In this document: positions 1-64,000 of the stretch, piece by piece
Numbering within the stretch: position 1 is the stretch's first letter
Layout of the letters: every line of letters starts with the position of its first letter
Assembly (NCBI GenBank): GCA_005879535.1
Contig: VBKI01000048.1
Span: 1 to 64,000, forward strand
Length of the DNA stretch: 64,000 nt
Direction of reading: 5' to 3'
DNA from: Deltaproteobacteria bacterium
GTDB lineage: Bacteria; Myxococcota; Myxococcia; Myxococcales; 40CM-4-68-19
Translations under genes and position numbers: made by a program
Notes under the pieces: model-generated
Told to the model about the DNA's origin: nothing
Database searches by the model: none
The model's input: the letters and a program-made list of their open reading frames with translations, nothing else

Positions 1-1
1 A

Positions 2-1479
2 CTTCAGCGCAATCGCCAAGTAGATGAAGATTATGAGAAAGCCAAAGCCCAGCAGTGTGGCGCCGGCGGTGGACGCGACGTTCAGCGCTTGGAAGTGCTC
101 CGGATACTGGTAGTAGCGCCGAGGCATCCCGTAGTTACCAAGCAGAAACTGCGGAACGAAAGTGGCGTTGAACCCGAGAATGATCAGTGACGCCGCGACC
201 AGACCCCAGCCCTCGTGGTAGGTGCGTCCGAACATCTTCGGGAACCAATAGTGAAGCGCCGCGAGAAAGGCCATCACCGACGCTCCGACCATGATGAAGT
301 GGAAGTGCGCGATGATGAAGTACGTGTCGTGCCAGTGGATGTCGAGCGAGGTGGTGGCCAGCGCGATGCCGGTCATTCCGCCAAAAACCAGGAAATAAAA
401 GAAGCCGCACATGTACGCGACAGGCGTCTTGAAGGAGATCGCGCCGCGGTACATCGTCCCAACCCAGTTGAAGACCTTGATGGCGGTGAAGATGCCGACG
501 AACATGGAGAGCAACCCGAAGGCGCCCGCATTGAAGGTGCTTTGGCCGGCGACGAACAGGTGGTGCCCCCAGGTGAAGAACCCTACGAACGCAATCCCAA
601 CGCGACGGCTTTGTATCCGAACATGTTCTTGCGCGAGAACGTGCATACCGTCTCGGAGATCACACCCATGCCGGGCAGGACCATGATGTAGACCGCGGGG
701 TGCGAGTAGAACCAGAACATGTGCTGGAACAGCACGGGGTCCCCGCCGCGGGCCGGATCGAAGAGGCCGAATCCGCCGATGCGCTCGACGGTGACAATCA
801 GCAACGTGATGCCCAGCACGGGGGTGGCAAGGACCTGGATGATGCTTGTCCCGTAGATTCCCCAGACGAAGAGCGGGAGCTTCATCCAATTCAAACCGGG
901 GGCCCGCAGGCTGTGGACCGTCACGATGAAATTGATTCCAGTAACGATCGAGCTGAGGCCCAACACGAACGCGCCGAGGAGGATGGGTGCCACCTGTGTC
1001 GGCGTGGTGCTGGAATACGGTGTGTAGAAAGTCCAACCCGTATCCGCGCCACCGTGCACCATGCCCCAAAGCGCGATCGCCGCGCCAGCAAGGTACAAGT
1101 AGAACGAGGCAAGATTCAGCCGCGGGAACGCCACGTCGCGCGCGCCGATCATCAGCGGCACCACGAAGTTGCCGAAGGCCGACGGGATCGACGGGATGAG
1201 GAAGAGGAAGATCATTACAATGCCATGCAGCGTGAACAGCCGGTTGTAGCTCAGGGCATCGATGAAAAAGGGACCCGGCTGTAGCAGCTTGAATCGGAGC
1301 AGAAGGGCGAAAACGCCACCGACGAAGAAGGCAGTGAGTACGGCCACCAGGAACATGACGCCGACGCGCTTGTGATCGCGCGTGTTCAGCCATGACATCA
1401 CGGTGGTGCCGTCTCCGAGATAGCTGGGCGCGACAGGAGCGCTTGCGAGCAGGTGGCTATCGCTCTCGGATAGGCGCAC
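2..1479 (-). pseudogene. ctaD: cytochrome c oxidase subunit I, frameshifted and cut by the window edge
   Basis: Heme-copper oxidase subunit I, the catalytic membrane subunit of an aa3-type terminal oxidase. The upstream frame (1479 to about 600) carries [13 protein letters not shown] near the N-terminus, the first transmembrane helices with the HGIVMIF heme-ligand helix, and the [13 protein letters not shown] motif with the copper-binding His/Tyr. It stops at 583-585. The homologous protein resumes in another frame from about 603 downward ([19 protein letters not shown], later HDTYFIIAHFHFIM) and stays open to the window edge. The junction lacks residues usually found between AVA and GIA, so a deletion of about ten bases would explain it. 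Either the gene is broken or the assembly is wrong there. A start at 1398 (MSWLN) is also possible. The family call is certain; the pseudogene status is not. Confidence 0.85.
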
Positions 1480-2286
1480 GACGGAAGCTATGGCTCATCC
1501 AGGGTCCACAAGCAAGGCGACAAACTCGATGCTGTCGCCTGATCAGGATGTTCATGGCGGGCGGGGCGGATGGAGCGAGGCGCGGCGACGATGTCACCCA
1601 CGGCGCCGGGCGAGTGGTGGACACGCGGCGGCAGCAGGCACAGGGCGACCAGCGCAAGCTGCGAGGCAGTCCGACACCCAGCATGTTGTTGTAACCGTGA
1701 AACCTCACGTTTCGGTGAGGCCCCCGTCAACGGCTGGGACGTCTTGACGACGAGGTGCCCGCGCCCGGATGGCCAGCTTTGCGCAGCCCGCCGAGCCACA
1801 GCACTGAGCTTCCCACCGCGGCGCAACGCAACCAGTCGTCGATGAGTCCGCCGGGCAGGCTCCAGTCGAGCACCAACAGCGTGCCTGCGGCCATGATCAT
1901 GCCGACGAAGAACATCCCGACCCAGGACGCCGGTCGCTTCGCCCAGCGTCTCCATCGCCTCGCGCAGGTCACTCACGTCAAGGTTGATCCAGAGGATCTG
2001 CGTTGCAAGGAGCGGGAGGACGAAGCCGGTGCCTTGCTCCTGCGCAGCCCGATCACGGCTTGACGCCTGAGGTCGTCGCGTGCGGCGCTATCTCGGGCGT
2101 CCTGCATCGCCGCGAGAAGGCGCTCCTCGATCTGCATACGATCAGCCCGACGCGCGCGAGGCCGACGTCATCGCGCGCACGGAATTGCTCGCGCGGGGTC
2201 CACTTGGGGTCCAAGCGCTCCCGGAGGCCAAAAAAAAGAGGTCCCGGGTCCCTTGAGATTCTTGAGGAAAGCCGGGCCGTTGTAGT
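1480..2286. other. gene-poor stretch with at most a decayed small membrane gene
   Basis: About 800 bases without a convincing intact gene. The minus strand contains one suggestive remnant, described separately (1727-1976), and a short open stretch near 1490-1680 with a signal-peptide-like segment (LALVALCLL) but no start or family match that I recognise. A perfect 6-bp hairpin lies at 1703-1720 (arms CCTCAC and GTGAGG). A run of eight A at 2230-2237 forms a T-tract on the minus strand just beyond the tRNA-Gly remnant. No repeats or plus-strand genes are supported. Confidence 0.5.
1727..1976 (-). pseudogene. possible frameshifted small membrane protein
   Basis: Reading leftward, a GTG at 1976 opens MSDLREAMETLGEATG. 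After a change of frame near 1930 the sequence reads as a clearly hydrophobic protein (WVGMFFVGMIMAAGTLLVLDW, then a second apolar stretch VGSSVLWLGG) ending at 1727. In the original frame the continuation is Arg/His-rich and looks like a shadow, so a one-base frameshift is the simplest explanation. I do not recognise the family. Its place upstream of ctaD on the same strand would fit an accessory oxidase gene, but that is only an inference from position. Confidence 0.3.
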
Positions 2287-2349
2287 TGGAGCGGAACACC
2301 GGGTTCGAACCGGCGACCTTCGCCTTGGCAAGGCGAAGCCCTCTACCCC
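2287..2349 (-). tRNA. 3' fragment of tRNA-Gly (GCC), probable attachment-site remnant
   Basis: On the minus strand the sequence contains an anticodon arm TCGCC-TTGCCAA-GGCGA (anticodon GCC), a T arm with TTCGAAC, the acceptor 3' strand GTTCCGC and a terminal TCCA. The D-arm part GGTAGAG is also present. Upstream of it the expected acceptor 5' strand (GCGGAAC) is missing: the bases there are the last codons of the BrnA-like antitoxin gene, whose TAG stop lies inside the fragment. The tRNA therefore cannot fold fully. A tRNA 3' end joined to foreign sequence is the usual scar of a tRNA-targeted integration. Eight Ts follow the 3' end (2230-2237) as in a transcribed tRNA locus. Confidence 0.7.
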
Positions 2350-2672
2350 TCATGGCCGGTCGGTCTCATGTTGATCCACGCCATGACGGCGGCGCGTAGC
2401 GCCGCGTGTAGCGGCATGCCTTCCTGCCTGGCGCGCCTCTCGAGATGCTTCCACACTTTTACTGGAAATCGAACCGAGCGCGGGATCGTGGGACCGGTCT
2501 CCGTTCCCTTCCTTGGCCTGCCCCGACCCACGTGAATCGAAATTCCTTCTTTCGCGATTCGGAGCGCGTATGGATTGCGGCGTACCTTGGTCTTGTCGAA
2601 GTTCACCTCGGGTATCTCGCGCAGCGATGCGCGAGACGGCTCGCGGGCCTTCTTACCAACCGCCTTCTTCAT
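2343..2672 (-). CDS. brnA: BrnA-like antitoxin (ribbon-helix-helix)
   Basis: A 109-residue basic protein. The C-terminal third (SVRFPVKVWKHLERRARQEG, then an Ala-rich helix ending in WI) is a ribbon-helix-helix DNA-binding unit of the kind found in BrnA antitoxins, which bind BrnT and repress their own operon. The start at 2672 is chosen because AGAGGA precedes it by about eight bases. The start overlaps the 3' end of the brnT reading frame by 20 bases, as usual for this type II module. The stop codon lies in a truncated tRNA-Gly, so the last residues may have been set by the recombination event. The antitoxin is intact although its toxin is frameshifted. Confidence 0.7.
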   Translation of the reverse strand: MKKAVGKKAREPSRASLREIPEVNFDKTKVRRNPYALRIAKEGISIHVGRGRPRKGTETGPTIPRSVRFPVKVWKHLERRARQEGMPLHAALRAAVMAWINMRPTGHEG

Positions 2673-2926
2673 AGCGTTTCCTCTCATGGGACGTAGCGCG
2701 TCTCGCGCTGATGATGTGAATCGTGTCCTCGGATTGCTCGATGAAGACAACGAGCAGAACACGCCCCTTCTCGGACTGATCGATCAGGAATCGCGCGCTC
2801 AGGGTCCAGTGCGTCCTCCACCATCGCCGCGAGCGGGTCAGCGAACACAGAAGCGGCCTCAATGAACGAGACTCCGTGCTTCTTCAGGTTCGACGCGGCC
2901 TTCTGTGGGTCCCACGTGAACCGCAC
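2653..2926 (-). pseudogene. brnT: BrnT-like toxin with a frameshift
   Basis: BrnT is a RelE-like ribonuclease toxin of about 90 residues. The first half reads VRFTWDPQKAASNLKKHGVSFIEAASVF, matching the BrnT N-terminus (FxWDxxKxxxNxxKHGVSF). The second half, RFLIDQSEKGRVLLVV then IHIISARRATSHERKRYEE, is the typical BrnT C-terminus with the catalytic-region ISARRAT motif, but it lies in a different frame. The shift falls near 2785-2790, where removing one base joins DPERA to FLIDQ. The toxin is thus probably inactive, unless this is a sequencing error. A GTG at 2926 was taken as start; an in-frame start at 2959 is possible. Confidence 0.7.
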
Positions 2927-3148
2927 GGGAACAAGTGTAATACATTTTAGTGCGCACACAAGGGGCGGGCGAGGTACCGCAATTTGGTCAGCCGGTGGTC
3001 AGCAGCTGGTGATCGGGCACAGGGTCCGGAGGGTCGCTGGTAGACGTAAGCACGTAAGCACCGGAAAATACTCGATGCTCGCGCCGAGCCTTTGATACAG
3101 CTTGCAAACCTGCGCCCCTCGGGGCACGACCCGAGACCGAAAACATGC

Positions 3149-3179
3149 AGGCCCTACAAGCCAAGTACTTGTAGGGCCT
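3149..3179 (-). terminator. strong hairpin behind tRNA-fMet
   Basis: A perfect 12-bp inverted repeat (AGGCCCTACAAG / CTTGTAGGGCCT) with a 7-base loop lies eight bases beyond the 3' end of the initiator tRNA. On the minus strand it is followed by GCATGTTTT. On the plus strand it is followed by ACG and six Ts. It can therefore act as an intrinsic terminator for the tRNA and possibly in the other direction as well. Confidence 0.65.
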
Positions 3180-3186
3180 ACGTTTT

Positions 3187-3264
<78 letters not shown>

Positions 3265-3312
3265 TCAGTTGGGGTGCGTCGTATAAAGCTCGTCGGGCCC
3301 CCTTGTCAACCG

Positions 3313-3858
3313 CTATGGCAGGAAGCGCGCGACGGCGTTCCAGCCGGGATTCCTCTGTCCGCGGATGTTCAGCGCCGACGTGAGCGCCAGCGCCGTGCCC
3401 GCCGCGACCAGCTGCACGTAGCCGAGCAGGTTCACGACCCGGATCAGGGACGCTGCCCGCTCCGGCGTGCCCTCGGACGGCCTGCCGTTGGTGTCGACCG
3501 GGAACGGCTGCTCGTTCGAGAGCATCCGGCCACAGACCTGGGCGCCGATGCCGGAGACGACGGTGATGCCGAGGGCCACGTCCTTGGCCACGATCAGGTT
3601 GCGCATCTTGCGGCCGAAGAACTGGCCGCCGAAGACGGAGCGGCCGATGAGCCAGGTGGCCGCCGTGGTGATCAAACCGATGGTCTTCGGGATCGTGTAG
3701 GTCCGCCAGGCCTGATCGATGACGCGGGAGCGATCCTTCTCATCGGGCAGCACCCGCACCGCCTTCCCGAGACCGCTCTCTCCAAAAAGAATTCCGCCGA
3801 ACGTGGCCGCAAGTCCGAGCTCGTGGGCCGCCAGAGCGGCCGACGTGAGTTTTGCCAT
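3313..3858 (-). CDS. small membrane protein of unknown function
   Basis: 181 residues. The start at 3858 (MAKLTSAALAAHELG) is fixed by a GAGGAGG nine bases upstream; an in-frame extension to 3972 is Arg-rich and unlikely. The protein has several apolar segments: residues about 5-25 (AALAAHELGLAATFGGILFG), about 65-80 (TIGLITTAATWLIG), about 100-115 (DVALGITVVSGIGA) and about 150-170 (YVQLVAAGTALALTSAL). I recognise no catalytic motif or family. It stands alone between the tRNA and a secreted protein gene on the same strand. Confidence 0.7.
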   Translation of the reverse strand: MAKLTSAALAAHELGLAATFGGILFGESGLGKAVRVLPDEKDRSRVIDQAWRTYTIPKTIGLITTAATWLIGRSVFGGQFFGRKMRNLIVAKDVALGITVVSGIGAQVCGRMLSNEQPFPVDTNGRPSEGTPERAASLIRVVNLLGYVQLVAAGTALALTSALNIRGQRNPGWNAVARFLP

Positions 3859-4041
3859 TGTGTGGTGCCTCCTCGCGCGCCGAGATAGCGATTTCGTGCA
3901 GAGAACGCACGCGGCGTGCGCGCGGACGCCCGCCGGGCGCGCGGGCTCAGGGCGAGCGAGTCGCTGCCGCAAATGTACGTGCGGCGGCGAGAGAGCCTCG
4001 CCGCCGCGGATTCGGACCGGGAGAAGTCGCGCCTCGCGCTG

Positions 4042-4578
4042 CTACTTCTCCTTGTTCAAGCCGGTCTTGTCCTTGTCGTCCGCCTTGACCTTCTGCTTCG
4101 AGGTCACCTCGATCTTGCTCACGTTGCTCCCGCTCGCGTCGAAGCTCGCGCGCACCTGGTCGCCTTCCTTGATCTGATCCAGGCCGGCCTGGCTGCCATC
4201 GCGCGTGATCGTCGCACTGTCGGCGACCTTCAGCTCCTGCTCGCTGCCGGTGCTGGAGGAGATCTTCAGGGAGTGCTTGTCCTTGTCGATCTTCTTCACC
4301 ACGCCGGAGAGCTCCCTGCTCGCGCTCGCCGTGGCGCCCGTCCCGCTCGAAGATGCGCTCGCCGTGGCGCCCGTCCCGCTCGAAGCTGCCGGGCTCGTCG
4401 AAGTCTGGCTCGAGCTCGAGGGCGTCTGGCTCATCGAGGAATCGCCGGACTTCTGGGTCTGCGTCGGACTCGAAGTGGTCGCCGTCGACTTGTCGGTAGT
4501 GGAAGTCTGCTGCTCTGCCCGCGCGGTCGTAACCCCGACCAATCCGGCCGCGGCCATGCCGATGAGAAATGTCTTCAT
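4042..4578 (-). CDS. secreted Ser/Thr-rich repeat protein
   Basis: 178 residues, start at 4578 behind AAGGAGG. It has a signal peptide (MKTFLIGMAAAGLVGVTTARA, cleavage after ARA). A long low-complexity Ser/Thr/Gln region covers about residues 22-85. It contains two tandem copies of an 11-residue unit, SSGTGATASAS, encoded by a 33-bp direct repeat at 4322-4387. The C-terminal part (about 88-160) alternates beta-strand-like stretches (ELSGVVKKIDKDKHSLKI, SATITRD, DQVRASFDASG) like small periplasmic OB-fold proteins of the DUF5666 type. The resemblance is by pattern only. The C-terminus is Lys-rich. It is probably periplasmic or exported; function unknown. Confidence 0.7.
   Translation of the reverse strand: MKTFLIGMAAAGLVGVTTARAEQQTSTTDKSTATTSSPTQTQKSGDSSMSQTPSSSSQTSTSPAASSGTGATASASSSGTGATASASRELSGVVKKIDKDKHSLKISSSTGSEQELKVADSATITRDGSQAGLDQIKEGDQVRASFDASGSNVSKIEVTSKQKVKADDKDKTGLNKEK
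4322..4387. repeat. 33-bp tandem repeat, two copies
   Basis: Two adjacent 33-base units starting GCGCTCGCCGTGG at 4322 and 4355 encode the 11-residue repeat in the secreted Ser/Thr-rich protein. Near identity at DNA level suggests recent duplication and a copy number that may vary between strains. Confidence 0.85.
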
Positions 4579-4725
4579 CTCTATCCTCCTTGGGTGGACG
4601 GACAAGCTAGCGCGGCAATTGCGCCATGCAAGCGACGGACGTTCGCCGCGCGCAGCAGGACGAGCGAGCGCGCAATCACCTTGAGACGCCCTGCGTGCGA
4701 GCATGCCGTCGCACGCCCGACGTAC

Positions 4726-5757
4726 TCAGCGCGGCGACCACTCGCGGAGCACCTCCGCAGTGTGCTCGCCACGCGCCGGAGCGCGGCCGGCGGGCAAGTC
4801 CGTGGTCGCGACGAGCGCGGGATACGTCCGTGGGAGCTCGCCGGTGAAGAGCTCGGCGAAGAGCGGATGGTCGCGCAGCTCGGCAGGCTCGAGCACCGGC
4901 TCGCCGCAGCAGTCCGCGGAGCAGAGGAAGACGTCCCACTCCTCGCGGGTGCGCGTCGCGAAGAACGAGTCGACCTCGGGGACCAGCGTGCGATCGAATC
5001 CGTGATCCGACCACGTGCGCCGCCCGACCGCCTCACAGAAGCGCTGCCAGAACTTCGGCTCCAGCGCCCCGAGCGCGTACCTGCCGCCGCCTTTGCAGAC
5101 GTACACCCGGTAGCAGGGGCGCGAGCCGTCGAGCATGTTCTCCGGGGCATCGGGCAGCTCGCCGAGGTGCGGGAGCAGCAGACCGGTGACCCCTTGCGCC
5201 ATCGCCACGTCGACGATGCGGCCGCGGCCCGTCTGCGAGCGTTCCAGGAGCGCGGCCAGGACGCCGACCACCGCGTTTTGCGCGCCGCCGAAGAGGTCGC
5301 CGAGCTGCACCGCCGGCACGCCGCGGTTGCGTGCGACGATTCCCGCCAACGCGATGTAGCCGATGTCGTGCCCAGCCCGGTCGCGCCAGGGACCACTCTG
5401 GCCGAAGCCGGAGATGCGGCAGATCACCAGCCGCCCGGGGTCCGCCAGCAGGTCCGAGAAGCCGAGTCGCTCGAGGACGCCGGGGCGGAAGCTCTCGATC
5501 AGCACGTCCGCGACGCCGCAGAGGCGCCGCAGCTCCGCGGAGCCGGCTGGAGTCTTCAGGTCGAGGACGATCGATCGCTTCCCGCGGTTCAGCGCCGCGA
5601 ACATCCCCGCGGAAATCTCGCGCAGGTAATCGCCCGGGTCGGGGTCCTCCACCTTCACCACGTCGGCGCCCAGATCGGACAGTACGAGCGACGCATACGG
5701 TCCCGGCAACAGCCGGGACAGGTCGAGCACACGAACGCCGTCGAGGGGCTTAGCCAA
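4726..5757 (-). CDS. CaiB/BaiF-type CoA transferase (class III)
   Basis: 343 residues. The N-terminus LDGVRVLDLSRLLPGPYAS, followed by LSDLGADVVKVEDPDPGD, is the standard opening of class III CoA transferases and alpha-methylacyl-CoA racemases. DVLIESFRPGVLERLG and the GHDIGYIALAG segment follow in the usual order. It probably moves CoA between acyl groups or epimerises alpha-methylacyl-CoA; substrate unknown. The start is TTG at 5757, inside the SCP2 gene (8-base overlap with its stop), with AAGG just upstream, so translation is probably coupled. The SCP2 partner and FadR-like operator point to lipid or acyl-CoA metabolism. Alpha-methylacyl-CoA racemase (Amacr) is the closest named possibility, but I cannot separate it from other members. 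Confidence 0.85.
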   Translation of the reverse strand: MAKPLDGVRVLDLSRLLPGPYASLVLSDLGADVVKVEDPDPGDYLREISAGMFAALNRGKRSIVLDLKTPAGSAELRRLCGVADVLIESFRPGVLERLGFSDLLADPGRLVICRISGFGQSGPWRDRAGHDIGYIALAGIVARNRGVPAVQLGDLFGGAQNAVVGVLAALLERSQTGRGRIVDVAMAQGVTGLLLPHLGELPDAPENMLDGSRPCYRVYVCKGGGRYALGALEPKFWQRFCEAVGRRTWSDHGFDRTLVPEVDSFFATRTREEWDVFLCSADCCGEPVLEPAELRDHPLFAELFTGELPRTYPALVATTDLPAGRAPARGEHTAEVLREWSPR

Positions 5758-6082
5758 TCACCTTCTGCAGTTTCATGGCGAGGCCCATGTCGCCCTTGAT
5801 CTTCAGCTTCCCGCTCATGAACGCCATCTGCGGGTTCATCTTGCCGGAGACGATGTTCATGAAGTCGTTGGCCGCGCAGGTCACCGTGCACTTGGCGTTG
5901 CCGGTGGAACCGGCCTGCACGGTGCCGGGCTCCTTGGTGAGATCGACCGTCCAGACGCCGCCGTTCTCGCCGGTGATGTTGAACTCGTAGATCGAGTTCA
6001 CCGCCTTCGAGGTCTCGGGCTTCTCGACGAGCTTCCTCGCGATCTTCTCCTCGAAGTAGGACTTGGGCGTCTGATCGGCCAT
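5750..6082 (-). CDS. SCP2 sterol-binding-domain protein
   Basis: 110 residues made up of a single SCP2 fold. MADQTPKSYFEEKIARKL forms the first helix, VWTVDLTKEPGTVQAG and KCTVTCAANDFMNIVSG form the sheet and central helix, and KLKIKGDMGLAMKL is the family's C-terminal signature. SCP2 proteins bind fatty acyl-CoAs and other lipids in a hydrophobic tunnel. It is the first gene of a two-gene operon with the CoA transferase. Transcription starts at a clear promoter (6135-6163) overlapped downstream by a palindromic operator (6102-6121). The start at 6082 was preferred over an in-frame ATG at 6100. Confidence 0.85.
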   Translation of the reverse strand: MADQTPKSYFEEKIARKLVEKPETSKAVNSIYEFNITGENGGVWTVDLTKEPGTVQAGSTGNAKCTVTCAANDFMNIVSGKMNPQMAFMSGKLKIKGDMGLAMKLQKVIG

Positions 6083-6101
6083 CGGCGCTCCGCGTGGCAC
6101 A

Positions 6102-6121
6102 CTGAATGACCATTCATTCAG
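6102..6121. promoter_or_regulatory. FadR/TetR-type palindromic operator
   Basis: A perfect 8-bp inverted repeat, CTGAATGA / TCATTCAG, with a 4-base CCAT spacer. It agrees at all but one defined position with the known box of TetR-family FadR of Bacillus (TGAATGA-MTAN-TCATTCA), whose repressor is released by long-chain acyl-CoA. It lies 14 bases downstream of the -10 of the SCP2-CoA-transferase promoter, so binding would block initiation. The repressor gene is not in this window. Confidence 0.7.
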
Positions 6122-6134
6122 CGGCGGGCGCGGA

Positions 6135-6163
6135 ATCTAATCGGCGGGCCTGCGCAGTGTCAA
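6135..6163 (-). promoter_or_regulatory. sigma70-type promoter of the SCP2-CoA-transferase operon
   Basis: Minus strand: consensus -35 TTGACA (6163-6158), 17-base spacer, -10 TTAGAT (6140-6135). This is one of the clearest sigma70-like promoters in the window, and it is followed immediately by the palindromic operator. Confidence 0.6.
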
Positions 6164-6331
6164 CGCACGTCGCTGCCGGTTAGGGAGCGCGGAACACCCG
6201 CCGCGGGAATCCGGTACACTGACGGAGATCGGAAATCCGGCGGCAACGCCTACGCCGGCGCCGCTTTCGAGAGCGAAGGACGAGCTGCGCATCGGTTGGC
6301 CCAGCGCCTGCATCGAACCGTGGCCGTGCCG

Positions 6332-6862
6332 ATGAAGATCTCGCCGCTCCAGCTGTTCATCGCGTTCTCCCAGATGGCCCTGTCCGGCTTTGGCGGCGTG
6401 CTCCCCTTCGCTTACCGCGCCTTGGTGGAGCGGCGCCGCTGGCTGAGCGCCGAAGAGTTCCCGAAGCTGCTCGCGCTCAGCCAGGTGATGCCGGGGCCCA
6501 CGATCTGCAACCTCTCCGTGATGTTCGGCTATCGCAGCGCCGGCCTCAGCGGAGCGGCGGCGGCCCTCGGCGGCATGATCGCGCTGCCCATCGCGATCGT
6601 GCTCGCCCTCGGGATCGGCTACCAGCAGTTCGGCGACCTTCCGCCGGTACGCCGGGCTCTCGCGGGAATGTCCGCCGCGGTCGCGGGACTCATCGTGGCC
6701 ACCGCCGTGAAGATGGCCCGGGCGATGCCGCGGCGAATCGCTCCGATCTGCCTCTTGGCGCTGGCGTTCGCTGGCGTCGGCGTGATGCGGTTCCCTCTGC
6801 TCGCGGTGATGGTCTTCGTCGCGCCGATCGGCATCCTGCTGGCCTGGAGAGAGCGATGGTGA
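6332..6862 (+). CDS. chromate transporter, N-terminal-type half
   Basis: 176 residues from ATG 6332 (in-frame GTG starts at 6320 and 6326 exist). It belongs to the CHR family of chromate/anion transporters, short-chain type: the N-terminus SPLQLFIAFSQMALSGFGG carries the family's F..F..GG pattern, and LALSQVMPGPT is the conserved PGP motif. Five or so hydrophobic helices fill the rest. Long ChrA proteins contain two such halves. Here the second half is encoded by the next gene, overlapping by seven bases, so the two probably form a heterodimer in the inner membrane. The substrate could be chromate or another anion. Confidence 0.85.
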   Translation: MKISPLQLFIAFSQMALSGFGGVLPFAYRALVERRRWLSAEEFPKLLALSQVMPGPTICNLSVMFGYRSAGLSGAAAALGGMIALPIAIVLALGIGYQQFGDLPPVRRALAGMSAAVAGLIVATAVKMARAMPRRIAPICLLALAFAGVGVMRFPLLAVMVFVAPIGILLAWRERW

Positions 6863-7413
6863 ATTCGCAGTCGGCCGACGCGCCGGTCTGGAGCATCGTC
6901 GGCCCGATGGTCGCGCACTTCGCGATGCTCTCGCTGATGGCCATCGGAGGCGGCGTGGTGATGGTCGCCCCCGAGATGCAGCGCTACGTCGTCGATGCGC
7001 ATCACTGGATCAGCGCCGAGCAGTTCTCCGCCGCCTATGCGATCGCTCAGGCCGCGCCCGGTCCGAACCTGCTCTTCGTCACCCTCGTCGGATGGCAGGT
7101 GGCGGGCTGGACGGGAGCGGCGGCGGCGACGCTGGCGATCCTCGTACCGCCCGCCGCGCTCACCATCGCGATGGTGCGCGTTTCGACGAACCGCGCCCCC
7201 GGGCCTCTCGGCCGCGCAGTGGGCAAGGGCCTGGCGCCGATCTCCGTGGGACTGGTGTTCGCGACGGGGTGGATTCTGTTTCGCGGCGGCAGCGGAGACT
7301 GGACCGCCGCGGCGGTCGCGCTGCTCGCGGCGTTCGTCGTGCTGCGGACGAAGATCAATCCGGTCTGGATGATCGCCGTCGGCGCGGCGGCCGGAGTGAT
7401 GGGGCTCGTCTAG
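6856..7413 (+). CDS. chromate transporter, C-terminal-type half
   Basis: 185 residues. VGPMVAHFAMLSLMAIGGG and AYAIAQAAPGPNLLFVTLVGW are the CHR-domain motifs, again with the APGPN signature, followed by hydrophobic helices to the C-terminus. The ATG overlaps the stop of the first half by seven bases, so translation is coupled. Members of such pairs are thought to need each other for transport. The gene ends seven bases before the convergent bioD stop, leaving almost no room for a terminator. Confidence 0.85.
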   Translation: MVNSQSADAPVWSIVGPMVAHFAMLSLMAIGGGVVMVAPEMQRYVVDAHHWISAEQFSAAYAIAQAAPGPNLLFVTLVGWQVAGWTGAAAATLAILVPPAALTIAMVRVSTNRAPGPLGRAVGKGLAPISVGLVFATGWILFRGGSGDWTAAAVALLAAFVVLRTKINPVWMIAVGAAAGVMGLV

Positions 7414-7420
7414 AAAACCA

Positions 7421-8134
7421 TCACTCGATCAGTGGCGCGACGAGGTGCGCAAGCGCCGCAGGCCGTTCGTGGGGATCGGCGACGAACGGGCCTGGTCCGA
7501 GGACCCGTGCACCGGTCAGTTCCGAGACCCAGCGGGCGTTGGTCGCGACGCTCGGATCGTCGTCCGGGACGCAGCGGTTGAGGACGACCGCCGCAGTCTC
7601 GAGACCGCGGCGTTCCAGCGCGTCGACGCTAAGCGCGCAGTGGTTCAATGTCCCCAGACCGGCGCGGGCGACCAGCACGACGGGGAGGCGCAGGCGATCG
7701 GCGAGGTCGAGATTGGTGACGATGGCGCGAGCGGGCGCGCGATCGGCGGGATCCATCTGGTCGAGCGAGAGCGCCGCGCGCGCCAGCGGTACCAGGAGCC
7801 CGCCAGCCGCTTCCACCACGATGGGCGCCTTTGCGCGGGAGACAAGCTCCTCGATGCGGAGCAGATCGATGCTGGCGCCTTCCGCTTCCGCGGCCACGAG
7901 CGGAGCCGCGGGAAGGCGGAATCGATAAGGGCAGATTTCGTCGAGGAGCTGCCCGGTGCCGCATGCTGCGAGCAAGGCGAGCGCGTCCTCCGGGTGATCG
8001 GGCGCGCAGCCCGTCTCCACCGGCTTCAAGGCCAGAGGCCGCAATCCCCTCCTGGCAAGCAGCGCGCAGATCGCGCGCGCGATCTCCGTCTTCCCGACAC
8101 CGGTATCGGTGCCGGCGACGAAGAAGCCCTTCAC
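7421..8134 (-). CDS. bioD: dethiobiotin synthetase
   Basis: 237 residues. It closes the ureido ring of biotin by ATP-dependent carboxylation of 7,8-diaminopelargonate in the cytoplasm. FFVAGTDTGVGKTEIARA is the P-loop signature of BioD, LALKPVETGC holds the conserved KPVxTG, and VVEAAGGLLVPL is the EGAGG-like substrate loop. The length is normal. The GTG start at 8134 overlaps the bioA stop (GTGA). Last gene of the thpR-bioF-bioA-bioD operon. Confidence 0.95.
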   Translation of the reverse strand: MKGFFVAGTDTGVGKTEIARAICALLARRGLRPLALKPVETGCAPDHPEDALALLAACGTGQLLDEICPYRFRLPAAPLVAAEAEGASIDLLRIEELVSRAKAPIVVEAAGGLLVPLARAALSLDQMDPADRAPARAIVTNLDLADRLRLPVVLVARAGLGTLNHCALSVDALERRGLETAAVVLNRCVPDDDPSVATNARWVSELTGARVLGPGPFVADPHERPAALAHLVAPLIE

Positions 8135-9543
8135 CCGGTGGCCTCGATGATCGACTCGCGGACGCCGTCGACCAGGAAGTCCACTTCCGCCGGCTTGATC
8201 GACAGCGGCGGCATCAGCACCACCACGTTGCCGAGCGGGCGCAGCATCACTTCGTGCGCGCGGGCCGCGAGCGACACCTTGTGGCCGACGCGGTCGGCGT
8301 AGGGGAACTCCTCCTTCGTCTTGCGATCGCGCACCAGCTCGATGCCGATCATCAACCCGCGCTGGCGGATGTCGCCGGCGTGTGGCAGCTCGGCCAGCGG
8401 CGCAAGCCCTTCCGCGAGGCGCTGCGCCATCGCGCGGGCGTGGTCCAGCGTGTTGTCCTCGTCGAACAGCCGCAGCGACGCGAGGGCGGCGGCGCAAGCC
8501 AGGGGATTGCCGGTGTAGCTGTGGCCGTGGAAGAACGTCCGTTTCGACTCGAACGGGCCGAGGAAGCTCTCGTAGACGGCGTCGGTCGTCAGCGTCGCTG
8601 CGAGCGGCAGGTACCCACCGGTGAGCCCCTTGGCGAGGCAGAGGAAGTCGGGCACCACCTCTTCCTGCTCGCAGGCGAAGAGCGTACCGGTGCGGCCGAA
8701 GCCCGTCGCCACCTCGTCGCAGATGAGCAGGACGCCGTTCTCCTTGCAGGAGCGCGAGATCCGTTTCAGGTAGCCGGGCGGGTGCGTGATCATTCCCGCC
8801 GCTCCCATCACCAAAGGCTCGAGGATGACGGCGGCGATCTCGTCGCGGCGGCCGTGGATCATCGACTCGGCGGCGAGCGCCGCCGACTCGAGACAGTGCT
8901 TGGGACCGGTGGGCCAGCGGTAGGCGTACGGCGCGGGGACGCGGAGGCAGTCGAAGAGCAGCGGGCGGAAGATCTCGTGGAAGAGGTCCACGCCGCCCAC
9001 GCTGACCGAGCCCAGCGTATCGCCGTGATAGCCCTCGGCGAGCGCGACGAACTTGCGCTTCTCGGGCTTTCCCCGCTGCTTCCAATGCTGGAAGGCCATC
9101 TTCAGCGCGACTTCCACCGCCGTGCTGCCGCTGTCCGAGTAGAAGACCTTGGTGAGGCCGTGCTCGCCGGGAGCGAGGCCCGCCTTCGGCGCGCGCGCGA
9201 CCAGCTCGGCGGCAAGCTCGATCGACGGCGGCGAGCCGAGGCCGAGCAGCGTGGTGTGCGCGACGTGCTCGAGCTGCAGGCGGATGGCGCTGTCGATTTC
9301 GGGGCGGTGATGGCCGTGGACGTTGACCCACAGGGACGAGATGGCGTCGAGGTACTTGCGCCCCCGCGTATCGAACAGCCAGGAGCCGCGGGCGTGGTCG
9401 ATGATCACCGGCTCGTCGCCCGGCAGAGGCTCGACCCAGGTCTGCATCTGCGTGAAAGGATGCCAGAGGTGCGCCCGGTCGAGCGCGGTCAGCCTTTGGT
9501 GGCGCGTGTCAGCATTCTCGATGGTCTTGGGGATTTCGCTCAT
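8131..9543 (-). CDS. bioA: adenosylmethionine-8-amino-7-oxononanoate aminotransferase
   Basis: 470 residues, fold-type I PLP aminotransferase making 7,8-diaminopelargonate. LWHPFTQM near residue 26 is the BioA substrate-binding opening, SDSGSTAVEVALKMA at about 136-150 binds PLP phosphate, CDEVATGFGRTG holds the PLP-pairing Asp276, and LAKGLTGG holds the Schiff-base Lys305. The protein is long but within BioA range, as in the Bacillus-type enzymes. It starts 12 bases after bioF and overlaps bioD. Confidence 0.95.
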   Translation of the reverse strand: MSEIPKTIENADTRHQRLTALDRAHLWHPFTQMQTWVEPLPGDEPVIIDHARGSWLFDTRGRKYLDAISSLWVNVHGHHRPEIDSAIRLQLEHVAHTTLLGLGSPPSIELAAELVARAPKAGLAPGEHGLTKVFYSDSGSTAVEVALKMAFQHWKQRGKPEKRKFVALAEGYHGDTLGSVSVGGVDLFHEIFRPLLFDCLRVPAPYAYRWPTGPKHCLESAALAAESMIHGRRDEIAAVILEPLVMGAAGMITHPPGYLKRISRSCKENGVLLICDEVATGFGRTGTLFACEQEEVVPDFLCLAKGLTGGYLPLAATLTTDAVYESFLGPFESKRTFFHGHSYTGNPLACAAALASLRLFDEDNTLDHARAMAQRLAEGLAPLAELPHAGDIRQRGLMIGIELVRDRKTKEEFPYADRVGHKVSLAARAHEVMLRPLGNVVVLMPPLSIKPAEVDFLVDGVRESIIEATG

Positions 9544-9555
9544 CGAGCGAACGTT

Positions 9556-10707
9556 CTAACACGCGCGTAGCGCGGCGATCGCCCGATCGATGTGGTCCAC
9601 GGTGTGCGCGGAGGTCACCGCGAAGCGGATGCGGCTGGTGCCTTGCGGGACCGTCGGAGGTCGGATGGGCTTGGCGAGGATGCCCAGCTCGCGCAGGTGC
9701 GCGGCCATTGCCAGAGCGCGGTCCGGTGTGCCGGTGACGACGGGGAAGATCGCGGAATCTTCGCGCGCGGGCAGGCCGGCTTCGCGGAGTCCGGCGGCGA
9801 AGCGACGGACGTTGCTCCACAGGCGTGAGCGGCGCGCGTCTCCCTCGCTCCCGGCGAGGATCTCGAGCGACGCGCGGGCGGCGCAGGCCAGCGCCGGCGG
9901 GAGCGCGGTGGAGAAGATGAGCGGGCGGGCGCGATTCAGCAGAAGATCACAGACCGCCCGGCTCGCCGCGACATACGCGCCGGCGACACCGAAGGCCTTC
10001 GACAAGGTCGCCATGCGCACATCTGCGGCTACGCCGAGCTCCGCCGCGAGCCCAGCACCGCGCGGACCGATCACGCCGGTTGCGTGCGCTTCGTCGACGA
10101 TCAGCAGAGCGCCGGCCGCGGAGCAGAGCGCGGCGAGCTCGCGCAAAGGCGCCCGGTCGCCGTCCATGGAGAACACCGCGTCGGTGACGACGATCTTGCG
10201 GCGCGCCGGTGCGCGGAGCGCCTTTTCAACCGCGCCCACATCTCCATGCGGATAGACCTCGACGCGCGCGCGGGAGAGGCGACAGCCGTCGATGATCGAG
10301 GCGTGATTCAGCGCGTCGGAGAGAATCAGGTCTTCGGGGCCAGCGAACGAGGGAAGGATGCCGCAGTTCGCAGCGTAGCCGCTGCCGAACAACAGCGCCG
10401 CCTCGCTCGACGCGAAGCGCGCCAGCTCCGCTTCGAGCTCGTGCTGCGGAAGAAAATCGCCGCACACCAGCCGGCTCGCACCGGCCCCGGCACCCCAGGT
10501 GCGCGTCCCGACTGCGAGCGCCTCGGCGATGCGCGCATCGGATGCGAGTCCCAGGTAATCGTTCGAGCTGAAGTTGATCAGCCGCTCCCCGGGCCGGAGC
10601 TCGATCTCCGACCCGGGCGGGCTGCGCAAGGGCTCCAGCGACCGCAACAGCCCGCGCGTCCGCAACGCATCCAGCTCTGCGCGCGCGATCTCGTCCGCTC
10701 CCGCCAT
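9556..10707 (-). CDS. bioF: 8-amino-7-oxononanoate synthase
   Basis: 383 residues. PLP enzyme joining pimeloyl thioester and alanine, the first step of the biotin ring pathway. [14 protein letters not shown] at about 44-57 is the alpha-oxoamine synthase signature, [13 protein letters not shown] the His-containing PLP-stacking loop, [10 protein letters not shown] holds Asp205/His208, and ATLSKAFG holds Lys237, which binds PLP. Close relatives (KBL, ALAS) differ in substrate, but the bioA and bioD neighbours settle the call. It lies 14 bases downstream of thpR. Confidence 0.95.
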
Positions 10708-10721
10708 CGCTCGGTACCCTA

Positions 10722-11273
10722 TCAGCGGAAGGGGAACATCCGCACCACGGTATGCGTCGCGCCGCTGCGCCCGCCGAGAACGCTCTGCATCAAGCAGGCC
10801 CCGCGAACCGTACAGCGGGCAAGCTCGCCGGGCGGAATCACCGCGAGCGCCCTCTTCGCGCCGCCCTCGCCTTGCGGCCGCACCCGTCCGAGCGTCAGGT
10901 GGGGGCGAAACTTCCGCTCCTCCAGCTTGAAACCGCGCTGCTCGAGCGCAGCCCGCAGGCGCTCAGCGGCCGCCATCAGCTCCGAGGCGCCTTCCCTCGC
11001 CCCGATCCAGAGCACTCGCGGCCGCATCGTGCTGGGAAAGGCGCCTACGCCCGACAAAACCAGATCGAAGGCCGCCGACTCCCGCAGCGACTCTCCAGCC
11101 GCCAAGGCCTCGTCCGCTGCCGGCTGCTCGCCGAGGAATGCCAGCGTGAAGTGAAGCTGCTCGAGCTTCGTGAACCCTACCCCGCCCCCGCTGACCTTCC
11201 GCGCCTCGTCCAGCGTGGGCCGCAGCTTCTCCTTCATCTCCGAGGGAAGCGGCAATGCAAAGAACAGGCGCAT
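10722..11273 (-). CDS. thpR: RNA 2',3'-cyclic phosphodiesterase (2'-5' RNA ligase family)
   Basis: 183 residues of the 2H phosphoesterase family. [10 protein letters not shown] is the usual N-terminus. The two catalytic tetrapeptides are HFTL (in [11 protein letters not shown]) and HLTL (in RPHLTLGRV), spaced as in ThpR. The enzyme opens 2',3'-cyclic phosphates on RNA ends in vitro. Only 19 bases separate its start from that of the divergent tldD, and the biotin genes follow after 14 bases. It seems to lead that operon, although no functional link to biotin is known. Confidence 0.9.
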
Positions 11274-11292
11274 GGGTTATCCATTCTGCCCC

Positions 11293-12945
11293 ATGCCTCG
11301 CAAAAGCACGACGCAGACCCGCTCTCCGCTGCTTCCGCTCCCGCTCGTGGAGCGGCTGCTCTCCGCCGCGATGTCCCGCGGCGCAGACTTCGCCGAGGTC
11401 TACGTCGAGCGCAACACCAGCACGGCCGCGATGCTCGACGAAGGAAGCATCAAGAGCGCCCAGTCCGGCTCGGTGACCGGCGTCGGCGTCCGCGCCATCC
11501 GCGGAGCGCAAGTGGGCTACGCCTACTCCGACGATCTCGACGAGCCCGCCCTGCTCCGCACTGCCCAGACCGCCGCATTGATCGCCGACGGCAACCGCGA
11601 GCCCGGCCCCGTCAACATGTCGCGCACGCCGCTCCCCACCTACTACCAGGTGCGCACCCCGCTCGCCTCCATCGACGTCGCGCGGAAGATCGAGCTGCTC
11701 CAGCAGGCCGACGCCGCCGCGCGCTCCTACGACAAGCGGGTCAAGCAGGTGACGGGCGCCTACGCCGACCAGACGCGCGAGATCCTCGTCGCCAACACTC
11801 TGGGCCATCTCGCCGAGGATCGGCAGGACCTCTGCCGGCTCTCCGTGCAGTGCGTCGCCTTCGGAAAGAAGGGCGAGCGCCGCACCGGCTTCTACGGCGG
11901 CGGCGGCCGGGTCGACTTCCGCTTCTTCGAGGATTTCTCCCCGCAGCAGGTCGGGCGTGAGGCGGCGCGGCAAGCCGTGGCGACGCTCGGCGCGGTGCCT
12001 GCGCCCTCGGGACCTCAGACGGTGGTGCTGGCGCCAGGATGGAGCGGAATCCTCCTCCACGAAGCCGTCGGGCACGGGCTCGAGGCCGACTTCATCCGCA
12101 AAGGCACGTCGCTCTTCGCCGGAAAGCTCGGGGAAAATGTGGCCAGCGAGCTCGTCACCGTCATCGACGACGGCACTGTTTCCGGCGGCCGCGGCTCCAT
12201 CAACGTCGACGACGAAGGCAATCCCGGCGAGCGCAAGGTGCTGATCGAGAACGGCGTGCTCAAGGGGTACCTCTACGATCACCTGAACGCGAAGCTCACC
12301 GGACAGCGCAGTACCGGGTCTGGAAGACGGCAGAGTTTCCGCTACGCGCCGATGCCGCGCATGACGAACACGTATCTCGCGCCCGGCGACCAGACGCCGG
12401 AGGAGATCGTCGGAGGGGTCGCCAAAGGCCTCTACTGCCGCCAGTTCGGCGGCGGCCAGGTGGATATCTCGAACGGTAACTTCGTCTTCGAGATCAGCGA
12501 GGCGTACCTGATTGAAAAGGGAGAGATCACGAAGCCGGTGAAGGGCGCGATGCTGATCGGCGTCGGCCCTGAAGCGCTCAAGAACGTCAGCGCGGTCGGC
12601 TCCGACGCCTCACATGATCCCGGGCTCGGAACGTGCGGCAAAGACGGCCAGGCGGTGCCGGTGGGCGTCGGGCTGCCTACGGTGCGGATCGACAACGTCA
12701 CGGTGGGAGGCACCGGCGCAGGAACCTGCTCGACACCTGCGAGCTCCTCGTCAAGCTCGCGCGCAAGGCCGGTGCTGCCGAGGCGGAAGCGTACGCGGAG
12801 AGGACGCGCGACGCGTCGGTTCGCGTCCGCGACGGCGAGGTGGAAGAGCTGCACCAGGCCTCCTCGAAGGGCATCGGGCTGCGCGTCATCTGCGCGCAGA
12901 GGCTCGGGTTCACCTACGGGACCGATCTCTCGAAGGATGGGCTGA
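11293..12945 (+). CDS. tldD: TldD metalloprotease subunit, normal stop missing
   Basis: TldD pairs with TldE to form a zinc protease that removes leader peptides or unstructured polypeptides. The start at 11293 (MPRKSTTQTR) is 19 bases from divergent thpR. The zinc motif HEAVGH (HExxxH) is at residues 256-261, followed by GLEADFIRKGTS and the conserved GGRGSINVDDEG and MPRMTNTYL. Homology ends at VGGTG (about 12717), where TldD proteins normally stop. Here no stop follows, and the frame runs on through Ser/Arg-rich residues, out of frame with tldE, to 12945. Restoring three bases (TGA) after 12720 would recreate the tldD stop and an ATG for tldE at once. The extension is likely an artefact of a 3-base deletion or an assembly slip. 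Confidence 0.85.
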   Translation: MPRKSTTQTRSPLLPLPLVERLLSAAMSRGADFAEVYVERNTSTAAMLDEGSIKSAQSGSVTGVGVRAIRGAQVGYAYSDDLDEPALLRTAQTAALIADGNREPGPVNMSRTPLPTYYQVRTPLASIDVARKIELLQQADAAARSYDKRVKQVTGAYADQTREILVANTLGHLAEDRQDLCRLSVQCVAFGKKGERRTGFYGGGGRVDFRFFEDFSPQQVGREAARQAVATLGAVPAPSGPQTVVLAPGWSGILLHEAVGHGLEADFIRKGTSLFAGKLGENVASELVTVIDDGTVSGGRGSINVDDEGNPGERKVLIENGVLKGYLYDHLNAKLTGQRSTGSGRRQSFRYAPMPRMTNTYLAPGDQTPEEIVGGVAKGLYCRQFGGGQVDISNGNFVFEISEAYLIEKGEITKPVKGAMLIGVGPEALKNVSAVGSDASHDPGLGTCGKDGQAVPVGVGLPTVRIDNVTVGGTGAGTCSTPASSSSSSRARPVLPRRKRTRRGRATRRFASATARWKSCTRPPRRASGCASSARRGSGSPTGPISRRMG

Positions 12946-14057
12946 AAAAACTCGCGGAGAACGCCGTCGCCCTGGCGAAGGGCGCCGCAAAGGACAAAGC
13001 CAACGGCCTTCCCCGCGGCGCGGAGCTCGGCGCGAAAGACGCTGGCGAGTACGATCCTGCCATCGAGGAGATTTCACCGGAGTGGAAGCTGACGGCCGCG
13101 CGAGAGGCGGAGAAAGCGGCGCGCGCCGAGGACCCGCGTGTGCGCAAGTTCGACTCCACCGGCGCGGGCGACTTCCTCTCCCAGTCCGCCATCGCCTCCA
13201 GTCACGGCGCGCGCGGGGAGTCGCGCGCTTCCTATGTCTACGTCTATTGCTCGCCGGTCGCCGAAGCCGATGGACAGCTCCAGACGGCCTCCTGGAGCGA
13301 TACCCGTCGCAAGCTGGCCAATCTGCAACCGCCCGAAGAAGTCGGCCGCACCGCCGCGAAGCGCGCCGCGCGCATGCTCGGAGCGCGCAAGCCGAAGTCG
13401 CAGCGCGTCCCGGTGGTCTTCGATCCGCAGATGGCCGCGGGCTTCATCGGCGGCATCTCCACCGCGGTGAACGGCCTCCTCGTCCACAAGAAGTCCAGCT
13501 TCCTGGGCGCGCTCCTGGGAAAGCAGGTCGCCTCCAGGAACGTCACGCTCATTGATGACGCGACGCTCGCGCACGGCATCGCCACGAGGCCGTTCGACGG
13601 CGAGGGCGTCGCCTCCCGCCGCACCGCCGTCGTCGAGAACGGCATCCTCCGAAGCTTCCTCTACGACGCCACCACCGCGCGCAAAGCAAAGGCGAAGAGC
13701 ACCAGCAGCGCCTCGCGCGCCTGGGCGAGCCTGCCGTCCATCGGCACCAGCAACTTCTACCTGCAGGCCGGAGCCCAGAAGCCGGAGGAGATCATCAAAG
13801 GCGTCCAGAACGGCCTCTACGTCACTGCCATGCTCGGCCGCGGCGCCGATCCGGTGACCGGCGACTACTCGCGCGGCGCCAACGGGATCTGGATCGAGAA
13901 CGGCGAGCTCGCGTACCCGGTGCAAGAAGTCACCGTGAGCGGCAACCTGCTCGAGATGCTCAAAGGCATCGACGCCGTCGGCGACGACCTCGATTTCCGC
14001 GCGTCCACCGCCGCACCCACCATCCGCTTCGCCGAGCTCGTCGTATCGGGCGCATGA
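12633..14057 (+). CDS. tldE: TldE/PmbA protease partner, normal start missing
   Basis: Partner of TldD in the TldD/TldE protease. TldE lacks the metal site itself and shapes the substrate channel. Recognisable homology begins at NLLDTCELLVKLARKAGA, about 12723, and continues through RVRDGEVEELHQASSKGIGLRV, SSFLGALLGKQVAS, ENGILRSFLYD and DPVTGDYSRGANGIWIENGE to the end. No ATG, GTG or TTG lies in frame near 12720. The nearest upstream candidate is a GTG at 12633, which would add about 29 Arg-rich residues overlapping tldD. The expected ATG is lost in the same three-base gap that removes the tldD stop. The stop overlaps the next gene by ATGA. Confidence 0.85.
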   Translation: MRQRRPGGAGGRRAAYGADRQRHGGRHRRRNLLDTCELLVKLARKAGAAEAEAYAERTRDASVRVRDGEVEELHQASSKGIGLRVICAQRLGFTYGTDLSKDGLKKLAENAVALAKGAAKDKANGLPRGAELGAKDAGEYDPAIEEISPEWKLTAAREAEKAARAEDPRVRKFDSTGAGDFLSQSAIASSHGARGESRASYVYVYCSPVAEADGQLQTASWSDTRRKLANLQPPEEVGRTAAKRAARMLGARKPKSQRVPVVFDPQMAAGFIGGISTAVNGLLVHKKSSFLGALLGKQVASRNVTLIDDATLAHGIATRPFDGEGVASRRTAVVENGILRSFLYDATTARKAKAKSTSSASRAWASLPSIGTSNFYLQAGAQKPEEIIKGVQNGLYVTAMLGRGADPVTGDYSRGANGIWIENGELAYPVQEVTVSGNLLEMLKGIDAVGDDLDFRASTAAPTIRFAELVVSGA

Positions 14058-14755
14058 GAGCGCTGCTCTTCGATCTCGACGGCACCCTCACGCGCAGCGG
14101 CGGCGCCGGCACCCGCGCTCTCGGTCAGGCGCTGCATGCGCGGCCCCAGGCGGTCGCCGAGCTGCGCAAGATGCGCCTCGACGGCATGACCGACCGCGCG
14201 ATCGCGCGCGCCCTGCTCGCTGCGGAAGGAGACCAGACCGTTCCGCTCGACCAGCGGATGCGAACGATCCACGACACCGACATCGATGCCGTCCTTGCCC
14301 GCTACCTCGACGCCCTCGCCGGCGAGTGCGCGCGCAACGTCTACGCCGCGCTTCCCGGAGTGCCGGAGTTGCTGCGCCGGCTGCAGGCGCGCTCCAACGT
14401 CGTCCTCGGCCTTTGCACGGGCAATCTCGCGCGAGGCGCGGAGCTGAAGCTCACGTCCGCGGGGCTTTGGAGCGCGTTCAAGTTCGGCGGATATGGCAGC
14501 GACGCGGAGCCGCGAGCAGACATCGTTCGCGCCGCCTGGCGCCGCGCTTCCGAGCTTGGCGCCACCGACGGCGTGGTGATCGGCGACACTCCGCGCGACG
14601 TCATCGCGGCGCACGACGCAGGTCTTCCCGCTTGCGGCGTCGCCACCGGCCGCTACAGCGTCCACGAGCTGGCGGAGCACGGGGCGGAGCTGGTCCTGCC
14701 CGGATTCGAGGACGTCGCGCAGAGCGAGCGCCTGTTGCTCGGCGCTCTGCGCTGA
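14054..14755 (+). CDS. HAD-family phosphatase, phosphoglycolate-phosphatase-like
   Basis: 233 residues of the haloacid dehalogenase superfamily with a helical cap. Motif I is LFDLDGTLTRSG with nucleophile Asp7 and general acid Asp9. Motif II Thr is in LGLCTGNL. The motif III Lys is not obvious, and motif IV is VVIGDTPRDVIAAHDAG with the paired metal-binding acids. This is the Gph-like subgroup; substrate unknown. The ATG overlaps the tldE stop by four bases, so it is the third gene of the tldD operon. Confidence 0.85.
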   Translation: MRALLFDLDGTLTRSGGAGTRALGQALHARPQAVAELRKMRLDGMTDRAIARALLAAEGDQTVPLDQRMRTIHDTDIDAVLARYLDALAGECARNVYAALPGVPELLRRLQARSNVVLGLCTGNLARGAELKLTSAGLWSAFKFGGYGSDAEPRADIVRAAWRRASELGATDGVVIGDTPRDVIAAHDAGLPACGVATGRYSVHELAEHGAELVLPGFEDVAQSERLLLGALR

Positions 14756-14757
14756 GA

Positions 14758-14928
14758 TCAGGCCATCGCCGTCTTGGCTTTTTCCGCGCGGGTCGGACCC
14801 GCAGGCGGATGCGGTGTCGGCGCCGTCCGCCGCTTCTTCGGCTGCGACGGCGCGCCTTTCTGCTGCGCGGGCGCAGGCTTTTCCCCGGCGGCCGCAAGCA
14901 GGAGGAGCGCGACGAGCAGGAAGCGCAT
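14758..14928 (-). CDS. small secreted Lys/Pro-rich protein
   Basis: 56 residues. A signal peptide MRFLLVALLLLAAAGE is followed by a Pro/Lys/Ala-rich tail ending in EKAKTAMA. There is no domain. It is translated convergently with the HAD gene (two-base gap) and divergently from the lipoprotein gene at 14966. The short length makes the call uncertain, but signal peptide and codon pattern are gene-like. A similar design, signal peptide plus Lys-rich tail, appears again at 58874. Confidence 0.5.
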   Translation of the reverse strand: MRFLLVALLLLAAAGEKPAPAQQKGAPSQPKKRRTAPTPHPPAGPTRAEKAKTAMA

Positions 14929-14965
14929 TCCGTGATAGTACCGCCGCCCGCGAAAGGACGTCCAA

Positions 14966-15433
14966 TTGCCGCGCTTCGCCGCCATCGTGATCTGCCTCGC
15001 CGCAGCCGCATGCAAGAAGGCCCCGCCGGCGCAGCCGCGGTTCTGCGATCAGGACCTTTCGGGTCTCTGGCTGAACTCCAGCGACCGGCATTTTGCGTAC
15101 CGGTTTCGCGAGGATGCCGGCTTGATCCAGGGCGATTACGTACAGCGCGCGGACGACGGCGGAGTGACTCCGCCTTCGGAGCCGATCACCTTCGACTTGC
15201 GTCGGGCCTCCGACGCCATTTCCGGCGTGATGCGCGGCTCGGGCGAGACGCCGGGCGGCAAGATCTGCCCGCTCGAGTTCGAGACGCGGGTCAGCGACTG
15301 CAAACCCGACGCGCTCCAGGTCGTCGTGGAAATGTCGGCGAACATCGGCGAAGACTGCCGGCGTCAACCGGCAGAAGACGGCGGCCTTGCGGCTCGCGAT
15401 CTCCGCGAGTTCCGATTCGAGCGCGCGCCCTGA
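14966..15433 (+). CDS. small lipoprotein of unknown function
   Basis: 155 residues with a TTG start (MPRFAAIVICLAAAAC), giving a lipobox AAAC and lipidated Cys16. The mature part contains CDQDLSGLWLNSSDRHFAYRF and four further Cys that could form disulfides, with a beta-rich look as in small periplasmic binding or inhibitor domains. I do not recognise the family. The start is supported by the position of the signal peptide rather than by a strong ribosome site. It is convergent with the TPR gene, six bases apart. Confidence 0.65.
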   Translation: MPRFAAIVICLAAAACKKAPPAQPRFCDQDLSGLWLNSSDRHFAYRFREDAGLIQGDYVQRADDGGVTPPSEPITFDLRRASDAISGVMRGSGETPGGKICPLEFETRVSDCKPDALQVVVEMSANIGEDCRRQPAEDGGLAARDLREFRFERAP

Positions 15434-15439
15434 GCTCAC

Positions 15440-16510
15440 TCAGGAAAGCAGGAGCTCCAGCTCGGCGCGGACCTCGTCGGCAAGCGAAGGGTCGGCCTCG
15501 GCGAGCCGCGCCGCGCGCGATGCCACTGCCACAGCGCGAACAGGATCGCTGCCGTGTTCCCGCAGGGCCCGCGCGAGCGCCAGATGGAGCGCGGCATCGC
15601 CCGGCGCGAGCACCGTGGCGCGGGTGAGAGCGAGGATGCCCTCCGCCGGATCCTTCGCCAGCAGCAGCCTGCCGAGCCTTGCATGAGCGCGCGCATCGTC
15701 GGCGAGCCGGATTGCGGCGCGCAGGTGCTGGATGGCTTCGTCGGTGCGCGCGGCGCTCTCCGCTACCGCCGCCAGCCTCAGGCACGCAAGCGCGACGACG
15801 CGCCGGTCGCTTCCTGCCGCGTCGCGGGCGCGCAGATAGAGCTGGCGCGCGCTGGACTCATCGAGATGCAGGGCGCGATAATCGCCGAGGGCAAGCAAGA
15901 CTTCAGCGTCGTGGGGGCGCGCCTGCGCCAGCCGCTCCAGCGCCGAGAACAGCGCCGGCATCTTTTCCTCCCCGATCGCGCGCTGCGCGGCATGCAGGAG
16001 CGCGCGCGGCGCTGCCGACAGCGCTGGAAACTCCGTCGCAAGCGCGAGCAGATCGTCGACGTCGAGGCGACGCACGGCGCGGGCAAGGCGGAGCACGACG
16101 GCGCCCGGCGCTTCCCGCTCGATGCTCTCGGGCGGCGCCGCTGCGTCCTCCCCGAGAGCATGGAGCACCCGCCGCGCGATCCTGCGGCCGAGGTGCGGCC
16201 CGATCCCCAGCGGAGCGAGCTCATCCCACTGCGCCCGCACGTTGCCGCGCGCCTCGGCGAGGAGCAGATGAAGCGTCAGGCGCTCTGCGGCGAGCGCGAA
16301 CGTAGCGCCGAGCGCGGCTTCCACGCCGAGCTGCGCGGCCGCATCGCCGAGCGCCTCCGGCGACAAGGCCACAGGGTCGATGACCAGCCTCGCTTCGATC
16401 CCCGGCCCACAGAGCTCCCAGGCCGTCTCCCCCGCCAGCCACTGTGCCAGGTCGTGCGCCTCGGGTTCGATGCCGTCCACCGCGAATGGCACAACGGCGA
16501 TGCCCCTCAT
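15440..16510 (-). CDS. TPR-repeat protein with TolB-like N-terminal domain
   Basis: 356 residues. The N-terminus (MRGIAVVPFAVDGIEPEA, then AHDLAQWLAGETAWEL and LGVEAALGATFAL) resembles the FlgO/TolB-N-like domain often coupled to tetratricopeptide repeats. From about residue 190 the protein is repetitive helices typical of TPR units (LLALGDYRALHLDESSARQLY, LACLRLAAVAESAARTDEAI, LHLALARALREHG). No signal peptide, so it is probably cytoplasmic. The ATG overlaps the stop of the upstream kinase gene by ATGA, so the two are co-translated. The role may be scaffolding; nothing more specific can be read. Confidence 0.7.
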   Translation of the reverse strand: MRGIAVVPFAVDGIEPEAHDLAQWLAGETAWELCGPGIEARLVIDPVALSPEALGDAAAQLGVEAALGATFALAAERLTLHLLLAEARGNVRAQWDELAPLGIGPHLGRRIARRVLHALGEDAAAPPESIEREAPGAVVLRLARAVRRLDVDDLLALATEFPALSAAPRALLHAAQRAIGEEKMPALFSALERLAQARPHDAEVLLALGDYRALHLDESSARQLYLRARDAAGSDRRVVALACLRLAAVAESAARTDEAIQHLRAAIRLADDARAHARLGRLLLAKDPAEGILALTRATVLAPGDAALHLALARALREHGSDPVRAVAVASRAARLAEADPSLADEVRAELELLLS

Positions 16511-17535
16511 CGCAGCTCCGGGACGTGCTTCTCGAGGATCCCGCGCACCTCGCGTAGCTCGGGACGCCGCTTCAGCGCGTCGCGAACGTACTTCAGCGAG
16601 CTCGGGATGTGCACCAGGAAGGACGGGTTCTTCTTCACCCGATCGATGAAGACGAAGCGGCCCGCGTCCTTGAGCTTGCGCTGCACCGTCAGCAGATCGA
16701 AGAAAGCGACGAAGTCCTTCGCGTCGACCCGCGGCCCGCCCTCGGCCTCGAACCGCTCCAGATACCGCGCCAGCATGGCGTCGATCAGCGGCCGGTCCAG
16801 CTCGACGTAGCTGTCGCGCAGCAGCGCGACGAGGTCGTACTGCCGCGGCCCTTGCAGCGCGTCCTGGAAGTCGATCACCACCTGCTCGCCGTCCTCGAGC
16901 ACCATGATGTTCCGGCTCTGGTAATCGCGGTGGGTGAAGCTGCGTGGCGCATCTGCCAGCTCGCGGCAGATGCGCTCGAAATGTTTCCGGAGCGTTTTCA
17001 GCTCCGCTTCCGACGGCTTCGCGCCGCGCGCGAGCAGTCCGTACTCGATGAAGTGCTCGAACTCCCAGTGGTACAGGTCGTAGTCGAACGCGCGCGTCCA
17101 GGCCAGGCAGGTCGGATCCGGATCGCGTTCCGCGTGGGCGCGCAGCCGCGCGAGCCGATCGATCGCATCGGAATAGAGCGCCCGGCGGTCGGCGCCTTCC
17201 TTCAGCGCCTGCTCGAGCGTCCGATCGGTCAGGTCTTCGATCACCAGAAAGCCGTCGCGGGACGCATCCAGCAAAAGGCGAGGCACCCGCACGCCGATGC
17301 GCGAGAGATAGCGGTGGACGTTGACGAAAGGCAGCTCCGGCGGAGCATGATCCTTGCTCGCCTCCTCGCTCTTCACGGGATCCGCGGGAAGCTCCATCAC
17401 CACCGCGCTCGGCCCGGTGAGGCCGCAGACGCGCCAGTAGGTCCGGTTGCCGGCGCCGCCGGGAAGCCGCTCGACGCGCCCCGCCGGCTGTCCCGTGGCG
17501 GAGGTGTAGGCGGCCTGCAATTGGCCCTCGTTCAT
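16507..17535 (-). CDS. COG3178 sugar kinase, AmgK-like
   Basis: 342 residues of the aminoglycoside phosphotransferase/choline kinase fold. FTHRDYQSRNIMVLEDG is the catalytic loop (HxDxxxxN, with Asp as base). VVIDFQDALQGPRQYDL is the metal-binding segment, with the DFQDA-GP-YDL wording of the COG3178 group that includes AmgK, the cell-wall recycling N-acetylmuramate/N-acetylglucosamine 1-kinase. AmgK usually sits beside the MurU uridylyltransferase, and no such gene is seen here, so the substrate remains open. The start at 17535 (MNEGQLQAAYTS) avoids a long Ser/Arg-rich extension. It overlaps the TPR gene by four bases. Confidence 0.75.
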   Translation of the reverse strand: MNEGQLQAAYTSATGQPAGRVERLPGGAGNRTYWRVCGLTGPSAVVMELPADPVKSEEASKDHAPPELPFVNVHRYLSRIGVRVPRLLLDASRDGFLVIEDLTDRTLEQALKEGADRRALYSDAIDRLARLRAHAERDPDPTCLAWTRAFDYDLYHWEFEHFIEYGLLARGAKPSEAELKTLRKHFERICRELADAPRSFTHRDYQSRNIMVLEDGEQVVIDFQDALQGPRQYDLVALLRDSYVELDRPLIDAMLARYLERFEAEGGPRVDAKDFVAFFDLLTVQRKLKDAGRFVFIDRVKKNPSFLVHIPSSLKYVRDALKRRPELREVRGILEKHVPELR

Positions 17536-17602
17536 GTGTCCGGCAGCGTAACATGCACCGCCGCTTGACCTGATAAACTCGCCACTTTCCCAGGAGCCGA
17601 CG

Positions 17603-18988
17603 ATGCCCGTCTTCCAGAACATCCTCCAGGCCATCGGCAATACGCCCCTGGTGCGGCTGAACAAGGTCGCCGGCCCCGACGATGCAGCCGTGTACGCCAA
17701 GTGCGAATTCCTGAATCCCGGCGGGGCCATCAAGGACCGGATGGCGCTGTACATCCTCGACAAGGCCGAGCAGGAGGGGCGCATCCGCCGCGGCGGGACC
17801 ATCGTCGAGAACACCTCGGGCAATACCGGGATGGGCGTGGCGCTCTGGGCGGCGGTGAAAGGCTACCGCTGCGTCTTCACCATGCCGGACAAGATGAGCA
17901 CCGAGAAGATCAATGCGCTCAAGGCATTCGGCGCGGAGGTGGTGGTCACACCGACCAACGTCCCGGCGGAGGATCCGCGCAGCTACTACGAGACGGCCAA
18001 GCGCATCCACCGGGAGACGCCGGGCTCGTTCATGCTGAACCAGTACCACAACCCCGACAACATCGAGGCGCACTACCGGCTCACCGGGCCGGAGATCGAG
18101 AAGGACTGCCGCACCGCCGGGTTCAATCTCGATTTCTTCGTCGCCGGCCTCGGCACCGGCGGAACCATGTCCGGCGCGGGCAAGTACCTGAAAGAGAAGT
18201 TCCGCGGGATGCGGAACATCGGCGTCGATCCCGAAGGCTCCGTCTACCTCGACTATTTCAAGACGGGAAAGCTGATCCAGCCGCACGTGTACAAGGTGGA
18301 GGGAATCGGCGAGGACATGCTCTGCAAGGCCATGGACTTCTCCGTGCTCGACGACGTCCGCCGTGTGGACGACAAGCAGAGCTTCGTGATGGCGCGCAGG
18401 CTCGCGCGGGAGGAAGGCCTCTTCGGCGGCGGCTCCTCCGGATCGGCGGCGCACGCCGCGGTCGACCTGGCGAAGGAGATCGGCGCGGGCAAGAACATCG
18501 TGGTGGTTCTGCCGGACAGCGGCTCTCGCTACATCACCAAGTTCTATTCGGACGAATGGATGAAGGACAACGGCTTCCTCGATCCGACGGACCGGCTCGG
18601 CACCGTCGCTGACCTGCTCGGCGGCAAGCGGCCTCCGGTCTACACGGTGAAGCCTACCGACCATGCGAAGCACGCGGTCGATCTGATGAAGCGGCACGGC
18701 ATCTCCCAGCTTCCGGTGGTCGAGCCTGGCAACAAGCCCATCGCCATGCTGCACGAGGTCGACCTGCTGCAGGCGTTGATCGACGGGCGCCACAAGCTCG
18801 AGGAGCCGATCTCGGCCGTGATGAAGCCGCTGGCCGGCGTGGTGACGTTGCGGACGCCCGTCTCGCGACTGAAGGAGCTGTTCGCGACCGACCACGTAGC
18901 GATCGTCAAGGACGGCGATCTGCTCGCGGCCATCGTGACCAAGATCGATCTCATCGACTGGCTCGGCACCCGCGTATCCGTCCGATAA
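17603..18988 (+). CDS. cystathionine beta-synthase
   Basis: 461 residues. A fold-type II PLP domain (1 to about 330) carries NPGGAIKDRMA with Lys44 as Schiff base, ENTSGNTGMG (phosphate-side loop) and GLGTGGT. It is followed by two regulatory CBS repeats (about 345-455; MKRHGISQLPVVE and FATDHVAIVKDGDLLAAI). The domain order matches eukaryotic-type CBS, which condenses serine and homocysteine. The next gene, nine bases downstream, is a cystathionine gamma-family enzyme, so the pair makes a reverse transsulfuration route from homocysteine to cysteine. A cysteine synthase role cannot be fully excluded. Confidence 0.9.
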   Translation: MPVFQNILQAIGNTPLVRLNKVAGPDDAAVYAKCEFLNPGGAIKDRMALYILDKAEQEGRIRRGGTIVENTSGNTGMGVALWAAVKGYRCVFTMPDKMSTEKINALKAFGAEVVVTPTNVPAEDPRSYYETAKRIHRETPGSFMLNQYHNPDNIEAHYRLTGPEIEKDCRTAGFNLDFFVAGLGTGGTMSGAGKYLKEKFRGMRNIGVDPEGSVYLDYFKTGKLIQPHVYKVEGIGEDMLCKAMDFSVLDDVRRVDDKQSFVMARRLAREEGLFGGGSSGSAAHAAVDLAKEIGAGKNIVVVLPDSGSRYITKFYSDEWMKDNGFLDPTDRLGTVADLLGGKRPPVYTVKPTDHAKHAVDLMKRHGISQLPVVEPGNKPIAMLHEVDLLQALIDGRHKLEEPISAVMKPLAGVVTLRTPVSRLKELFATDHVAIVKDGDLLAAIVTKIDLIDWLGTRVSVR

Positions 18989-18996
18989 GAAAACTC

Positions 18997-20157
18997 ATGA
19001 CCACCAAGGCGAACGATCACTTCGAGACGCTCGCGATCCATGCGGGCCAGCACCCCGACCCCACCACCGGCGCCGTGATGACGCCGGTATACCTGACTTC
19101 GACGTACGCGCAGTCGGGTCCGGGCGAGCACAAAGGGTTCGAGTACTCGCGCACGCGGAACCCGACGCGCGATGCGCTGCAGGGCTGCCTGGCGGCGCTG
19201 GAGAACGGCAAGCACGCCCTCGCCTTCGCCAGCGGACTGGCGGCTACGGATGCCGTCCTGCATCTGCTCTCCGCGGGCGATCACGTCGTGCTCAGCGACG
19301 ATCTCTACGGCGGGACCTTCCGGCTCGCCGACAAGGTATTCAAGCGTCTCGGAATCGAGCAGACCTACGTCGACGTGACCGACGCCCGCGCGGTGGAGGG
19401 CGCGTTCCGGCCGAACACGAAGTTGCTCTGGGTGGAGACGCCCACCAACCCGATGCTGAAGATCTGCGACCTCGCCGCGCTGGCCGACGTCTCCCGCAAG
19501 CGCAAGGTGATCTCCGTCTGCGACAACACCTTCGCGACTCCGTATTTCCAGCGACCGCTGGAGCTCGGCATCGACGTCGTCGCGCACTCGATGACCAAGT
19601 ACCTGAACGGACACAGCGACGTGGTGGCCGGGGCGCTCGTGCTGCGCCGCGACGACCTGCACGAGAAGCTCGCCTTCCTGCAGAACGCAGTGGGCGCGGT
19701 GCCGGGCCCGCTCGATTCCTTCCTCGTGCTGCGCGGGCTGAAGACCCTGCACGTCCGCATGGAGCGCCACGATCAGAATGCGCGCCTGGTCGTCGAGGCG
19801 CTGAAGCGCCATCCCAAGGTCGAGCGCGTCACCTGGCCTGGGCTCGCCGAGCACCCGCAGCATGCGCTGGCGCGGAAGCAGATGACGGGATTCGGCGGAA
19901 TGCTCACCTGCGTGGTCAAGGGCGGGCTGCCCGCGGCGCGGACGTTCCTCAAGTCACTTCGGCTGTTCGCGGTGGCCGAGTCGCTGGGAGGCGTGGAGAG
20001 CTTGATCGAGCATCCGGCGATCATGACGCACGCCTCGGTGCCGCCGGAGACGCGCCGCAAGCTCGGCATCGACGACGGCTTCATCCGCATCTCCGTGGGG
20101 ATTGAAAACGGGCAGGACCTGGTCGACGACCTGTCTCAAGCGCTCGAGCGCACATAG
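18997..20157 (+). CDS. cystathionine gamma-lyase/gamma-synthase family enzyme
   Basis: 386 residues, Cys/Met-metabolism PLP family. FEYSRTRNPTRDAL supplies the Tyr/Arg that touch the neighbour's PLP phosphate, ETPTNPMLKICDL follows, DNTFATPYFQRPLELG holds the PLP-pairing Asp, and HSMTKYLNGHSD holds Lys201. Sequence alone separates lyase (MccB/CGL) from synthase (MetB) poorly. The upstream cystathionine beta-synthase in the same operon favours gamma-lyase in reverse transsulfuration. Confidence 0.9.
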   Translation: MTTKANDHFETLAIHAGQHPDPTTGAVMTPVYLTSTYAQSGPGEHKGFEYSRTRNPTRDALQGCLAALENGKHALAFASGLAATDAVLHLLSAGDHVVLSDDLYGGTFRLADKVFKRLGIEQTYVDVTDARAVEGAFRPNTKLLWVETPTNPMLKICDLAALADVSRKRKVISVCDNTFATPYFQRPLELGIDVVAHSMTKYLNGHSDVVAGALVLRRDDLHEKLAFLQNAVGAVPGPLDSFLVLRGLKTLHVRMERHDQNARLVVEALKRHPKVERVTWPGLAEHPQHALARKQMTGFGGMLTCVVKGGLPAARTFLKSLRLFAVAESLGGVESLIEHPAIMTHASVPPETRRKLGIDDGFIRISVGIENGQDLVDDLSQALERT

Positions 20158-20239
20158 GCGGGATCCAACGACAATTCTGTAGGTCGTTTATGTCCTTCCT
20201 TTTCCGCGCTTGACGCGCTCGACAGAATCCGGGTCTTTC

Positions 20240-21583
20240 ATGCGCGTGAACCCTGAACGCCGCCGGGCTTGGGCTCCTCTGGCCGCAATTCTCGCGGCGG
20301 CGACGCTGCTCACGCTCATTGCCGTCAATCTCATGACGCTGGCTGGAATCAGCTCCAGCCGCCCGCTCATCGTCCACATGCGGGCCGTCCAGACCCTGCT
20401 CCTGCAAACGCGCGCCGCGCTCGTCGACGCCGAAACCGGCCGGCGTGGCTTCTTGCTGCTCGGAGAGCGGGTCTATCTCGAGCCGCTCGAAAGGGCGGAG
20501 AAGTCGTTGCCGGTGCTCCTCGCGGAGCTGCGAGGTCTCCACCTCGACGAACCGTCGCGCCAACGCCGCATCGAGGAGCTGGAACGTCTCGCGTCGGCAA
20601 TGCTGGCCGACGTGCGTCAGACCGTGGATCTCTACGAGGATGGCCAGCGCAGAGCCGCATTGGCCACCGTCCGCAATGGCGAGGCGATCCTCGATGCGGC
20701 GCGGCGTTTGATTGGACAGCTCCGGGACGAGGAGGATCAGCAACTCGAACAGCGCACGGCCGCCGCCGTCCGCAATCTCGAGATCGCGATGTGGATCGAC
20801 GCCAGCGCGGGGCTCGGCCTGCTCGTCCTCGGCCTCCTCCTCTACGCCATCAACCGCGACATCGCCCGCCGCGAGGCGCTGGAAGCGGCACTCCGCGACT
20901 CTGCGAAATTCCAGGAGCAGTTCGTCGGCATCCTCGGCCACGATCTGCGCAATCCGCTCAATGCCATCTCGGTGGGCGCGGACCTCCTCCTGCGCAAGGA
21001 GACGGTTGCGCAGGATTCACACGCGACCCTCCGCCGGATCGCCTCGAGCGCGGCGAGGATGCGGCGGATGGTCGAACAGCTCCTCGATCTGACTCGCGCG
21101 CGGCTCGCAGGCGGGATTCCGGTCCAGCCCACTCCGGGAACCAATCTCGCCGACGTCGCGCGCGGCGCGGTGGAGGAGCTTCGCGTCGCTCACCCGGAAG
21201 CGCAGCTGACGGTGCATGCCACGGCGCAGATCAGCGGCGAATGGGATGCGGACCGGATGGCGCAGGTGGTCTCGAACCTGGTCGGCAACGCCATCTCCCA
21301 CGGCGCCGGCGGTCCTGTGGACGTCCAGGTCAACGGTGCGAATGGATCGGCGATCCTCGAAGTCCACAACGGAGGCGCGCCCATTCCGGCGGATCTGTTG
21401 CCACGGATCTTCGATCCGTTTCGCCAGGCGATGCCGGCGACGGTCGCGCACGGCCTCGGTCTCGGCCTCTTCATCACGCGGCAGATCGTGCTCGCGCACG
21501 GCGGAACCATCGGCGTGGTCTCGGCGCAGCCGGAGGGAACGACCTTCAAGGTCGTCCTGCCATCGCAGAGGATTCACAGGTGA
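20240..21583 (+). CDS. sensor histidine kinase with CHASE3-type sensor domain
   Basis: 447 residues. Transmembrane helices at about 12-33 and 185-205 flank a helical extracytoplasmic domain (about 40-180) with the CHASE3 wording VDAETGRRGFLLLGERVYLEP. The cytoplasmic part has HisKA with FVGILGHDLRNPLNAIS (phospho-acceptor His234), then HATPase_c with VVSNLVGNAISHG (N box), IFDPFRQ and HGLGLGLFITRQIV (G box). No response regulator gene is adjacent, so it is an orphan kinase. Start at 20240 (MRVNPERRRAW). Its stop overlaps the rlmI GTG start (GTGA). Confidence 0.85.
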   Translation: MRVNPERRRAWAPLAAILAAATLLTLIAVNLMTLAGISSSRPLIVHMRAVQTLLLQTRAALVDAETGRRGFLLLGERVYLEPLERAEKSLPVLLAELRGLHLDEPSRQRRIEELERLASAMLADVRQTVDLYEDGQRRAALATVRNGEAILDAARRLIGQLRDEEDQQLEQRTAAAVRNLEIAMWIDASAGLGLLVLGLLLYAINRDIARREALEAALRDSAKFQEQFVGILGHDLRNPLNAISVGADLLLRKETVAQDSHATLRRIASSAARMRRMVEQLLDLTRARLAGGIPVQPTPGTNLADVARGAVEELRVAHPEAQLTVHATAQISGEWDADRMAQVVSNLVGNAISHGAGGPVDVQVNGANGSAILEVHNGGAPIPADLLPRIFDPFRQAMPATVAHGLGLGLFITRQIVLAHGGTIGVVSAQPEGTTFKVVLPSQRIHR

Positions 21584-22908
21584 CGGAACCGCGCTCTCCC
21601 CGGGACGCTCGCCGCCTCGAGCGGCTCAAGCACGGCTCGCGCGCTGCCCGCGACATGCGCCCGCGGCCCAGTTCCGCTCCGCGCCAGGCCGCGAAACGCA
21701 AGCCGCCCGTCCTGGGCAGCATCGCCGCGACGTCGGACGAAGCGACGGTCGTGCTTTCGAAGCGAGCGATGGAGCGGCTGGCGCAGGGACACGTCTGGAT
21801 CTACCGTTCGGACATCGCCGCACCCGACGCGCTCGCCGGCGGCGAGATCGTCCGGCTCACCGATGAGCGCGGCTGGTTCGCCGGGAAGGCGTTCTACGGA
21901 TCGATCAGCCAGATCGCCGTCCGCCTCCTCACCCGGGAGGACGAGCCCGTCGACGAGGAATTCTTCGTCCGGCGCCTCTCGCAGGCCATCGCGCTGCGCG
22001 ACCTCACCTTCCCGGACCCCGCGCGCCAGCGAGCGTGCCGCCTGGTGCACGGCGAGGCCGATCTGCTGCCGGGGCTGATCGTCGACCGATATGCGGACTG
22101 CCTGAGCGTCCAGACGCTGATCGAGGCGACCGATGCACGGCGCGACCTCTTCGCCGACCTTCTCCAGCGATTGTTCGCGCCGCGGGCGATCGTCGAGCGC
22201 AACGACGTGCGCGTTCGCGCTCACGAAGGACTGGAGCAGCGCAAGGGGATGCTCCGCGGGAGCGATCCCGGGGCCGTCGAGTTCCTGGAGGGAGAAGTGA
22301 AGCTGGTCGCCGATCTTCCCGCGGGCCAGAAGACCGGCGCCTTCCTCGACCAGGCCGAGAACCGGATCGAAGCGGGCCGATACGCTCGCGGCCGCGCTCT
22401 CGACTGCTTCACGTACGGAGGCGCCTTTGCACTGCAGCTCGCGCGCCGCGCCAACCAGGTGACGGCTGTCGACATCAGCGAACAAGCCACCGCGCAGGGA
22501 CGCGAAGCGGCCGCGCGCAACGGGGCAAAGAACGTCGAGTTCAAGGTCGCGAACGCCTTCGATCTGTTGCGGGCAGAGAGCGAGGCCGGAGAACGGTACG
22601 ACACCATCGTTCTCGATCCGCCTGCGTTCGCGAAGACCAAGTCGTCCATCGATGCGGCGCTGCGCGGCTACAAGGAGATCAACCTGCGCGCCTTCCATCT
22701 GCTCTCGCCGGGCGGCGTGCTGGTGACCTGCAGCTGCTCCTTCCACATCGATGAGGCGATCTTCGAGAGGACCGTGCTGCAGGCGGCGTCCGACGCCAAG
22801 CGAAGCGTGCAGGTCGTCGAGCGCCGCGGCGCGGCCCGGGACCACCCCACCCTCCTCGGCGTTCCGGAAACGCGTTATCTGAAGTGCCTCATCCTGCGAG
22901 TGATCTAG
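21580..22908 (+). CDS. rlmI: 23S rRNA cytosine-C5 methyltransferase, RlmI-like
   Basis: 442 residues. A basic N-terminal extension of about 55 residues precedes a PUA-like domain (VVLSKRAMERLAQGHVWIYRSDI). The central segment has LPGLIVDRYADCLSVQ, and the Rossmann methyltransferase has GRALDCFTYGGAFALQLA (SAM motif I), VTAVDISEQA, FDLL, IVLDPPAFAKTK (DPP motif) and VTCSCSF with the catalytic Cys. This order is that of RlmI/COG1092, which methylates C1962 of 23S rRNA. Relatives with other RNA targets exist. The 3' end overlaps the convergent plsC gene by 20 bases. Confidence 0.85.
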   Translation: MTEPRSPRDARRLERLKHGSRAARDMRPRPSSAPRQAAKRKPPVLGSIAATSDEATVVLSKRAMERLAQGHVWIYRSDIAAPDALAGGEIVRLTDERGWFAGKAFYGSISQIAVRLLTREDEPVDEEFFVRRLSQAIALRDLTFPDPARQRACRLVHGEADLLPGLIVDRYADCLSVQTLIEATDARRDLFADLLQRLFAPRAIVERNDVRVRAHEGLEQRKGMLRGSDPGAVEFLEGEVKLVADLPAGQKTGAFLDQAENRIEAGRYARGRALDCFTYGGAFALQLARRANQVTAVDISEQATAQGREAAARNGAKNVEFKVANAFDLLRAESEAGERYDTIVLDPPAFAKTKSSIDAALRGYKEINLRAFHLLSPGGVLVTCSCSFHIDEAIFERTVLQAASDAKRSVQVVERRGAARDHPTLLGVPETRYLKCLILRVI

Positions 22909-23632
22909 CAGTCAAGAGCGCGCGCGCTTCCTCCAGCGCCACCTGCACGGCATCGCGCTGGGCGGCGACGAGCTGATCCCGCCGATCGAGCGCATGGGTC
23001 GCGGTCGGGAGCGGCGCGCCGAACACCACCGCGATGCGACCGGGCTGGAAGAGCGAGAAGCCCTTCGGCTTGAGCACGGCGCGCGCTCCGGCCACGCCGA
23101 TCGGAACGCAGTCGAGGCCCATCTCCAGCGCCGCCACCGCCGCCCCCTTCTTGAAGGGGAGCAGCTCGTCGCGGACGGCGCGCGTCCCCTCGGCGAAGAA
23201 GAAGAGCGAAGCGCCGCGCAGGCCTCGTTCCATGCGCCCGCGGATGGCACGCGTCGCGCCACCGCGGTCCTTGCGGTCGATGAAGACGTGCCCCATGCGA
23301 CGCGCCGCCCAGCCGAAGATCGGTATCCTTGCGAGCTCCTGCTTGGCGATGAAGCGGAGCGGATGATCGACGACGGAGACGATGGCGGGCACGTCCAGGT
23401 TCGAGGTGTGGTTGGAGACGAAGACATACGAGCGATCGGGATCCAGCTCGGCGTCGCGCTGCACGACGACGCGCGCTCCGGCGACGAGGAGGAACCGGCG
23501 GGCCCAGCCCCGAAGCACGCGCTCCGAGGCCTCGCCCTCGCCGTGAATGCCGATGATCAGGGCCGACACCATGGTGTCGGTCATGATCCATCCCCAGCCC
23601 AAGATCGTCCGCAGAAAGCGCAGGACGATCAC
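22889..23632 (-). CDS. plsC: 1-acyl-sn-glycerol-3-phosphate acyltransferase
   Basis: 247 residues, membrane-associated PlsC family, making phosphatidic acid from lysophosphatidate. The catalytic motif NHTSNLD (HxxxxD) is near residue 74. FIAKQELARIPIFGWAARRMG is motif II, FFFAEGTRAVRD is motif III with the EGTR phosphate site, and VPIGVAGARAV is motif IV. A hydrophobic N-terminus (LRTILGWGWIMTDTMVSALIIG) anchors it. The GTG start overlaps the epmA stop (GTGA). Confidence 0.9.
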   Translation of the reverse strand: MIVLRFLRTILGWGWIMTDTMVSALIIGIHGEGEASERVLRGWARRFLLVAGARVVVQRDAELDPDRSYVFVSNHTSNLDVPAIVSVVDHPLRFIAKQELARIPIFGWAARRMGHVFIDRKDRGGATRAIRGRMERGLRGASLFFFAEGTRAVRDELLPFKKGAAVAALEMGLDCVPIGVAGARAVLKPKGFSLFQPGRIAVVFGAPLPTATHALDRRDQLVAAQRDAVQVALEEARALLTARSLAG

Positions 23633-24687
23633 GAGCGGTCCCGCGCCGCCGCGTACTCCTCCGCGGCCGGAAAGAGAAGGACCTCCGCGATGGTCTCCGC
23701 GCCAGTGAGAAGCATCAAGAGGCGGTCGAATCCCACCGCGACGCCCCCCGCTTCGCCGATCCGATCGAGGGCGGCGAGGAATTTCTCGTCGAGCGGAAAG
23801 ACTTCGCGGCCGAGGCCGCGGCGCTGCTCCTGCTCCTCGACCAGACGGCGGCGCTGCTCCCGGGAGTCGCAGAGCTCGGAGAATCCGTTCGCCAGCTCGA
23901 GCCCGGCCGCGTACAGCTCGAAGCGCTCCGCGACGCGCGCATCCGAGGGCTTGAGCCGCGCGAGCGCCGCCTGCGACGCAGGGTATTCGACGAGGTAAGT
24001 AGGCCGCTCGATCCCCAGCGCGGGCTCGACCTTCTCCATGAGGACCTGCGTGAACACGTCGTCCCAGGAGGCGCCGGCGGCCGGGCGCACGCCGCAGGCA
24101 CGCGCAGCCTGCGTAAACGCCTCGGCGTCGAGAGGCACGGGGTCGAAGCCCGCGTACCGCGCGAAGGCGTCGCGGCAGGTGATCCGCTCGAAGGGCGGAC
24201 GAAGCGAAACCGGACTGGCGCGGCGGCCGTGCCCCTTGCGCGCCGGCGCCTCGGCCGCGCCGGCGAAAAGAATCTGTTCCAGATCGGCCATGATCGAGTC
24301 CGCGCTGCCGGGGGCGGCATAGAGCTCGAGCAGCGTGAACTCCGGGTTGTGCGTGGGCGAGATCTCGCCGTCGCGGAACACGCGCGCAAACTGGTAGCAG
24401 CGGGGGAATCCTTCGCGCGCGAGCAGCCGCTTCATCGCGTATTCGGGGCTGGTGTGCAGATGAAGGCGACGCGCTCCTGCCACTCCACCGGGCGGAACCG
24501 GCAGGTCCGGCGTGAAGGTCGTCTCGAAGGGACGCAGGTGCGGCTCCTGCCCGGCGAACGGCACCGCGATGGGAGTCTCCACTTCCTGATAGCCGCGCTG
24601 CTCGAGGGCGTCGCGCAGCTTGCGCGCAAGCGCCGAACGGGCGCGGGCCATGGCGGTGGTCGCGGGCACGGCTTTTTCATAACGCAA
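23629..24687 (-). CDS. epmA: elongation factor P lysyl-lysine ligase, lysyl-tRNA-synthetase paralogue
   Basis: 352 residues. A class II aminoacyl-tRNA synthetase catalytic domain without the anticodon-binding domain: EVETPIAVPF near the start, LHTSPEYAMKRLLA, YQFARVFRDGEISPTHNPEFTLLE (motif 2), and AVGFDRLLMLLTG (motif 3). This is the EpmA/GenX/PoxA architecture, which activates (R)-beta-lysine for attachment to EF-P. Its usual partners EpmB and efp are not in this window. The start may be TTG 24687 or ATG 24651; the latter aligns better with the family's N-terminus. Confidence 0.9.
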   Translation of the reverse strand: MRYEKAVPATTAMARARSALARKLRDALEQRGYQEVETPIAVPFAGQEPHLRPFETTFTPDLPVPPGGVAGARRLHLHTSPEYAMKRLLAREGFPRCYQFARVFRDGEISPTHNPEFTLLELYAAPGSADSIMADLEQILFAGAAEAPARKGHGRRASPVSLRPPFERITCRDAFARYAGFDPVPLDAEAFTQAARACGVRPAAGASWDDVFTQVLMEKVEPALGIERPTYLVEYPASQAALARLKPSDARVAERFELYAAGLELANGFSELCDSREQRRRLVEEQEQRRGLGREVFPLDEKFLAALDRIGEAGGVAVGFDRLLMLLTGAETIAEVLLFPAAEEYAAARDRS

Positions 24688-24727
24688 TTTGCTTGCCGGA
24701 TCGCCGGTTCGATGCGAGTGAACGCGG

Positions 24728-26404
24728 GTGCGGGTCCTCTTCGTCCTCTTGCTCGCTCTCGCCTGCGGTCATGCGACCAGCGTGCCCGCGGGCCGCAAGC
24801 CGTCTCCAAACACGCCGTCCCGGTTCTCCGGCTCCGATGGCGCGGCGCAACTCTCCGAACAGACGCATGCGCTGCTGCGCGCCGAAGGAGACCTCCTGTG
24901 GACGCGCTGGACCACGGGATCGGGACCTCTGCCCGCGAGCGCTCTCGCGGCGCACCGCCGGCTGGCGGAGCGCGAGTCGATCGAGATCGCGGTTGCCGCC
25001 GCCGCGCGCGCTTCCGGAAGCGACGCCCGCGCCTTTCGCCTGTTGGCGCAGCAGCTGTCGACGTTGGCCATCGCGCGCGAGGCCGCGGCGGAAATCGAGG
25101 CGCTCGAGCGATCCCGAGCGCAGCTTGCCTTCGCCGCGCCGGGCGAGAAGCGGGCGATGCTCGGAGAGCGCGATCTCGATCGCCTGCTGACCGACGAGGC
25201 CAACGCCCAGAAACGGTTCGTCCTCGCGCAGGCGGAAGCGAAGGCGGCGCAGCCGCTGGCGCCGCTGACCATCGCCCGCGACGCCGCCGTGGACAAGGCG
25301 ATCGCGGCCCTCGGCCTGGACAGCTGGGCAGCCGTCGAGGAGCGCGCCCACGCGATTCCGCTCTCGGATCTGGCCCAGCTCGCCGAGGCGACACTGGCCG
25401 CGACCGAGCAGGTGGGCCAGCGCGCGGTGGCGGCGGCGTCGGTGCGCAACATCGGCGTGACCGCCGATCGGCTTCGCCGCGCCGACCTGCCTCGCCTGGC
25501 GCGGACGGCGCTCGCGGATCCGCAGTTCACGCCAGGGAACGCCTGGGCCAACGCCCGAGACGTGCTCTCGAAGATCGGCGACCCGCCTCCGTCCGCGTTG
25601 CGCCTCGACACGGAGCCCTCACCGTCGAAGGGGGCGCGGCCGCTGGCGCTGCTCGTCGATCCTCCGTCCGACGTACGCCTGTCGCTGCGACCCACGGGAG
25701 GCTTCGAGGAGCAGCGCGCCACCCTGCACGAGGGCGCCCGGGCTGTCGGCGCGACGCTGATCGACGTTCCCCGCTGGGAGCTGGCACAGCTCGGCGACGG
25801 CTCCGCCTCGGAAGGCGTCGCCCTGCTCTTCGAGTCGCTGGCGGGCCAGCCGGAATGGCTGCGCGCGACCACGCAGCTGCGGGGAGAGCCGCTCGACGAC
25901 GTCGTCCACACCGAGGCCACCCGCCGTCTGCTCGCGGTCAGGCGTGCCGCGGCGATGGTGCTGTTCGAGATCAAGCGCCGCGATGGCGTACAAGCGGCCG
26001 AGACGCAGGGTGCGCTCTACCGCGGCCTCTTGCAGCGCGCGCTGTACTGCGTCCTCTCTGACGACGACGCAGGCCGCTGGGCGTTGGAGGCCGACGTCTT
26101 CGCTTCCGGCGTCGTTCCACTCCTTGGCGGCCTTCTTGCCGCGCAGCTCGAAGGGACCCTCAGCCCTTCCTGGTGGACGGCACCGCGGCCGGCGCTGAAG
26201 CAGATCTGGGCGGGGGGACGGTCGATGGGCGCCTTCGAGGCCGCGCGCACCCTGGGACTCGCGCAGCTCGATCCCGCGGCGCTGGCCACCATCGTCGACG
26301 AGCGTCTGCGGTACTCGGCGCCGGACGCGCCGCCGCCCGCTCCGAAGCCCGACTACAAGTACATGCAGGGCGACAAGAAGAAGCGGCGCAAGAGGGCCCG
26401 CTGA
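24728..26404 (+). CDS. large helical lipoprotein of unknown function
   Basis: 558 residues with a GTG start and signal MRVLFVLLLALACG (lipobox LALAC, Cys13). The mature part is Ala/Glu/Arg-rich and mostly helical. Segments such as EQTHALLRAEGDLLWTRW, LAERESIEIAVAAAARASG and AADRLRR-like helices recall the N-terminal helical region of M3-family oligoendopeptidases. A match to their HExxH zinc motif was not found, so if related it is inactive. A basic tail (KKKRRKRAR) ends the protein. It is convergent with the kinase gene, one base apart. I give no function. Confidence 0.65.
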   Translation: MRVLFVLLLALACGHATSVPAGRKPSPNTPSRFSGSDGAAQLSEQTHALLRAEGDLLWTRWTTGSGPLPASALAAHRRLAERESIEIAVAAAARASGSDARAFRLLAQQLSTLAIAREAAAEIEALERSRAQLAFAAPGEKRAMLGERDLDRLLTDEANAQKRFVLAQAEAKAAQPLAPLTIARDAAVDKAIAALGLDSWAAVEERAHAIPLSDLAQLAEATLAATEQVGQRAVAAASVRNIGVTADRLRRADLPRLARTALADPQFTPGNAWANARDVLSKIGDPPPSALRLDTEPSPSKGARPLALLVDPPSDVRLSLRPTGGFEEQRATLHEGARAVGATLIDVPRWELAQLGDGSASEGVALLFESLAGQPEWLRATTQLRGEPLDDVVHTEATRRLLAVRRAAAMVLFEIKRRDGVQAAETQGALYRGLLQRALYCVLSDDDAGRWALEADVFASGVVPLLGGLLAAQLEGTLSPSWWTAPRPALKQIWAGGRSMGAFEAARTLGLAQLDPAALATIVDERLRYSAPDAPPPAPKPDYKYMQGDKKKRRKRAR

Positions 26405-26405
26405 T

Positions 26406-27770
26406 TTACGCGCGCGGCAGCGAGAGCGCGAAGACGGATCCGCGCGGCCCCGTCTCCCGCAGCTCCGCGCGACCGCCGTGCAGCTCCGCCACGGTGCGAA
26501 CGATCGCCAGGCCGAGGCCGGTGCCGCCGTCGCCGTGCCGGGTGGTGGCGAAGCGCTCGAAGAGGCGATCGCGGATTGCGGGATCGACGCCAGGACCGTA
26601 ATCGCGCACCTCGGCGACGCACTCCGGACCGCCGCTGATCTCCAGCTCGACGCGCTCTCCCTGCGGCGAGTGCTGGACGGCATTGCCGACGAGGTTCTCG
26701 AGCGCCCGGCGCAGCCAGAGGGGATCGCCGCGGACCCGGAAAGGCCCGCTGGCGCGCAGCTCCACCCGCACCCGCCGCGCGGCAGCCGTGGGACTCTGCG
26801 CGTCGACGACCTCCCGGGCGATCGCGCAGAGGTCCACCGGCTCGTCCTTGGGTTCGATTCCGCGCGCTTCGAGGCGGGCCAGTGACAAGAGATCCTGCGT
26901 GAGCTGCTGGAGCTTGTCGGCGCTCTCCCGGATCCGCAGGGCGAACCGCCGCGCGGTCTCCGGCTCGTCGGCGGCGCCTTCCGTCAGCACCTCGGCGGAG
27001 GCGCGAATGGCGGCCACCGGATTCTTCAGCTCGTGAGAGACGTCGGCGACGAACGTCTCCAGCGCGTGCCGCTCCTCCAGCTCCTTGCGCATCGACTCCA
27101 ATGCGTGGGTCAGCTCGCGCACCTCGCGGCCGCGGGGCTCGGGCAAGGGCGCCTGGCGCTCTCCGGCGGCCACGCGCTGCGCCGCGCGGGTCAGCCGCTC
27201 GATGGGCCCGGCAACCGCGCCACCGATCAGAATCGCCAGCGCCGCGGAGGCGACGGCGAACATGAGCGCGAGCAGCGCCACCTTCGGCGCCACGTCGCTC
27301 ATCAGCTGCACCATCCCGAAGGTTGCCTTGCGAACGCGGACGATCCCGCCTCCGGCGACCGGCGCTTCCGCGGAAACGCGGGCAACCCCGGGATGCGCCT
27401 CGCCCGCCTCGAGGACGACGTGGCCCTCGCCGTCGAGGAACGCTACGTCGGTGTCGATGGCGCTGCGGGTGAAGGCCTGCAGGATGGGGCGCAGCGAGTT
27501 GGCCGGCGTCCGCGCAGCGAGCTCCGCGATGGCCCGCGCCTCGTCTTCGGCGGCGCGGGTGGCGAAGAGCGATGCGCGGGCGGTGAAGCGGTCGATCACG
27601 ATCACCGCGAACATGGCGGACAGCAGCAGCGTGGTGGCAGCGAGGGGGATGAACACTTGAAGTCGCAGCGAGAGGCCCGTCCGCCGCGCCTCCACCAGGC
27701 GCGCCGCGGTGGCGCCGACGCCGAGGAGGAACAGAATCGCAAGCGCGAGCAGCAGCTCCTGCCTACCCAT
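26406..27770 (-). CDS. sensor histidine kinase paired with the OmpR-type regulator
   Basis: 454 residues. Transmembrane segments at about 5-23, 38-60 and 164-186, with an extracytoplasmic sensor of about 100 residues between the last two. HAMP (GPIERLTRAAQRVAAGE) follows, then HisKA with FVADVSHELKNPVAAIR (His246). The HATPase_c domain has ALENLVGNAVQHS, VRDYGPGVDP, LFERFATT and GTGLGLAIVRTVAELHGG. The layout is like CreC/BaeS kinases. It overlaps the response regulator by eight bases and is the last gene of a three-gene operon with an ArnT-like glycosyltransferase. Confidence 0.9.
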   Translation of the reverse strand: MGRQELLLALAILFLLGVGATAARLVEARRTGLSLRLQVFIPLAATTLLLSAMFAVIVIDRFTARASLFATRAAEDEARAIAELAARTPANSLRPILQAFTRSAIDTDVAFLDGEGHVVLEAGEAHPGVARVSAEAPVAGGGIVRVRKATFGMVQLMSDVAPKVALLALMFAVASAALAILIGGAVAGPIERLTRAAQRVAAGERQAPLPEPRGREVRELTHALESMRKELEERHALETFVADVSHELKNPVAAIRASAEVLTEGAADEPETARRFALRIRESADKLQQLTQDLLSLARLEARGIEPKDEPVDLCAIAREVVDAQSPTAAARRVRVELRASGPFRVRGDPLWLRRALENLVGNAVQHSPQGERVELEISGGPECVAEVRDYGPGVDPAIRDRLFERFATTRHGDGGTGLGLAIVRTVAELHGGRAELRETGPRGSVFALSLPRA

Positions 27771-28440
27771 CGCGCAGACGGTACCCCACCCCGCGCACCG
27801 TCTCCAGCACCCGCGCGTCGCCGCCCGCCTCCTCCAGCTTGCGGCGCAGGGCCTTGACGTGGACGTCCACCGTCCGATCGCCGACGACCACGTCGCTGCC
27901 CCAGACGGCGTCGAGGATCTGGCTGCGCTCGAAGACGCGTCCCGGGCTGCGCAGGAAGAGCGCCAGCAGGTTGAACTCCGTCCGGGAGAGCGCGAGCTCG
28001 CGCTGGCCGACACAGGCCTTGCGCGTGCGCGTATCCAGGGACAGCAATCCCGCGCGCAGCGGCTTCTCCTCGGCCGGCGCGCTCTTCGCGGCGCGGCGAA
28101 GGACGGCGCGAACCCGCGCCGACACCTCGCGCGGCGAGAAGGGCTTGAGCACGTAGTCGTCGGCTCCGATCTCGAGGCCGACCACCCGATCGGTCTCCTC
28201 GTCGCGGCTGGTGAGCACGATCACGGGGACGTCGCTGCGCCCGCGCAGCGAGCGGAGGAAGTCGAGCCCGTTGCCGTCGGGGAGGACGAGATCGAGGATC
28301 ATCAGATCGGCGTCGCCCGCGAGCTGGCGCGCCTCGCGCAGCGAGGCTGCCTCCGAGACCTCGAAGCCGTCGCGGCGCAGGGCGAAGGCGAGGCTCTCGC
28401 GGATGGCGGGCTCGTCGTCGACGAGGAGGATTTGAGGCAT
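27763..28440 (-). CDS. OmpR/PhoB-family response regulator
   Basis: 225 residues. Receiver domain 1 to about 118 with acidic pocket LLVDDE, phospho-acceptor Asp50 (MILDLVLPDGNG), Thr77 in VLTSRDE and Lys99 in YVLKPFS. The winged helix-turn-helix (about 130-225) has LSRTEFNLLALFLRSPGRVF, DRTVDVHVKALRRKLE and the wing VRGVGYRL. It starts two bases after the glycosyltransferase stop, so the three genes share a transcript. Confidence 0.93.
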   Translation of the reverse strand: MPQILLVDDEPAIRESLAFALRRDGFEVSEAASLREARQLAGDADLMILDLVLPDGNGLDFLRSLRGRSDVPVIVLTSRDEETDRVVGLEIGADDYVLKPFSPREVSARVRAVLRRAAKSAPAEEKPLRAGLLSLDTRTRKACVGQRELALSRTEFNLLALFLRSPGRVFERSQILDAVWGSDVVVGDRTVDVHVKALRRKLEEAGGDARVLETVRGVGYRLRDG

Positions 28441-28442
28441 GG

Positions 28443-30380
28443 TCAGGGTGGTGCGCCGATGGGCCCCGGCGGCTTCTCGGGCTGTGCTTCGATCGTCGAC
28501 TTCTCTTCCGCGCGCTCGGCCACGGCGAGCACGAACTTGTTGTTGCGCGACTCAACCACTTTCAGCCGCGCGCCACCGAGAGCCTGCCTCAGGCCGTTCA
28601 ACCTCGACTGCTCGACGAGGAACCACTTCCGCTGTCCCGGACCGTTCATGAAATCGGCGAGCGTTGCGGCCGGGGCGCCGGGGCGGCCGACCTGGCGCAC
28701 GGTGTTGCGCGAGTAGAACGTCTCGCCGCGCCAGTTCATCTGGTAGGCCGCGATGGGCTCCTCGGGCGTGCTCTGGTGGTAGTACTCCCAGAAGAGATCG
28801 CGCTGCGTCCAGTGCGGCGACAGCCGGCGCCAGTGGAACCAGCCGCAGAAGACGGCGAAGGCCAGCGCCACGGCGACCAGCGACCAGACCGCCACGTTGC
28901 GATCCTGCGGCGGCTCGCCGGCGGCCACGGCAGCGGCCGGTTTCCTCCGTGCCCAGCGCCAGAGCTGCGCAAGCCGATCGAAGATCCACGGAGAGAACGC
29001 GACCGCCGCGCCGGCGTAGAAGAGCACCGTGAAGATCTGCCGCGGATCCGTCTCCTTGTCCGGATAGGGGCGATCGTAGTTGTAGACGAACATGTCGGTC
29101 AGGTGCTTGGGCGTCAGCGCCAGGTCGTGCGCCACCAGCGCGTAGAGGAGCGCGCCTGCGAAGATGGGGCCAGCGTTTGCCCACAGGCCCTCGGCTAGCA
29201 GCCGCTCGACCCAGAGAGCGCAGAAGAAGAGCAGCGGCGCGAGGACCGGAAGAGCGTAGTGGTGGAACTTGGTGGCGGAGAAGGCGAAGACGGCGAAGCC
29301 GATCAGGAACCAGAGGAGCAGGAACAGCATCGCCCGCTCGCGCGCCGACTGCGGCCGGACGCGGACGCGGGTCAGCATGGCCGCCGCGCCGGGAAAAGCG
29401 AATACCCAGGGAAAGCAGTCGAAACCGATCTGCTCGACGAAATACGTGAACGTGCCGCCCGGCGTCGTCGTGTGCACGCCGAGGGCCAGGCGCTTGAAGT
29501 GGTCGTGGATGATGAAGCGCTCGAAGAACGTCTTGCCCTCGTCGTCGCGGCCGTCGAAGGCGAACATCGTCCCGTACCAGGGCGCGCAGATGAGGAGGAC
29601 GATCAGCGAACCCGCCGCGAGATGCAGGCGGCGCAGGCGATGCCACTCGCCGGTGATGACGCAGTAGACCAGCGTCACCGCGCCCGGCAGCGCGAAGCCG
29701 AGGAGGCCCTTGGAGAGCGTCGCGAAGCCCACGAAGCAGTAGAACGCGGCGGCCCAGCCGTGGTGCGGCTCGTCCGTATCGTCGAGCAGGACGATCATCA
29801 AGCACGCCATGGCGCCTTCGAGGAGCCCGACGAACACCGGGTCCGGCACGGCCTGGCGGGCGAGGAAGACGAACAGCGGGCTGGTGAGGATGGCGATCGT
29901 TCCGATCACGGCGCTGCGGCGGGTGAGCAGCCGATCGGCCATGATGAACAGCAGGACGGCGCCCATCGCCGTGATGGCCGCGTAGGGCAAGCGTACGCCC
30001 CACTCGGTGAACACGCCGACGAAGCGGTCGGGGCCGTTGGCGTTCACCGCCAGCATGCCCGCCGCCATCAGCCAGAGGTCGAGCGCGGGCTTGGAGAAGA
30101 ACCAGGCGGATTCCCACCAGGGATGGATGTAGTCGCCGCGCGCGATCATCTCGCGCGCCACCTCGCCGTAATGCGGCTCCCACGGGTCCCAGAAGCCGGT
30201 GGCGCCGAGCCAGGGCACGTAGAGCAGCGCGGCGAGGACGACGAAACCGATGGTCAGGCGCCGCTCGGCGCTCAGCGGCAGGAGCCAGCGAAGCCAGGAG
30301 ACCTCGCGCACGAACCCGGGGAGCGTCTCTGCCCATTCGGTCTGCGGCTGCGGGTCGGCGTTCTTCTCGAGGCGCGCCAT
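28443..30380 (-). CDS. ArnT/PMT-type membrane glycosyltransferase (GT39/GT83-like)
   Basis: 645 residues, a dozen or so transmembrane helices. The first periplasmic loop has GFWDPWEPHYGEVAREM: the DxE-type acidic motif of polyprenyl-phosphate sugar transferases. WFFSKPALDLWLMAAG and FAFSATKFHHYALPVLAPL follow, as in ArnT-like proteins. The C-terminal part is a periplasmic domain after the last helix. Enzymes of this family move a sugar from undecaprenyl phosphate onto lipid A, protein or glycan. The co-transcribed two-component system recalls PmrAB control of lipid A modification, which is inference. Start at 30380 (MARLEKNADPQ). Confidence 0.85.
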   Translation of the reverse strand: MARLEKNADPQPQTEWAETLPGFVREVSWLRWLLPLSAERRLTIGFVVLAALLYVPWLGATGFWDPWEPHYGEVAREMIARGDYIHPWWESAWFFSKPALDLWLMAAGMLAVNANGPDRFVGVFTEWGVRLPYAAITAMGAVLLFIMADRLLTRRSAVIGTIAILTSPLFVFLARQAVPDPVFVGLLEGAMACLMIVLLDDTDEPHHGWAAAFYCFVGFATLSKGLLGFALPGAVTLVYCVITGEWHRLRRLHLAAGSLIVLLICAPWYGTMFAFDGRDDEGKTFFERFIIHDHFKRLALGVHTTTPGGTFTYFVEQIGFDCFPWVFAFPGAAAMLTRVRVRPQSARERAMLFLLLWFLIGFAVFAFSATKFHHYALPVLAPLLFFCALWVERLLAEGLWANAGPIFAGALLYALVAHDLALTPKHLTDMFVYNYDRPYPDKETDPRQIFTVLFYAGAAVAFSPWIFDRLAQLWRWARRKPAAAVAAGEPPQDRNVAVWSLVAVALAFAVFCGWFHWRRLSPHWTQRDLFWEYYHQSTPEEPIAAYQMNWRGETFYSRNTVRQVGRPGAPAATLADFMNGPGQRKWFLVEQSRLNGLRQALGGARLKVVESRNNKFVLAVAERAEEKSTIEAQPEKPPGPIGAPP

Positions 30381-30471
30381 CGACTCCTCGCGGCCGTAGC
30401 ACGCAGTGCGCCCAGCAGCAAGCGGAGATCGCGAAGTCCAAAACATGGCGGCAATCCCGGTGCGGGAGCCG

Positions 30472-31680
30472 CTAGCGTTTGTCGCGCCAGGTGAGCGTCG
30501 CTGCCATCCGCTCGATGAGCGATGCGCTGCCTCCCGGTGGTTGCAGGACGATCAGCGCCACGGGACCAGCCTCGCGCGACATGCAGGCGGCGCTGACCTT
30601 CGCCTGTCCGTCCTCGCCGTCGATGATGCCGTCGGCGCGCGACGCACCGGGGACCGCCTTCATCGGCGATGCGTCGCCGAGATGGATCTTCTTCAGGCGG
30701 CCGACGTCGGCCAGGCGCCACAGGTCCTCTTCCAGCGCGCCGCGCACCACCCGGTCGCAGGAGCATCCGTGTCCGCGGCAGGACACCGTCTGGATCAGCG
30801 TGGCGGAGCTGCGGAACGAGCCGGCCAGGCCGTTGGAGTACGAGACGACGTTGGCGGAGGCGGCGGCGCGCCGCCAGCCCAGCGGCATTTTCACTTCCAC
30901 TTCGGCGGGACCCTTGCGAAACTGGCCGAGCGCGGGCAGCGCCGGCGCGGCGACCACCCCGAGCGACAGGGTCCCCAGGAGCGCACCGGCCGCCGCGGCC
31001 AGCCTCCGCGCAGCCGCTTCGCCAGGCCAGTGACGGGGAGTGAGGAAGCAGCCGAGGATCGCACCGGTCAGAAGGCCACCGCCGTGGCCCCAATTGTCCA
31101 CGCCCGCCGATCCGAGTCCGGCCGCGAACAGTGCGAGCAGCCAGGGAACGATGCGCAGGCCGAACCAGGAGCGCAGCGTGCCGCGCACGCCACGGCGCCA
31201 TCCGAACGTCACCGAGGCGCCCAGGACGCCAAAGGCCATGCCGGAAGCGCCCAGCGAGATCGAGTCGGCGCCGATGGCGGAGACCAGCGTGGTCCCCAGC
31301 GCCGTGAAGATGAGCAGCGCGAGGTAGTCCGCCGGCCGCACCGCGCGCTCCAGCGCGCCGCCCACGTTCCAGAGCGCGAAGGCGTTGAAGGCGAGGTGCA
31401 GGGGATCCTTGTGCAAAAGGTTGGCCGCGAACAGCCGCCAGGTCTCGCCGCGGTCGAGGATCAGGGGGGTCGCCTTTGCCCCATACAGCAGCAGGGAGGG
31501 AAGGCCGACCCCGGAGCGCAGGCCGGACGCCGCCAGGAGCATCCAGAGCGCCGAAAGCAGCATGACGATTGTCACCCACGGAACACCGGAGATGGACAAT
31601 CCCTCGGATGCAACCGGGCGAAGCGCGGCCGATTCCGCTGCCGGTTGTGCAAAAGTGGCTTCTTCCGTCCACGCCGCCAT
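30472..31680 (-). CDS. rhomboid-family intramembrane serine protease with C-terminal extracytoplasmic domain
   Basis: 402 residues. ANLLHKDPLHLAFNAFALWNVG carries the first-loop residues and the oxyanion-helping Asn/His, LGASGMAFGVLG holds the catalytic Ser146 (GxSG), and DNWGHGGGLLTG holds the catalytic His199. About six transmembrane helices make up residues 30-265. After them come some 140 residues (KMPLGWRRAAASANV onward) with four Cys, unlike the compact rhomboids; this part is unknown. It diverges from the FHA genes, 59 bases apart, which may mean common control. Confidence 0.85.
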   Translation of the reverse strand: MAAWTEEATFAQPAAESAALRPVASEGLSISGVPWVTIVMLLSALWMLLAASGLRSGVGLPSLLLYGAKATPLILDRGETWRLFAANLLHKDPLHLAFNAFALWNVGGALERAVRPADYLALLIFTALGTTLVSAIGADSISLGASGMAFGVLGASVTFGWRRGVRGTLRSWFGLRIVPWLLALFAAGLGSAGVDNWGHGGGLLTGAILGCFLTPRHWPGEAAARRLAAAAGALLGTLSLGVVAAPALPALGQFRKGPAEVEVKMPLGWRRAAASANVVSYSNGLAGSFRSSATLIQTVSCRGHGCSCDRVVRGALEEDLWRLADVGRLKKIHLGDASPMKAVPGASRADGIIDGEDGQAKVSAACMSREAGPVALIVLQPPGGSASLIERMAATLTWRDKR

Positions 31681-31739
31681 TTGCTCTAGGATGAGCACGA
31701 CGGGGCCGAGGCGGCAGGCCCCCGCCGGGTCCAAGGAGC

Positions 31740-33575
31740 ATGATGAAGCTGATCATCGAGGACGACGAGGGTCGAAAGACCGTCGTCCCACTGGTACGCG
31801 ACGAGATCACCATCGGACGGCAGGATGGGAACACCATTCGCCTGACCGAGCGGAACGTCTCGCGCCGCCACGCACGGCTTCTCAAGGAGAACGGGAACGT
31901 CCTGATCGAGGATCTGGGCTCGTACAACGGCGTCCGCGTCAACGGCGAGAAGATCACCGGACGGACGCGGATCAAGGAAGGGGACCTGGTCGAGATCGGC
32001 GACTACGATCTGGGCATCCAGGGGAAGCTCGACGCGCCCGTGATGACGCCCGCGGCCGGCACCACGCGTCCGCCGACGATTCCTCCCGGCGGACTCAAGC
32101 CGCCCCGTCCCCCCACCCTGCCGCCGCAGGCCATGCCGGGCGCACTTGGAGCGGCACAGGCCGCGTTCGCGTCGGAGAAGACGGCTCCGGCCGTACAGGC
32201 GCCGATCCCGCCGCCCGCGGTGACGCCCAATCCGACGGCCGGAGGCGCGACCGCCATCATCCGCGTGTCGGACCTTTCCAAGGCAGGTCCCCAGGTAGAA
32301 GCGCGCGACCTCGAGCGATCCGAGATGCCGCGGCTGGTGGGACTCGCGGGGCCGTTCCGCGGCAAAGAGTTCTACCTCATGCGCACGGAGGTGAAGTTCG
32401 GACGCACGGACGAGAACGACATCGTCGCCGACCACCAGTCCGTCTCGCGAGCACACGCCCGTTTCGTGCTCGACGAGGGGCACTGGAAGGTGATCGACAA
32501 CAAGAGCGCCAATGGCGTGCGCGTCAACGGCGACGAGTACGCGGTGTCGAGCCTGAAGCCGGGCGACGTCCTCGAGCTGGGCCATCTCAAGTTCCGCTTC
32601 TGCGCGCCGGGGGAAAAGTTCTCCCCGCCGCCGGAGAAGGGCGAGAACGGCGCGCAGAAAGGCGGCCTCAAGCCCACCACCGCCGAGCTGATCGCAGGAG
32701 CGCAGGGGCGCACGCCCTCTTCCGCGGCGCGCAAGGCCGGCAGTCGGGGAAGGCTTGCGGTCATTCTCGCCGCGCTGGTCGCCGTCGGCGCAGCCGCGTT
32801 CTTCTTGACGCGCTCCCGCAAGCCGGCAAGCCCCGAAGAAGCTACCGGCGAGGACGCGGTGAAGGCTGGCGACGCGCTCTTCAAGCAGCGCAAGTACGTC
32901 GCCGCGATGGAGATGTACGAGAAGGCCGGCAGCAGCCCGACGCCGAACCGGAAGAAGGCGGCGGAAGAGGCGCGCGGTGAGGAGGTCTACAACGCGCTGC
33001 GCGCGGCGATCGCCGCGGGCGACGGCGACAAGGCGCGCAACCTCTTCGAGCGCTGCTCCGCGGAGTCGACGTACTGGTGCCAGCAGACGCAGGAGCAGGC
33101 CGACCAGGTGAAGGCCGTCTACGCCAACAAGCATCTCGCCAACGCGAATTCGTTGAAGTCAGCGGGGAAGTTGGACGCCTGCGCCGCCGAGGCGAGCAAC
33201 GTGCTCGCCTTCGACAGCGGCAATGCGCAGGCGCTTGCGCTGCAGAGTCAGTGCCGGCCGCAGGAGGCGGCGAAGACGGAGTCGGCGCGCGAGGAAGGGC
33301 CGAGCCCGAAGGAGCGCGAGGTCAAGGCGTCGCGGCTCGCGCAGGCCTCGTCGAACAAGCTGGTGGCGCGCGACTTCGGCGGGGCGGTGAAGGACGCGCA
33401 GGCGGCGCTGGCCCAATCGCCAAAGGACAAGAACACGCTGATGCTCTCGTACCGCAGCCTCGGGTACGGATACGCGTACCTCAACGACAAGGGCAACGCG
33501 GTCAAGTGGCTGGAGAAGTACCTCCCGTACTGCACCAACGACTGCGACCAGGTGCACGCCTTCATCGGGAAGTGA
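31740..33575 (+). CDS. double-FHA transmembrane protein with C-terminal helical repeats
   Basis: 611 residues. FHA domain 1 (about 1-95) shows TIGR, NVSRRHAR and NGVRVNG, the phosphothreonine-binding pattern. A Pro-rich linker (100-165) precedes FHA domain 2 (about 197-290; KFGRTDENDI, SVSRAHAR, NGVRVNG). A Lys/Ser linker, one transmembrane helix (about 338-356) and a TPR-like helical region (370-611; GDALFKQRKYVAAMEMYEKAG) follow. The N-terminus is cytoplasmic, the repeats probably periplasmic. FHA domains read phosphorylation by Ser/Thr kinases, which myxobacteria carry in large numbers. AAGGAG precedes the ATG-ATG start. A paralogue follows after two bases. Confidence 0.88.
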   Translation: MMKLIIEDDEGRKTVVPLVRDEITIGRQDGNTIRLTERNVSRRHARLLKENGNVLIEDLGSYNGVRVNGEKITGRTRIKEGDLVEIGDYDLGIQGKLDAPVMTPAAGTTRPPTIPPGGLKPPRPPTLPPQAMPGALGAAQAAFASEKTAPAVQAPIPPPAVTPNPTAGGATAIIRVSDLSKAGPQVEARDLERSEMPRLVGLAGPFRGKEFYLMRTEVKFGRTDENDIVADHQSVSRAHARFVLDEGHWKVIDNKSANGVRVNGDEYAVSSLKPGDVLELGHLKFRFCAPGEKFSPPPEKGENGAQKGGLKPTTAELIAGAQGRTPSSAARKAGSRGRLAVILAALVAVGAAAFFLTRSRKPASPEEATGEDAVKAGDALFKQRKYVAAMEMYEKAGSSPTPNRKKAAEEARGEEVYNALRAAIAAGDGDKARNLFERCSAESTYWCQQTQEQADQVKAVYANKHLANANSLKSAGKLDACAAEASNVLAFDSGNAQALALQSQCRPQEAAKTESAREEGPSPKEREVKASRLAQASSNKLVARDFGGAVKDAQAALAQSPKDKNTLMLSYRSLGYGYAYLNDKGNAVKWLEKYLPYCTNDCDQVHAFIGK

Positions 33576-33577
33576 GC

Positions 33578-35263
33578 ATGAAGCTGATCATCGAAGACGA
33601 TGAGGGGCACAAGACCGTCGTTCCCGTCGTCCGTGACGAGATCACCATCGGCCGCAACGACGGGAACATCGTCCGGCTCGCCGAGAAGAACGTCTCGCGG
33701 CAGCACGGCAGGCTGCTGCGCGAGTCGGGGCACTACTACATCGAGGACCTGGACAGCTTCACCGGCATCCGCGTCAACGGCGAGAAGATCGCCGGAAAGC
33801 ACGTCGTGCAGGACGGCGATCTGATCCAGATCAGCGAGTACGATCTCATCCTCGAGGAAGGTCCCGACGACCGGGCGCCGCCTCCGCCGGTTCCGCAGAT
33901 CGACACCGAGGCGCAAGCCCGGAGGATGGCCGAGACCGCCACCATCCGTCTCTCGGATCTGCGCCCGGCGGACGTGGAGGTCCCCGCGCAGGACGTTCCG
34001 CCGGGGCAGCGGGCGAAGCTGGTCGGCATCTCCGGCAAGCATCGCGGCGAGGAGCTGGTGCTCGGCCGCAGCCCCATCCGCCTCGGCCGGTCCGATGAAA
34101 ACGATCTGCAGATCGAGCACCCGTCGATCTCGCGCAAGCACCTGCGCCTCCACCTCGACAACGGCACCTGGAAGGTGATGGACGCGGAGTCGCGCAACGG
34201 CGTCCGCGTGAACGGCGAGCCGTATGCGCAGATCGGCCTGCGCCATGGCGACGTTCTCGAGGTGGGCCACCTGCGGTACGCCTTCGTCGAGCCCGGGCGC
34301 GCCTTCCAGCTCCCGCCGGAGCTGACGCCTCTGGCATCGGCCCCCCTGGCGTCGCCGCCCACGCGCACCGGCCTCTGGGTAGGCATCGGCATCGCCAGCG
34401 TTGCGCTGCTGGCTGCGGCGATCTTCCTCATCCTGCGGAATCGGGCCGATGCGGAGATCGCGCAACGCCTTCGGGTGCAACGCGCCGAGAAGCTCCGCGT
34501 GGCGCAGGAGCTCGTGGCCGCGCATCGGTACACCGAGGCGTACCAGAACCTCGACTCCGCGCGCCGGCTGGGCGCGAGCGCGGCGGAGCTCAAGGATGTG
34601 GATGCGGTGGAGCGGGAGTCCCGCGCCGAGGATCTCTACCGGGAGATGGAGACCGCCATCGCAGCGCAGGATTGGGATCGGGCGCGCAAGCTGTTCGAGG
34701 CGCTCTCCGCGACCCAGACGTTCCATGGTGCAAAGGCGGCGGAGAAGGCCGATGTCGTCAAAAATGCCTACGTCAACGCTCATCTCGGCACCGCTGTCCG
34801 CCTCCGCGGCAACGACAACGCCGGCTGCCTCGCGGAAGCCCAACTCGCCCTTTTGGCAAATCCGCAGAACGCCGAGGCCCGCGCGCTCACCGAAGCATGC
34901 AAAGCTCCGGCGGCGTCGGCAGCGCCGGCCCGGCCCCCGCGCACCGCTCCTGCTCGCGTCGCTGCCGCACCCCGCGCATTCGACGAGGCGGAAGCGCGGC
35001 GGCTGCTCACCGAAGGGAACCAGAAGCTGCTCGCGCAGGATCTCTCCGCGGCGATCGTGCTGTACCAGAAGGCGCTCACGCTAAAGCCGGGCAAGTCCGT
35101 TCTCGCCGGGCTATATCGGAGCATGGGCATCGCCTTCACCCGGCAAGGGAACATGGAAGAGGGCGCGCACTATTACCGGCTTTATCTCCCACTTTGCGGC
35201 AATGCATCCGAAAGGGCGCAGCTGCAGAAGGTCCTCGATGATTACGATGTCCGAAGGCGCTGA
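33578..35263 (+). CDS. second double-FHA transmembrane protein, paralogue of the upstream gene
   Basis: 561 residues with the same plan: FHA 1 (about 1-92; TIGRNDGN, NVSRQHGR, TGIRVNG), linker, FHA 2 (about 146-238; RLGRSDENDL, SISRKHLR, NGVRVNG), transmembrane helix (266-287) and a helical repeat domain (AEKLRVAQELVAAHRYTEAYQNL, ending in a TPR-like ARRLLTEGNQKLLAQDLSAAIVLYQKAL). The first 25 residues nearly match those of the upstream gene, so this is a tandem duplication that has since diverged. In FHA 1 the usual Asn before GxRVNG is Thr. It ends 82 bases before the Rec-XRE gene. Confidence 0.88.
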   Translation: MKLIIEDDEGHKTVVPVVRDEITIGRNDGNIVRLAEKNVSRQHGRLLRESGHYYIEDLDSFTGIRVNGEKIAGKHVVQDGDLIQISEYDLILEEGPDDRAPPPPVPQIDTEAQARRMAETATIRLSDLRPADVEVPAQDVPPGQRAKLVGISGKHRGEELVLGRSPIRLGRSDENDLQIEHPSISRKHLRLHLDNGTWKVMDAESRNGVRVNGEPYAQIGLRHGDVLEVGHLRYAFVEPGRAFQLPPELTPLASAPLASPPTRTGLWVGIGIASVALLAAAIFLILRNRADAEIAQRLRVQRAEKLRVAQELVAAHRYTEAYQNLDSARRLGASAAELKDVDAVERESRAEDLYREMETAIAAQDWDRARKLFEALSATQTFHGAKAAEKADVVKNAYVNAHLGTAVRLRGNDNAGCLAEAQLALLANPQNAEARALTEACKAPAASAAPARPPRTAPARVAAAPRAFDEAEARRLLTEGNQKLLAQDLSAAIVLYQKALTLKPGKSVLAGLYRSMGIAFTRQGNMEEGAHYYRLYLPLCGNASERAQLQKVLDDYDVRRR

Positions 35264-35345
35264 TGTGGGCGCGGAACGCACCGCATTCGCGGTAGACGAT
35301 CGCACCGGTCACCCTGTAGATTCCGTCGCCCGAAGGGGTGGCACG

Positions 35346-35939
35346 GTGGATATCCGCACTCTGGTGGTCGACGACGATCAGGATTCCTGCGACCTGATCG
35401 AGCGCATCCTCAAGCGGGAGGGATACCGCGTCGCGACGCTCACCGACCCACGCAAGGTGGAGGACGAGCTGCGCAAGGCGGACATCCATCTCGCCATCGT
35501 CGATCTGAAGATGCCGGATCTCTCCGGGTTGGACGTCGCGCAGATCATCAAGCGGCACGACTCCGACTGCTCCGTGATCCTCATGACCGGGTACGCGACG
35601 CTGGACTCGGCGGTGAGCGCGTTGCGGTACGGCGTCGTCGACTACCTCCGCAAGCCGGTCCGCGAGGACGAGCTGCTCGGCTCGGTGAACCGGGCGCTGG
35701 CGGCGAAGGGACTCTCGCTGCTGCCGGAAGAGGAGCTGCACCGGAACATCGGCACCTGCATCCGCGACCTGCGCAAGAAGCGCTCGCTGACGTTGAAGCA
35801 GCTGGCGAAGCGGACCGGGCTGTCGGTGTCGCTGCTGTCGCAGATCGAGCGGGCGGAGAGCAGCGCCAGCGTGACCTCGCTGTACAAGATCGCGCACGCT
35901 CTCAAGATCCGCCTGCCGGAGCTGTTCGCGCGCGTCTGA
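35346..35939 (+). CDS. response regulator with XRE-type helix-turn-helix output
   Basis: 197 residues. Receiver domain 1 to about 120: VVDDDQDS acidic cluster, Asp53 phospho-acceptor (AIVDLKMPDLSG), Thr81 (LMTGYA) and Lys103 (LRKPVRE). The output is an HTH_3/XRE domain at about 138-192 (LRKKRSLTLKQLAKRTGLSVSLLSQIER). XRE domains normally belong to phage-type or SinR-like repressors, and their fusion to a receiver is uncommon. The GTG start follows GAAGGGG by about eight bases; an upstream ATG at 35247 overlapping the FHA gene is the alternative. No partner kinase is adjacent. Confidence 0.85.
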   Translation: MDIRTLVVDDDQDSCDLIERILKREGYRVATLTDPRKVEDELRKADIHLAIVDLKMPDLSGLDVAQIIKRHDSDCSVILMTGYATLDSAVSALRYGVVDYLRKPVREDELLGSVNRALAAKGLSLLPEEELHRNIGTCIRDLRKKRSLTLKQLAKRTGLSVSLLSQIERAESSASVTSLYKIAHALKIRLPELFARV

Positions 35940-36018
35940 GGAGCTCGCAACCTGCTCGGGTGTTCGTTGGGTCCGCCGCGCCGGACTTGAAACGAACGCG
36001 ATGCGCGGTGACGTTGCG

Positions 36019-36231
36019 CTACTTGAGCACCACCAGCACGTCCCCCTCGCTGACCGGCTGCGTCTCCTTGCACCGGATCTCCGCGACCCGCCCGTCCTCG
36101 GGCGCCTCGACGGGCATCTCCATCTTCATGCTCTCGAGGATCACCAGCACGTCGCCGGCCTTCACTTCGTCGCCGACCTTCTTCTCGATCTTCCAGACGG
36201 TGCCGGTGATGTGGGCGGGGACGTCGGGCAT
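36019..36231 (-). CDS. minimal biotinyl-domain carrier protein
   Basis: 70 residues consisting of one biotin/lipoyl domain: GTVWKIEKKVGDEVKAGDVL, then the biotinylation hairpin ESMKMEMPV (Lys in the MKM motif) and a closing GDVLVVL. BCCP of acetyl-CoA carboxylase is usually 150 or more residues with an N-terminal extension; this one is only the carrier domain. It starts one base after the stop of the biotin carboxylase gene, so the pair acts together. The acyl-CoA specificity depends on a carboxyltransferase not present here. Confidence 0.88.
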   Translation of the reverse strand: MPDVPAHITGTVWKIEKKVGDEVKAGDVLVILESMKMEMPVEAPEDGRVAEIRCKETQPVSEGDVLVVLK

Positions 36232-36232
36232 G

Positions 36233-37591
36233 TCAGAGCCTCTCCAGGAAATGGGTGTCGAATTCGCCGCGCGCAAAGGCGTCGCTCGCGAGGACCTTCA
36301 GGTGGGTGGGAATGTTGGTCTTCACGCCCTCGATGGAAAAGCGCTCCAGCGCTCCACGCATGCGCGCGATGGCCTGGTCGCGCGTGTCCGCAAAGGCGAT
36401 CATCTTGGCGAGCAGCGAGTCGTAGTACGGCGTCACGGTGTCGCCGGCGCGATAGCCGGCGTCGATCCGGACGCCGTCGTGGAACGTCCCGTCGGCCGGC
36501 ACGGGAGCATCGAAGCGCTTCACCGGTCCCGGCGAGGGGAAGAACTTCACCGGATCCTCGGCGTTGATCCGGCACTCGATGGCGTGGCCGCGGGGACGCA
36601 GATCGTCTTGCCCCAGCGGGAGCTTCTCGCCGGCGGCGATCCGCAGCTGGAGCTGCACGAGATCGAGTCCCGTGGTCGCTTCCGTCACCGGATGCTCGAC
36701 CTGGAGGCGCGCGTTGAGCTCGATGAAGTACACCTCGTCGCCGACCAGCAGGAACTCGCAGGTGCCCGCGTTCGCGTACCCCACTGCCCGCGCCGCGCAA
36801 AGGCCCGCGTCGAGGAGCTTGCGCAACACCCGCGGTCGCGGCTCGGGTAGATCGAACGCCGGAGGCGGCGCCTCCTCGATGACCTTCTGGTGCCGCCGCT
36901 GGATGGAACACTCCCGCGCCCCCGCCGCCAGCGTCAATCGGCCGTCGCCGAGGATCTGCACCTCGACGTGGCGTGGCCGCTCGAAGTACCGCTCGAGGTA
37001 CACGGCGTCCTTCCCGAACGAGGCGCGCGCCCGATCCGAGCATGCCCGCAACGCCTTCATCAGCTCCTGCTCGTCGCGCGCGACCTGCATCCCGATGCCG
37101 CCGCCGCCCGCCGCCGCCTTCACCAGCAGCGGATATCCGAGCGACGACGCCGCGGCCTTCGCGCCGACCTCCTCGCCGACATGCCCCTCCGAGCCCGGCA
37201 CCACCGGAACGCCCGCGGCCCGCATCACCGAGCGCGCCTGCGCCTTGTCCTTGATCGCGCGCATCGCACCGGGCGGCGGGCCCACGAACACGATGCCCGC
37301 CTGCGCGCAGGCCTCGGCGAATTCCGCCTGCTCAGAAAGGAAGCCATAGCCGGGATGGATGGCGCGTGCTCCCATCTGCCGGGCAGCGGCGAGAATCTTC
37401 GCTCCGTCGAGATAGCTCTCCCGCGCCGGCGGCGGTCCCAGGCGCACCGCCTCGTCGCACGCCTCGACGTGGAGCGCCTTCGCGTCCGCGTCGGAAAAGA
37501 CGGCGACAGTCTTGACACCAAGCGCCCGGGCCGCTCGCGCCACGCGGCAGGCGATCTCGCCGCGATTGGCGATGAGGATCTTTTCGAACAA
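36233..37591 (-). CDS. accC: biotin carboxylase
   Basis: 452 residues. ATP-grasp enzyme that carboxylates biotin on its carrier. FEKILIANRGEIACRV opens the family, HPGYGFLSEQAEFAE follows, and the glycine-rich ATP loop is KAAAGGGGIGM. HVEVQILGD, CSIQRRHQKVIEEAP and FIELNARLQVEHPVTE give the metal and bicarbonate sites. The C-terminus shows TNIPTHLKVL. Full length. It could serve acetyl-, propionyl- or another acyl-CoA carboxylase; the symbol is the general one. Confidence 0.9.
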   Translation of the reverse strand: MFEKILIANRGEIACRVARAARALGVKTVAVFSDADAKALHVEACDEAVRLGPPPARESYLDGAKILAAARQMGARAIHPGYGFLSEQAEFAEACAQAGIVFVGPPPGAMRAIKDKAQARSVMRAAGVPVVPGSEGHVGEEVGAKAAASSLGYPLLVKAAAGGGGIGMQVARDEQELMKALRACSDRARASFGKDAVYLERYFERPRHVEVQILGDGRLTLAAGARECSIQRRHQKVIEEAPPPAFDLPEPRPRVLRKLLDAGLCAARAVGYANAGTCEFLLVGDEVYFIELNARLQVEHPVTEATTGLDLVQLQLRIAAGEKLPLGQDDLRPRGHAIECRINAEDPVKFFPSPGPVKRFDAPVPADGTFHDGVRIDAGYRAGDTVTPYYDSLLAKMIAFADTRDQAIARMRGALERFSIEGVKTNIPTHLKVLASDAFARGEFDTHFLERL

Positions 37592-37701
37592 GCAGTCAAG
37601 CCCTCCGTGAAGGGCGCGCAGTCTACTCCAGAAAAAGCGGGTCGCGGTGCGTTGACCGGCTCCACGCGCGCGGCATAGTCTGCGTCACGAGGTCGGGGGC
37701 G

Positions 37702-38106
37702 ATGCGCATGGCGAGAGCGAAGTACCAGCGCAGACGGACGCGGCGCGGAGCGGCCATGGTGGTCGATCTCTCCTCGGTGCGCGCCCAGCGCCGCCGCGAG
37801 CAGGCGGAAGAGCGCGTGCGCGACGCGATGGACGAGAACCGCGCCGCGCTCTCCCGCCTCTTCGCGAGCGGGCTCATCTTCACGCAGAAGGGAGCCCGCG
37901 CCGGACGGGATCTGTTGCTCGCGCACCAGGCGCTGCTGCGTACTGCCGACCTGTTCGCCCGCCTCGTCGAACCTTCCGCTCGCGACGACGCCGCGTTGAA
38001 GCACCGCGCGGAGGAAGTCTTCGCCCACCTCGACTCGCAGCTCGCCCGCACCGCGCAGCTCACGGCGCGCACCGGCGAATTCCTCTCGGGCCGCGGCCGG
38101 GACTGA
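37702..38106 (+). CDS. small helical protein of unknown function
   Basis: 134 residues, highly Arg/Ala/Glu-rich and predicted almost wholly helical. After a basic N-terminus (MRMARAKYQRRRTRRG) come VRAQRRREQAEERVRDAMDE, ALSRLFASGLIFTQKGARAGRD and a long helix pair ending in GEFLSGRGRD. An internal ATG at 37756 (MVVDLSSVRAQ) is an alternative start. No transmembrane segment or known family. It lies divergent from accC and convergent with ftsZ, so context gives no hint. Confidence 0.6.
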   Translation: MRMARAKYQRRRTRRGAAMVVDLSSVRAQRRREQAEERVRDAMDENRAALSRLFASGLIFTQKGARAGRDLLLAHQALLRTADLFARLVEPSARDDAALKHRAEEVFAHLDSQLARTAQLTARTGEFLSGRGRD

Positions 38107-38187
38107 GCAGCGCGTTCGACGCACCTCCGGTGCGGCAGCGGCTAGCGCCGTCGCATGAGGCGCAGCCGTCTTCGCCGCTTGCGGTTC

Positions 38188-39426
38188 TTACTCCCCATTG
38201 CGCAGGAACGTCGGGACATCCAGCTCGTCCTCCGACGCTCCGGTGAGCTGCCGCAGCTCTTCCCACGAGAGGTGCCGCACCGGCTTCTGCGGAGGCGCCG
38301 GCGTCACCCGCGGCGGAGCCGGAGGAGGCGTCGCCGCGCGGTGGATCTCCGGCGTCCGCTGCGGCGCCGCGTGACGCGGTCCGGCCGGTTCCGTCGTCTG
38401 AGGCATCGCCAGCGTTCCCTGCGTCGGTCCGCGCACCTGCCGGGTCGCATCCAGCCGCTCGATCCGCCGCGCGTCGCGCGTCGTGAAGCCGGTGGCGATC
38501 ACCGTGATCTTGAGCCGGTCGCCCATCGCGTCGTCGATCACGCTTCCGAAGATGATGTTCGCGTCCTCGTGGGCGGCCTCCTGGATCAGCGAGCAGGCCT
38601 GGTTCACCTCGACGAGGGTCATGTTCCCGCCGCCGGTGATGTTGATCAGGATGCCGGTGGCGCCGTCGATCTGCACGTCCTCGAGGAGCGGGCTTTCCAC
38701 CGCCGCCCGCGCGGCGACCATCGCCCGCGTCTCTCCCGTCGCGGTGCCGGTGCCCATCAGGGCCACGCCCATGTTGCTCATGATCGTGCGCACGTCGGCG
38801 AAGTCGACGTTGATCAGTCCGGGAATGGTGATCAGATCGGAGATGCCCTGCACCGCGTTGAGCAGGACTTCGTCAGCCTTCTTGAACGTGTCGAGCAGCG
38901 TCGTCTTCTCGTCCGCGACGGCGAGCAGGCGCTGGTTTGGGATCGTGATCAGCGTGTCGACGGTGTTCTTCAGCTCGGCGATTCCGTGATCGGCCTGCTT
39001 CAGCCGCCGCTTGCCCTCGAACATGAAGGGCTTGGTGACCACGCCCACGGTCAACGCTCCCACGCCGCGGGCGATGTCGGCGATGATCGGCGCGCCGCCC
39101 GTGCCGGTCCCGCCGCCCATGCCGGCGGTGACGAACACCATGTCCGCCCCCTCCAGCGCCGCCGCGATCTTCTCGCGGTCCTCGAGCGCCGCCTGCCGCC
39201 CGATCTCCGGGTTCGCGCCGGCGCCCAGTCCCTTCGTCACCATCGCGCCGAGCTGGATCTTGGTGGCCGCGCGGTTGTGCTGGAGCGCCTGGCAGTCGGT
39301 GTTCGCGGCGATGAAGTCCACGCCGGTGAGGCCGGCGAGGATCATCGTGTTCAGAGCGTTGCCGCCCCCTCCGCCGACGCCGACCACCTTGATCTTCGCG
39401 CCGAGCTCACCCGTCATCTCGTTCAT
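38188..39426 (-). CDS. ftsZ: cell division GTPase FtsZ
   Basis: 412 residues, tubulin homologue that forms the Z ring. [16 protein letters not shown] is the N-terminus of the Rossmann domain, [13 protein letters not shown] is the tubulin signature at about 98-110, and [14 protein letters not shown] and the [12 protein letters not shown]7 loop follow. A Pro/Ala-rich linker (about 340-385) ends in [12 protein letters not shown], the conserved C-terminal peptide that binds FtsA. The start at 39426 has GGAGGGG upstream; ATG 39441 overlaps the ftsA stop. Last gene of the dcw cluster. Confidence 0.97.
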
Positions 39427-39440
39427 GACCCCTCCGGCCA

Positions 39441-40667
39441 TTAGAACAGCTCCTTGACCCAGCTCAAGAATCGCTCCCGGATCGACGCGCCATCGCCGGC
39501 GCCCAGATAGGCGCGGTTCTGCGTGCCTTGCCTCGCGCCGTAGAGGAGCAGGCCCACCGCGGTGGCATGCTGCGGGCTCTTCACAACGTCGGTGAGGCCG
39601 CCGATCCCGCGCGGCAAGCCGCGGCGCACGGGCAGCCCGAGCACCTCCTCGGCCAGCTCCGGCATCCCGTGCAGATTCGTGGTTCCCCCCGTGAGGACCG
39701 CCCCGCTCGCGAGCAGATCCTCCTGGCCCGCTTTCTGGATCTCGCGATGGATGAGCTGGAACAGCTCCTCCACCCGCGGCTCGATGATCTCGCAGAGGAT
39801 GCGCCGGTTGAGCACCCGCGGGGCGCGGCCGCCCACGCTCGGCACCTCGATGGTGTCGTCCTTGTCCAGGCTCGCGCTCTGCGCGCTGCCGAACTTCACC
39901 TTGATCTTTTCCGCCTCGACCATCGGCGTGCGCAGACCGACGGCGATGTCGTTGGTCAGATGGTTGCCGCCGAGCGGGATCACGCTCGTGTGCTGGATGG
40001 CCCCGCCGGAGAAGATCGCCAGATCCGTCGTGCCGCCGCCGATGTCCACCAGCGCGACGCCCAGCTCCTTCTCCTCTTCCGCCAGCACCGCCTCCGCGGA
40101 AGCGAGCGGCTCGAGCACGATGTCTGCCACTTGCAGCCCGGTCCGGCCGCAGCACTTGACGATGTTCTGGGCGCTGCTGACCGCCGCGGTGACGATGTGC
40201 ACCTTCGCTTCCAGGCGCACTCCGCTCATTCCCAGCGGCTCGCGGATGCCGTCCTGCTCGTCGATGATGTACTCCTGCGGGAGGACGTGGAGGATCTCGC
40301 GGTCCTGCGGAATGTTGATGGCGCGGGCGGCATCGAGGACGCGCTCGAGATCGCCCTGCTTCACTTCCTTGTCCTTCACCGCCACCACGCCCTGCGAGTT
40401 GAAGCCGCGGATGTGACCGCCGGCGATGCCCGCATAGACGGCGCTGATCTCGGCCCCGGCCATCAGCTCCGCTTCCTCCACCGCCTTGTGGATGGAGGAG
40501 ACCGTCGCCTCGATGTTGATCACCACGCCTTTGCGCAGCCCGCGGGAGGGGTGCGTGCCGATGCCGATCACGTCGATCCCGCCGGGATTGACCTCGCCGA
40601 CGATGCAGCAGATCTTGGTGGTCCCGATGTCGAGCCCGACGACGATTTCGCCCTTCTTCTGCGCCAT
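39441..40667 (-). CDS. ftsA: cell division protein FtsA
   Basis: 408 residues, actin-fold protein that ties FtsZ to the membrane. [18 protein letters not shown] is the phosphate-1 loop, [21 protein letters not shown] lies in the 1C domain, [15 protein letters not shown] is phosphate-2, and [21 protein letters not shown] is the adenosine motif. It ends in the amphipathic membrane anchor [10 protein letters not shown]. It starts six bases after ftsQ. Confidence 0.96.
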
Positions 40668-40673
40668 GGTCGG

Positions 40674-41504
40674 CTACCTCTTGTCGGCCAGGGTGGCGGC
40701 CGCCTGATCGGGACGCGCCGGGTTGTCGAGATCGATCCGCTCGGCCCGCTCCCCGCGGCGGGCCAGCGCCGCGCGCATCTGCGCGAGCCGCTGCAGCTTC
40801 AACGAGACGTCGCCCGCGCCGAGGCGGACCTCCTGCACGGCGCCGCCGTCGTGCGCGAAGACGGTGAAACCACCGCCGTCCTCCAGGCGGATCTCCGAGA
40901 CTGTCCCGAGCGAGAGTCCCGAGGCCTGCCAGGTATCGAGCAGGTGGAGCGCGGCGAAGAGGCGGAGCTGCAGGTCGGGCTTTCGGTCGACCCACGCCTG
41001 CCGCGAGATGCCGGTGAGGATGGGAAGGTCGAGCCCGTCGTCCGCCACGGCCCGCTTGAAGAGGCGACCTTCGTCGTCGAGGACGTACAGCCCTCCGAGC
41101 TCGACCAGCGCCGCGGGCCGGTGCTCGGCGATGCTCGCCACCACCTCGCCTGGAAGCCTCCGCTCGAGCCGCGCGGAGGCGACCCAGGGGTCCGCCTGGA
41201 TCGCGCGCGCCGCGCGTGAAAGGTCGGCAAGGAGCAGGTTCTCGCCAATCCGCAGGCCACTGCGGTGGAACAGGTCCGGCTCGCGCGCGTGCACGAGCCC
41301 GCTGAAGTGGACGGTGCGCAGCGCGAACGCGTCCGATGCCGTGGCCCATTGCCAGACCTGCCATCCGACGAAGCTCAGTGCGCCGCTGACGGCCGCCGCG
41401 GCGACGGTACGCAACAGCGCGCCGAACATCGATCGCCAGGCGGCGCGATCGAGCTCGGCTGCGGCCCGCCGCACCTGGGCCATCTGCAAGGCCTTGAAGG
41501 TCAT
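40674..41504 (-). CDS. ftsQ: cell division protein FtsQ
   Basis: 276 residues, bitopic divisome protein that links FtsZ-side and FtsI/FtsW-side proteins. Cytoplasmic N-terminus of about 28 residues, one transmembrane helix (about 30-50, [20 protein letters not shown]), then the POTRA domain ([52 protein letters not shown]) and the FtsQ beta domain ([21 protein letters not shown]). The ATG overlaps the murB stop (ATGA). Confidence 0.93.
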
Positions 41505-42508
41505 GGTCGCGCCCCCTGCCGGGACTTCGCAGAATCGGGACCCGCCGGCTGGAGATGGTGAGGTTCCAGCTCCCCCGGGAGCGGCGGGTCGAAGTCGCCG
41601 ACGAGCCGCACCTCGGGCTTCAGCTCCACGCCGGCCTTCGCCAGCACGGTAGCGCGCGCCAGCGCGATCAACTCTACGACGTTGGCCGCCGTCGCGCGTC
41701 CGAGATTGACGATGAAGTTCGCGTGCCGGTCGCTGATCTGCGCCCCGCCGCGCGTAGTCCCCTTCAGCCCGGCCTGCTCGATCAGGCGGCCCGCGAAATC
41801 CCCCTTGGGGTTGACGAACACGGAGCCCGAATTGGGCAGGCCGAGCGGCTGGGTGGCGCGGCGCCGATCGACATCGGCTTTCGCCACCTGCTGCTGTTCG
41901 GCCAGCTCCGCATCCGAGCCGCGCCGCACCTTGCACCGCGCACGCGTCACGATGCAGCCGCGCGGCAGCTCGCAATGTCGGTAGCCCAGATGCAGATCCG
42001 CCGCGTCGATCCAGCGCAGCCCTTCCGCCGCCGCCACCTCGACGGCGAGGAGATGGTCGGCCATGCATCCCAAAGGCGTCCCGGCGTTCATCGCCACGAG
42101 CCCGCCGACCGTACCGGGAATCCCTGCAGCCCAGGCGACGCCGATACCGTGGTGCTCCCGGGCAAGCGACAGGAAGCGCGCGATCGCCGCTCCTGCCCCG
42201 AGCGTGAACACGACCGAGTCGCCTCGGCTGTCCACCTCTTCCGGCGCCAGATCCTGCCCCAGCCGGATCACGGTGCCGTTGACGCCCCGATCGCCGACGA
42301 TCGTGTTCGCTCCACCTCCGAGCGAAAGCCAGGGCATCCCGGCGTTGGAGAGCACGGCGAGCACCTCGATCAGCGCCTTGGGGTCGTTGGGGCGCACCCA
42401 GAATTTCGCCGAGCCGCCGACGCGCACGCTGGTGCGCGGCGCCAGCGGCGCCATCTCGATCACCTCGCCGCGCGAAGCGCGGCGCAGATCGGCGAGAAGC
42501 GCCCTCAT
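41501..42508 (-). CDS. murB: UDP-N-acetylenolpyruvoylglucosamine reductase
   Basis: 335 residues. FAD/NADPH enzyme making UDP-MurNAc. [13 protein letters not shown] and [23 protein letters not shown] bind [24 protein letters not shown] is the classic motif, and [27 protein letters not shown] holds the catalytic Ser. A Tyr-containing loop that marks type I MurB is not obvious, so it looks like type II. It overlaps both neighbours by four bases. Confidence 0.95.
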
Positions 42509-43878
42509 TTGAGCAGCTCCAGCAGCTCTTCGCCGACGTGGGTGATGTCGCCGGCCCCGAGGGTGATCACGAGGTCGCCTTGGCGGACTCTCTCGCGCAG
42601 CGTACGCGCGAGCTCGGCGCGCTCCGCGAAGGAGACGTCGCGGTGGCCGCAGGCCTTCACCGCCTCGTGCAGCCGCGCTCCGGTGATTCCGGCGATCGGG
42701 TCCTCGCCCGCGGCGTAGACCTCCGTCAGCAAGAGAGAATCGGCGTCATTGAAGGCGGTGGCGAACTCGCCGAGCAGGTCGCGCGTCCGGGTGTAACGGT
42801 GCGGCTGGAAGGCGCAGACGATGCGCCGCTGGGGGAAGCTTGCTCGCGCGCCGGCGAGCGTCGCCCGGATCTCCGCGGGGTGATGCCCGTAATCGTCCAC
42901 CACGGTGATCCCGTTCACCTCGCCGCGCACGGTAAAACGCCGCTGGACGCCGGCGAACTCTCCCAGCGCCTCCGCCGTCACCTTGAAGGGGATGCCCAGC
43001 TCGTGCGCCACCGCGCAGCAGGCCAGTGCGTTGAGGACGTTGTGCGCTCCCACCATCCGCAGCGTCACTTCGCCGAGCTGCTTGCCGCGGTAGGAGACGA
43101 GGAACCGGGACTGGAACGGACCGTGCCGGATGTCGTCGGCCCGCCACTCCGCTTGCGGAGAGACGCCGTAGGTGGTGTGCCGCTTGCCGATGCGTGGGAT
43201 CAGGTGCTGCACCACCGGGTGATCGGAGCAGAGAACCGCCAGCCCGTAGAAGGGAACCCGGTCGGCGAAGTCGACGAACGCCTGCTGCAAGGCCTCGACG
43301 GTGCCGTAGTAGTCGAGGTGCTCCGGATCGACGTTGGTGATCACGGCGATCGCCGGGGAGAGACGGAGGAAGGATCCGTCGCTCTCGTCGGCCTCCACCA
43401 CCATCAGCTGACCCTTGCCGAGCTTCGCGTTCGAGCCGAGCGCGTTCAGCTTGCCGCCGACCACGGCAGTGGGATCGAGCTTCGCGTGCGCCAGCACGGT
43501 CGCGATCAGCGAGGTGGTGGTGGTCTTGCCGTGGGAGCCGGCGATGGCGACGCCTTCCTTGAGCCGCATCAGCTCCGCCAGCATCTCGGCGCGGGGAATG
43601 ACCGGAATTCCCCGGTCCCGGGCCGCGATCACCTCGGGATTGCCCTTCCGCACCGCGCTGGAAGTCACCACCACGTCGACGTCGGCGGCCACGTTCTCCG
43701 CCGAGTGACCCGTGGCGATGCTCCCGCCCAGCGAGGCGAGGCGCTTGGTGATGTCGCTTTCCTTGAGATCCGATCCGCTCACCCGGTACCCGAGGTTCAG
43801 CAGGAGCTCGGCGATCCCACTCATGCCGATCCCCCCGATCCCGACGAAGTGGACCTTGACCTTCTTGTTGCGGAACAC
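42505..43878 (-). CDS. murC: UDP-N-acetylmuramate-L-alanine ligase
   Basis: 457 residues. Adds L-Ala to UDP-MurNAc. [19 protein letters not shown] is the N-terminal UDP-binding loop, [17 protein letters not shown] is the ATP loop, [12 protein letters not shown] and [13 protein letters not shown] follow, and [14 protein letters not shown] is the Mur ligase C-terminal motif. The GTG start at 43878 has GAGAGGG upstream. The 77-base gap to murG is unusually large and AT-rich for this cluster and may hold a promoter. Confidence 0.96.
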
Positions 43879-43905
43879 GGCTGGGTCCCTCTCCTCACTA
43901 CGGCG

Positions 43906-43935
43906 AATGTACTCGATTCGATCTACGATAATCAA
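43906..43935 (-). promoter_or_regulatory. possible internal promoter ahead of murC
   Basis: In the AT-rich murG-murC gap the minus strand reads TTGATT (43935-43930), then 18 bases and TACATT (43911-43906), or GTACAT with 17 bases. It would give murC, murB, ftsQ, ftsA and ftsZ a second transcript. Match to consensus is moderate. Confidence 0.35.
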
Positions 43936-43955
43936 TAGCTGAGCTTGGGTGGATT

Positions 43956-45089
43956 CTACTTGCGCGCCGGCGGCAAGTGCCTCCCTTCCCGGACCAACCG
44001 GTCCCTGCAAAGCGAGACGCAGACGTCGGCGATCTCCCGCGCCGCCTCCGGGCGACCCAGCACTCCGCTGGCCCGCGACATCCGGCCGAGCCGGCCGCGG
44101 TCGACTTCCAGCGACCGCAGCTCGTCCGCAAGCTTCTCTGCCGTCAGTTCCTTTTCGGCCATCAGCAGCGCCGCTCCGGCGTCGACGAGGCTGCGGGCGT
44201 TGACGGTCTGGTGGTCGTCGGCGGCGAAGGGAAACGGCACCAGGATCGCCGGCTTCTTGCACACCGTCAGCTCGGCGATGGTGGTGGCCCCGGCCCGGCA
44301 GACGAGGAGATCGGCGCCGGCGTACGCGCGCGCCATGTCGTCGATGAAAGCAACGGCCTCGGCTACGAGGCCACTGGAGCGCAGCTTCTCGTATCGGGCG
44401 GCGATCTCCGGCTGGTCCTTGATCCCGGTCTGGTGGAGGATCTGGATCTTGCGGCCGACCTGCGGGGCGAGGATCTCCAGCGCTTCCGCGACCCTCAGAT
44501 TGAGTGCGTGCGCGCCCTGCGACCCGCCGGTGACCAGGATGCTCAGCCGGTCGGTGGCCGCCTTCGTGTGCAGGTAGTTGTCGAGGAACGCGCGCCGGAT
44601 GGGGTTTCCCAACAAGTGCGTCTTGCGCGGGGGGAACGCCGCCTCCGCTTGCGGGAAGGCGATGAACACGGCGTCCACGAACCAGCCCAGCGTCCGATTC
44701 GTGAACCCCGGGAGCGCGTTCTGCTCCTGGATGGCGGTCGGCTTGCGCAAGAACCAGGCGGCGAGCAGCACCGGGCCGCTGGAGAACCCGCCCACGCCGA
44801 TCACCACGTCGGGATCGAACTTCCGCAGAATCCTGACCGACTGCCAGAGCGCCCGCGGCAACCGGACCATTCCTTTGACGAACCCGGCGATGCCCATCCG
44901 CTTGAGCGGGCCCACGTCGATGATCTCCAGCGGATAGCCCGCCTTGGGCACTTCGCGAGCCTCGATGCCCCGGGCGGACCCGACGAACAGGACGTCGTTG
45001 CGAGGATGGCGCGTCTTCACTTCTTCGCCCAGCGCAAGGCCGGGAAAGAGATGGCCGCCCGTTCCGCCGCCGGCGACCAGGAGCCTCAT
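43956..45089 (-). CDS. murG: lipid II synthase MurG
   Basis: 377 residues. Peripheral membrane GT28 enzyme moving GlcNAc from UDP-GlcNAc to lipid [21 protein letters not shown] is the glycine-rich N-terminal loop, [16 protein letters not shown] and [12 protein letters not shown] are acceptor motifs, [12 protein letters not shown] and [12 protein letters not shown] the donor-site motifs, and [19 protein letters not shown] follows. It overlaps the ftsW stop by four bases. Confidence 0.97.
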
Positions 45090-46267
45090 CGGAGCGCTCC
45101 CGCGCCGCGGCGGAGGAACCCGCCGGGCCCACCGCTGACGGAGAGGAGGATCCCGGCCGCAGTGCAGGAGGCGATGACCGAGGACATGCCGTAGGAGAGG
45201 AACGGCAGCGCCATTCCCTTGGTGGGGAGGAGCGCCAGAGCCATGCCGGCGTTGACCAGGGCCTCGACGCCGAGCAGCAGCGTCAGTCCGAACGCCAGCC
45301 AGCAGCCGAAGGCATCCGACGAGGCGTACGCGGCGCGGATCCCTCGCCAGAAGACGAAGGCGAAGAGCAGCACCACCGTCGCGACGCCGGCGAAGCCGAG
45401 CTCCTCGCCCACGATGCTGAGGATGAAATCGGTGTGCGCGGCGGGAAGGAAGAACAGCTTCTGATGGCTCTCCCCCAGACCGACGCCGAACGAGCCGCCG
45501 GCTCCGAAGCCGAGCAGCGACTCCACCGTCTGATAGCCGTGTCCGCGGGGGTCCTTCCAGGGGTCGAGGAAGGTCAGGATGCGCTGGATGCGATACGGCG
45601 ACTTCCAGACGAGAAGACCGGCGACGGGCGCGGCGGCGCCGATAACGGCGAACAGGTGAGTGACCCTCGTGCCGGCGACGAACAGCAGCGCGAAGGTGAC
45701 CACGAAGAGGACGACGGTGGTCCCGAAGTCGGGCTCCAGCATCAAGAGGCCGCCGAAGACGGCGAGCATCACCAGGTGGGGCAAGAAGCCCACGGAGAAG
45801 AGCCGCATCCGCTCCTGCTTCTTCGCCAGCGAGCGCGCGAGCCAGAGCACGAGCGAGATCTTCGCCAGCTCGCTGGGCTGGAAGGTCATCGACCCGAGCC
45901 GCAACCAGCGCGTCGCGCCCCCGGCGGAATGACCGAGCCCCGGCAGGTGGACGCAGACGAGCAGCGCCAGCGACACGAGCACCAGCGGAACCGCGAGCGC
46001 CTCCAGCCGTCGGTACCCGACCTTCATCGTCAGGAGCAACGCGGCAAGCCCGATCAGCGCACCCGCCGCCTGGCGCTTGAGGAACCAGAGGGCGTCGCCG
46101 AGCCTGGCCCCGGCATACACCGCGCTCGCGCTGTAGACCATCACCACGCCGAACATGACGAGGAGCAGCACGGCGCCGAGGAGCGCCGGGTCGTAGCGCA
46201 GGACGGGCCGGAACTGCTCGGCCCTCTTCTGCGCCACGCGGGCTCCGGCGACGGCGGAGAGCGTCAT
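45086..46267 (-). CDS. ftsW: lipid II polymerase FtsW
   Basis: 393 residues, SEDS-family integral membrane glycosyltransferase of the septum. About ten transmembrane helices. [44 protein letters not shown] (the conserved acidic loop) and [24 protein letters not shown], followed by EELGFAG, follow the family in order. It partners FtsI, encoded in the same cluster. Overlaps murD and murG by four bases each. Confidence 0.95.
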
Positions 46268-47526
46268 GAAAGCCCTCGCACCAGCGCCTTGAACTGGTCG
46301 CCCCTGTCCTCGAAGTTGCGGAACTGATCGTAGGAGGCGCAGGCCGGCGAGAGCAGCACCACGTCACCGCCCCGGGCACGCTTGCGCGCCCGGAACACAG
46401 CGGTTGCGAGCGCACCACAGGGCTCGATCTCCGCCACCCCTGACAGCTCGGAGGCGATCGCCGGAGCGTCTTCGCCGATCGTGAAGATCGTCTTCACGCG
46501 CCCTCGCATCAGCTCCCGCAACGGCGCGTAGGGAGCGCCCTTCCCGCGTCCGCCCATGATGATGTGGACGTTGCCGGGAAACGCGGTCAGCGACTTCTCC
46601 ACGCTGTCCACGTTGGTGGCCTTGGAGTCGTTGATCCACTCGACTCCTTCGAGGACGCGGACGGGCTCCAGACGATGGGGCAGGCCGGGATAGCTGTCGA
46701 GACCCTTCTGCAGAGCATCGAGCGCCACGCCGAGGTGGCGCGCCAGCAGGCAGGCGGCGTAGGCGTTCTCGCGGTTGTGTGCTCCGCGCAAGGTCGGCGC
46801 GCGGAGCGGGAGCTCGGTGCCCTCGATGCGCAAGGGGTTGTGCGCATCGAAGAGCTGCCGCCGCACACCGCGGTTCGTCCTCATCGCGCGCACGCGGGGG
46901 TCGGCTTCGTTGATCACCGCGGTATCACCCGGGCCCTGGTTCTCGAAGATCCGCTCTTTCGCTTTCGCGTATTCGTCCAGCGACGGATAGCGGTCGAGGT
47001 GGTCCGGGGTGATGTTGAGGACGGTCGCCGCCGCGCAGCGGAGCGAAACGATCGACTCGAGCTGGTAGCTGGACAGCTCGCAGACCGTCGCGTCCAGCGT
47101 CCCTTTCCAGAGAACGCGATTGCTGAGCGCGTCGCCCAGGTTTCCGCCGGTGAAGACCTGCAACCCCGCCGTCGCCAGCAGATGCCCGCACAGCGCCGTG
47201 GTGGTGCTCTTCCCGTTGGTGCCCGTGACGCCGAAGATCGGCTCCTCGATGAACCGGGAGGCGAGCTCGACTTCTCCGATCACCTCGACGCCGCGCGACC
47301 TCGCCTCGGCGAAGATCGGCAGGGCCAGCGGGACGCCCGGGCTCACCACCACCAGATCGATCCCGCGCAGCGACTCGGGAACCACGCGGCGCAGCTCCCC
47401 CTCGAACGGCAGGTCCTTGTCGTCGGCTCCCACCACCTGCGCGCCGCGCGAGCGAAGCAGGTGCGCGGCGGCATCGCCGCTCTTTCCCAGGCCCACCACG
47501 AGGGCATTTCGTCGCGAGAGCTTCAT
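46264..47526 (-). CDS. murD: UDP-N-acetylmuramoylalanine-D-glutamate ligase
   Basis: 420 residues. Adds D-Glu. ALVVGLGKSGDAAAHLL is the N-terminal UDP loop, IFGVTGTNGKSTTTALCGHLL is the ATP loop, ELSSYQLES and LNITPDHLDRYPS follow, HRLEPVRVLEGVEWINDSKATN is the MurD signature, and IMGGRGKGAPYAPL and LLSPACASYDQFRNFEDRG close the protein. Four-base overlaps on both sides. Confidence 0.97.
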   Translation of the reverse strand: MKLSRRNALVVGLGKSGDAAAHLLRSRGAQVVGADDKDLPFEGELRRVVPESLRGIDLVVVSPGVPLALPIFAEARSRGVEVIGEVELASRFIEEPIFGVTGTNGKSTTTALCGHLLATAGLQVFTGGNLGDALSNRVLWKGTLDATVCELSSYQLESIVSLRCAAATVLNITPDHLDRYPSLDEYAKAKERIFENQGPGDTAVINEADPRVRAMRTNRGVRRQLFDAHNPLRIEGTELPLRAPTLRGAHNRENAYAACLLARHLGVALDALQKGLDSYPGLPHRLEPVRVLEGVEWINDSKATNVDSVEKSLTAFPGNVHIIMGGRGKGAPYAPLRELMRGRVKTIFTIGEDAPAIASELSGVAEIEPCGALATAVFRARKRARGGDVVLLSPACASYDQFRNFEDRGDQFKALVRGLS

Positions 47527-48638
47527 CTCAGCTTCAGCGAGGCGAGCGCGGTCAGCGCGAGGATGATGGACACGATCCAGAAGCGGACGATGATCTTCGG
47601 CTCCGCCCACCCCTGCAGCTCGAAGTGGTGGTGGATGGGCGCCATGCGGAAGATGCGGCGCCCGGTGCGCTTGAACCAGAATACCTGCACCATCACCGAG
47701 ACGATCTCGGCGAAGAAGACGCCGTGGATGATCGCGCTGTCCACCTCGTTCTTCGTCAGCACCGCGAGCACGCCGAGACCGCCGCCGAGGGCGAGCGATC
47801 CGACGTCGCCCATGAAGACGCTCGCGGGATAGGTGTTGAACCAGAGGAAGCTGATCCCCGCCCCGGCCATCGCGGCACAGAAGACCGCCAGTTCCGCCGA
47901 CCCCGGGATGTGCGGGATCAGCAGGTAATCGGCGATGTTCAGGCCGCGGATGGTGGCTCCCGCCAGATAGGCGAGCAGCATGAAGGTGATCGCGCTGACG
48001 ATGGTCGGCCCGATGGCCAGCCCGTCGAGGCCGTCGGTGAGGTTCACCGCGTTGGACGTCCCGACGATCACGATGAACGCGAGCGGAAGATAGATCCACC
48101 AGGGCAGCACCGGATTGAAGGCCTTCACCTTGACGAAGGGAATGGCCAGCCGGGTGTCGAGCCGGAGCGCGCCGGTCTTCCAGTCGACGAAGAAGACCAC
48201 CACCACCACCACGAAGATCGCCGTCTGCCAGAGCAGCTTCTTGCGGCCGGCGAGCCCCTTGGAGTTGCGCTTGCTGAACTTCAACCAGTCGTCGGCGAAG
48301 CCGATGGCCCCGAACCCGAGCGTGATGATCAGCGCAGCCCACACCATGCGGCTGGTCAGGTCGGCGAACAGCAGCGTCCCGACCAGCATCGCCCAGAGGA
48401 TCAGGCCTCCGCCCATCGAGGGCGTTCCGACCTTCTTCTGGTGCGCTTCCGGCGTGTCCTCGCGGACGTTGCTCGCGCCTTGCTGCAACCTGCGCAGCGC
48501 CTCGATGTAGCTGGGACCGAGGAAGAGGCCGATCATCAGCGATACCAGCCCGGCCATCAGCATGCGGAAGCTCGGGTAGCGCAGCACGTTGAAGAGCGGG
48601 AAGCGATCCGAGTACTGGAAGAGGAGGTTGTAGAGCAT
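47523..48638 (-). CDS. mraY: phospho-MurNAc-pentapeptide translocase
   Basis: 371 residues, about ten transmembrane helices. Makes lipid I by moving phospho-MurNAc-pentapeptide onto undecaprenyl phosphate. KKVGTPSMGGGLIL is the first signature, FADDWLKFSKRNSKGL holds the Asp pair, SNAVNLTDGLDGLAIGP and FNTYPASVFMGDVGSLALG the catalytic acids, and RMAPIHHHFELQGW the His loop. The ATG overlaps the murF stop by one base (TGATG). Confidence 0.97.
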   Translation of the reverse strand: MLYNLLFQYSDRFPLFNVLRYPSFRMLMAGLVSLMIGLFLGPSYIEALRRLQQGASNVREDTPEAHQKKVGTPSMGGGLILWAMLVGTLLFADLTSRMVWAALIITLGFGAIGFADDWLKFSKRNSKGLAGRKKLLWQTAIFVVVVVVFFVDWKTGALRLDTRLAIPFVKVKAFNPVLPWWIYLPLAFIVIVGTSNAVNLTDGLDGLAIGPTIVSAITFMLLAYLAGATIRGLNIADYLLIPHIPGSAELAVFCAAMAGAGISFLWFNTYPASVFMGDVGSLALGGGLGVLAVLTKNEVDSAIIHGVFFAEIVSVMVQVFWFKRTGRRIFRMAPIHHHFELQGWAEPKIIVRFWIVSIILALTALASLKLR

Positions 48639-50044
48639 CAGGCCCCTCCCGCCCCGGCGAGCGCGTCGCTGATGCGCTCCATCTTCATTCCGCGCGATCC
48701 CTTCACCAGCACGACGTCCTCGGGACGGACGCGGTCCTGCACCAGCTTCACCGCCTCGGCAGGGTCGTCGGTGGACTCGATCGACTCGGCGGCGAGCCCC
48801 GCTTCCTCCGCGCCCTCGCCCAGCGCCTTGGCGCGGTTCCCGAAGCAGACCAGGAGCGAAAGGCCCGCGCCGGCCGCGAAGCGGCCGACGTCGCGGTGAA
48901 GATCCAGCTCGGTGTGGCCGAGCTCCAGCATGTCGCCGAGCACGGCGATGGCCCGGCCCTTGCCGCGGACCAGGTGGGTGAGCGTCAGCAGCGCCGCCTT
49001 GGTGCTGCTCGGATTGGCGTTGTAGCAGTCGTCGATCAGGAGCGCGCCGTTCGGCAACTGCACGGGCCGCATCCGCCGTCCCGGCGTGGTGGCGTTTGCG
49101 AGCCCGCGCAGGATGAGGTCTGCGGGTAGCCCGATGGCAACGCCGACTGCTGCCGCCGCGGCGGCGTTGTAGCCGTTGTGCGTTCCAATCAGCTTCAGCT
49201 CCGCCATCCGGCGGGTGCCGCCGAACTCCATTTCGACGCGCAGGCCGGGGCCGCCGTGGTGAGCGGAGATCAGGCGGACGTCGCTGCCAAAGGCTGCCCC
49301 GAAGGTCACCAGCCGCCGCCGCGACAGCCGGGCCTGCGCCAGCACGCGCGCATCGTCGGCGTTCGCCACCGCCGCGGCCCCGTCGCGCAGGGCATGGAAC
49401 AGCTCGCCCTTGGCGTGCGCCACGCCCTCGAGAGAACCGCAGCCTTCCAGATGCACCGGTCCGACGTTCGTGACCAGGCCCACGTCGGGGTCCACCCACT
49501 CTGCAAGCCGCGCGATCTCGCCGAGATGGTTCATCCCGCACTCGATGGCGGCGTAGCGGTGCTCCTCGCTGAGCCGCAACAGCGTGAGGGGCACGCCGAC
49601 TTCGTTGTTCAGGTTGCCCTCCGTCTTGAGCGTCGGGCCGGCGGCGGTGAGAACTTCCGCCACCAGCTCCTTGGTGCTCGTCTTTCCCGTCGAGCCCGTG
49701 ATGCAAACCACTCGCAGATTCGTCAGGCGGCGGCGCCATGCGGCGGCGAGGCCGCCGAGCGCGCGCCCGGTGTCGGGAGCCGTCAACACCGCGGCCGACC
49801 CTGCCTGCCGTCTCGCCTTCTCCAGCGCGTCCGCCGGAACCAGGACGCCGGCAGCGCCGCCTTGCACCGCCTGCGCGACGAAGTCGCTGCCGTCGAAGTT
49901 CTCTCCGCGCAGCGCGACGAAGAGCGCCCGCGGCACCGGCTTTCGCGAATCAGTGAACGCGCCCTCGAACGGACCGCCGGGGACGGCGATGCGCGCGCCG
50001 GCTGCCCAGGCGGCCTGTTCCGCCGTGAATCGCGCTCCGCTCAC
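48638..50044 (-). CDS. murF: UDP-MurNAc-tripeptide D-alanyl-D-alanine ligase
   Basis: 468 residues. Adds D-Ala-D-Ala. FTDSRKPVPRALFVALRGENFDG is the MurE/F N-terminal substrate-binding domain, CITGSTGKTSTKELVAEVL is the ATP loop, KTEGNLNNEVGVPLTLL and ECGMNHLGEIARL are MurF-specific, and DDCYNANPSSTKAAL and VLGDMLELG follow. GTG start overlapping the murE stop (GTGA). The dipeptide ligase gene ddl is not part of this cluster. Confidence 0.96.
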   Translation of the reverse strand: MSGARFTAEQAAWAAGARIAVPGGPFEGAFTDSRKPVPRALFVALRGENFDGSDFVAQAVQGGAAGVLVPADALEKARRQAGSAAVLTAPDTGRALGGLAAAWRRRLTNLRVVCITGSTGKTSTKELVAEVLTAAGPTLKTEGNLNNEVGVPLTLLRLSEEHRYAAIECGMNHLGEIARLAEWVDPDVGLVTNVGPVHLEGCGSLEGVAHAKGELFHALRDGAAAVANADDARVLAQARLSRRRLVTFGAAFGSDVRLISAHHGGPGLRVEMEFGGTRRMAELKLIGTHNGYNAAAAAAVGVAIGLPADLILRGLANATTPGRRMRPVQLPNGALLIDDCYNANPSSTKAALLTLTHLVRGKGRAIAVLGDMLELGHTELDLHRDVGRFAAGAGLSLLVCFGNRAKALGEGAEEAGLAAESIESTDDPAEAVKLVQDRVRPEDVVLVKGSRGMKMERISDALAGAGGA

Positions 50045-51552
50045 CGCGAGATCTCCTCCAGCGCGCGGCGCGCCTCGATTCGGTCGTCGAAGGGACGCTT
50101 CTCCTTGCCGACGATCTGGTAGTCCTCGTGCCCCTTGCCCGCGATCAGGACGGCGTCGCCGGGCCGCGCACACCGCAGCGCGAGCGCGATCGCCTCACGC
50201 CGGTCGGGCACGACGCAGTAGCCGGCGAGGCCCATCCGCGCATGGCGCGGATCGAGCCGGGTCTTGCCGCTCCTCACCAGGCCGGGCTCGATCTCGGCGA
50301 GGATCGCCAACGGGTCCTCGGTGCGTGGGTTGTCGCTGGTCGCGACCACCAGGTCCGCGCGCGTGCCCGCCACCTCTCCCATCAGCGGCCGCTTGCCCCG
50401 ATCGCGATCGCCACCGCAGCCGAAGACGCAGACGATCCGCGGCGCCGCCGCCTTCGCAAGGGCATCGAGCACACGTCCCAGCGCGTCGTCGGTGTGCGCG
50501 TAATCGACCAGGATGACGCGTCCAGCAGGATCGGGAACGCGCTCCAGCCTCCCCGGCGCTCCCTGGCATTCCTGGACGACCCGGACGATCTCCCGGAGCG
50601 GAACGCCGCTGCCGGCGAGGACGCCGATGGCCGCGAGCAGGTTCTCCGCGTTGTGCGCGCCGATCAGCGGGCTCTGCACCTCGACGAGGCCGACGTCGAG
50701 GGGCGCCGCCGTCCGCAGGCGGAAGCGGAGCCCGGACAGGTCGCCCTGGATCTGCTCGGCCGAGAGCGCCGCGCCCGCCGCGCCGCGAAGGGTGAACCCG
50801 AGCACCGGCTTCAGCTCCGCGGCCAAAGCGGCGACGCGGGCATCGTCGAAGTTGAGCACCGCCGGCGCGCCGCGAGGAAGCACCTCGCGGAACAGCTTCG
50901 CCTTCGCCCCGAAGTAGGCGTCGAGCGACCCGTGATAGTCGAGATGATCGCGCGTCAGGTTGGTGAACGCGGCGGCGGCGAAAGCGCAGCCTGCGACGCG
51001 CTCCTGGCTCAGGGCGTGACTCGACACCTCCATGGCCACGACCTGCGCCCCGGCATCGAGCATGCGGCGGAGGAGCTGCTGCAGCTCGTGCGATTCCGGC
51101 GTCGTGTGCGTCGCCGTCGTCCGGCCGCCGGGCCAGTGGGCCTCGACGGTGCCGATGAGCCCCGTGCCCAGTCCGCGGGCGGCGGAGATCTGCTCGATCA
51201 GGTAAGCGGTGGTGGTCTTGCCGTTGGTTCCGGTGATGCCGAAGAGGGAGAGCCGGCGCGAGGGCTCGCCGTGAAAGCGCGAGGCTGCGAGGGAAAACGC
51301 GCGCCGCGGGTCAGAGGCGACCACCACCGGCGCCGACACGTGAAGTCGCCGCGACGCCAGCACCGCGACCGCCCCACGCCCGATCGCCTGCGCAGCGAAA
51401 TCCGCCCCGTCGGCGTTCACGCCGGGAAGCGCAGCGAATAGCGATCCGGGGCCTGCCCTGCGCGAGTCCACCGCGAGCGCGCGCACGTCCACGTCCGCCG
51501 CCTCCGGCGGCACTTCGGCGCCCACGCCTGCGAACAGTTCCCGCAACAACAA
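50041..51552 (-). CDS. murE: UDP-MurNAc-L-Ala-D-Glu meso-diaminopimelate ligase
   Basis: 503 residues. Adds the third peptide residue. FGITGTNGKTTTAYLIEQI is the ATP loop, GTVEAHWPGGRTTATHTTPES and MEVSSHALSQERV are MurE motifs, NLTRDHLDYHGS follows, and TSDNPRTEDP contains the DNPR box that selects meso-diaminopimelate over lysine. It begins at a TTG (51552), GGAGGG three bases before it; further TTG codons follow directly. Confidence 0.95.
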   Translation of the reverse strand: MLLRELFAGVGAEVPPEAADVDVRALAVDSRRAGPGSLFAALPGVNADGADFAAQAIGRGAVAVLASRRLHVSAPVVVASDPRRAFSLAASRFHGEPSRRLSLFGITGTNGKTTTAYLIEQISAARGLGTGLIGTVEAHWPGGRTTATHTTPESHELQQLLRRMLDAGAQVVAMEVSSHALSQERVAGCAFAAAAFTNLTRDHLDYHGSLDAYFGAKAKLFREVLPRGAPAVLNFDDARVAALAAELKPVLGFTLRGAAGAALSAEQIQGDLSGLRFRLRTAAPLDVGLVEVQSPLIGAHNAENLLAAIGVLAGSGVPLREIVRVVQECQGAPGRLERVPDPAGRVILVDYAHTDDALGRVLDALAKAAAPRIVCVFGCGGDRDRGKRPLMGEVAGTRADLVVATSDNPRTEDPLAILAEIEPGLVRSGKTRLDPRHARMGLAGYCVVPDRREAIALALRCARPGDAVLIAGKGHEDYQIVGKEKRPFDDRIEARRALEEISR

Positions 51553-51598
51553 GATCCCTCCAACTCTCCGCGTCGTCGATCCCTCTCGAATACTTCGG

Positions 51599-53596
51599 CT
51601 ATCCCGGCGGCGCCAGAGTGACCTTCACTCTTGCCCCCCGCTTGACAATGGCTCCCGCGCGCGGCGACTGCGCCACGGCCCTTCCGCTGCCGCGCAGCTC
51701 CGGCTCGAGCGCCGCCTGGGCCAACCTGCGCGTCGCCGTCCGGGCTCCCATCCCGGAGACGTCCGGAACCATGGCCTGCCCGGGCCGCAGCGGCATCCGG
51801 GCTGCCTCCTCGGGCGCTGGTTCCGGATCGGCGCTTCCCGCGAGAGAGGAGACGAGAACGGGCGCATCCACCCTGGCATCGTCGGGCATCACGTCGAGCT
51901 GTCGTAGCGCCTCATGTGCGATGGCCGCCCACGCCGGAGCCGCCACGGTGCCGCCGGTGACGTCGGCACCCTTTCCTTCCGGCTCGTCGATGGCGACGAG
52001 GATGGCGACCCGGGGCTCGTCCGCGGGCGCGAACCCGAGGAAGCTGGAGAGCCGCTTCTCCCCGTACCCGCCGGCGACGGGATCGACCTTCTGCGCCGTC
52101 CCGGTCTTGCCCGCCGCGCGGTGACCTACGAGCGCAGCGCGGGTCCCCGTGCCCTTCTCCACGACTTCCTCCAGCATGGCGGTGACCTCGCGCGCGCTCT
52201 CCTCCTTCAGGACGCGGCGGACTTCTTCCCGCCCGCGGGAGAGCAGGACGGTTCCGTCGGCTCCCACCACCTTCTGCACGAGATAGGGCCGCAGCAGCAC
52301 GCCGCCGTTGGCGATGGCCGCCATCGCGGCGACGGTCTGGATCGCCGTTGCGCTCATCCCCTGTCCAAACGACGTGGTCCACAGAGCGATCTGCGGCATC
52401 CGCTTCGGATCGGCCAGCGCGCCGCGCGCCTCGCCGGGAAGCCCGACCCCGGTCTTCTCGCCGAAGCCGAACGCGCGCAGACCGTCGATCAGCTTCTGCT
52501 TCCCTAGACGCTCGCCGATCTTCGCCGCGCAGATGTTCGACGACTCCCGCAGCACGGTCGCGGGAGTGGCCCAGTCGACCGGATGCGTGTCGTGGATCTT
52601 CTTCCCGGCGCGCGCCCAGGCGCCGTGCTCGCAGTAGAGGATCTCGTCGGAGCGCAGCGCTCCCTCGTCGATGGCGCGGGCGACCACGAAGCTCTTGATC
52701 GTCGACCCCGGCTCGAGCTGGTCCTGGATCGCGCGGTCGCGCCAGATCAATGGATCGCGGCCGGGCTTGTTGGCGTCGAACGCCGGGTTGCCCGCCAGCG
52801 CCAGCACCGCCCCGCTATTCACGTCCATGGCGATGGCCCAGCCCCCGACGGCACCGCTCGTCTTGACCGCCTTCGCCAGCTCCTTCTCGGCCGCGAGCTG
52901 GATGGCGGTATCCAGCGTCAGCGTCACCGTCGCGCCGGTCAGGTCCGCCGGGTCGGGAGCGCCGTGCTCCAGCACCATCGTTCCCCGGGCGTCGCGCGTG
53001 GCCTGCACCTGCACCGCCGTGCCCTTGAGGAAGGTCTCCAGCTCGCGCTCCAGGCCTTCCTGCCCGCTCTCGTCGCCGACGAACCCGAGGACGTGGCCGG
53101 CGAGCTCGCGCTGCGGGTAGAAGCGTTTCGGTTCCTTCACCAGCTCGATGCCGTCCAGCGCCAGCCCGCGCACGCGCCGCGCCGAGGCTTCGTCGATCCG
53201 GCGCTTGATCCAGACGAACCGGCGGTCGGACTGCGCCAGCTTCTCCGCGATCTTGCGCCGGTCGAGCCGCAGCGCGCCCGCGAGCTGGGCGGCGACCGCT
53301 TCGCGCGCGCGCGGGGTCTCGAAGGCCGATGGATCGGCGAACACGGAATCGACGTCGCGCGTCACCGCCAGCGGCTCGCCGCGGCGGTCGACGATCATCC
53401 CGCGCCGGGGCACCCACTCCAGCTCGCGGCGAGTCTGGTCGCGCTGCAAGCGCGACAGGCGCGACCGGTCGAGCAGCTGCACCTTGGCGGCGCGAACGAG
53501 CACGATGCCGAAGAGAGCGAGCATGGCGGCGGCGAGCAGCACCGCGCGGAGGCGCATCCACTTGCCGTCGCGCTGCGTTGCGGACAGGCGCCTCAT
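51599..53596 (-). CDS. ftsI: septal transpeptidase FtsI (PBP2-type) with PASTA domain
   Basis: 665 residues. Cross-links peptidoglycan at the septum. A transmembrane helix lies at about 16-38. The PBP dimerisation domain starts with RRGMIVDRRGEPLA. In the transpeptidase domain, EPGSTIKS gives catalytic Ser298 and Lys301, ESSN gives Ser352-Asn354, and AGKTGTAQ gives Lys497. The last 65 or so residues (MVPDVSGMGARTATRRLAQAAL to the end) are a PASTA domain, which enterobacterial FtsI lacks. It lies eight bases after ftsL. Confidence 0.95.
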   Translation of the reverse strand: MRRLSATQRDGKWMRLRAVLLAAAMLALFGIVLVRAAKVQLLDRSRLSRLQRDQTRRELEWVPRRGMIVDRRGEPLAVTRDVDSVFADPSAFETPRAREAVAAQLAGALRLDRRKIAEKLAQSDRRFVWIKRRIDEASARRVRGLALDGIELVKEPKRFYPQRELAGHVLGFVGDESGQEGLERELETFLKGTAVQVQATRDARGTMVLEHGAPDPADLTGATVTLTLDTAIQLAAEKELAKAVKTSGAVGGWAIAMDVNSGAVLALAGNPAFDANKPGRDPLIWRDRAIQDQLEPGSTIKSFVVARAIDEGALRSDEILYCEHGAWARAGKKIHDTHPVDWATPATVLRESSNICAAKIGERLGKQKLIDGLRAFGFGEKTGVGLPGEARGALADPKRMPQIALWTTSFGQGMSATAIQTVAAMAAIANGGVLLRPYLVQKVVGADGTVLLSRGREEVRRVLKEESAREVTAMLEEVVEKGTGTRAALVGHRAAGKTGTAQKVDPVAGGYGEKRLSSFLGFAPADEPRVAILVAIDEPEGKGADVTGGTVAAPAWAAIAHEALRQLDVMPDDARVDAPVLVSSLAGSADPEPAPEEAARMPLRPGQAMVPDVSGMGARTATRRLAQAALEPELRGSGRAVAQSPRAGAIVKRGARVKVTLAPPG

Positions 53597-53603
53597 GGTG
53601 CGA

Positions 53604-53957
53604 TCACCTCGATGCGGTCAGGACCGATGCGCGGACCGCGCCTCCGACCAGCACCACCACGCGGTCCACCGGCGGAGGCCCCATGTTCAGCCGGGTGCGC
53701 GCCAGCTCCTCGATGCGCTGCGGACTCTTCAGCTCCGCGGCGGCGATCTGCAGCCTCTCGTGCTCGCGCATCAAATCGCGGTACTCGGCGGACAGCCGCG
53801 ACAACGCATAGCCGCGCTCGGTGACGCGCGTCCGCACCCAGGCGTGCAAGAGCATCGCGGCCGCCACCATCGCGCAGGCGAGCGTGCCGGCGGCGAAATT
53901 GCGCAGAGCGCGCCGCTCGATGTTGCGCCGGACGGCGCTCTTCGCCTGGCGCTTCAC
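53604..53957 (-). CDS. ftsL: cell division protein FtsL
   Basis: 117 residues. Short basic cytoplasmic tail ([19 protein letters not shown]), one transmembrane helix (about 21-42, [21 protein letters not shown]), then a coiled-coil ([31 protein letters not shown]) and a conserved [12 protein letters not shown] end. Its place between rsmH and ftsI and the topology support FtsL, which is poorly conserved in sequence. GTG start overlapping rsmH (GTGA). Confidence 0.88.
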
Positions 53958-54880
53958 GAGAGTCTCTCCACCGCGCGCAACCGCGCGCTGCGCGCCCGGG
54001 GATTCCCGGAGAGCTCCGCGTCGCCTGCCCGCACCGGCTTCTTCGTCAGCACTTTCCATTGCGCGGTGCGCCCGCAGGCGCAGACCGGGAGCTGCGGCGG
54101 GCAGATGCATCCCGTGGCCAGACGGGCGAAGCCGTGCTTCACCATCCGATCTTCGAGGGAGTGGAACGAGATCGCCGCCGCGCGGCCGCCCCGCGCGACC
54201 ACCCGGGGAAGCTGCGCGAGCCAGTCGCCGAGCGCGCCCAGCTCGTCGTTCACGGCGATGCGCAGTGCCTGGAAGGTGCGCGTCGCCGGATGGATGTCTC
54301 GCGGCCAGGCCTTGCGCGGAATCGCCGCCGCCACCACGTCAGCGAGCTGCCGCGTGTCCGCGATCCCGGACGCCTCCCACGCCTTCCGGATGGCGCGCGC
54401 GATCCGCCGCGCGAAGCGCTCTTCGCCGAGGGAGTCGAGGATGCGCGCCAGCGCCTTCTCGTCCCACTCGTCGAGGCGTTCCCGCAGCGGCCGGCCCCGG
54501 GTCGGGTCCATGCGCATGTCGAGCGGCCCGCCGGCGCGAAACGAGAATCCGCGGCCGGGATCGTCGAGCTGCGGAGAGGAAACCCCGAGATCCACCAGCG
54601 CGCCGTCGACCTCGGAGAAGCCGAGCTGATCGAGGACGGCGCGCGCGTCGCGGAAATTCCCGTGGGCGACGACGACGTCGCGGCCGGACAGCCGGGCCCG
54701 CGCCGCCGCCAGCGCAGCCGGGTCCTGGTCGATGGCCACCACCCGCGCCCCGGCGTCCAGCAGCGCCTGCGCATGCCCTCCTCCGCCCAGGGTCCCGTCG
54801 AAGATGACGCGACCGGGCCCGGCGGCGAGCAGCGCGGCCACCTCGCTTTGGAGCACGGTCTGGTGGACGAAACCGATCAT
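53954..54880 (-). CDS. rsmH: 16S rRNA m4C1402 methyltransferase
   Basis: 308 residues. N4-methylates C1402 of 16S r[16 protein letters not shown] opens the protein, [29 protein letters not shown] is the SAM site, [31 protein letters not shown] is the RsmH signature, and [15 protein letters not shown] is near the active site. Formerly mraW. It overlaps the STAS gene upstream by four bases, so the STAS gene is embedded in the dcw operon. Confidence 0.96.
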
Positions 54881-55296
54881 TTGCGCATCGCCCTCACTCG
54901 GGCCACCGGCGCGGCTACCGCCGAGGTGGCTTCTTCAACGCTGCGGAAGAGCGCCAGCTCCGCGCCGCCCGCGGCCTTGAGGATGTTGCAGACGTAAGGG
55001 TTGCGCGCGGCGATCAGCAGATCGCCTCCGCGGGCGAGCAACTCGCGCCGGCGTGCGACGATCTCCGTGACGCCGGCGTAGTCGACGTGTGTGACCTCGC
55101 GCAGATCGAGCACGATCCTCCCCGCTTCCGCCGCTGCGCGGCCGACGGAGTAGTCGATCGCCCAGAACGCCTCCCGATCCACCTCGCCGCGCACCGCAAC
55201 GGTCGCGACGCTGTCCTCCCAGCGCGCCGGCAAGCGGGGCCCCACCGGAGGCTTCAGCGCCAGCACCGCACCGTTTCGCGAAGACTTTTCCGCCAT
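54877..55296 (-). CDS. STAS-domain protein inside the dcw cluster
   Basis: 139 residues, of which about 30-125 form a STAS domain: [69 protein letters not shown]. In SpoIIAA-type anti-sigma antagonists a Ser is phosphorylated at the DSSG position; here the loop reads VDYAGV, with no Ser or Thr, so classic phospho-switching is unlikely. It may be a structural or ligand-binding STAS unit. It starts behind AAGGAG that overlaps the mraZ stop and itself overlaps rsmH (ATGA), so it is co-expressed with division genes. No partner kinase or sigma factor is near. Confidence 0.82.
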
Positions 55297-55309
55297 CGTC
55301 GATCTCTCC

Positions 55310-55759
55310 TTAGAGAAGCTCGCTCAGCCGCCTGGCCAGGTCCTGCGGTGTCTCCTGCGCCCGCGCCGCCTTCTGCACCTCGGCCCATCGCTGCGGGGTC
55401 CAGATCTCGATTCGCTCCACGGTGCCCGCCCAGGTGATTTCCTCGACCAGGCCCACGTGCTCGCGCAGACTGGGCGGGATGAGGATGCGGCCGAGCTTGT
55501 CCACCGGGCATTCCTGGGCGGGGGCGATGAATGCGCGGGAGAGCAGCCGGATGTCGCGGTCGAACATCGACTTCGCGGCCACCTTCTCCGCGAGGCGCTG
55601 CCAGGCCGAAGGCGCGAAGGCGACGAGGCAGGGATCGATCAGGTCCGGCGTGATGAAGAGCTTGTCCGCTCCTTGCGCCAACAGCAGCTCGCGAAATCGC
55701 GCGGGGAGGCTCGTGCGCCCCTTGGCGTCGATCGAGTGCTGGAAGACGCCGGAAAACAT
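55310..55759 (-). CDS. mraZ: MraZ transcriptional regulator
   Basis: 149 residues, two AbrB-like swapped-hairpin domains. MFSGVFQHSIDAKGRTSLPARFREL and CPVDKLGRILIPPSLREHVGL each carry the DxxGR(I/T)xxP repeat. MraZ forms rings and represses the dcw promoter by binding repeated boxes. Three such GTGG boxes at 10-bp spacing lie upstream of this gene. It leads the cluster. Confidence 0.95.
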   Translation of the reverse strand: MFSGVFQHSIDAKGRTSLPARFRELLLAQGADKLFITPDLIDPCLVAFAPSAWQRLAEKVAAKSMFDRDIRLLSRAFIAPAQECPVDKLGRILIPPSLREHVGLVEEITWAGTVERIEIWTPQRWAEVQKAARAQETPQDLARRLSELL

Positions 55760-55789
55760 GCAGAGCGATCCCCTTCATGGGAGCAGCAT

Positions 55790-55815
55790 TCCACTTCATG
55801 CCACTCCGATCCACC
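55790..55815 (-). promoter_or_regulatory. MraZ-binding boxes
   Basis: Minus strand, three direct repeats GTGGA, GTGGC, GTGGA with exact 10-base period (GTGG at 55814-55811, 55804-55801, 55794-55791). MraZ of other bacteria binds TGGGN or GTGG-like boxes with the same 10-bp period ahead of mraZ. Position just downstream of the candidate promoter fits autorepression. Confidence 0.7.
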
Positions 55816-55821
55816 GGACGC

Positions 55822-55850
55822 AGACTCGGACAGGCGCGGCGGGCTGTCAA
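55822..55850 (-). promoter_or_regulatory. candidate dcw promoter
   Basis: Minus strand: consensus -35 TTGACA (55850-55845), then a 17-base gap to GAGTCT, a poor -10. The start would fall near the first GTGG box and about 60 bases before mraZ. The -35 is convincing, the -10 is not. Confidence 0.4.
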
Positions 55851-55867
55851 GCAACCTCCCCCTGAAC

Positions 55868-55931
55868 AAAAAAGCAGCCAGATTGCTAGTGGATCGGCCG
55901 TCTCCTACACGCTGTGTCTAGCGTAGGCGAC
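55868..55931 (-). terminator. possible terminator behind the acetamidase-family gene
   Basis: Minus strand: a stem CCTACGC / GCGTGTAGG (two-base bulge), followed 30 bases later by AGC...GCT and six Ts (55869-55874 region). This may end the transcript from the secreted acetamidase gene before the dcw promoter. Structure imperfect. Confidence 0.3.
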
Positions 55932-56005
55932 GCCGGATTCTGTAATGCAATGTGGGAGTCATCCCCGATGGTCCTCCATTCTCGAGGACGACTCGGGAAA
56001 CTGGT

Positions 56006-57055
56006 TCAGCGTCGTGCAGCGGCCGCGGTAAAGGTCGATTTCGGGACCATGCAGTGGACGCCCTTGCGGACGTCCACGACCTGGCTGATGCGGCAGTCGG
56101 CGACGAGCGAGGCCAGCGAGTAGGCCTCGTAGCGGTCGAGGCCCTTGGTGGCGAGGAAGTCCACCGTCTCGTTCAGCGCGTTGAGGAACGCCTTCTGCAG
56201 ATCCTCGTCGAAGCCCACCTGGATCCAGTGCGTCTTCGTCTCGATGCGCGGCCAGGTGAGCTTCATGTCCTTGCGCACGATCGGCTGCAGCCGGATCTCC
56301 TGGTACGAGCACTCCAGGGCGGTGAGGTTGACCTCGCCGTTCCCCTGCGCGCAGTGCGAGTCGCCGGTCCAGATCAGTCCCCCCTTGAGGAACACCGGAA
56401 TGTAGATGGTGCTCCCTTCGGTGAGCTCGTTGATGTCCATGTTGGAGCCGTTCTTCCACGGGCGCAGGGTGCTCACCGGCGCCATCGGTTCCTTCGCCCC
56501 GCCCTTGCGCGGCGAGGGATCGTCCGGATCGATCCCGACGGCCAGCGTTCCGGGAAATGGCCGCAGAGGAATGTCGATGCCCGGCTTGAAGCGCACCGTC
56601 TTCGCCTTGGGATCGATGTCAAAGTACTTCACGTATCCTTCGGGGAAGTCCTTGGCCAGCGCGCCGATGGTGGGGAAATCCTTGCCGGGCAGGTTGAAGT
56701 TGAACCCGACCTTCTTGGGCACGATTTTCAGGATCCGGATCTCCAGCACGTCGCCGGGCTCCGCGCCCTCGACGTAGATCGGCCCGGTGATCGAGTGCGG
56801 CCCGCCGCCCGGGTTGGCCTTGCGCAGCTCGACGATCTTCTCCATCGAGACGCCCTTGGTGATCTGGTCCCGAGAGTGAAGCAGCGTTTCGATGGAGACC
56901 GTGTCGCCTGACGCGATGGTGAGCTTGGGCGGCTCCTTCGGATCCAGCCAGCCCCACTGCACCGACTCTGGCGTGGCCTTGAGGACGTGATGCTTGCCGG
57001 CGGCGACGGCGCCGGCGGCGGACAGCGCGACGACGGCGAAGAAGAACGAGCGCAT
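56006..57055 (-). CDS. secreted acetamidase/formamidase-family protein
   Basis: 349 residues. A signal peptide MRSFFFAVVALSAAGAVAA precedes a complete acetamidase/formamidase fold. GPHSITGPIYVEGAEPGDVLEIRI is the N-terminal signature, LRPFPGTLAVGIDP follows, STIYIPVFLKGGLIWTGDSHCAQGNGEV is the conserved active-site region (GDSHxxQGxGE), and AYSLASLVADCRISQVVD is near the C-terminus. The family hydrolyses formamide or short amides and is normally cytoplasmic, so export is notable. GGGGGAGG precedes the start. Substrate not predictable. Confidence 0.85.
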   Translation of the reverse strand: MRSFFFAVVALSAAGAVAAGKHHVLKATPESVQWGWLDPKEPPKLTIASGDTVSIETLLHSRDQITKGVSMEKIVELRKANPGGGPHSITGPIYVEGAEPGDVLEIRILKIVPKKVGFNFNLPGKDFPTIGALAKDFPEGYVKYFDIDPKAKTVRFKPGIDIPLRPFPGTLAVGIDPDDPSPRKGGAKEPMAPVSTLRPWKNGSNMDINELTEGSTIYIPVFLKGGLIWTGDSHCAQGNGEVNLTALECSYQEIRLQPIVRKDMKLTWPRIETKTHWIQVGFDEDLQKAFLNALNETVDFLATKGLDRYEAYSLASLVADCRISQVVDVRKGVHCMVPKSTFTAAAARR

Positions 57056-57093
57056 GAAACCTCCCCCACGCCCGGATACGGGCATCGCGCACC

Positions 57094-58824
57094 TTAGCGC
57101 TCGGCGCTTTGCTCCTTCAAGACGGCCTCGACCACCGTGCGCGCGATGTGGTGGTACCCGGCGCGGGCGTCGTCGTAGATCCGGCTCGCAGCCGCCGGGT
57201 CGCGACGCGCCAGCTCCGTATAGATCGGCCTCAGGTAGCGCATCCTTCCGGTCTCCAGCAGGACGCGGCGCGCGCCGTCCACTCCCTCCGGCATTCCGGC
57301 GCGAAGCTGCAAGAGCACGAAAGTGTGCCGCAGCTCGAGACTCTTGCGGCGGGAGAGATCCCAGCGGGAATCCAGCTCGCGAAGCTTCGTCACGTCGGGT
57401 GCGGTCGCCTGCAGCACGACGAGGAGCTCGGTCGGGTTGCGCGGCTCGGCTCCGCCGCTGCGCAGCGCTTCGAGGCGCGCGGATCGCGCCTGTGGCGCAT
57501 CGCCGGGCAGCCCAGGTCGATCGATGAACTCCAGCGCGCCGGCGCGCGCGGCGAGACCGGGAAGCTGCGTCTCGAGGAACTGGAGGAAGTCGTCGGTGGT
57601 AATGCTCTGGAAGCGGAACTTTCCGAGGTACGCCCGCAAGAAGCGGTCCCACGCCGGCCGCCCGGCGACCTCCTCCAGCTTGCGCAGAAGCAGGTAGCCC
57701 TTTTCGTACGGAACACTGGAGTACGCCTCGTCCGGATCGACACCTTCCAGATCCGTGCGTAGCCGCGTCAGCTCCGGCCGCGCCGCGAATCGGTCGAGGG
57801 CCGTCTGCAGATCGTGGCGTCCGCTCGCCGCGTGGAGCTCCGCCACGTCGCGCCCGTAGAGCGCTTCCAGGATCCGCCGCTCCGCGTAGACGGTGAAGCC
57901 TTCGTTGAGCCAGAAGTCGTTCGCGCTCGCGTTGGTGACGAGATTGCCCGTCCAGGCATGGGCGAGCTCGTGGGCGATGACGCTCACGAGCGATCGATCG
58001 CCGGCGAGGACGGAGGGGGTCACGAACGTCAACCGCGGGTTCTCCATTCCGCCGTAGGGAAAGCTCGGCGGCATCACCAGCACGTCGTAGCGATCCCATT
58101 CGTACGGACCGAAGAGCTCTTCGCCGGCCCGGAGCATGCTCTCCGCCTCGGCGAATTCGTATGCCGCGGCATCCGCCAGCGGGCGCTCCGCCCAGACGGC
58201 GCAGCGCGGGGACAGCTCGCGCGGCGTCAGATCGCCCACCGCGAATGCGAGCAGGTACGGCGGGATCGGCTGTGGCATCTCGAAGACGTCCACCGCCTCC
58301 GTGTCTGACGAAGGTTCGCGCCCTTTCGAGGCCGCCGCCATCAGCGTCCGCAACTGCGACGGCACCGTGAACCGCGCGGAACCGACGGTGATCCGGATTC
58401 GCGGCGTGTCCTGCAGCGGCGCCAGCGAACGCGCGTGGATCGGCTGGCATTGGGAAAAGAGGAAGGACTGGCCGCCCGCGGTCTGCGCGGGCTCGAGCCA
58501 TTGCAGCGCGCTGGCTGCGGGCGAGGTGCCGTACCGGATGCGCAGTCCGGCGGCGCCAGTCGGGAGCGTCACGCGCAGGCGCGATCCGAGGACCGGTTGC
58601 GCCGGCGCCAGCTCGTACGCAAGCGACGCGCCGGCGAGAGACGTCACCGCGTCGATGCGCAGGTCGCGGGTATCGAGATCGACCTTTCCGCCACCCGAGG
58701 CATGGAAATGGAGCGCGATCTCTCCTTCCAAGGTGCGCCTCGAGAAGTCGACGCGGAGCGCGAGATCTATGCTCCGGGTCCGAGGCTGGCCGACGTCGGC
58801 GTAGCTGTGCGGATCGAGGCGCAT
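57094..58824 (-). CDS. M1-family zinc aminopeptidase
   Basis: 576 residues, similar in plan to leukotriene-A4 hydrolase/aminopeptidase. The N-terminal beta domain is followed by YGGMENP at 257-263 (the M1 substrate-recognition GxMEN) and VIAHELAHAW with zinc ligands His285 and His289 and catalytic Glu286. NEGFTVY supplies Glu308, the third ligand. A helical C-terminal domain begins near 430. No signal peptide is seen, so it is probably cytoplasmic. It starts upstream of the secreted amidase gene on the same strand, 38 bases apart. Confidence 0.92.
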   Translation of the reverse strand: MRLDPHSYADVGQPRTRSIDLALRVDFSRRTLEGEIALHFHASGGGKVDLDTRDLRIDAVTSLAGASLAYELAPAQPVLGSRLRVTLPTGAAGLRIRYGTSPAASALQWLEPAQTAGGQSFLFSQCQPIHARSLAPLQDTPRIRITVGSARFTVPSQLRTLMAAASKGREPSSDTEAVDVFEMPQPIPPYLLAFAVGDLTPRELSPRCAVWAERPLADAAAYEFAEAESMLRAGEELFGPYEWDRYDVLVMPPSFPYGGMENPRLTFVTPSVLAGDRSLVSVIAHELAHAWTGNLVTNASANDFWLNEGFTVYAERRILEALYGRDVAELHAASGRHDLQTALDRFAARPELTRLRTDLEGVDPDEAYSSVPYEKGYLLLRKLEEVAGRPAWDRFLRAYLGKFRFQSITTDDFLQFLETQLPGLAARAGALEFIDRPGLPGDAPQARSARLEALRSGGAEPRNPTELLVVLQATAPDVTKLRELDSRWDLSRRKSLELRHTFVLLQLRAGMPEGVDGARRVLLETGRMRYLRPIYTELARRDPAAASRIYDDARAGYHHIARTVVEAVLKEQSAER

Positions 58825-58873
58825 GCCGCGGGAGACTTAGCATGCGCCTCGAGGCGCCAAAATGCCGCCGCGA

Positions 58874-59116
58874 TTACTTCGGCATCGAGCCCGCGTCGGT
58901 GGTCGACGTGCTGCTCTTCTTCTTCTTCGCCTTCTTCTTGCTCTTCTTGCTGGTGCCGGACATGCCGGCATCCGCGCCGCCGCTCGCGCTGGCATTCGGG
59001 CCCATCCCGGCGTCGGTGCTGCCGCCGGTGGTGCTGGTGCCCGCCTGGGCAAACGCGCCCGCCGTGGCGAGCGCCGCGCTGGCCAGGACCGCCAGGCTGG
59101 TCTTCCACATCTTCAT
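58874..59116 (-). CDS. small secreted Lys/Ser-rich protein
   Basis: 80 residues. A signal peptide (MKMWKTSLAVLASAALATAGAFA, cleavage near AFAQA) is followed by a Gly/Ser/Thr-rich stretch and a strongly basic block (SKKSKKKAKKKKSS). It ends DAGSMPK. AlaGlySer repeats such as DAGMGP and DAGMSG occur. GGAGG lies upstream of the start. No domain; function unknown. Confidence 0.6.
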   Translation of the reverse strand: MKMWKTSLAVLASAALATAGAFAQAGTSTTGGSTDAGMGPNASASGGADAGMSGTSKKSKKKAKKKKSSTSTTDAGSMPK

Positions 59117-59238
59117 TTGTCTACCTCCGCAGTGCCGCGGCGAGATAGCCGCGCCGACGCGTTAACACTGCGGACCCGAACGCGCAATTCCGTAGGTGCT
59201 CGTGGCTGTCGGTTTGCGGGCTGCTGGGCGGGCGCCGG

Positions 59239-60054
59239 TCAGGCGCGCCGGCGGGCGTCGGCGAGCCAGTGGATCAGGCGGATCACTTCACCCGTGTCCG
59301 CGACTTGCCAGCGCGCGTTGGTCCCGGTGCGCGGGGGAGGACCGACGTGTACGGTGATCGAGCTGCGCCGATTGAGAACTGCGAACGCCTCTTCGTCGGC
59401 CTCGCCGGCGCCGACGTAGACCGGAAGCGCGCCGCGCATGCCGGCGAGCAGACCGAGGACGGCGCGCCACATCGAGGCTCCTTCCGGGACCGCTTCGATC
59501 GAATCGTCGGCGTGATGCAGGAAGAGACCCTCCGCCGAGACGAGCTTGCCGAACTCCTCGGTGGCAGCGACGCGAACCTGCGGTTCCGCATGCCTGACGT
59601 GGAGCGCGAGACACCAGATCCGATCCTCGACGACAACGCCCGCCGTCTGCAGCGCGGGCACGCGCGAACAGGCGCGCCGCAGCTTCTGCACGGCCGTCTC
59701 GGCGCGCTCGAGATCCGGTTCGGTCACCATTCGCAGGCCACAAGCCTGCACGTCGGTGCCGTGGACGCCGACGTAGGCAAGGCGATGCAGCCGCAGCCGG
59801 CGCTGGAGCGTCTCCACCTTGCGCGCGGAGAGCACCGCGCCGCGCGTGTTGGTCGCCGCGCAGAGCCGGATCAGCGCCGCGCGCGCGGCTGGACTCGTCC
59901 TCAGGTGCCCGTGCGAGGCTCGTTGCGACAGCGCCGTATCGAAGGAGAAGAACCCGTAGAGCGCGTCGGCTTCGGCTACCCGCTCACGCAGATTGTCCGC
60001 TTCCGACCAGAGTAGCCGGACCGCTCCAGTTCGTCCCAGCTCCGAGTTCCGCAC
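59239..60054 (-). CDS. trehalose-phosphatase-like HAD protein, probably catalytically dead
   Basis: 271 residues from a GTG at 60054 preceded by GAGGGGGG; in-frame ATGs at 60099 and 60147 are alternatives. Overall plan and spacing match trehalose-6-phosphate phosphatase: motif I region GFFSFDTAL (36-42), motif II region GAVLSARKV, VGVHGTDV (HG), EGASMWRAVL and PVYVGAGEADEEAF (211-224). The usual residues are DYDGTL, SGR, KP..KG and GDDxTDE. Here the nucleophile Asp is Ser, the Lys is replaced, and the metal-binding Asp pair is Ala-Gly. No OtsA synthase is nearby. A regulatory or decayed role is likely. Confidence 0.6.
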   Translation of the reverse strand: MRNSELGRTGAVRLLWSEADNLRERVAEADALYGFFSFDTALSQRASHGHLRTSPAARAALIRLCAATNTRGAVLSARKVETLQRRLRLHRLAYVGVHGTDVQACGLRMVTEPDLERAETAVQKLRRACSRVPALQTAGVVVEDRIWCLALHVRHAEPQVRVAATEEFGKLVSAEGLFLHHADDSIEAVPEGASMWRAVLGLLAGMRGALPVYVGAGEADEEAFAVLNRRSSITVHVGPPPRTGTNARWQVADTGEVIRLIHWLADARRRA

Positions 60055-60165
60055 ACCGCCCCCCTCGCCCGAATCAGCCCCGGCGCGAAAACTGTGCATG
60101 GGTAGGTGGAGATGGGAGCCTTCGCGCGCTTTCGCGCGACGGAGCATGCACGAAACCGCACAGCC

Positions 60166-61944
<1,779 letters not shown>

Positions 61945-62044
61945 GGGACCCCTCCCCTGACGCGGTGCGGCGCCTACATGCTTGCGATGACGCCCCGCGC
62001 AATAGAATTGTACATCCAGCTGCCGGAGCGCAAGGGGGCGTGCG

Positions 62045-62073
62045 TGCGCAAGGACCACCGCCCGCCTTGCGCA
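62045..62073. promoter_or_regulatory. inverted repeat upstream of carD
   Basis: Perfect 9-base arms TGCGCAAGG / CCTTGCGCA with an 11-base spacer, ending 32 bases before the carD start. It could be an operator in the 160-base gap between the divergent acyl-CoA dehydrogenase and carD genes, or an RNA hairpin in the carD leader. No matching repeat was noticed elsewhere in the window. Confidence 0.4.
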
Positions 62074-62104
62074 GTGCGCTGCCGTGCGGTAGCGAGGACC
62101 GGAG

Positions 62105-63055
62105 ATGGCCACCAAGAGCCAGGAGCCGGTGATCGGCGACGGAAGCCTGCACATCGGCGATCGCGTCGTGTACCCGAACCAGGGGATCTGCCGGATCACG
62201 GGCGTGGAGACCAAGCACATCGCCGGGCAGAACTGGGAGGTCGTCACCCTCTCGCGCGAGGAGGACGGCGCGACGGTGATGGTCCCCAAGGCGAAAGTGA
62301 TGGGGATCGGGCTGCGCAAGGTGGCGGACGTCGCCGCCATCGATCGCGTCTTCGACGAGCTGTCGACGCCGAACCTCGATCCGCAGCTCGACTGGAAGGT
62401 GCGACATCGCGAAAACGCCGACCGGATGACCGGGGGCGGCCTCTTCGGGACGGTGGAGGTGCTGAAGGGATTGCACGCGCTCTCGCGGGTGCGGCCGCTG
62501 CCGCAAAAGGAGCGCGAGCTGTACGACAACGCGCGCCATCTGCTGGTCGGAGAGATCGCGGCCGCGATGAACATTCCGCTCCACGTGGCCGAGGACAACC
62601 TCGACTATGCGCTCTGGCCGCCGGAAGGGATGACGCGCAAGGGGAAGGCGCTCCCGCCGGCGACGCTCGGCCCGCCCTCGCCTGCGCGCGCTGCCGTCGA
62701 CGATCTCGGATTCGACGACGAGGAGACGGGGGCGGAGGAGACGACCACCGCCGCCGCGCCTGCCGCCCAGGAGAGCGACGACGACGAGGAGGAGAAAGAG
62801 GCCGCCGTTCCTGCCGCCGCGAAGAAAACGGCGGCGGAGAAGCCGAAGGCGGCGCACAAGCCGGAGCACGCGCCGCCAAGGCGGGAGAAGCCGGCGCCCG
62901 CCGCGGCGAAGAAGGCCAAGACTGCGCACGCTCCCGCCAAGAAGCCTGCCGCGGCGAAGAAGGCGGCGGCGAGGAAACCCGCTCCCAAGACCCCTGCCCG
63001 AAAGCCAGCGGCGAAGAGGCCGGTCGCCAAGGCCAAAGCGAAAGCGAAGCGATGA
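62105..63055 (+). CDS. carD: CarD-type transcription regulator with acidic region and histone H1-like tail
   Basis: 316 residues. The N-terminal CarD/CdnL domain (about 14-168) starts LHIGDRVVYPNQGICRITGVE and binds RNA polymerase beta. Then come an acidic patch (199-231, including SDDDEEEKE) and a Lys/Ala/Pro-rich tail (239-316; repeated PAAKK, KPAAK). In Myxococcus xanthus CarD, a global regulator for light-induced carotenogenesis and development, the acidic part is followed by AT-hooks with RGRP cores. Here no RGRP is seen, and the tail resembles histone H1 instead. The next gene, carG, overlaps by ATGA. Confidence 0.88.
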   Translation: MATKSQEPVIGDGSLHIGDRVVYPNQGICRITGVETKHIAGQNWEVVTLSREEDGATVMVPKAKVMGIGLRKVADVAAIDRVFDELSTPNLDPQLDWKVRHRENADRMTGGGLFGTVEVLKGLHALSRVRPLPQKERELYDNARHLLVGEIAAAMNIPLHVAEDNLDYALWPPEGMTRKGKALPPATLGPPSPARAAVDDLGFDDEETGAEETTTAAAPAAQESDDDEEEKEAAVPAAAKKTAAEKPKAAHKPEHAPPRREKPAPAAAKKAKTAHAPAKKPAAAKKAAARKPAPKTPARKPAAKRPVAKAKAKAKR

Positions 63056-63585
63056 TCCGGATCGTCACCCTCTCCGAGTTTCCGCCCGACGTGATCGACT
63101 TCGTCACCCGGCGCCTCCACGCAGCCTACGGAATGGGATGCGAGCTGGAAGGCGAAGGCGAGATCCCCAACGCCGCGATGGACGACGAGCAGTCCGCCTA
63201 CGACGCCGTCAAGGCGGTGGACGACATGGACGACGACGTCGCGCTCTATGCCGACGACAAGATCCTCTATCTCACCGCCGAGCCGCTGACGGCTCCGGCG
63301 GGTCCGATGGGCCGCGGGCCCGTGGACGGGTACGCGCAGTACGGCGGCGGCAAGGCAATCGCCACCGCGCACGGCATCTCCGACAGGGGCGTGCCGCTGG
63401 AGATCGGCCTCGCGAAGCGGGCCGCGCACTACGTCGGACACCTCTGGGACCTGCACCACTGCTTCGACCCGCGCTGCGCGATGCATCCTGGCTGGTCTCC
63501 CGGTTTCGCCGCTTACCCGGAAGTCGCGCTCTGTCTCTTCGACCGCGAGAAGAGCGAGCGGAAGATCAAGCTTGGGTCTACCTGA
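63052..63585 (+). CDS. carG: CarG-like archaemetzincin-related partner of CarD
   Basis: 177 residues. The N-terminus IRIVTLSEFPPDVIDFVTRRL matches archaemetzincin-like proteins. The zinc region is HYVGH with His126 and His130, then His136, Cys137 and Cys142 (pattern HxxxHxxxxxHC...C). The metzincin catalytic Glu is Tyr127, the usual Gly is Asp133, and of the later CxxC only Cys161 remains. M. xanthus CarG likewise binds zinc but is not a protease and works only with CarD. Gene order and ATGA overlap with carD support this identity. Confidence 0.82.
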   Translation: MIRIVTLSEFPPDVIDFVTRRLHAAYGMGCELEGEGEIPNAAMDDEQSAYDAVKAVDDMDDDVALYADDKILYLTAEPLTAPAGPMGRGPVDGYAQYGGGKAIATAHGISDRGVPLEIGLAKRAAHYVGHLWDLHHCFDPRCAMHPGWSPGFAAYPEVALCLFDREKSERKIKLGST

Positions 63586-64000
63586 GCGCTCCCGCCTTCC
63601 GTTCGCGGCGCTGATTGCGCTCGGCGTGGGATCGCTCCTCTTCGACCTGACCCTGTCGTGGCGGTTGCCGTCGGATGCCGACTGGGCGGAGGTGGCCGCG
63701 GCCCTGCGCTCGGCGGCGCAACCCGGAGATGCCGTCCAGATCTGGCCGGTGTGGGCGGAGCGGGCGCGGATGTTCGTCGACGCAGCGCCCGTGCTCGCGG
63801 AGGAGGACCTCGAGGGGGCCGACTACGCCGGCCTGCGGCGTCTGTGGCTGCTCTCCCTGCCCCGGACGCCCTTCTTCCGCTCGGCGGATGGGCGCCTGGT
63901 CGCGCGCGGCGCTACGCCGGCGACGGACGCCCGGCGGTTCGGCGCGCTCTCCCTGCGCGCCTGGGACCTGCACGGAGCGCCGATCGTCGCCGATCTGACC
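63572..64000 (+). CDS. membrane-anchored protein, cut by window end
   Basis: Open frame from a TTG at 63572 (overlapping carG by 14 bases) to the window edge, 143 residues visible. One hydrophobic helix (FAALIALGVGSLLFDLTLSW) is followed by a soluble part (PSDADWAEVAAALRSAAQPGDAV, WAERARMFVDAAPVLAEEDL) that looks like the extracytoplasmic domain of some glycosyltransferase-associated proteins. The family cannot be settled from the part present. Confidence 0.55.
   Translation, partial: MGLPERSRLPFAALIALGVGSLLFDLTLSWRLPSDADWAEVAAALRSAAQPGDAVQIWPVWAERARMFVDAAPVLAEEDLEGADYAGLRRLWLLSLPRTPFFRSADGRLVARGATPATDARRFGALSLRAWDLHGAPIVADLT

Follow-up and report, generated by a model that had tools for sequence, protein, structure and literature searches.

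Introduction

The closest described counterpart of the locus analyzed here is the SgmT/DigR system of Myxococcus xanthus. In this system, the response regulator DigR, an orphan composed of a receiver domain and an HTH_Xre domain, is phosphorylated on D53 by SgmT, an orphan hybrid kinase with the domain order GAF-HK-REC-GGDEF (PMC3509222). DigR binds to a palindrome in the fibA promoter, the outer part of which is TAATC-N14-GATTA, and FHA proteins are not mentioned in that study (PMC3509222). For comparison with FHA proteins, three systems are relevant, i.e., OdhI of Corynebacterium and GarA of Mycobacterium, the FHA-GGDEF protein DgcB of Bdellovibrio (PMC6733907), and the inner-ring proteins of the YscD type (PF16697).

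The DNA under study, in the following "the window", is a stretch of 64,000 nucleotides, in which two genes for FHA membrane proteins, FHA1 and FHA2, precede the gene of a Rec-XRE regulator. The original prediction, made from the sequence, had named these three genes, and all of them were found where it had placed them. It had also assigned the whole set to a pathway that has not been described. This was wrong for the regulator, which is assigned below as an orthologue of DigR and thus of the partner that the kinase SgmT has in Myxococcus (PMC3509222), but it holds for the FHA partners, since no paper linking an FHA protein to DigR was found in the open-licence literature.

Results

Organization of the locus

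The genes of the locus and its immediate neighbors are:

31743..33575, + strand: FHA1 gene (FHA-a, disordered linker, FHA-b, transmembrane segment, TPR), 610 amino acids
33578..35263, + strand: FHA2 gene (FHA-a, linker, FHA-b, transmembrane segment, TPR), 561 amino acids
35346..35939, + strand: gene of the Rec-XRE regulator, assigned as a DigR orthologue, 197 amino acids from GTG
30472..31734, - strand: rhomboid protease gene, divergent from FHA1 and conserved in the class (context, no pathway role claimed)
36019..37591, - strand: biotin carrier and biotin carboxylase genes, convergent neighbors that form a conserved block (context only)

The open reading frame of FHA1 spans 31740-33575, and the second ATG at 31743 is the better start. 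The spacing between FHA2 and the regulator gene is 82 nt. The regulator most likely starts with the GTG at 35346 rather than with the ATG at 35202, because homology to its relatives begins there and the phosphorylated aspartate then becomes D53. Division and cell wall genes (ftsZ, ftsA, and others) are located close downstream, from 38188-42508 onwards, and the order ftsZ - carboxylase - digR is kept in the class. A pair of a histidine kinase and an OmpR-type response regulator is encoded a few kb from digR (26406-28440); the kinase (26406-28013) was rejected as a partner of DigR, because it is paired with a response regulator encoded next to it. A scan of the locus for promoters and terminators yielded nothing above chance.

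The regulator is an orthologue of DigR

The fusion of a receiver with an XRE domain was confirmed, with scores of 94.8 bits for the receiver and 52.8 bits for HTH_3/XRE. The two functional features are:

35502..35504, + strand: codon of Asp53, the phosphorylation site at the same position as in DigR (PMC3509222)
35760..35924, + strand: HTH_3/XRE DNA-binding domain

With an N-terminal receiver, a C-terminal HTH_Xre domain, and a length of about 200 amino acids, the protein has the domain structure of DigR. It is 85-96% identical to its counterparts within its own family (f1) and 55-59% identical to the Rec-XRE proteins of the closest-matching genera of the large-genome, Myxococcus-type family f4. 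Across 89 sequences, residues 148-182, the region surrounding the recognition helix, hardly vary, and D53 is kept. Therefore, the operator of the window protein is probably the same as that of Myxococcus DigR. Like DigR, it is encoded by an orphan gene without an adjacent kinase gene (PMC3509222). Taken by its sequence features and its neighborhood, which is that of the Myxococcus protein, the regulator is best assigned as a DigR orthologue.

The Myxococcus gene was identified as digR by its domains, D53, and its uniqueness rather than by a sequence record. In genome G127 of genus g24, the DigR orthologue is the sole receiver-bearing XRE frame among 13 of the 14 listed frames of 160 amino acids or more, one frame of 558 amino acids having been left out of the survey. 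The 24-nt fibA operator is present, exactly or with one mismatch, in all 27 genomes of g24, and we therefore infer that this genus is Myxococcus or very close to it.

For 28 FHA genes, the preceding 300 nt were found to contain no DigR operator above chance, and the window contains 48 matches versus 39 expected. An autoregulation of the FHA genes by DigR was thus rejected. A one-mismatch version of the outer palindrome (CAATC-N14-GATTA) is present at positions 10-33 of the window and may be due to chance.

The FHA proteins have two FHA domains, one membrane segment, and a TPR-like domain

The features of FHA1 and FHA2 are:

31806..32000, + strand: first FHA domain of FHA1, canonical GR, SRRH, and NG
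32250..32252, + strand: codon of Thr170 of FHA1, the invariant Thr of the linker motif TAIIR, aligned with OdhI T15
32391..32582, + strand: second FHA domain of FHA1, canonical
32754..32810, + strand: transmembrane segment of FHA1, residues 338-356
32850..33569, + strand: C-terminal TPR-like helical hairpins of FHA1, residues 370-609
33641..33832, + strand: first FHA domain of FHA2, NG changed to TG (Thr62 codon at 33761-33763)
33935..33937, + strand: codon of Thr120 of FHA2, the counterpart of Thr170 of FHA1
34076..34267, + strand: second FHA domain of FHA2, canonical
34379..34435, + strand: transmembrane segment of FHA2, residues 268-286

Both paralogues indeed share the proposed order: each contains a pair of FHA domains, then a single hydrophobic segment, and a helical repeat at the C-terminus. 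The FHA domains are well above the Pfam cut-off (112 and 106 bits in total), and the two proteins are 36% identical over their whole length. Their first 25 residues had been described as nearly identical, and 23 of the 25 aligned residues do match, but the start MKLIIEDDEGRKTVVP is typical of almost all orthologues of the order and is not specific for the pair. The phosphopeptide-binding motifs Gly-Arg, Ser-Arg-x-His, and Asn-Gly are complete in three of the four domains, the exception being the first domain of FHA2 with TG instead of NG. As the binding residues are mostly kept, the suggested read-out of phosphopeptides by the FHA domains is plausible.

The Pfam TPR matches are weak in the window proteins (0.0008 and worse), while they are clear in orthologues (down to 2e-15), and a profile of 33 sequences of the FHA family matches consensus TPR structures. 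The AlphaFold model of FHA1 contains FHA-like strands, a transmembrane helix at 338-358, and helical hairpins with a pLDDT of about 90; the model is good per domain and was not used for the domain arrangement (pTM 0.30). Each FHA protein has one transmembrane segment, the N-terminal flank of which has a net positive charge that usually exceeds that of the C-terminal flank. In addition, FHA1 proteins of f1 have four to six cysteines in the C-terminal part versus one or two in the larger N-terminal part. Flank charge and cysteine distribution favor FHA domains inside the cell and a TPR domain in the periplasm, and the orientation originally proposed is thus the easiest reading of the topology. 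The transmembrane segments are unusually rich in Gly in f4. At the same locus in f7, one FHA gene (L107 5617-6360) stops after 247 amino acids, without the TM-TPR part.

The FHA sequences are similar to that of DgcB, which likewise has an FHA domain with a self-derived Thr tail (PMC6733907). However, the FHA-TPR proteins have no GGDEF domain and no enzymatic output. The similarity to YscD-type proteins includes matches to Pfam Yop-YscD_cpl and the arrangement of cytoplasmic FHA, one transmembrane segment, and periplasmic domain. In contrast to YscD-type proteins, the window proteins contain TPR instead of ring-building domains and canonical phospho-binding residues, and no secretion genes were seen beside the FHA genes.

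A conserved threonine in the linker aligns with the phosphothreonine of OdhI

The linker of FHA1 (residues 87-182) has a pLDDT below 50 and is hard to align with the exception of T170, which is invariant in alignment A1. The pattern T-[AS]-[IVTL]-[IVLD] was found in 62 of the 69 FHA frames scanned; 60 were counted, leaving out L156 for its aberrant distance and L152, which departs at +3. In most of these, the motif reads TA/S-I/V-I-R and lies 47-50 residues before the GR of FHA-b. Among the seven frames without the motif, FHA-b was not located in four, one contains a near-match (GGTAVMR), and two are FHA proteins of the reduced-genome genus g19 in which the motif is absent.

When a profile of the segment with this motif was used, OdhI was the first match (5.8e-17) and T170 was aligned with OdhI T15 (QVETTSVFRADLL), with moderate alignment confidence at this end. 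Phosphorylated T15 is the self-bound residue of OdhI, and hydrophobic residues at +2/+3 and Ser at +1 have been described in the same publication (PMC6733907). Among solved structures, the FHA fold is closest to OdhI/GarA, and as in these proteins a Thr motif is found N-terminal of an FHA domain at a conserved spacing. In contrast to OdhI/GarA, the window proteins have two FHA domains, a membrane anchor, and TPR, and the Glu at -2 of OdhI is mostly absent. Phosphorylation of the Thr is a prediction. The alignment with the OdhI phosphothreonine suggests a switch operated by Ser/Thr kinases. As foreseen in the original prediction, such kinases are encoded in the genome (about 29 genes), none of them on the contig of the window.

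The tandem FHA genes are a family-specific duplication

In a tree of 33 FHA proteins, FHA1 groups with the single copies of f1 in one clade (99/99), the FHA2 copies form a separate clade (100/100), and the single f5 protein is placed weakly beside FHA2 (90/84). The duplication therefore took place at the base of f1 or slightly before it. Having two FHA genes in tandem is specific to the family of the window, while the usual form elsewhere, including Myxococcus, is one FHA gene together with digR. Within the dataset, G008 has one FHA copy, and the second copy of G010 is short (205 amino acids, L100 3363-3980) and apparently decaying or frameshifted. The change from Asn to Thr in the NG motif of the first FHA domain is present in every FHA2 copy inspected, and the single copy of f5 likewise has Thr, while both FHA domains of the window FHA1 are canonical. 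Judged by these residues, one binding face, that of the first domain of FHA2, was altered after duplication.

The linkage of FHA genes with digR extends beyond SgmT

In each of the 66 informative genomes of the class, which represent 30 genera of f1-f4 and f10, the gene that immediately precedes digR on its strand is of the FHA-FHA-TM-TPR type; informative are DigR-bearing genomes of these families with contigs that reach far enough, while those of G102 and G135 end too soon. The upstream genes carry the start signature KLIIEDDEGRKTVVP or a close variant. The gap to digR is 11-220 nt, with the exception of G110, where it is 544 nt behind a truncated FHA frame. The random scatter in other genomes that had been named as a refutation of the original prediction was thus not observed. 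Rhomboid, biotin carrier, biotin carboxylase, and ftsZ genes around the FHA genes and digR are also largely conserved within the class. Therefore, the adjacency in the class could be due to inheritance of the block and is weak evidence of function.

Two independent cases of linkage are found outside the class. In f16 (L152), which belongs to a distant class, the two genes share an ATGA overlap, and none of the genes of the rhomboid/carboxylase block was found near digR. In f11, which belongs to another class, the FHA gene is located 1.5-1.7 kb upstream of digR in five genomes, and it is convergent and adjacent to digR in one genome. In G154 (f12), digR is present and an FHA gene was not found nearby. 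The contigs of G152 and G148 are short. The f11 genomes that were read have a divergent gene between the FHA gene and digR, and this gene encodes Rec-PilZ in the two genomes scanned, with a weak GAF match in one (L150 3984-5309 and L146 3629-5020); the PilZ domain of L150 keeps RxxxR-like and DxSxxG motifs. As SgmT also binds c-di-GMP, a c-di-GMP input to the locus may be recurring. Conversely, f5, f7, f9, and G009 have FHA genes at this locus without an accompanying digR, a distribution that was sampled only. Therefore, the FHA proteins must also have another function.

An SgmT candidate with the published landmarks is encoded in G127 (G127:C1:5780108-5782612); H336 is exact, and D615, R763, D766, and R794 are displaced by one residue in our own count. 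Two other GGDEF proteins, L084 and L085, were rejected as SgmT because of their domain order. Among 145 genomes of the order that were searched, SgmT orthologues are present in most of f4 and in f2 and f3. In 16 of about 106 DigR-bearing genomes of the order, no SgmT match better than E 1e-60 was found, namely all ten of f1 and G100, G101, G133, G030, G134, and G135. In contrast to Myxococcus, full-length SgmT was not found in any of the 12 genomes of f1, nor was it found in the genomes of g19, g37, and g38 or in seven genomes of f10, f11, f12, and f16. The best match in the genome of the window covers only residues 311-690 of 835 at 38%, and the matches in the family are generic kinase-domain matches. 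This absence refers to one query at one sensitivity and includes some incomplete genomes, while the genome of the window is rated 100% complete. As SgmT is missing from f1 and other DigR lineages, the FHA-digR linkage reaches further than the pairing of DigR with its known kinase. SgmT-like proteins are also encoded in genomes of f7 without digR (G017:C1:1145267-1146784 and G023:C78:6672-8234, residues about 108-645, 43-46%).

Discussion

The chances are somewhat better than even that this is the myxobacterial digR locus with a duplicated upstream FHA gene, and that an FHA face passes the state of the envelope to the DigR pathway. The computed basis comprises DigR orthology, conserved linkage, domain order, the T170 motif, the family-specific duplication, and the finding of no SgmT; from it we infer T170 phosphorylation, the membrane topology, and any action on DigR. 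As known in Myxococcus, phosphorylation of D53 would tune the binding of DigR, probably as a dimer, to operators at extracellular matrix genes. The FHA proteins would cross the inner membrane once, with both FHA domains in the cytoplasm and the TPR domain in the periplasm, where it may sense or scaffold envelope proteins. T170 in the linker is likely to be phosphorylated by a Ser/Thr kinase, and phospho-T170 could then be captured by an FHA domain, either in cis, as in OdhI/GarA, or in trans, so that a binding face opens or closes. To pass on the envelope state, this face would bind DigR itself, the kinase of DigR, or a regulator of DigR. The gene order is suggestive of FHA proteins acting on or with DigR.

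It is unlikely, although it has points in its favor, that the FHA gene and digR are neighbors only by way of the conserved block, in which case FHA-TPR proteins would serve envelope or division functions and DigR would answer to histidine kinases alone. The conservation of the entire block in the class, the persistence of FHA genes where digR is absent, and the lack of a shared operator would all be expected. However, f16 retains the linkage and f11 retains it loosely, although the other genes of the block were not found near digR in either, and the two genes are co-directional with short gaps or even the ATGA overlap. It is distinctly improbable that the Rec-XRE protein of the window's family is not a functional counterpart of DigR and has another kinase and another regulon. 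The failure to find full-length SgmT in the family fits this idea, but the almost unchanged recognition region together with D53 indicates that the operator is probably the same, and the high identity within the family also argues against it. Least probable is regulated proteolysis, in which the divergent rhomboid would cleave FHA-TM-TPR in the membrane segment and free the FHA part, with DigR as a bystander: in most of the class, the rhomboid and FHA genes are divergent neighbors whether digR is present or not, and the segments of f4 are very rich in Gly, but f16 and f11 keep the FHA-digR linkage without a rhomboid gene, several genomes have no rhomboid at the locus, and an N-inside topology is not the usual form of a rhomboid substrate.

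Returning to the FHA proteins as an input to the DigR pathway, a more far-reaching evolutionary version is tentative. FHA-FHA-TM-TPR might be the ancestral membrane input of DigR, with T170 set by kinases and TPRs reading the envelope. SgmT would have been added later in part of the group, and in f1 the input would have been duplicated and the first phosphopeptide site of one copy altered.

DigR controls the extracellular matrix of Myxococcus, and hence motility and fruiting, and its inputs beyond SgmT are the gap addressed here. The regulator has already been described, and the new part of the locus is the FHA genes. For a component of the DigR pathway that has yet to be described, the FHA membrane protein is a good candidate. 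As a conserved neighbor that is kept without SgmT, it is a directly testable candidate input for DigR, and it may represent a junction between Ser/Thr kinase signaling and a two-component regulator.
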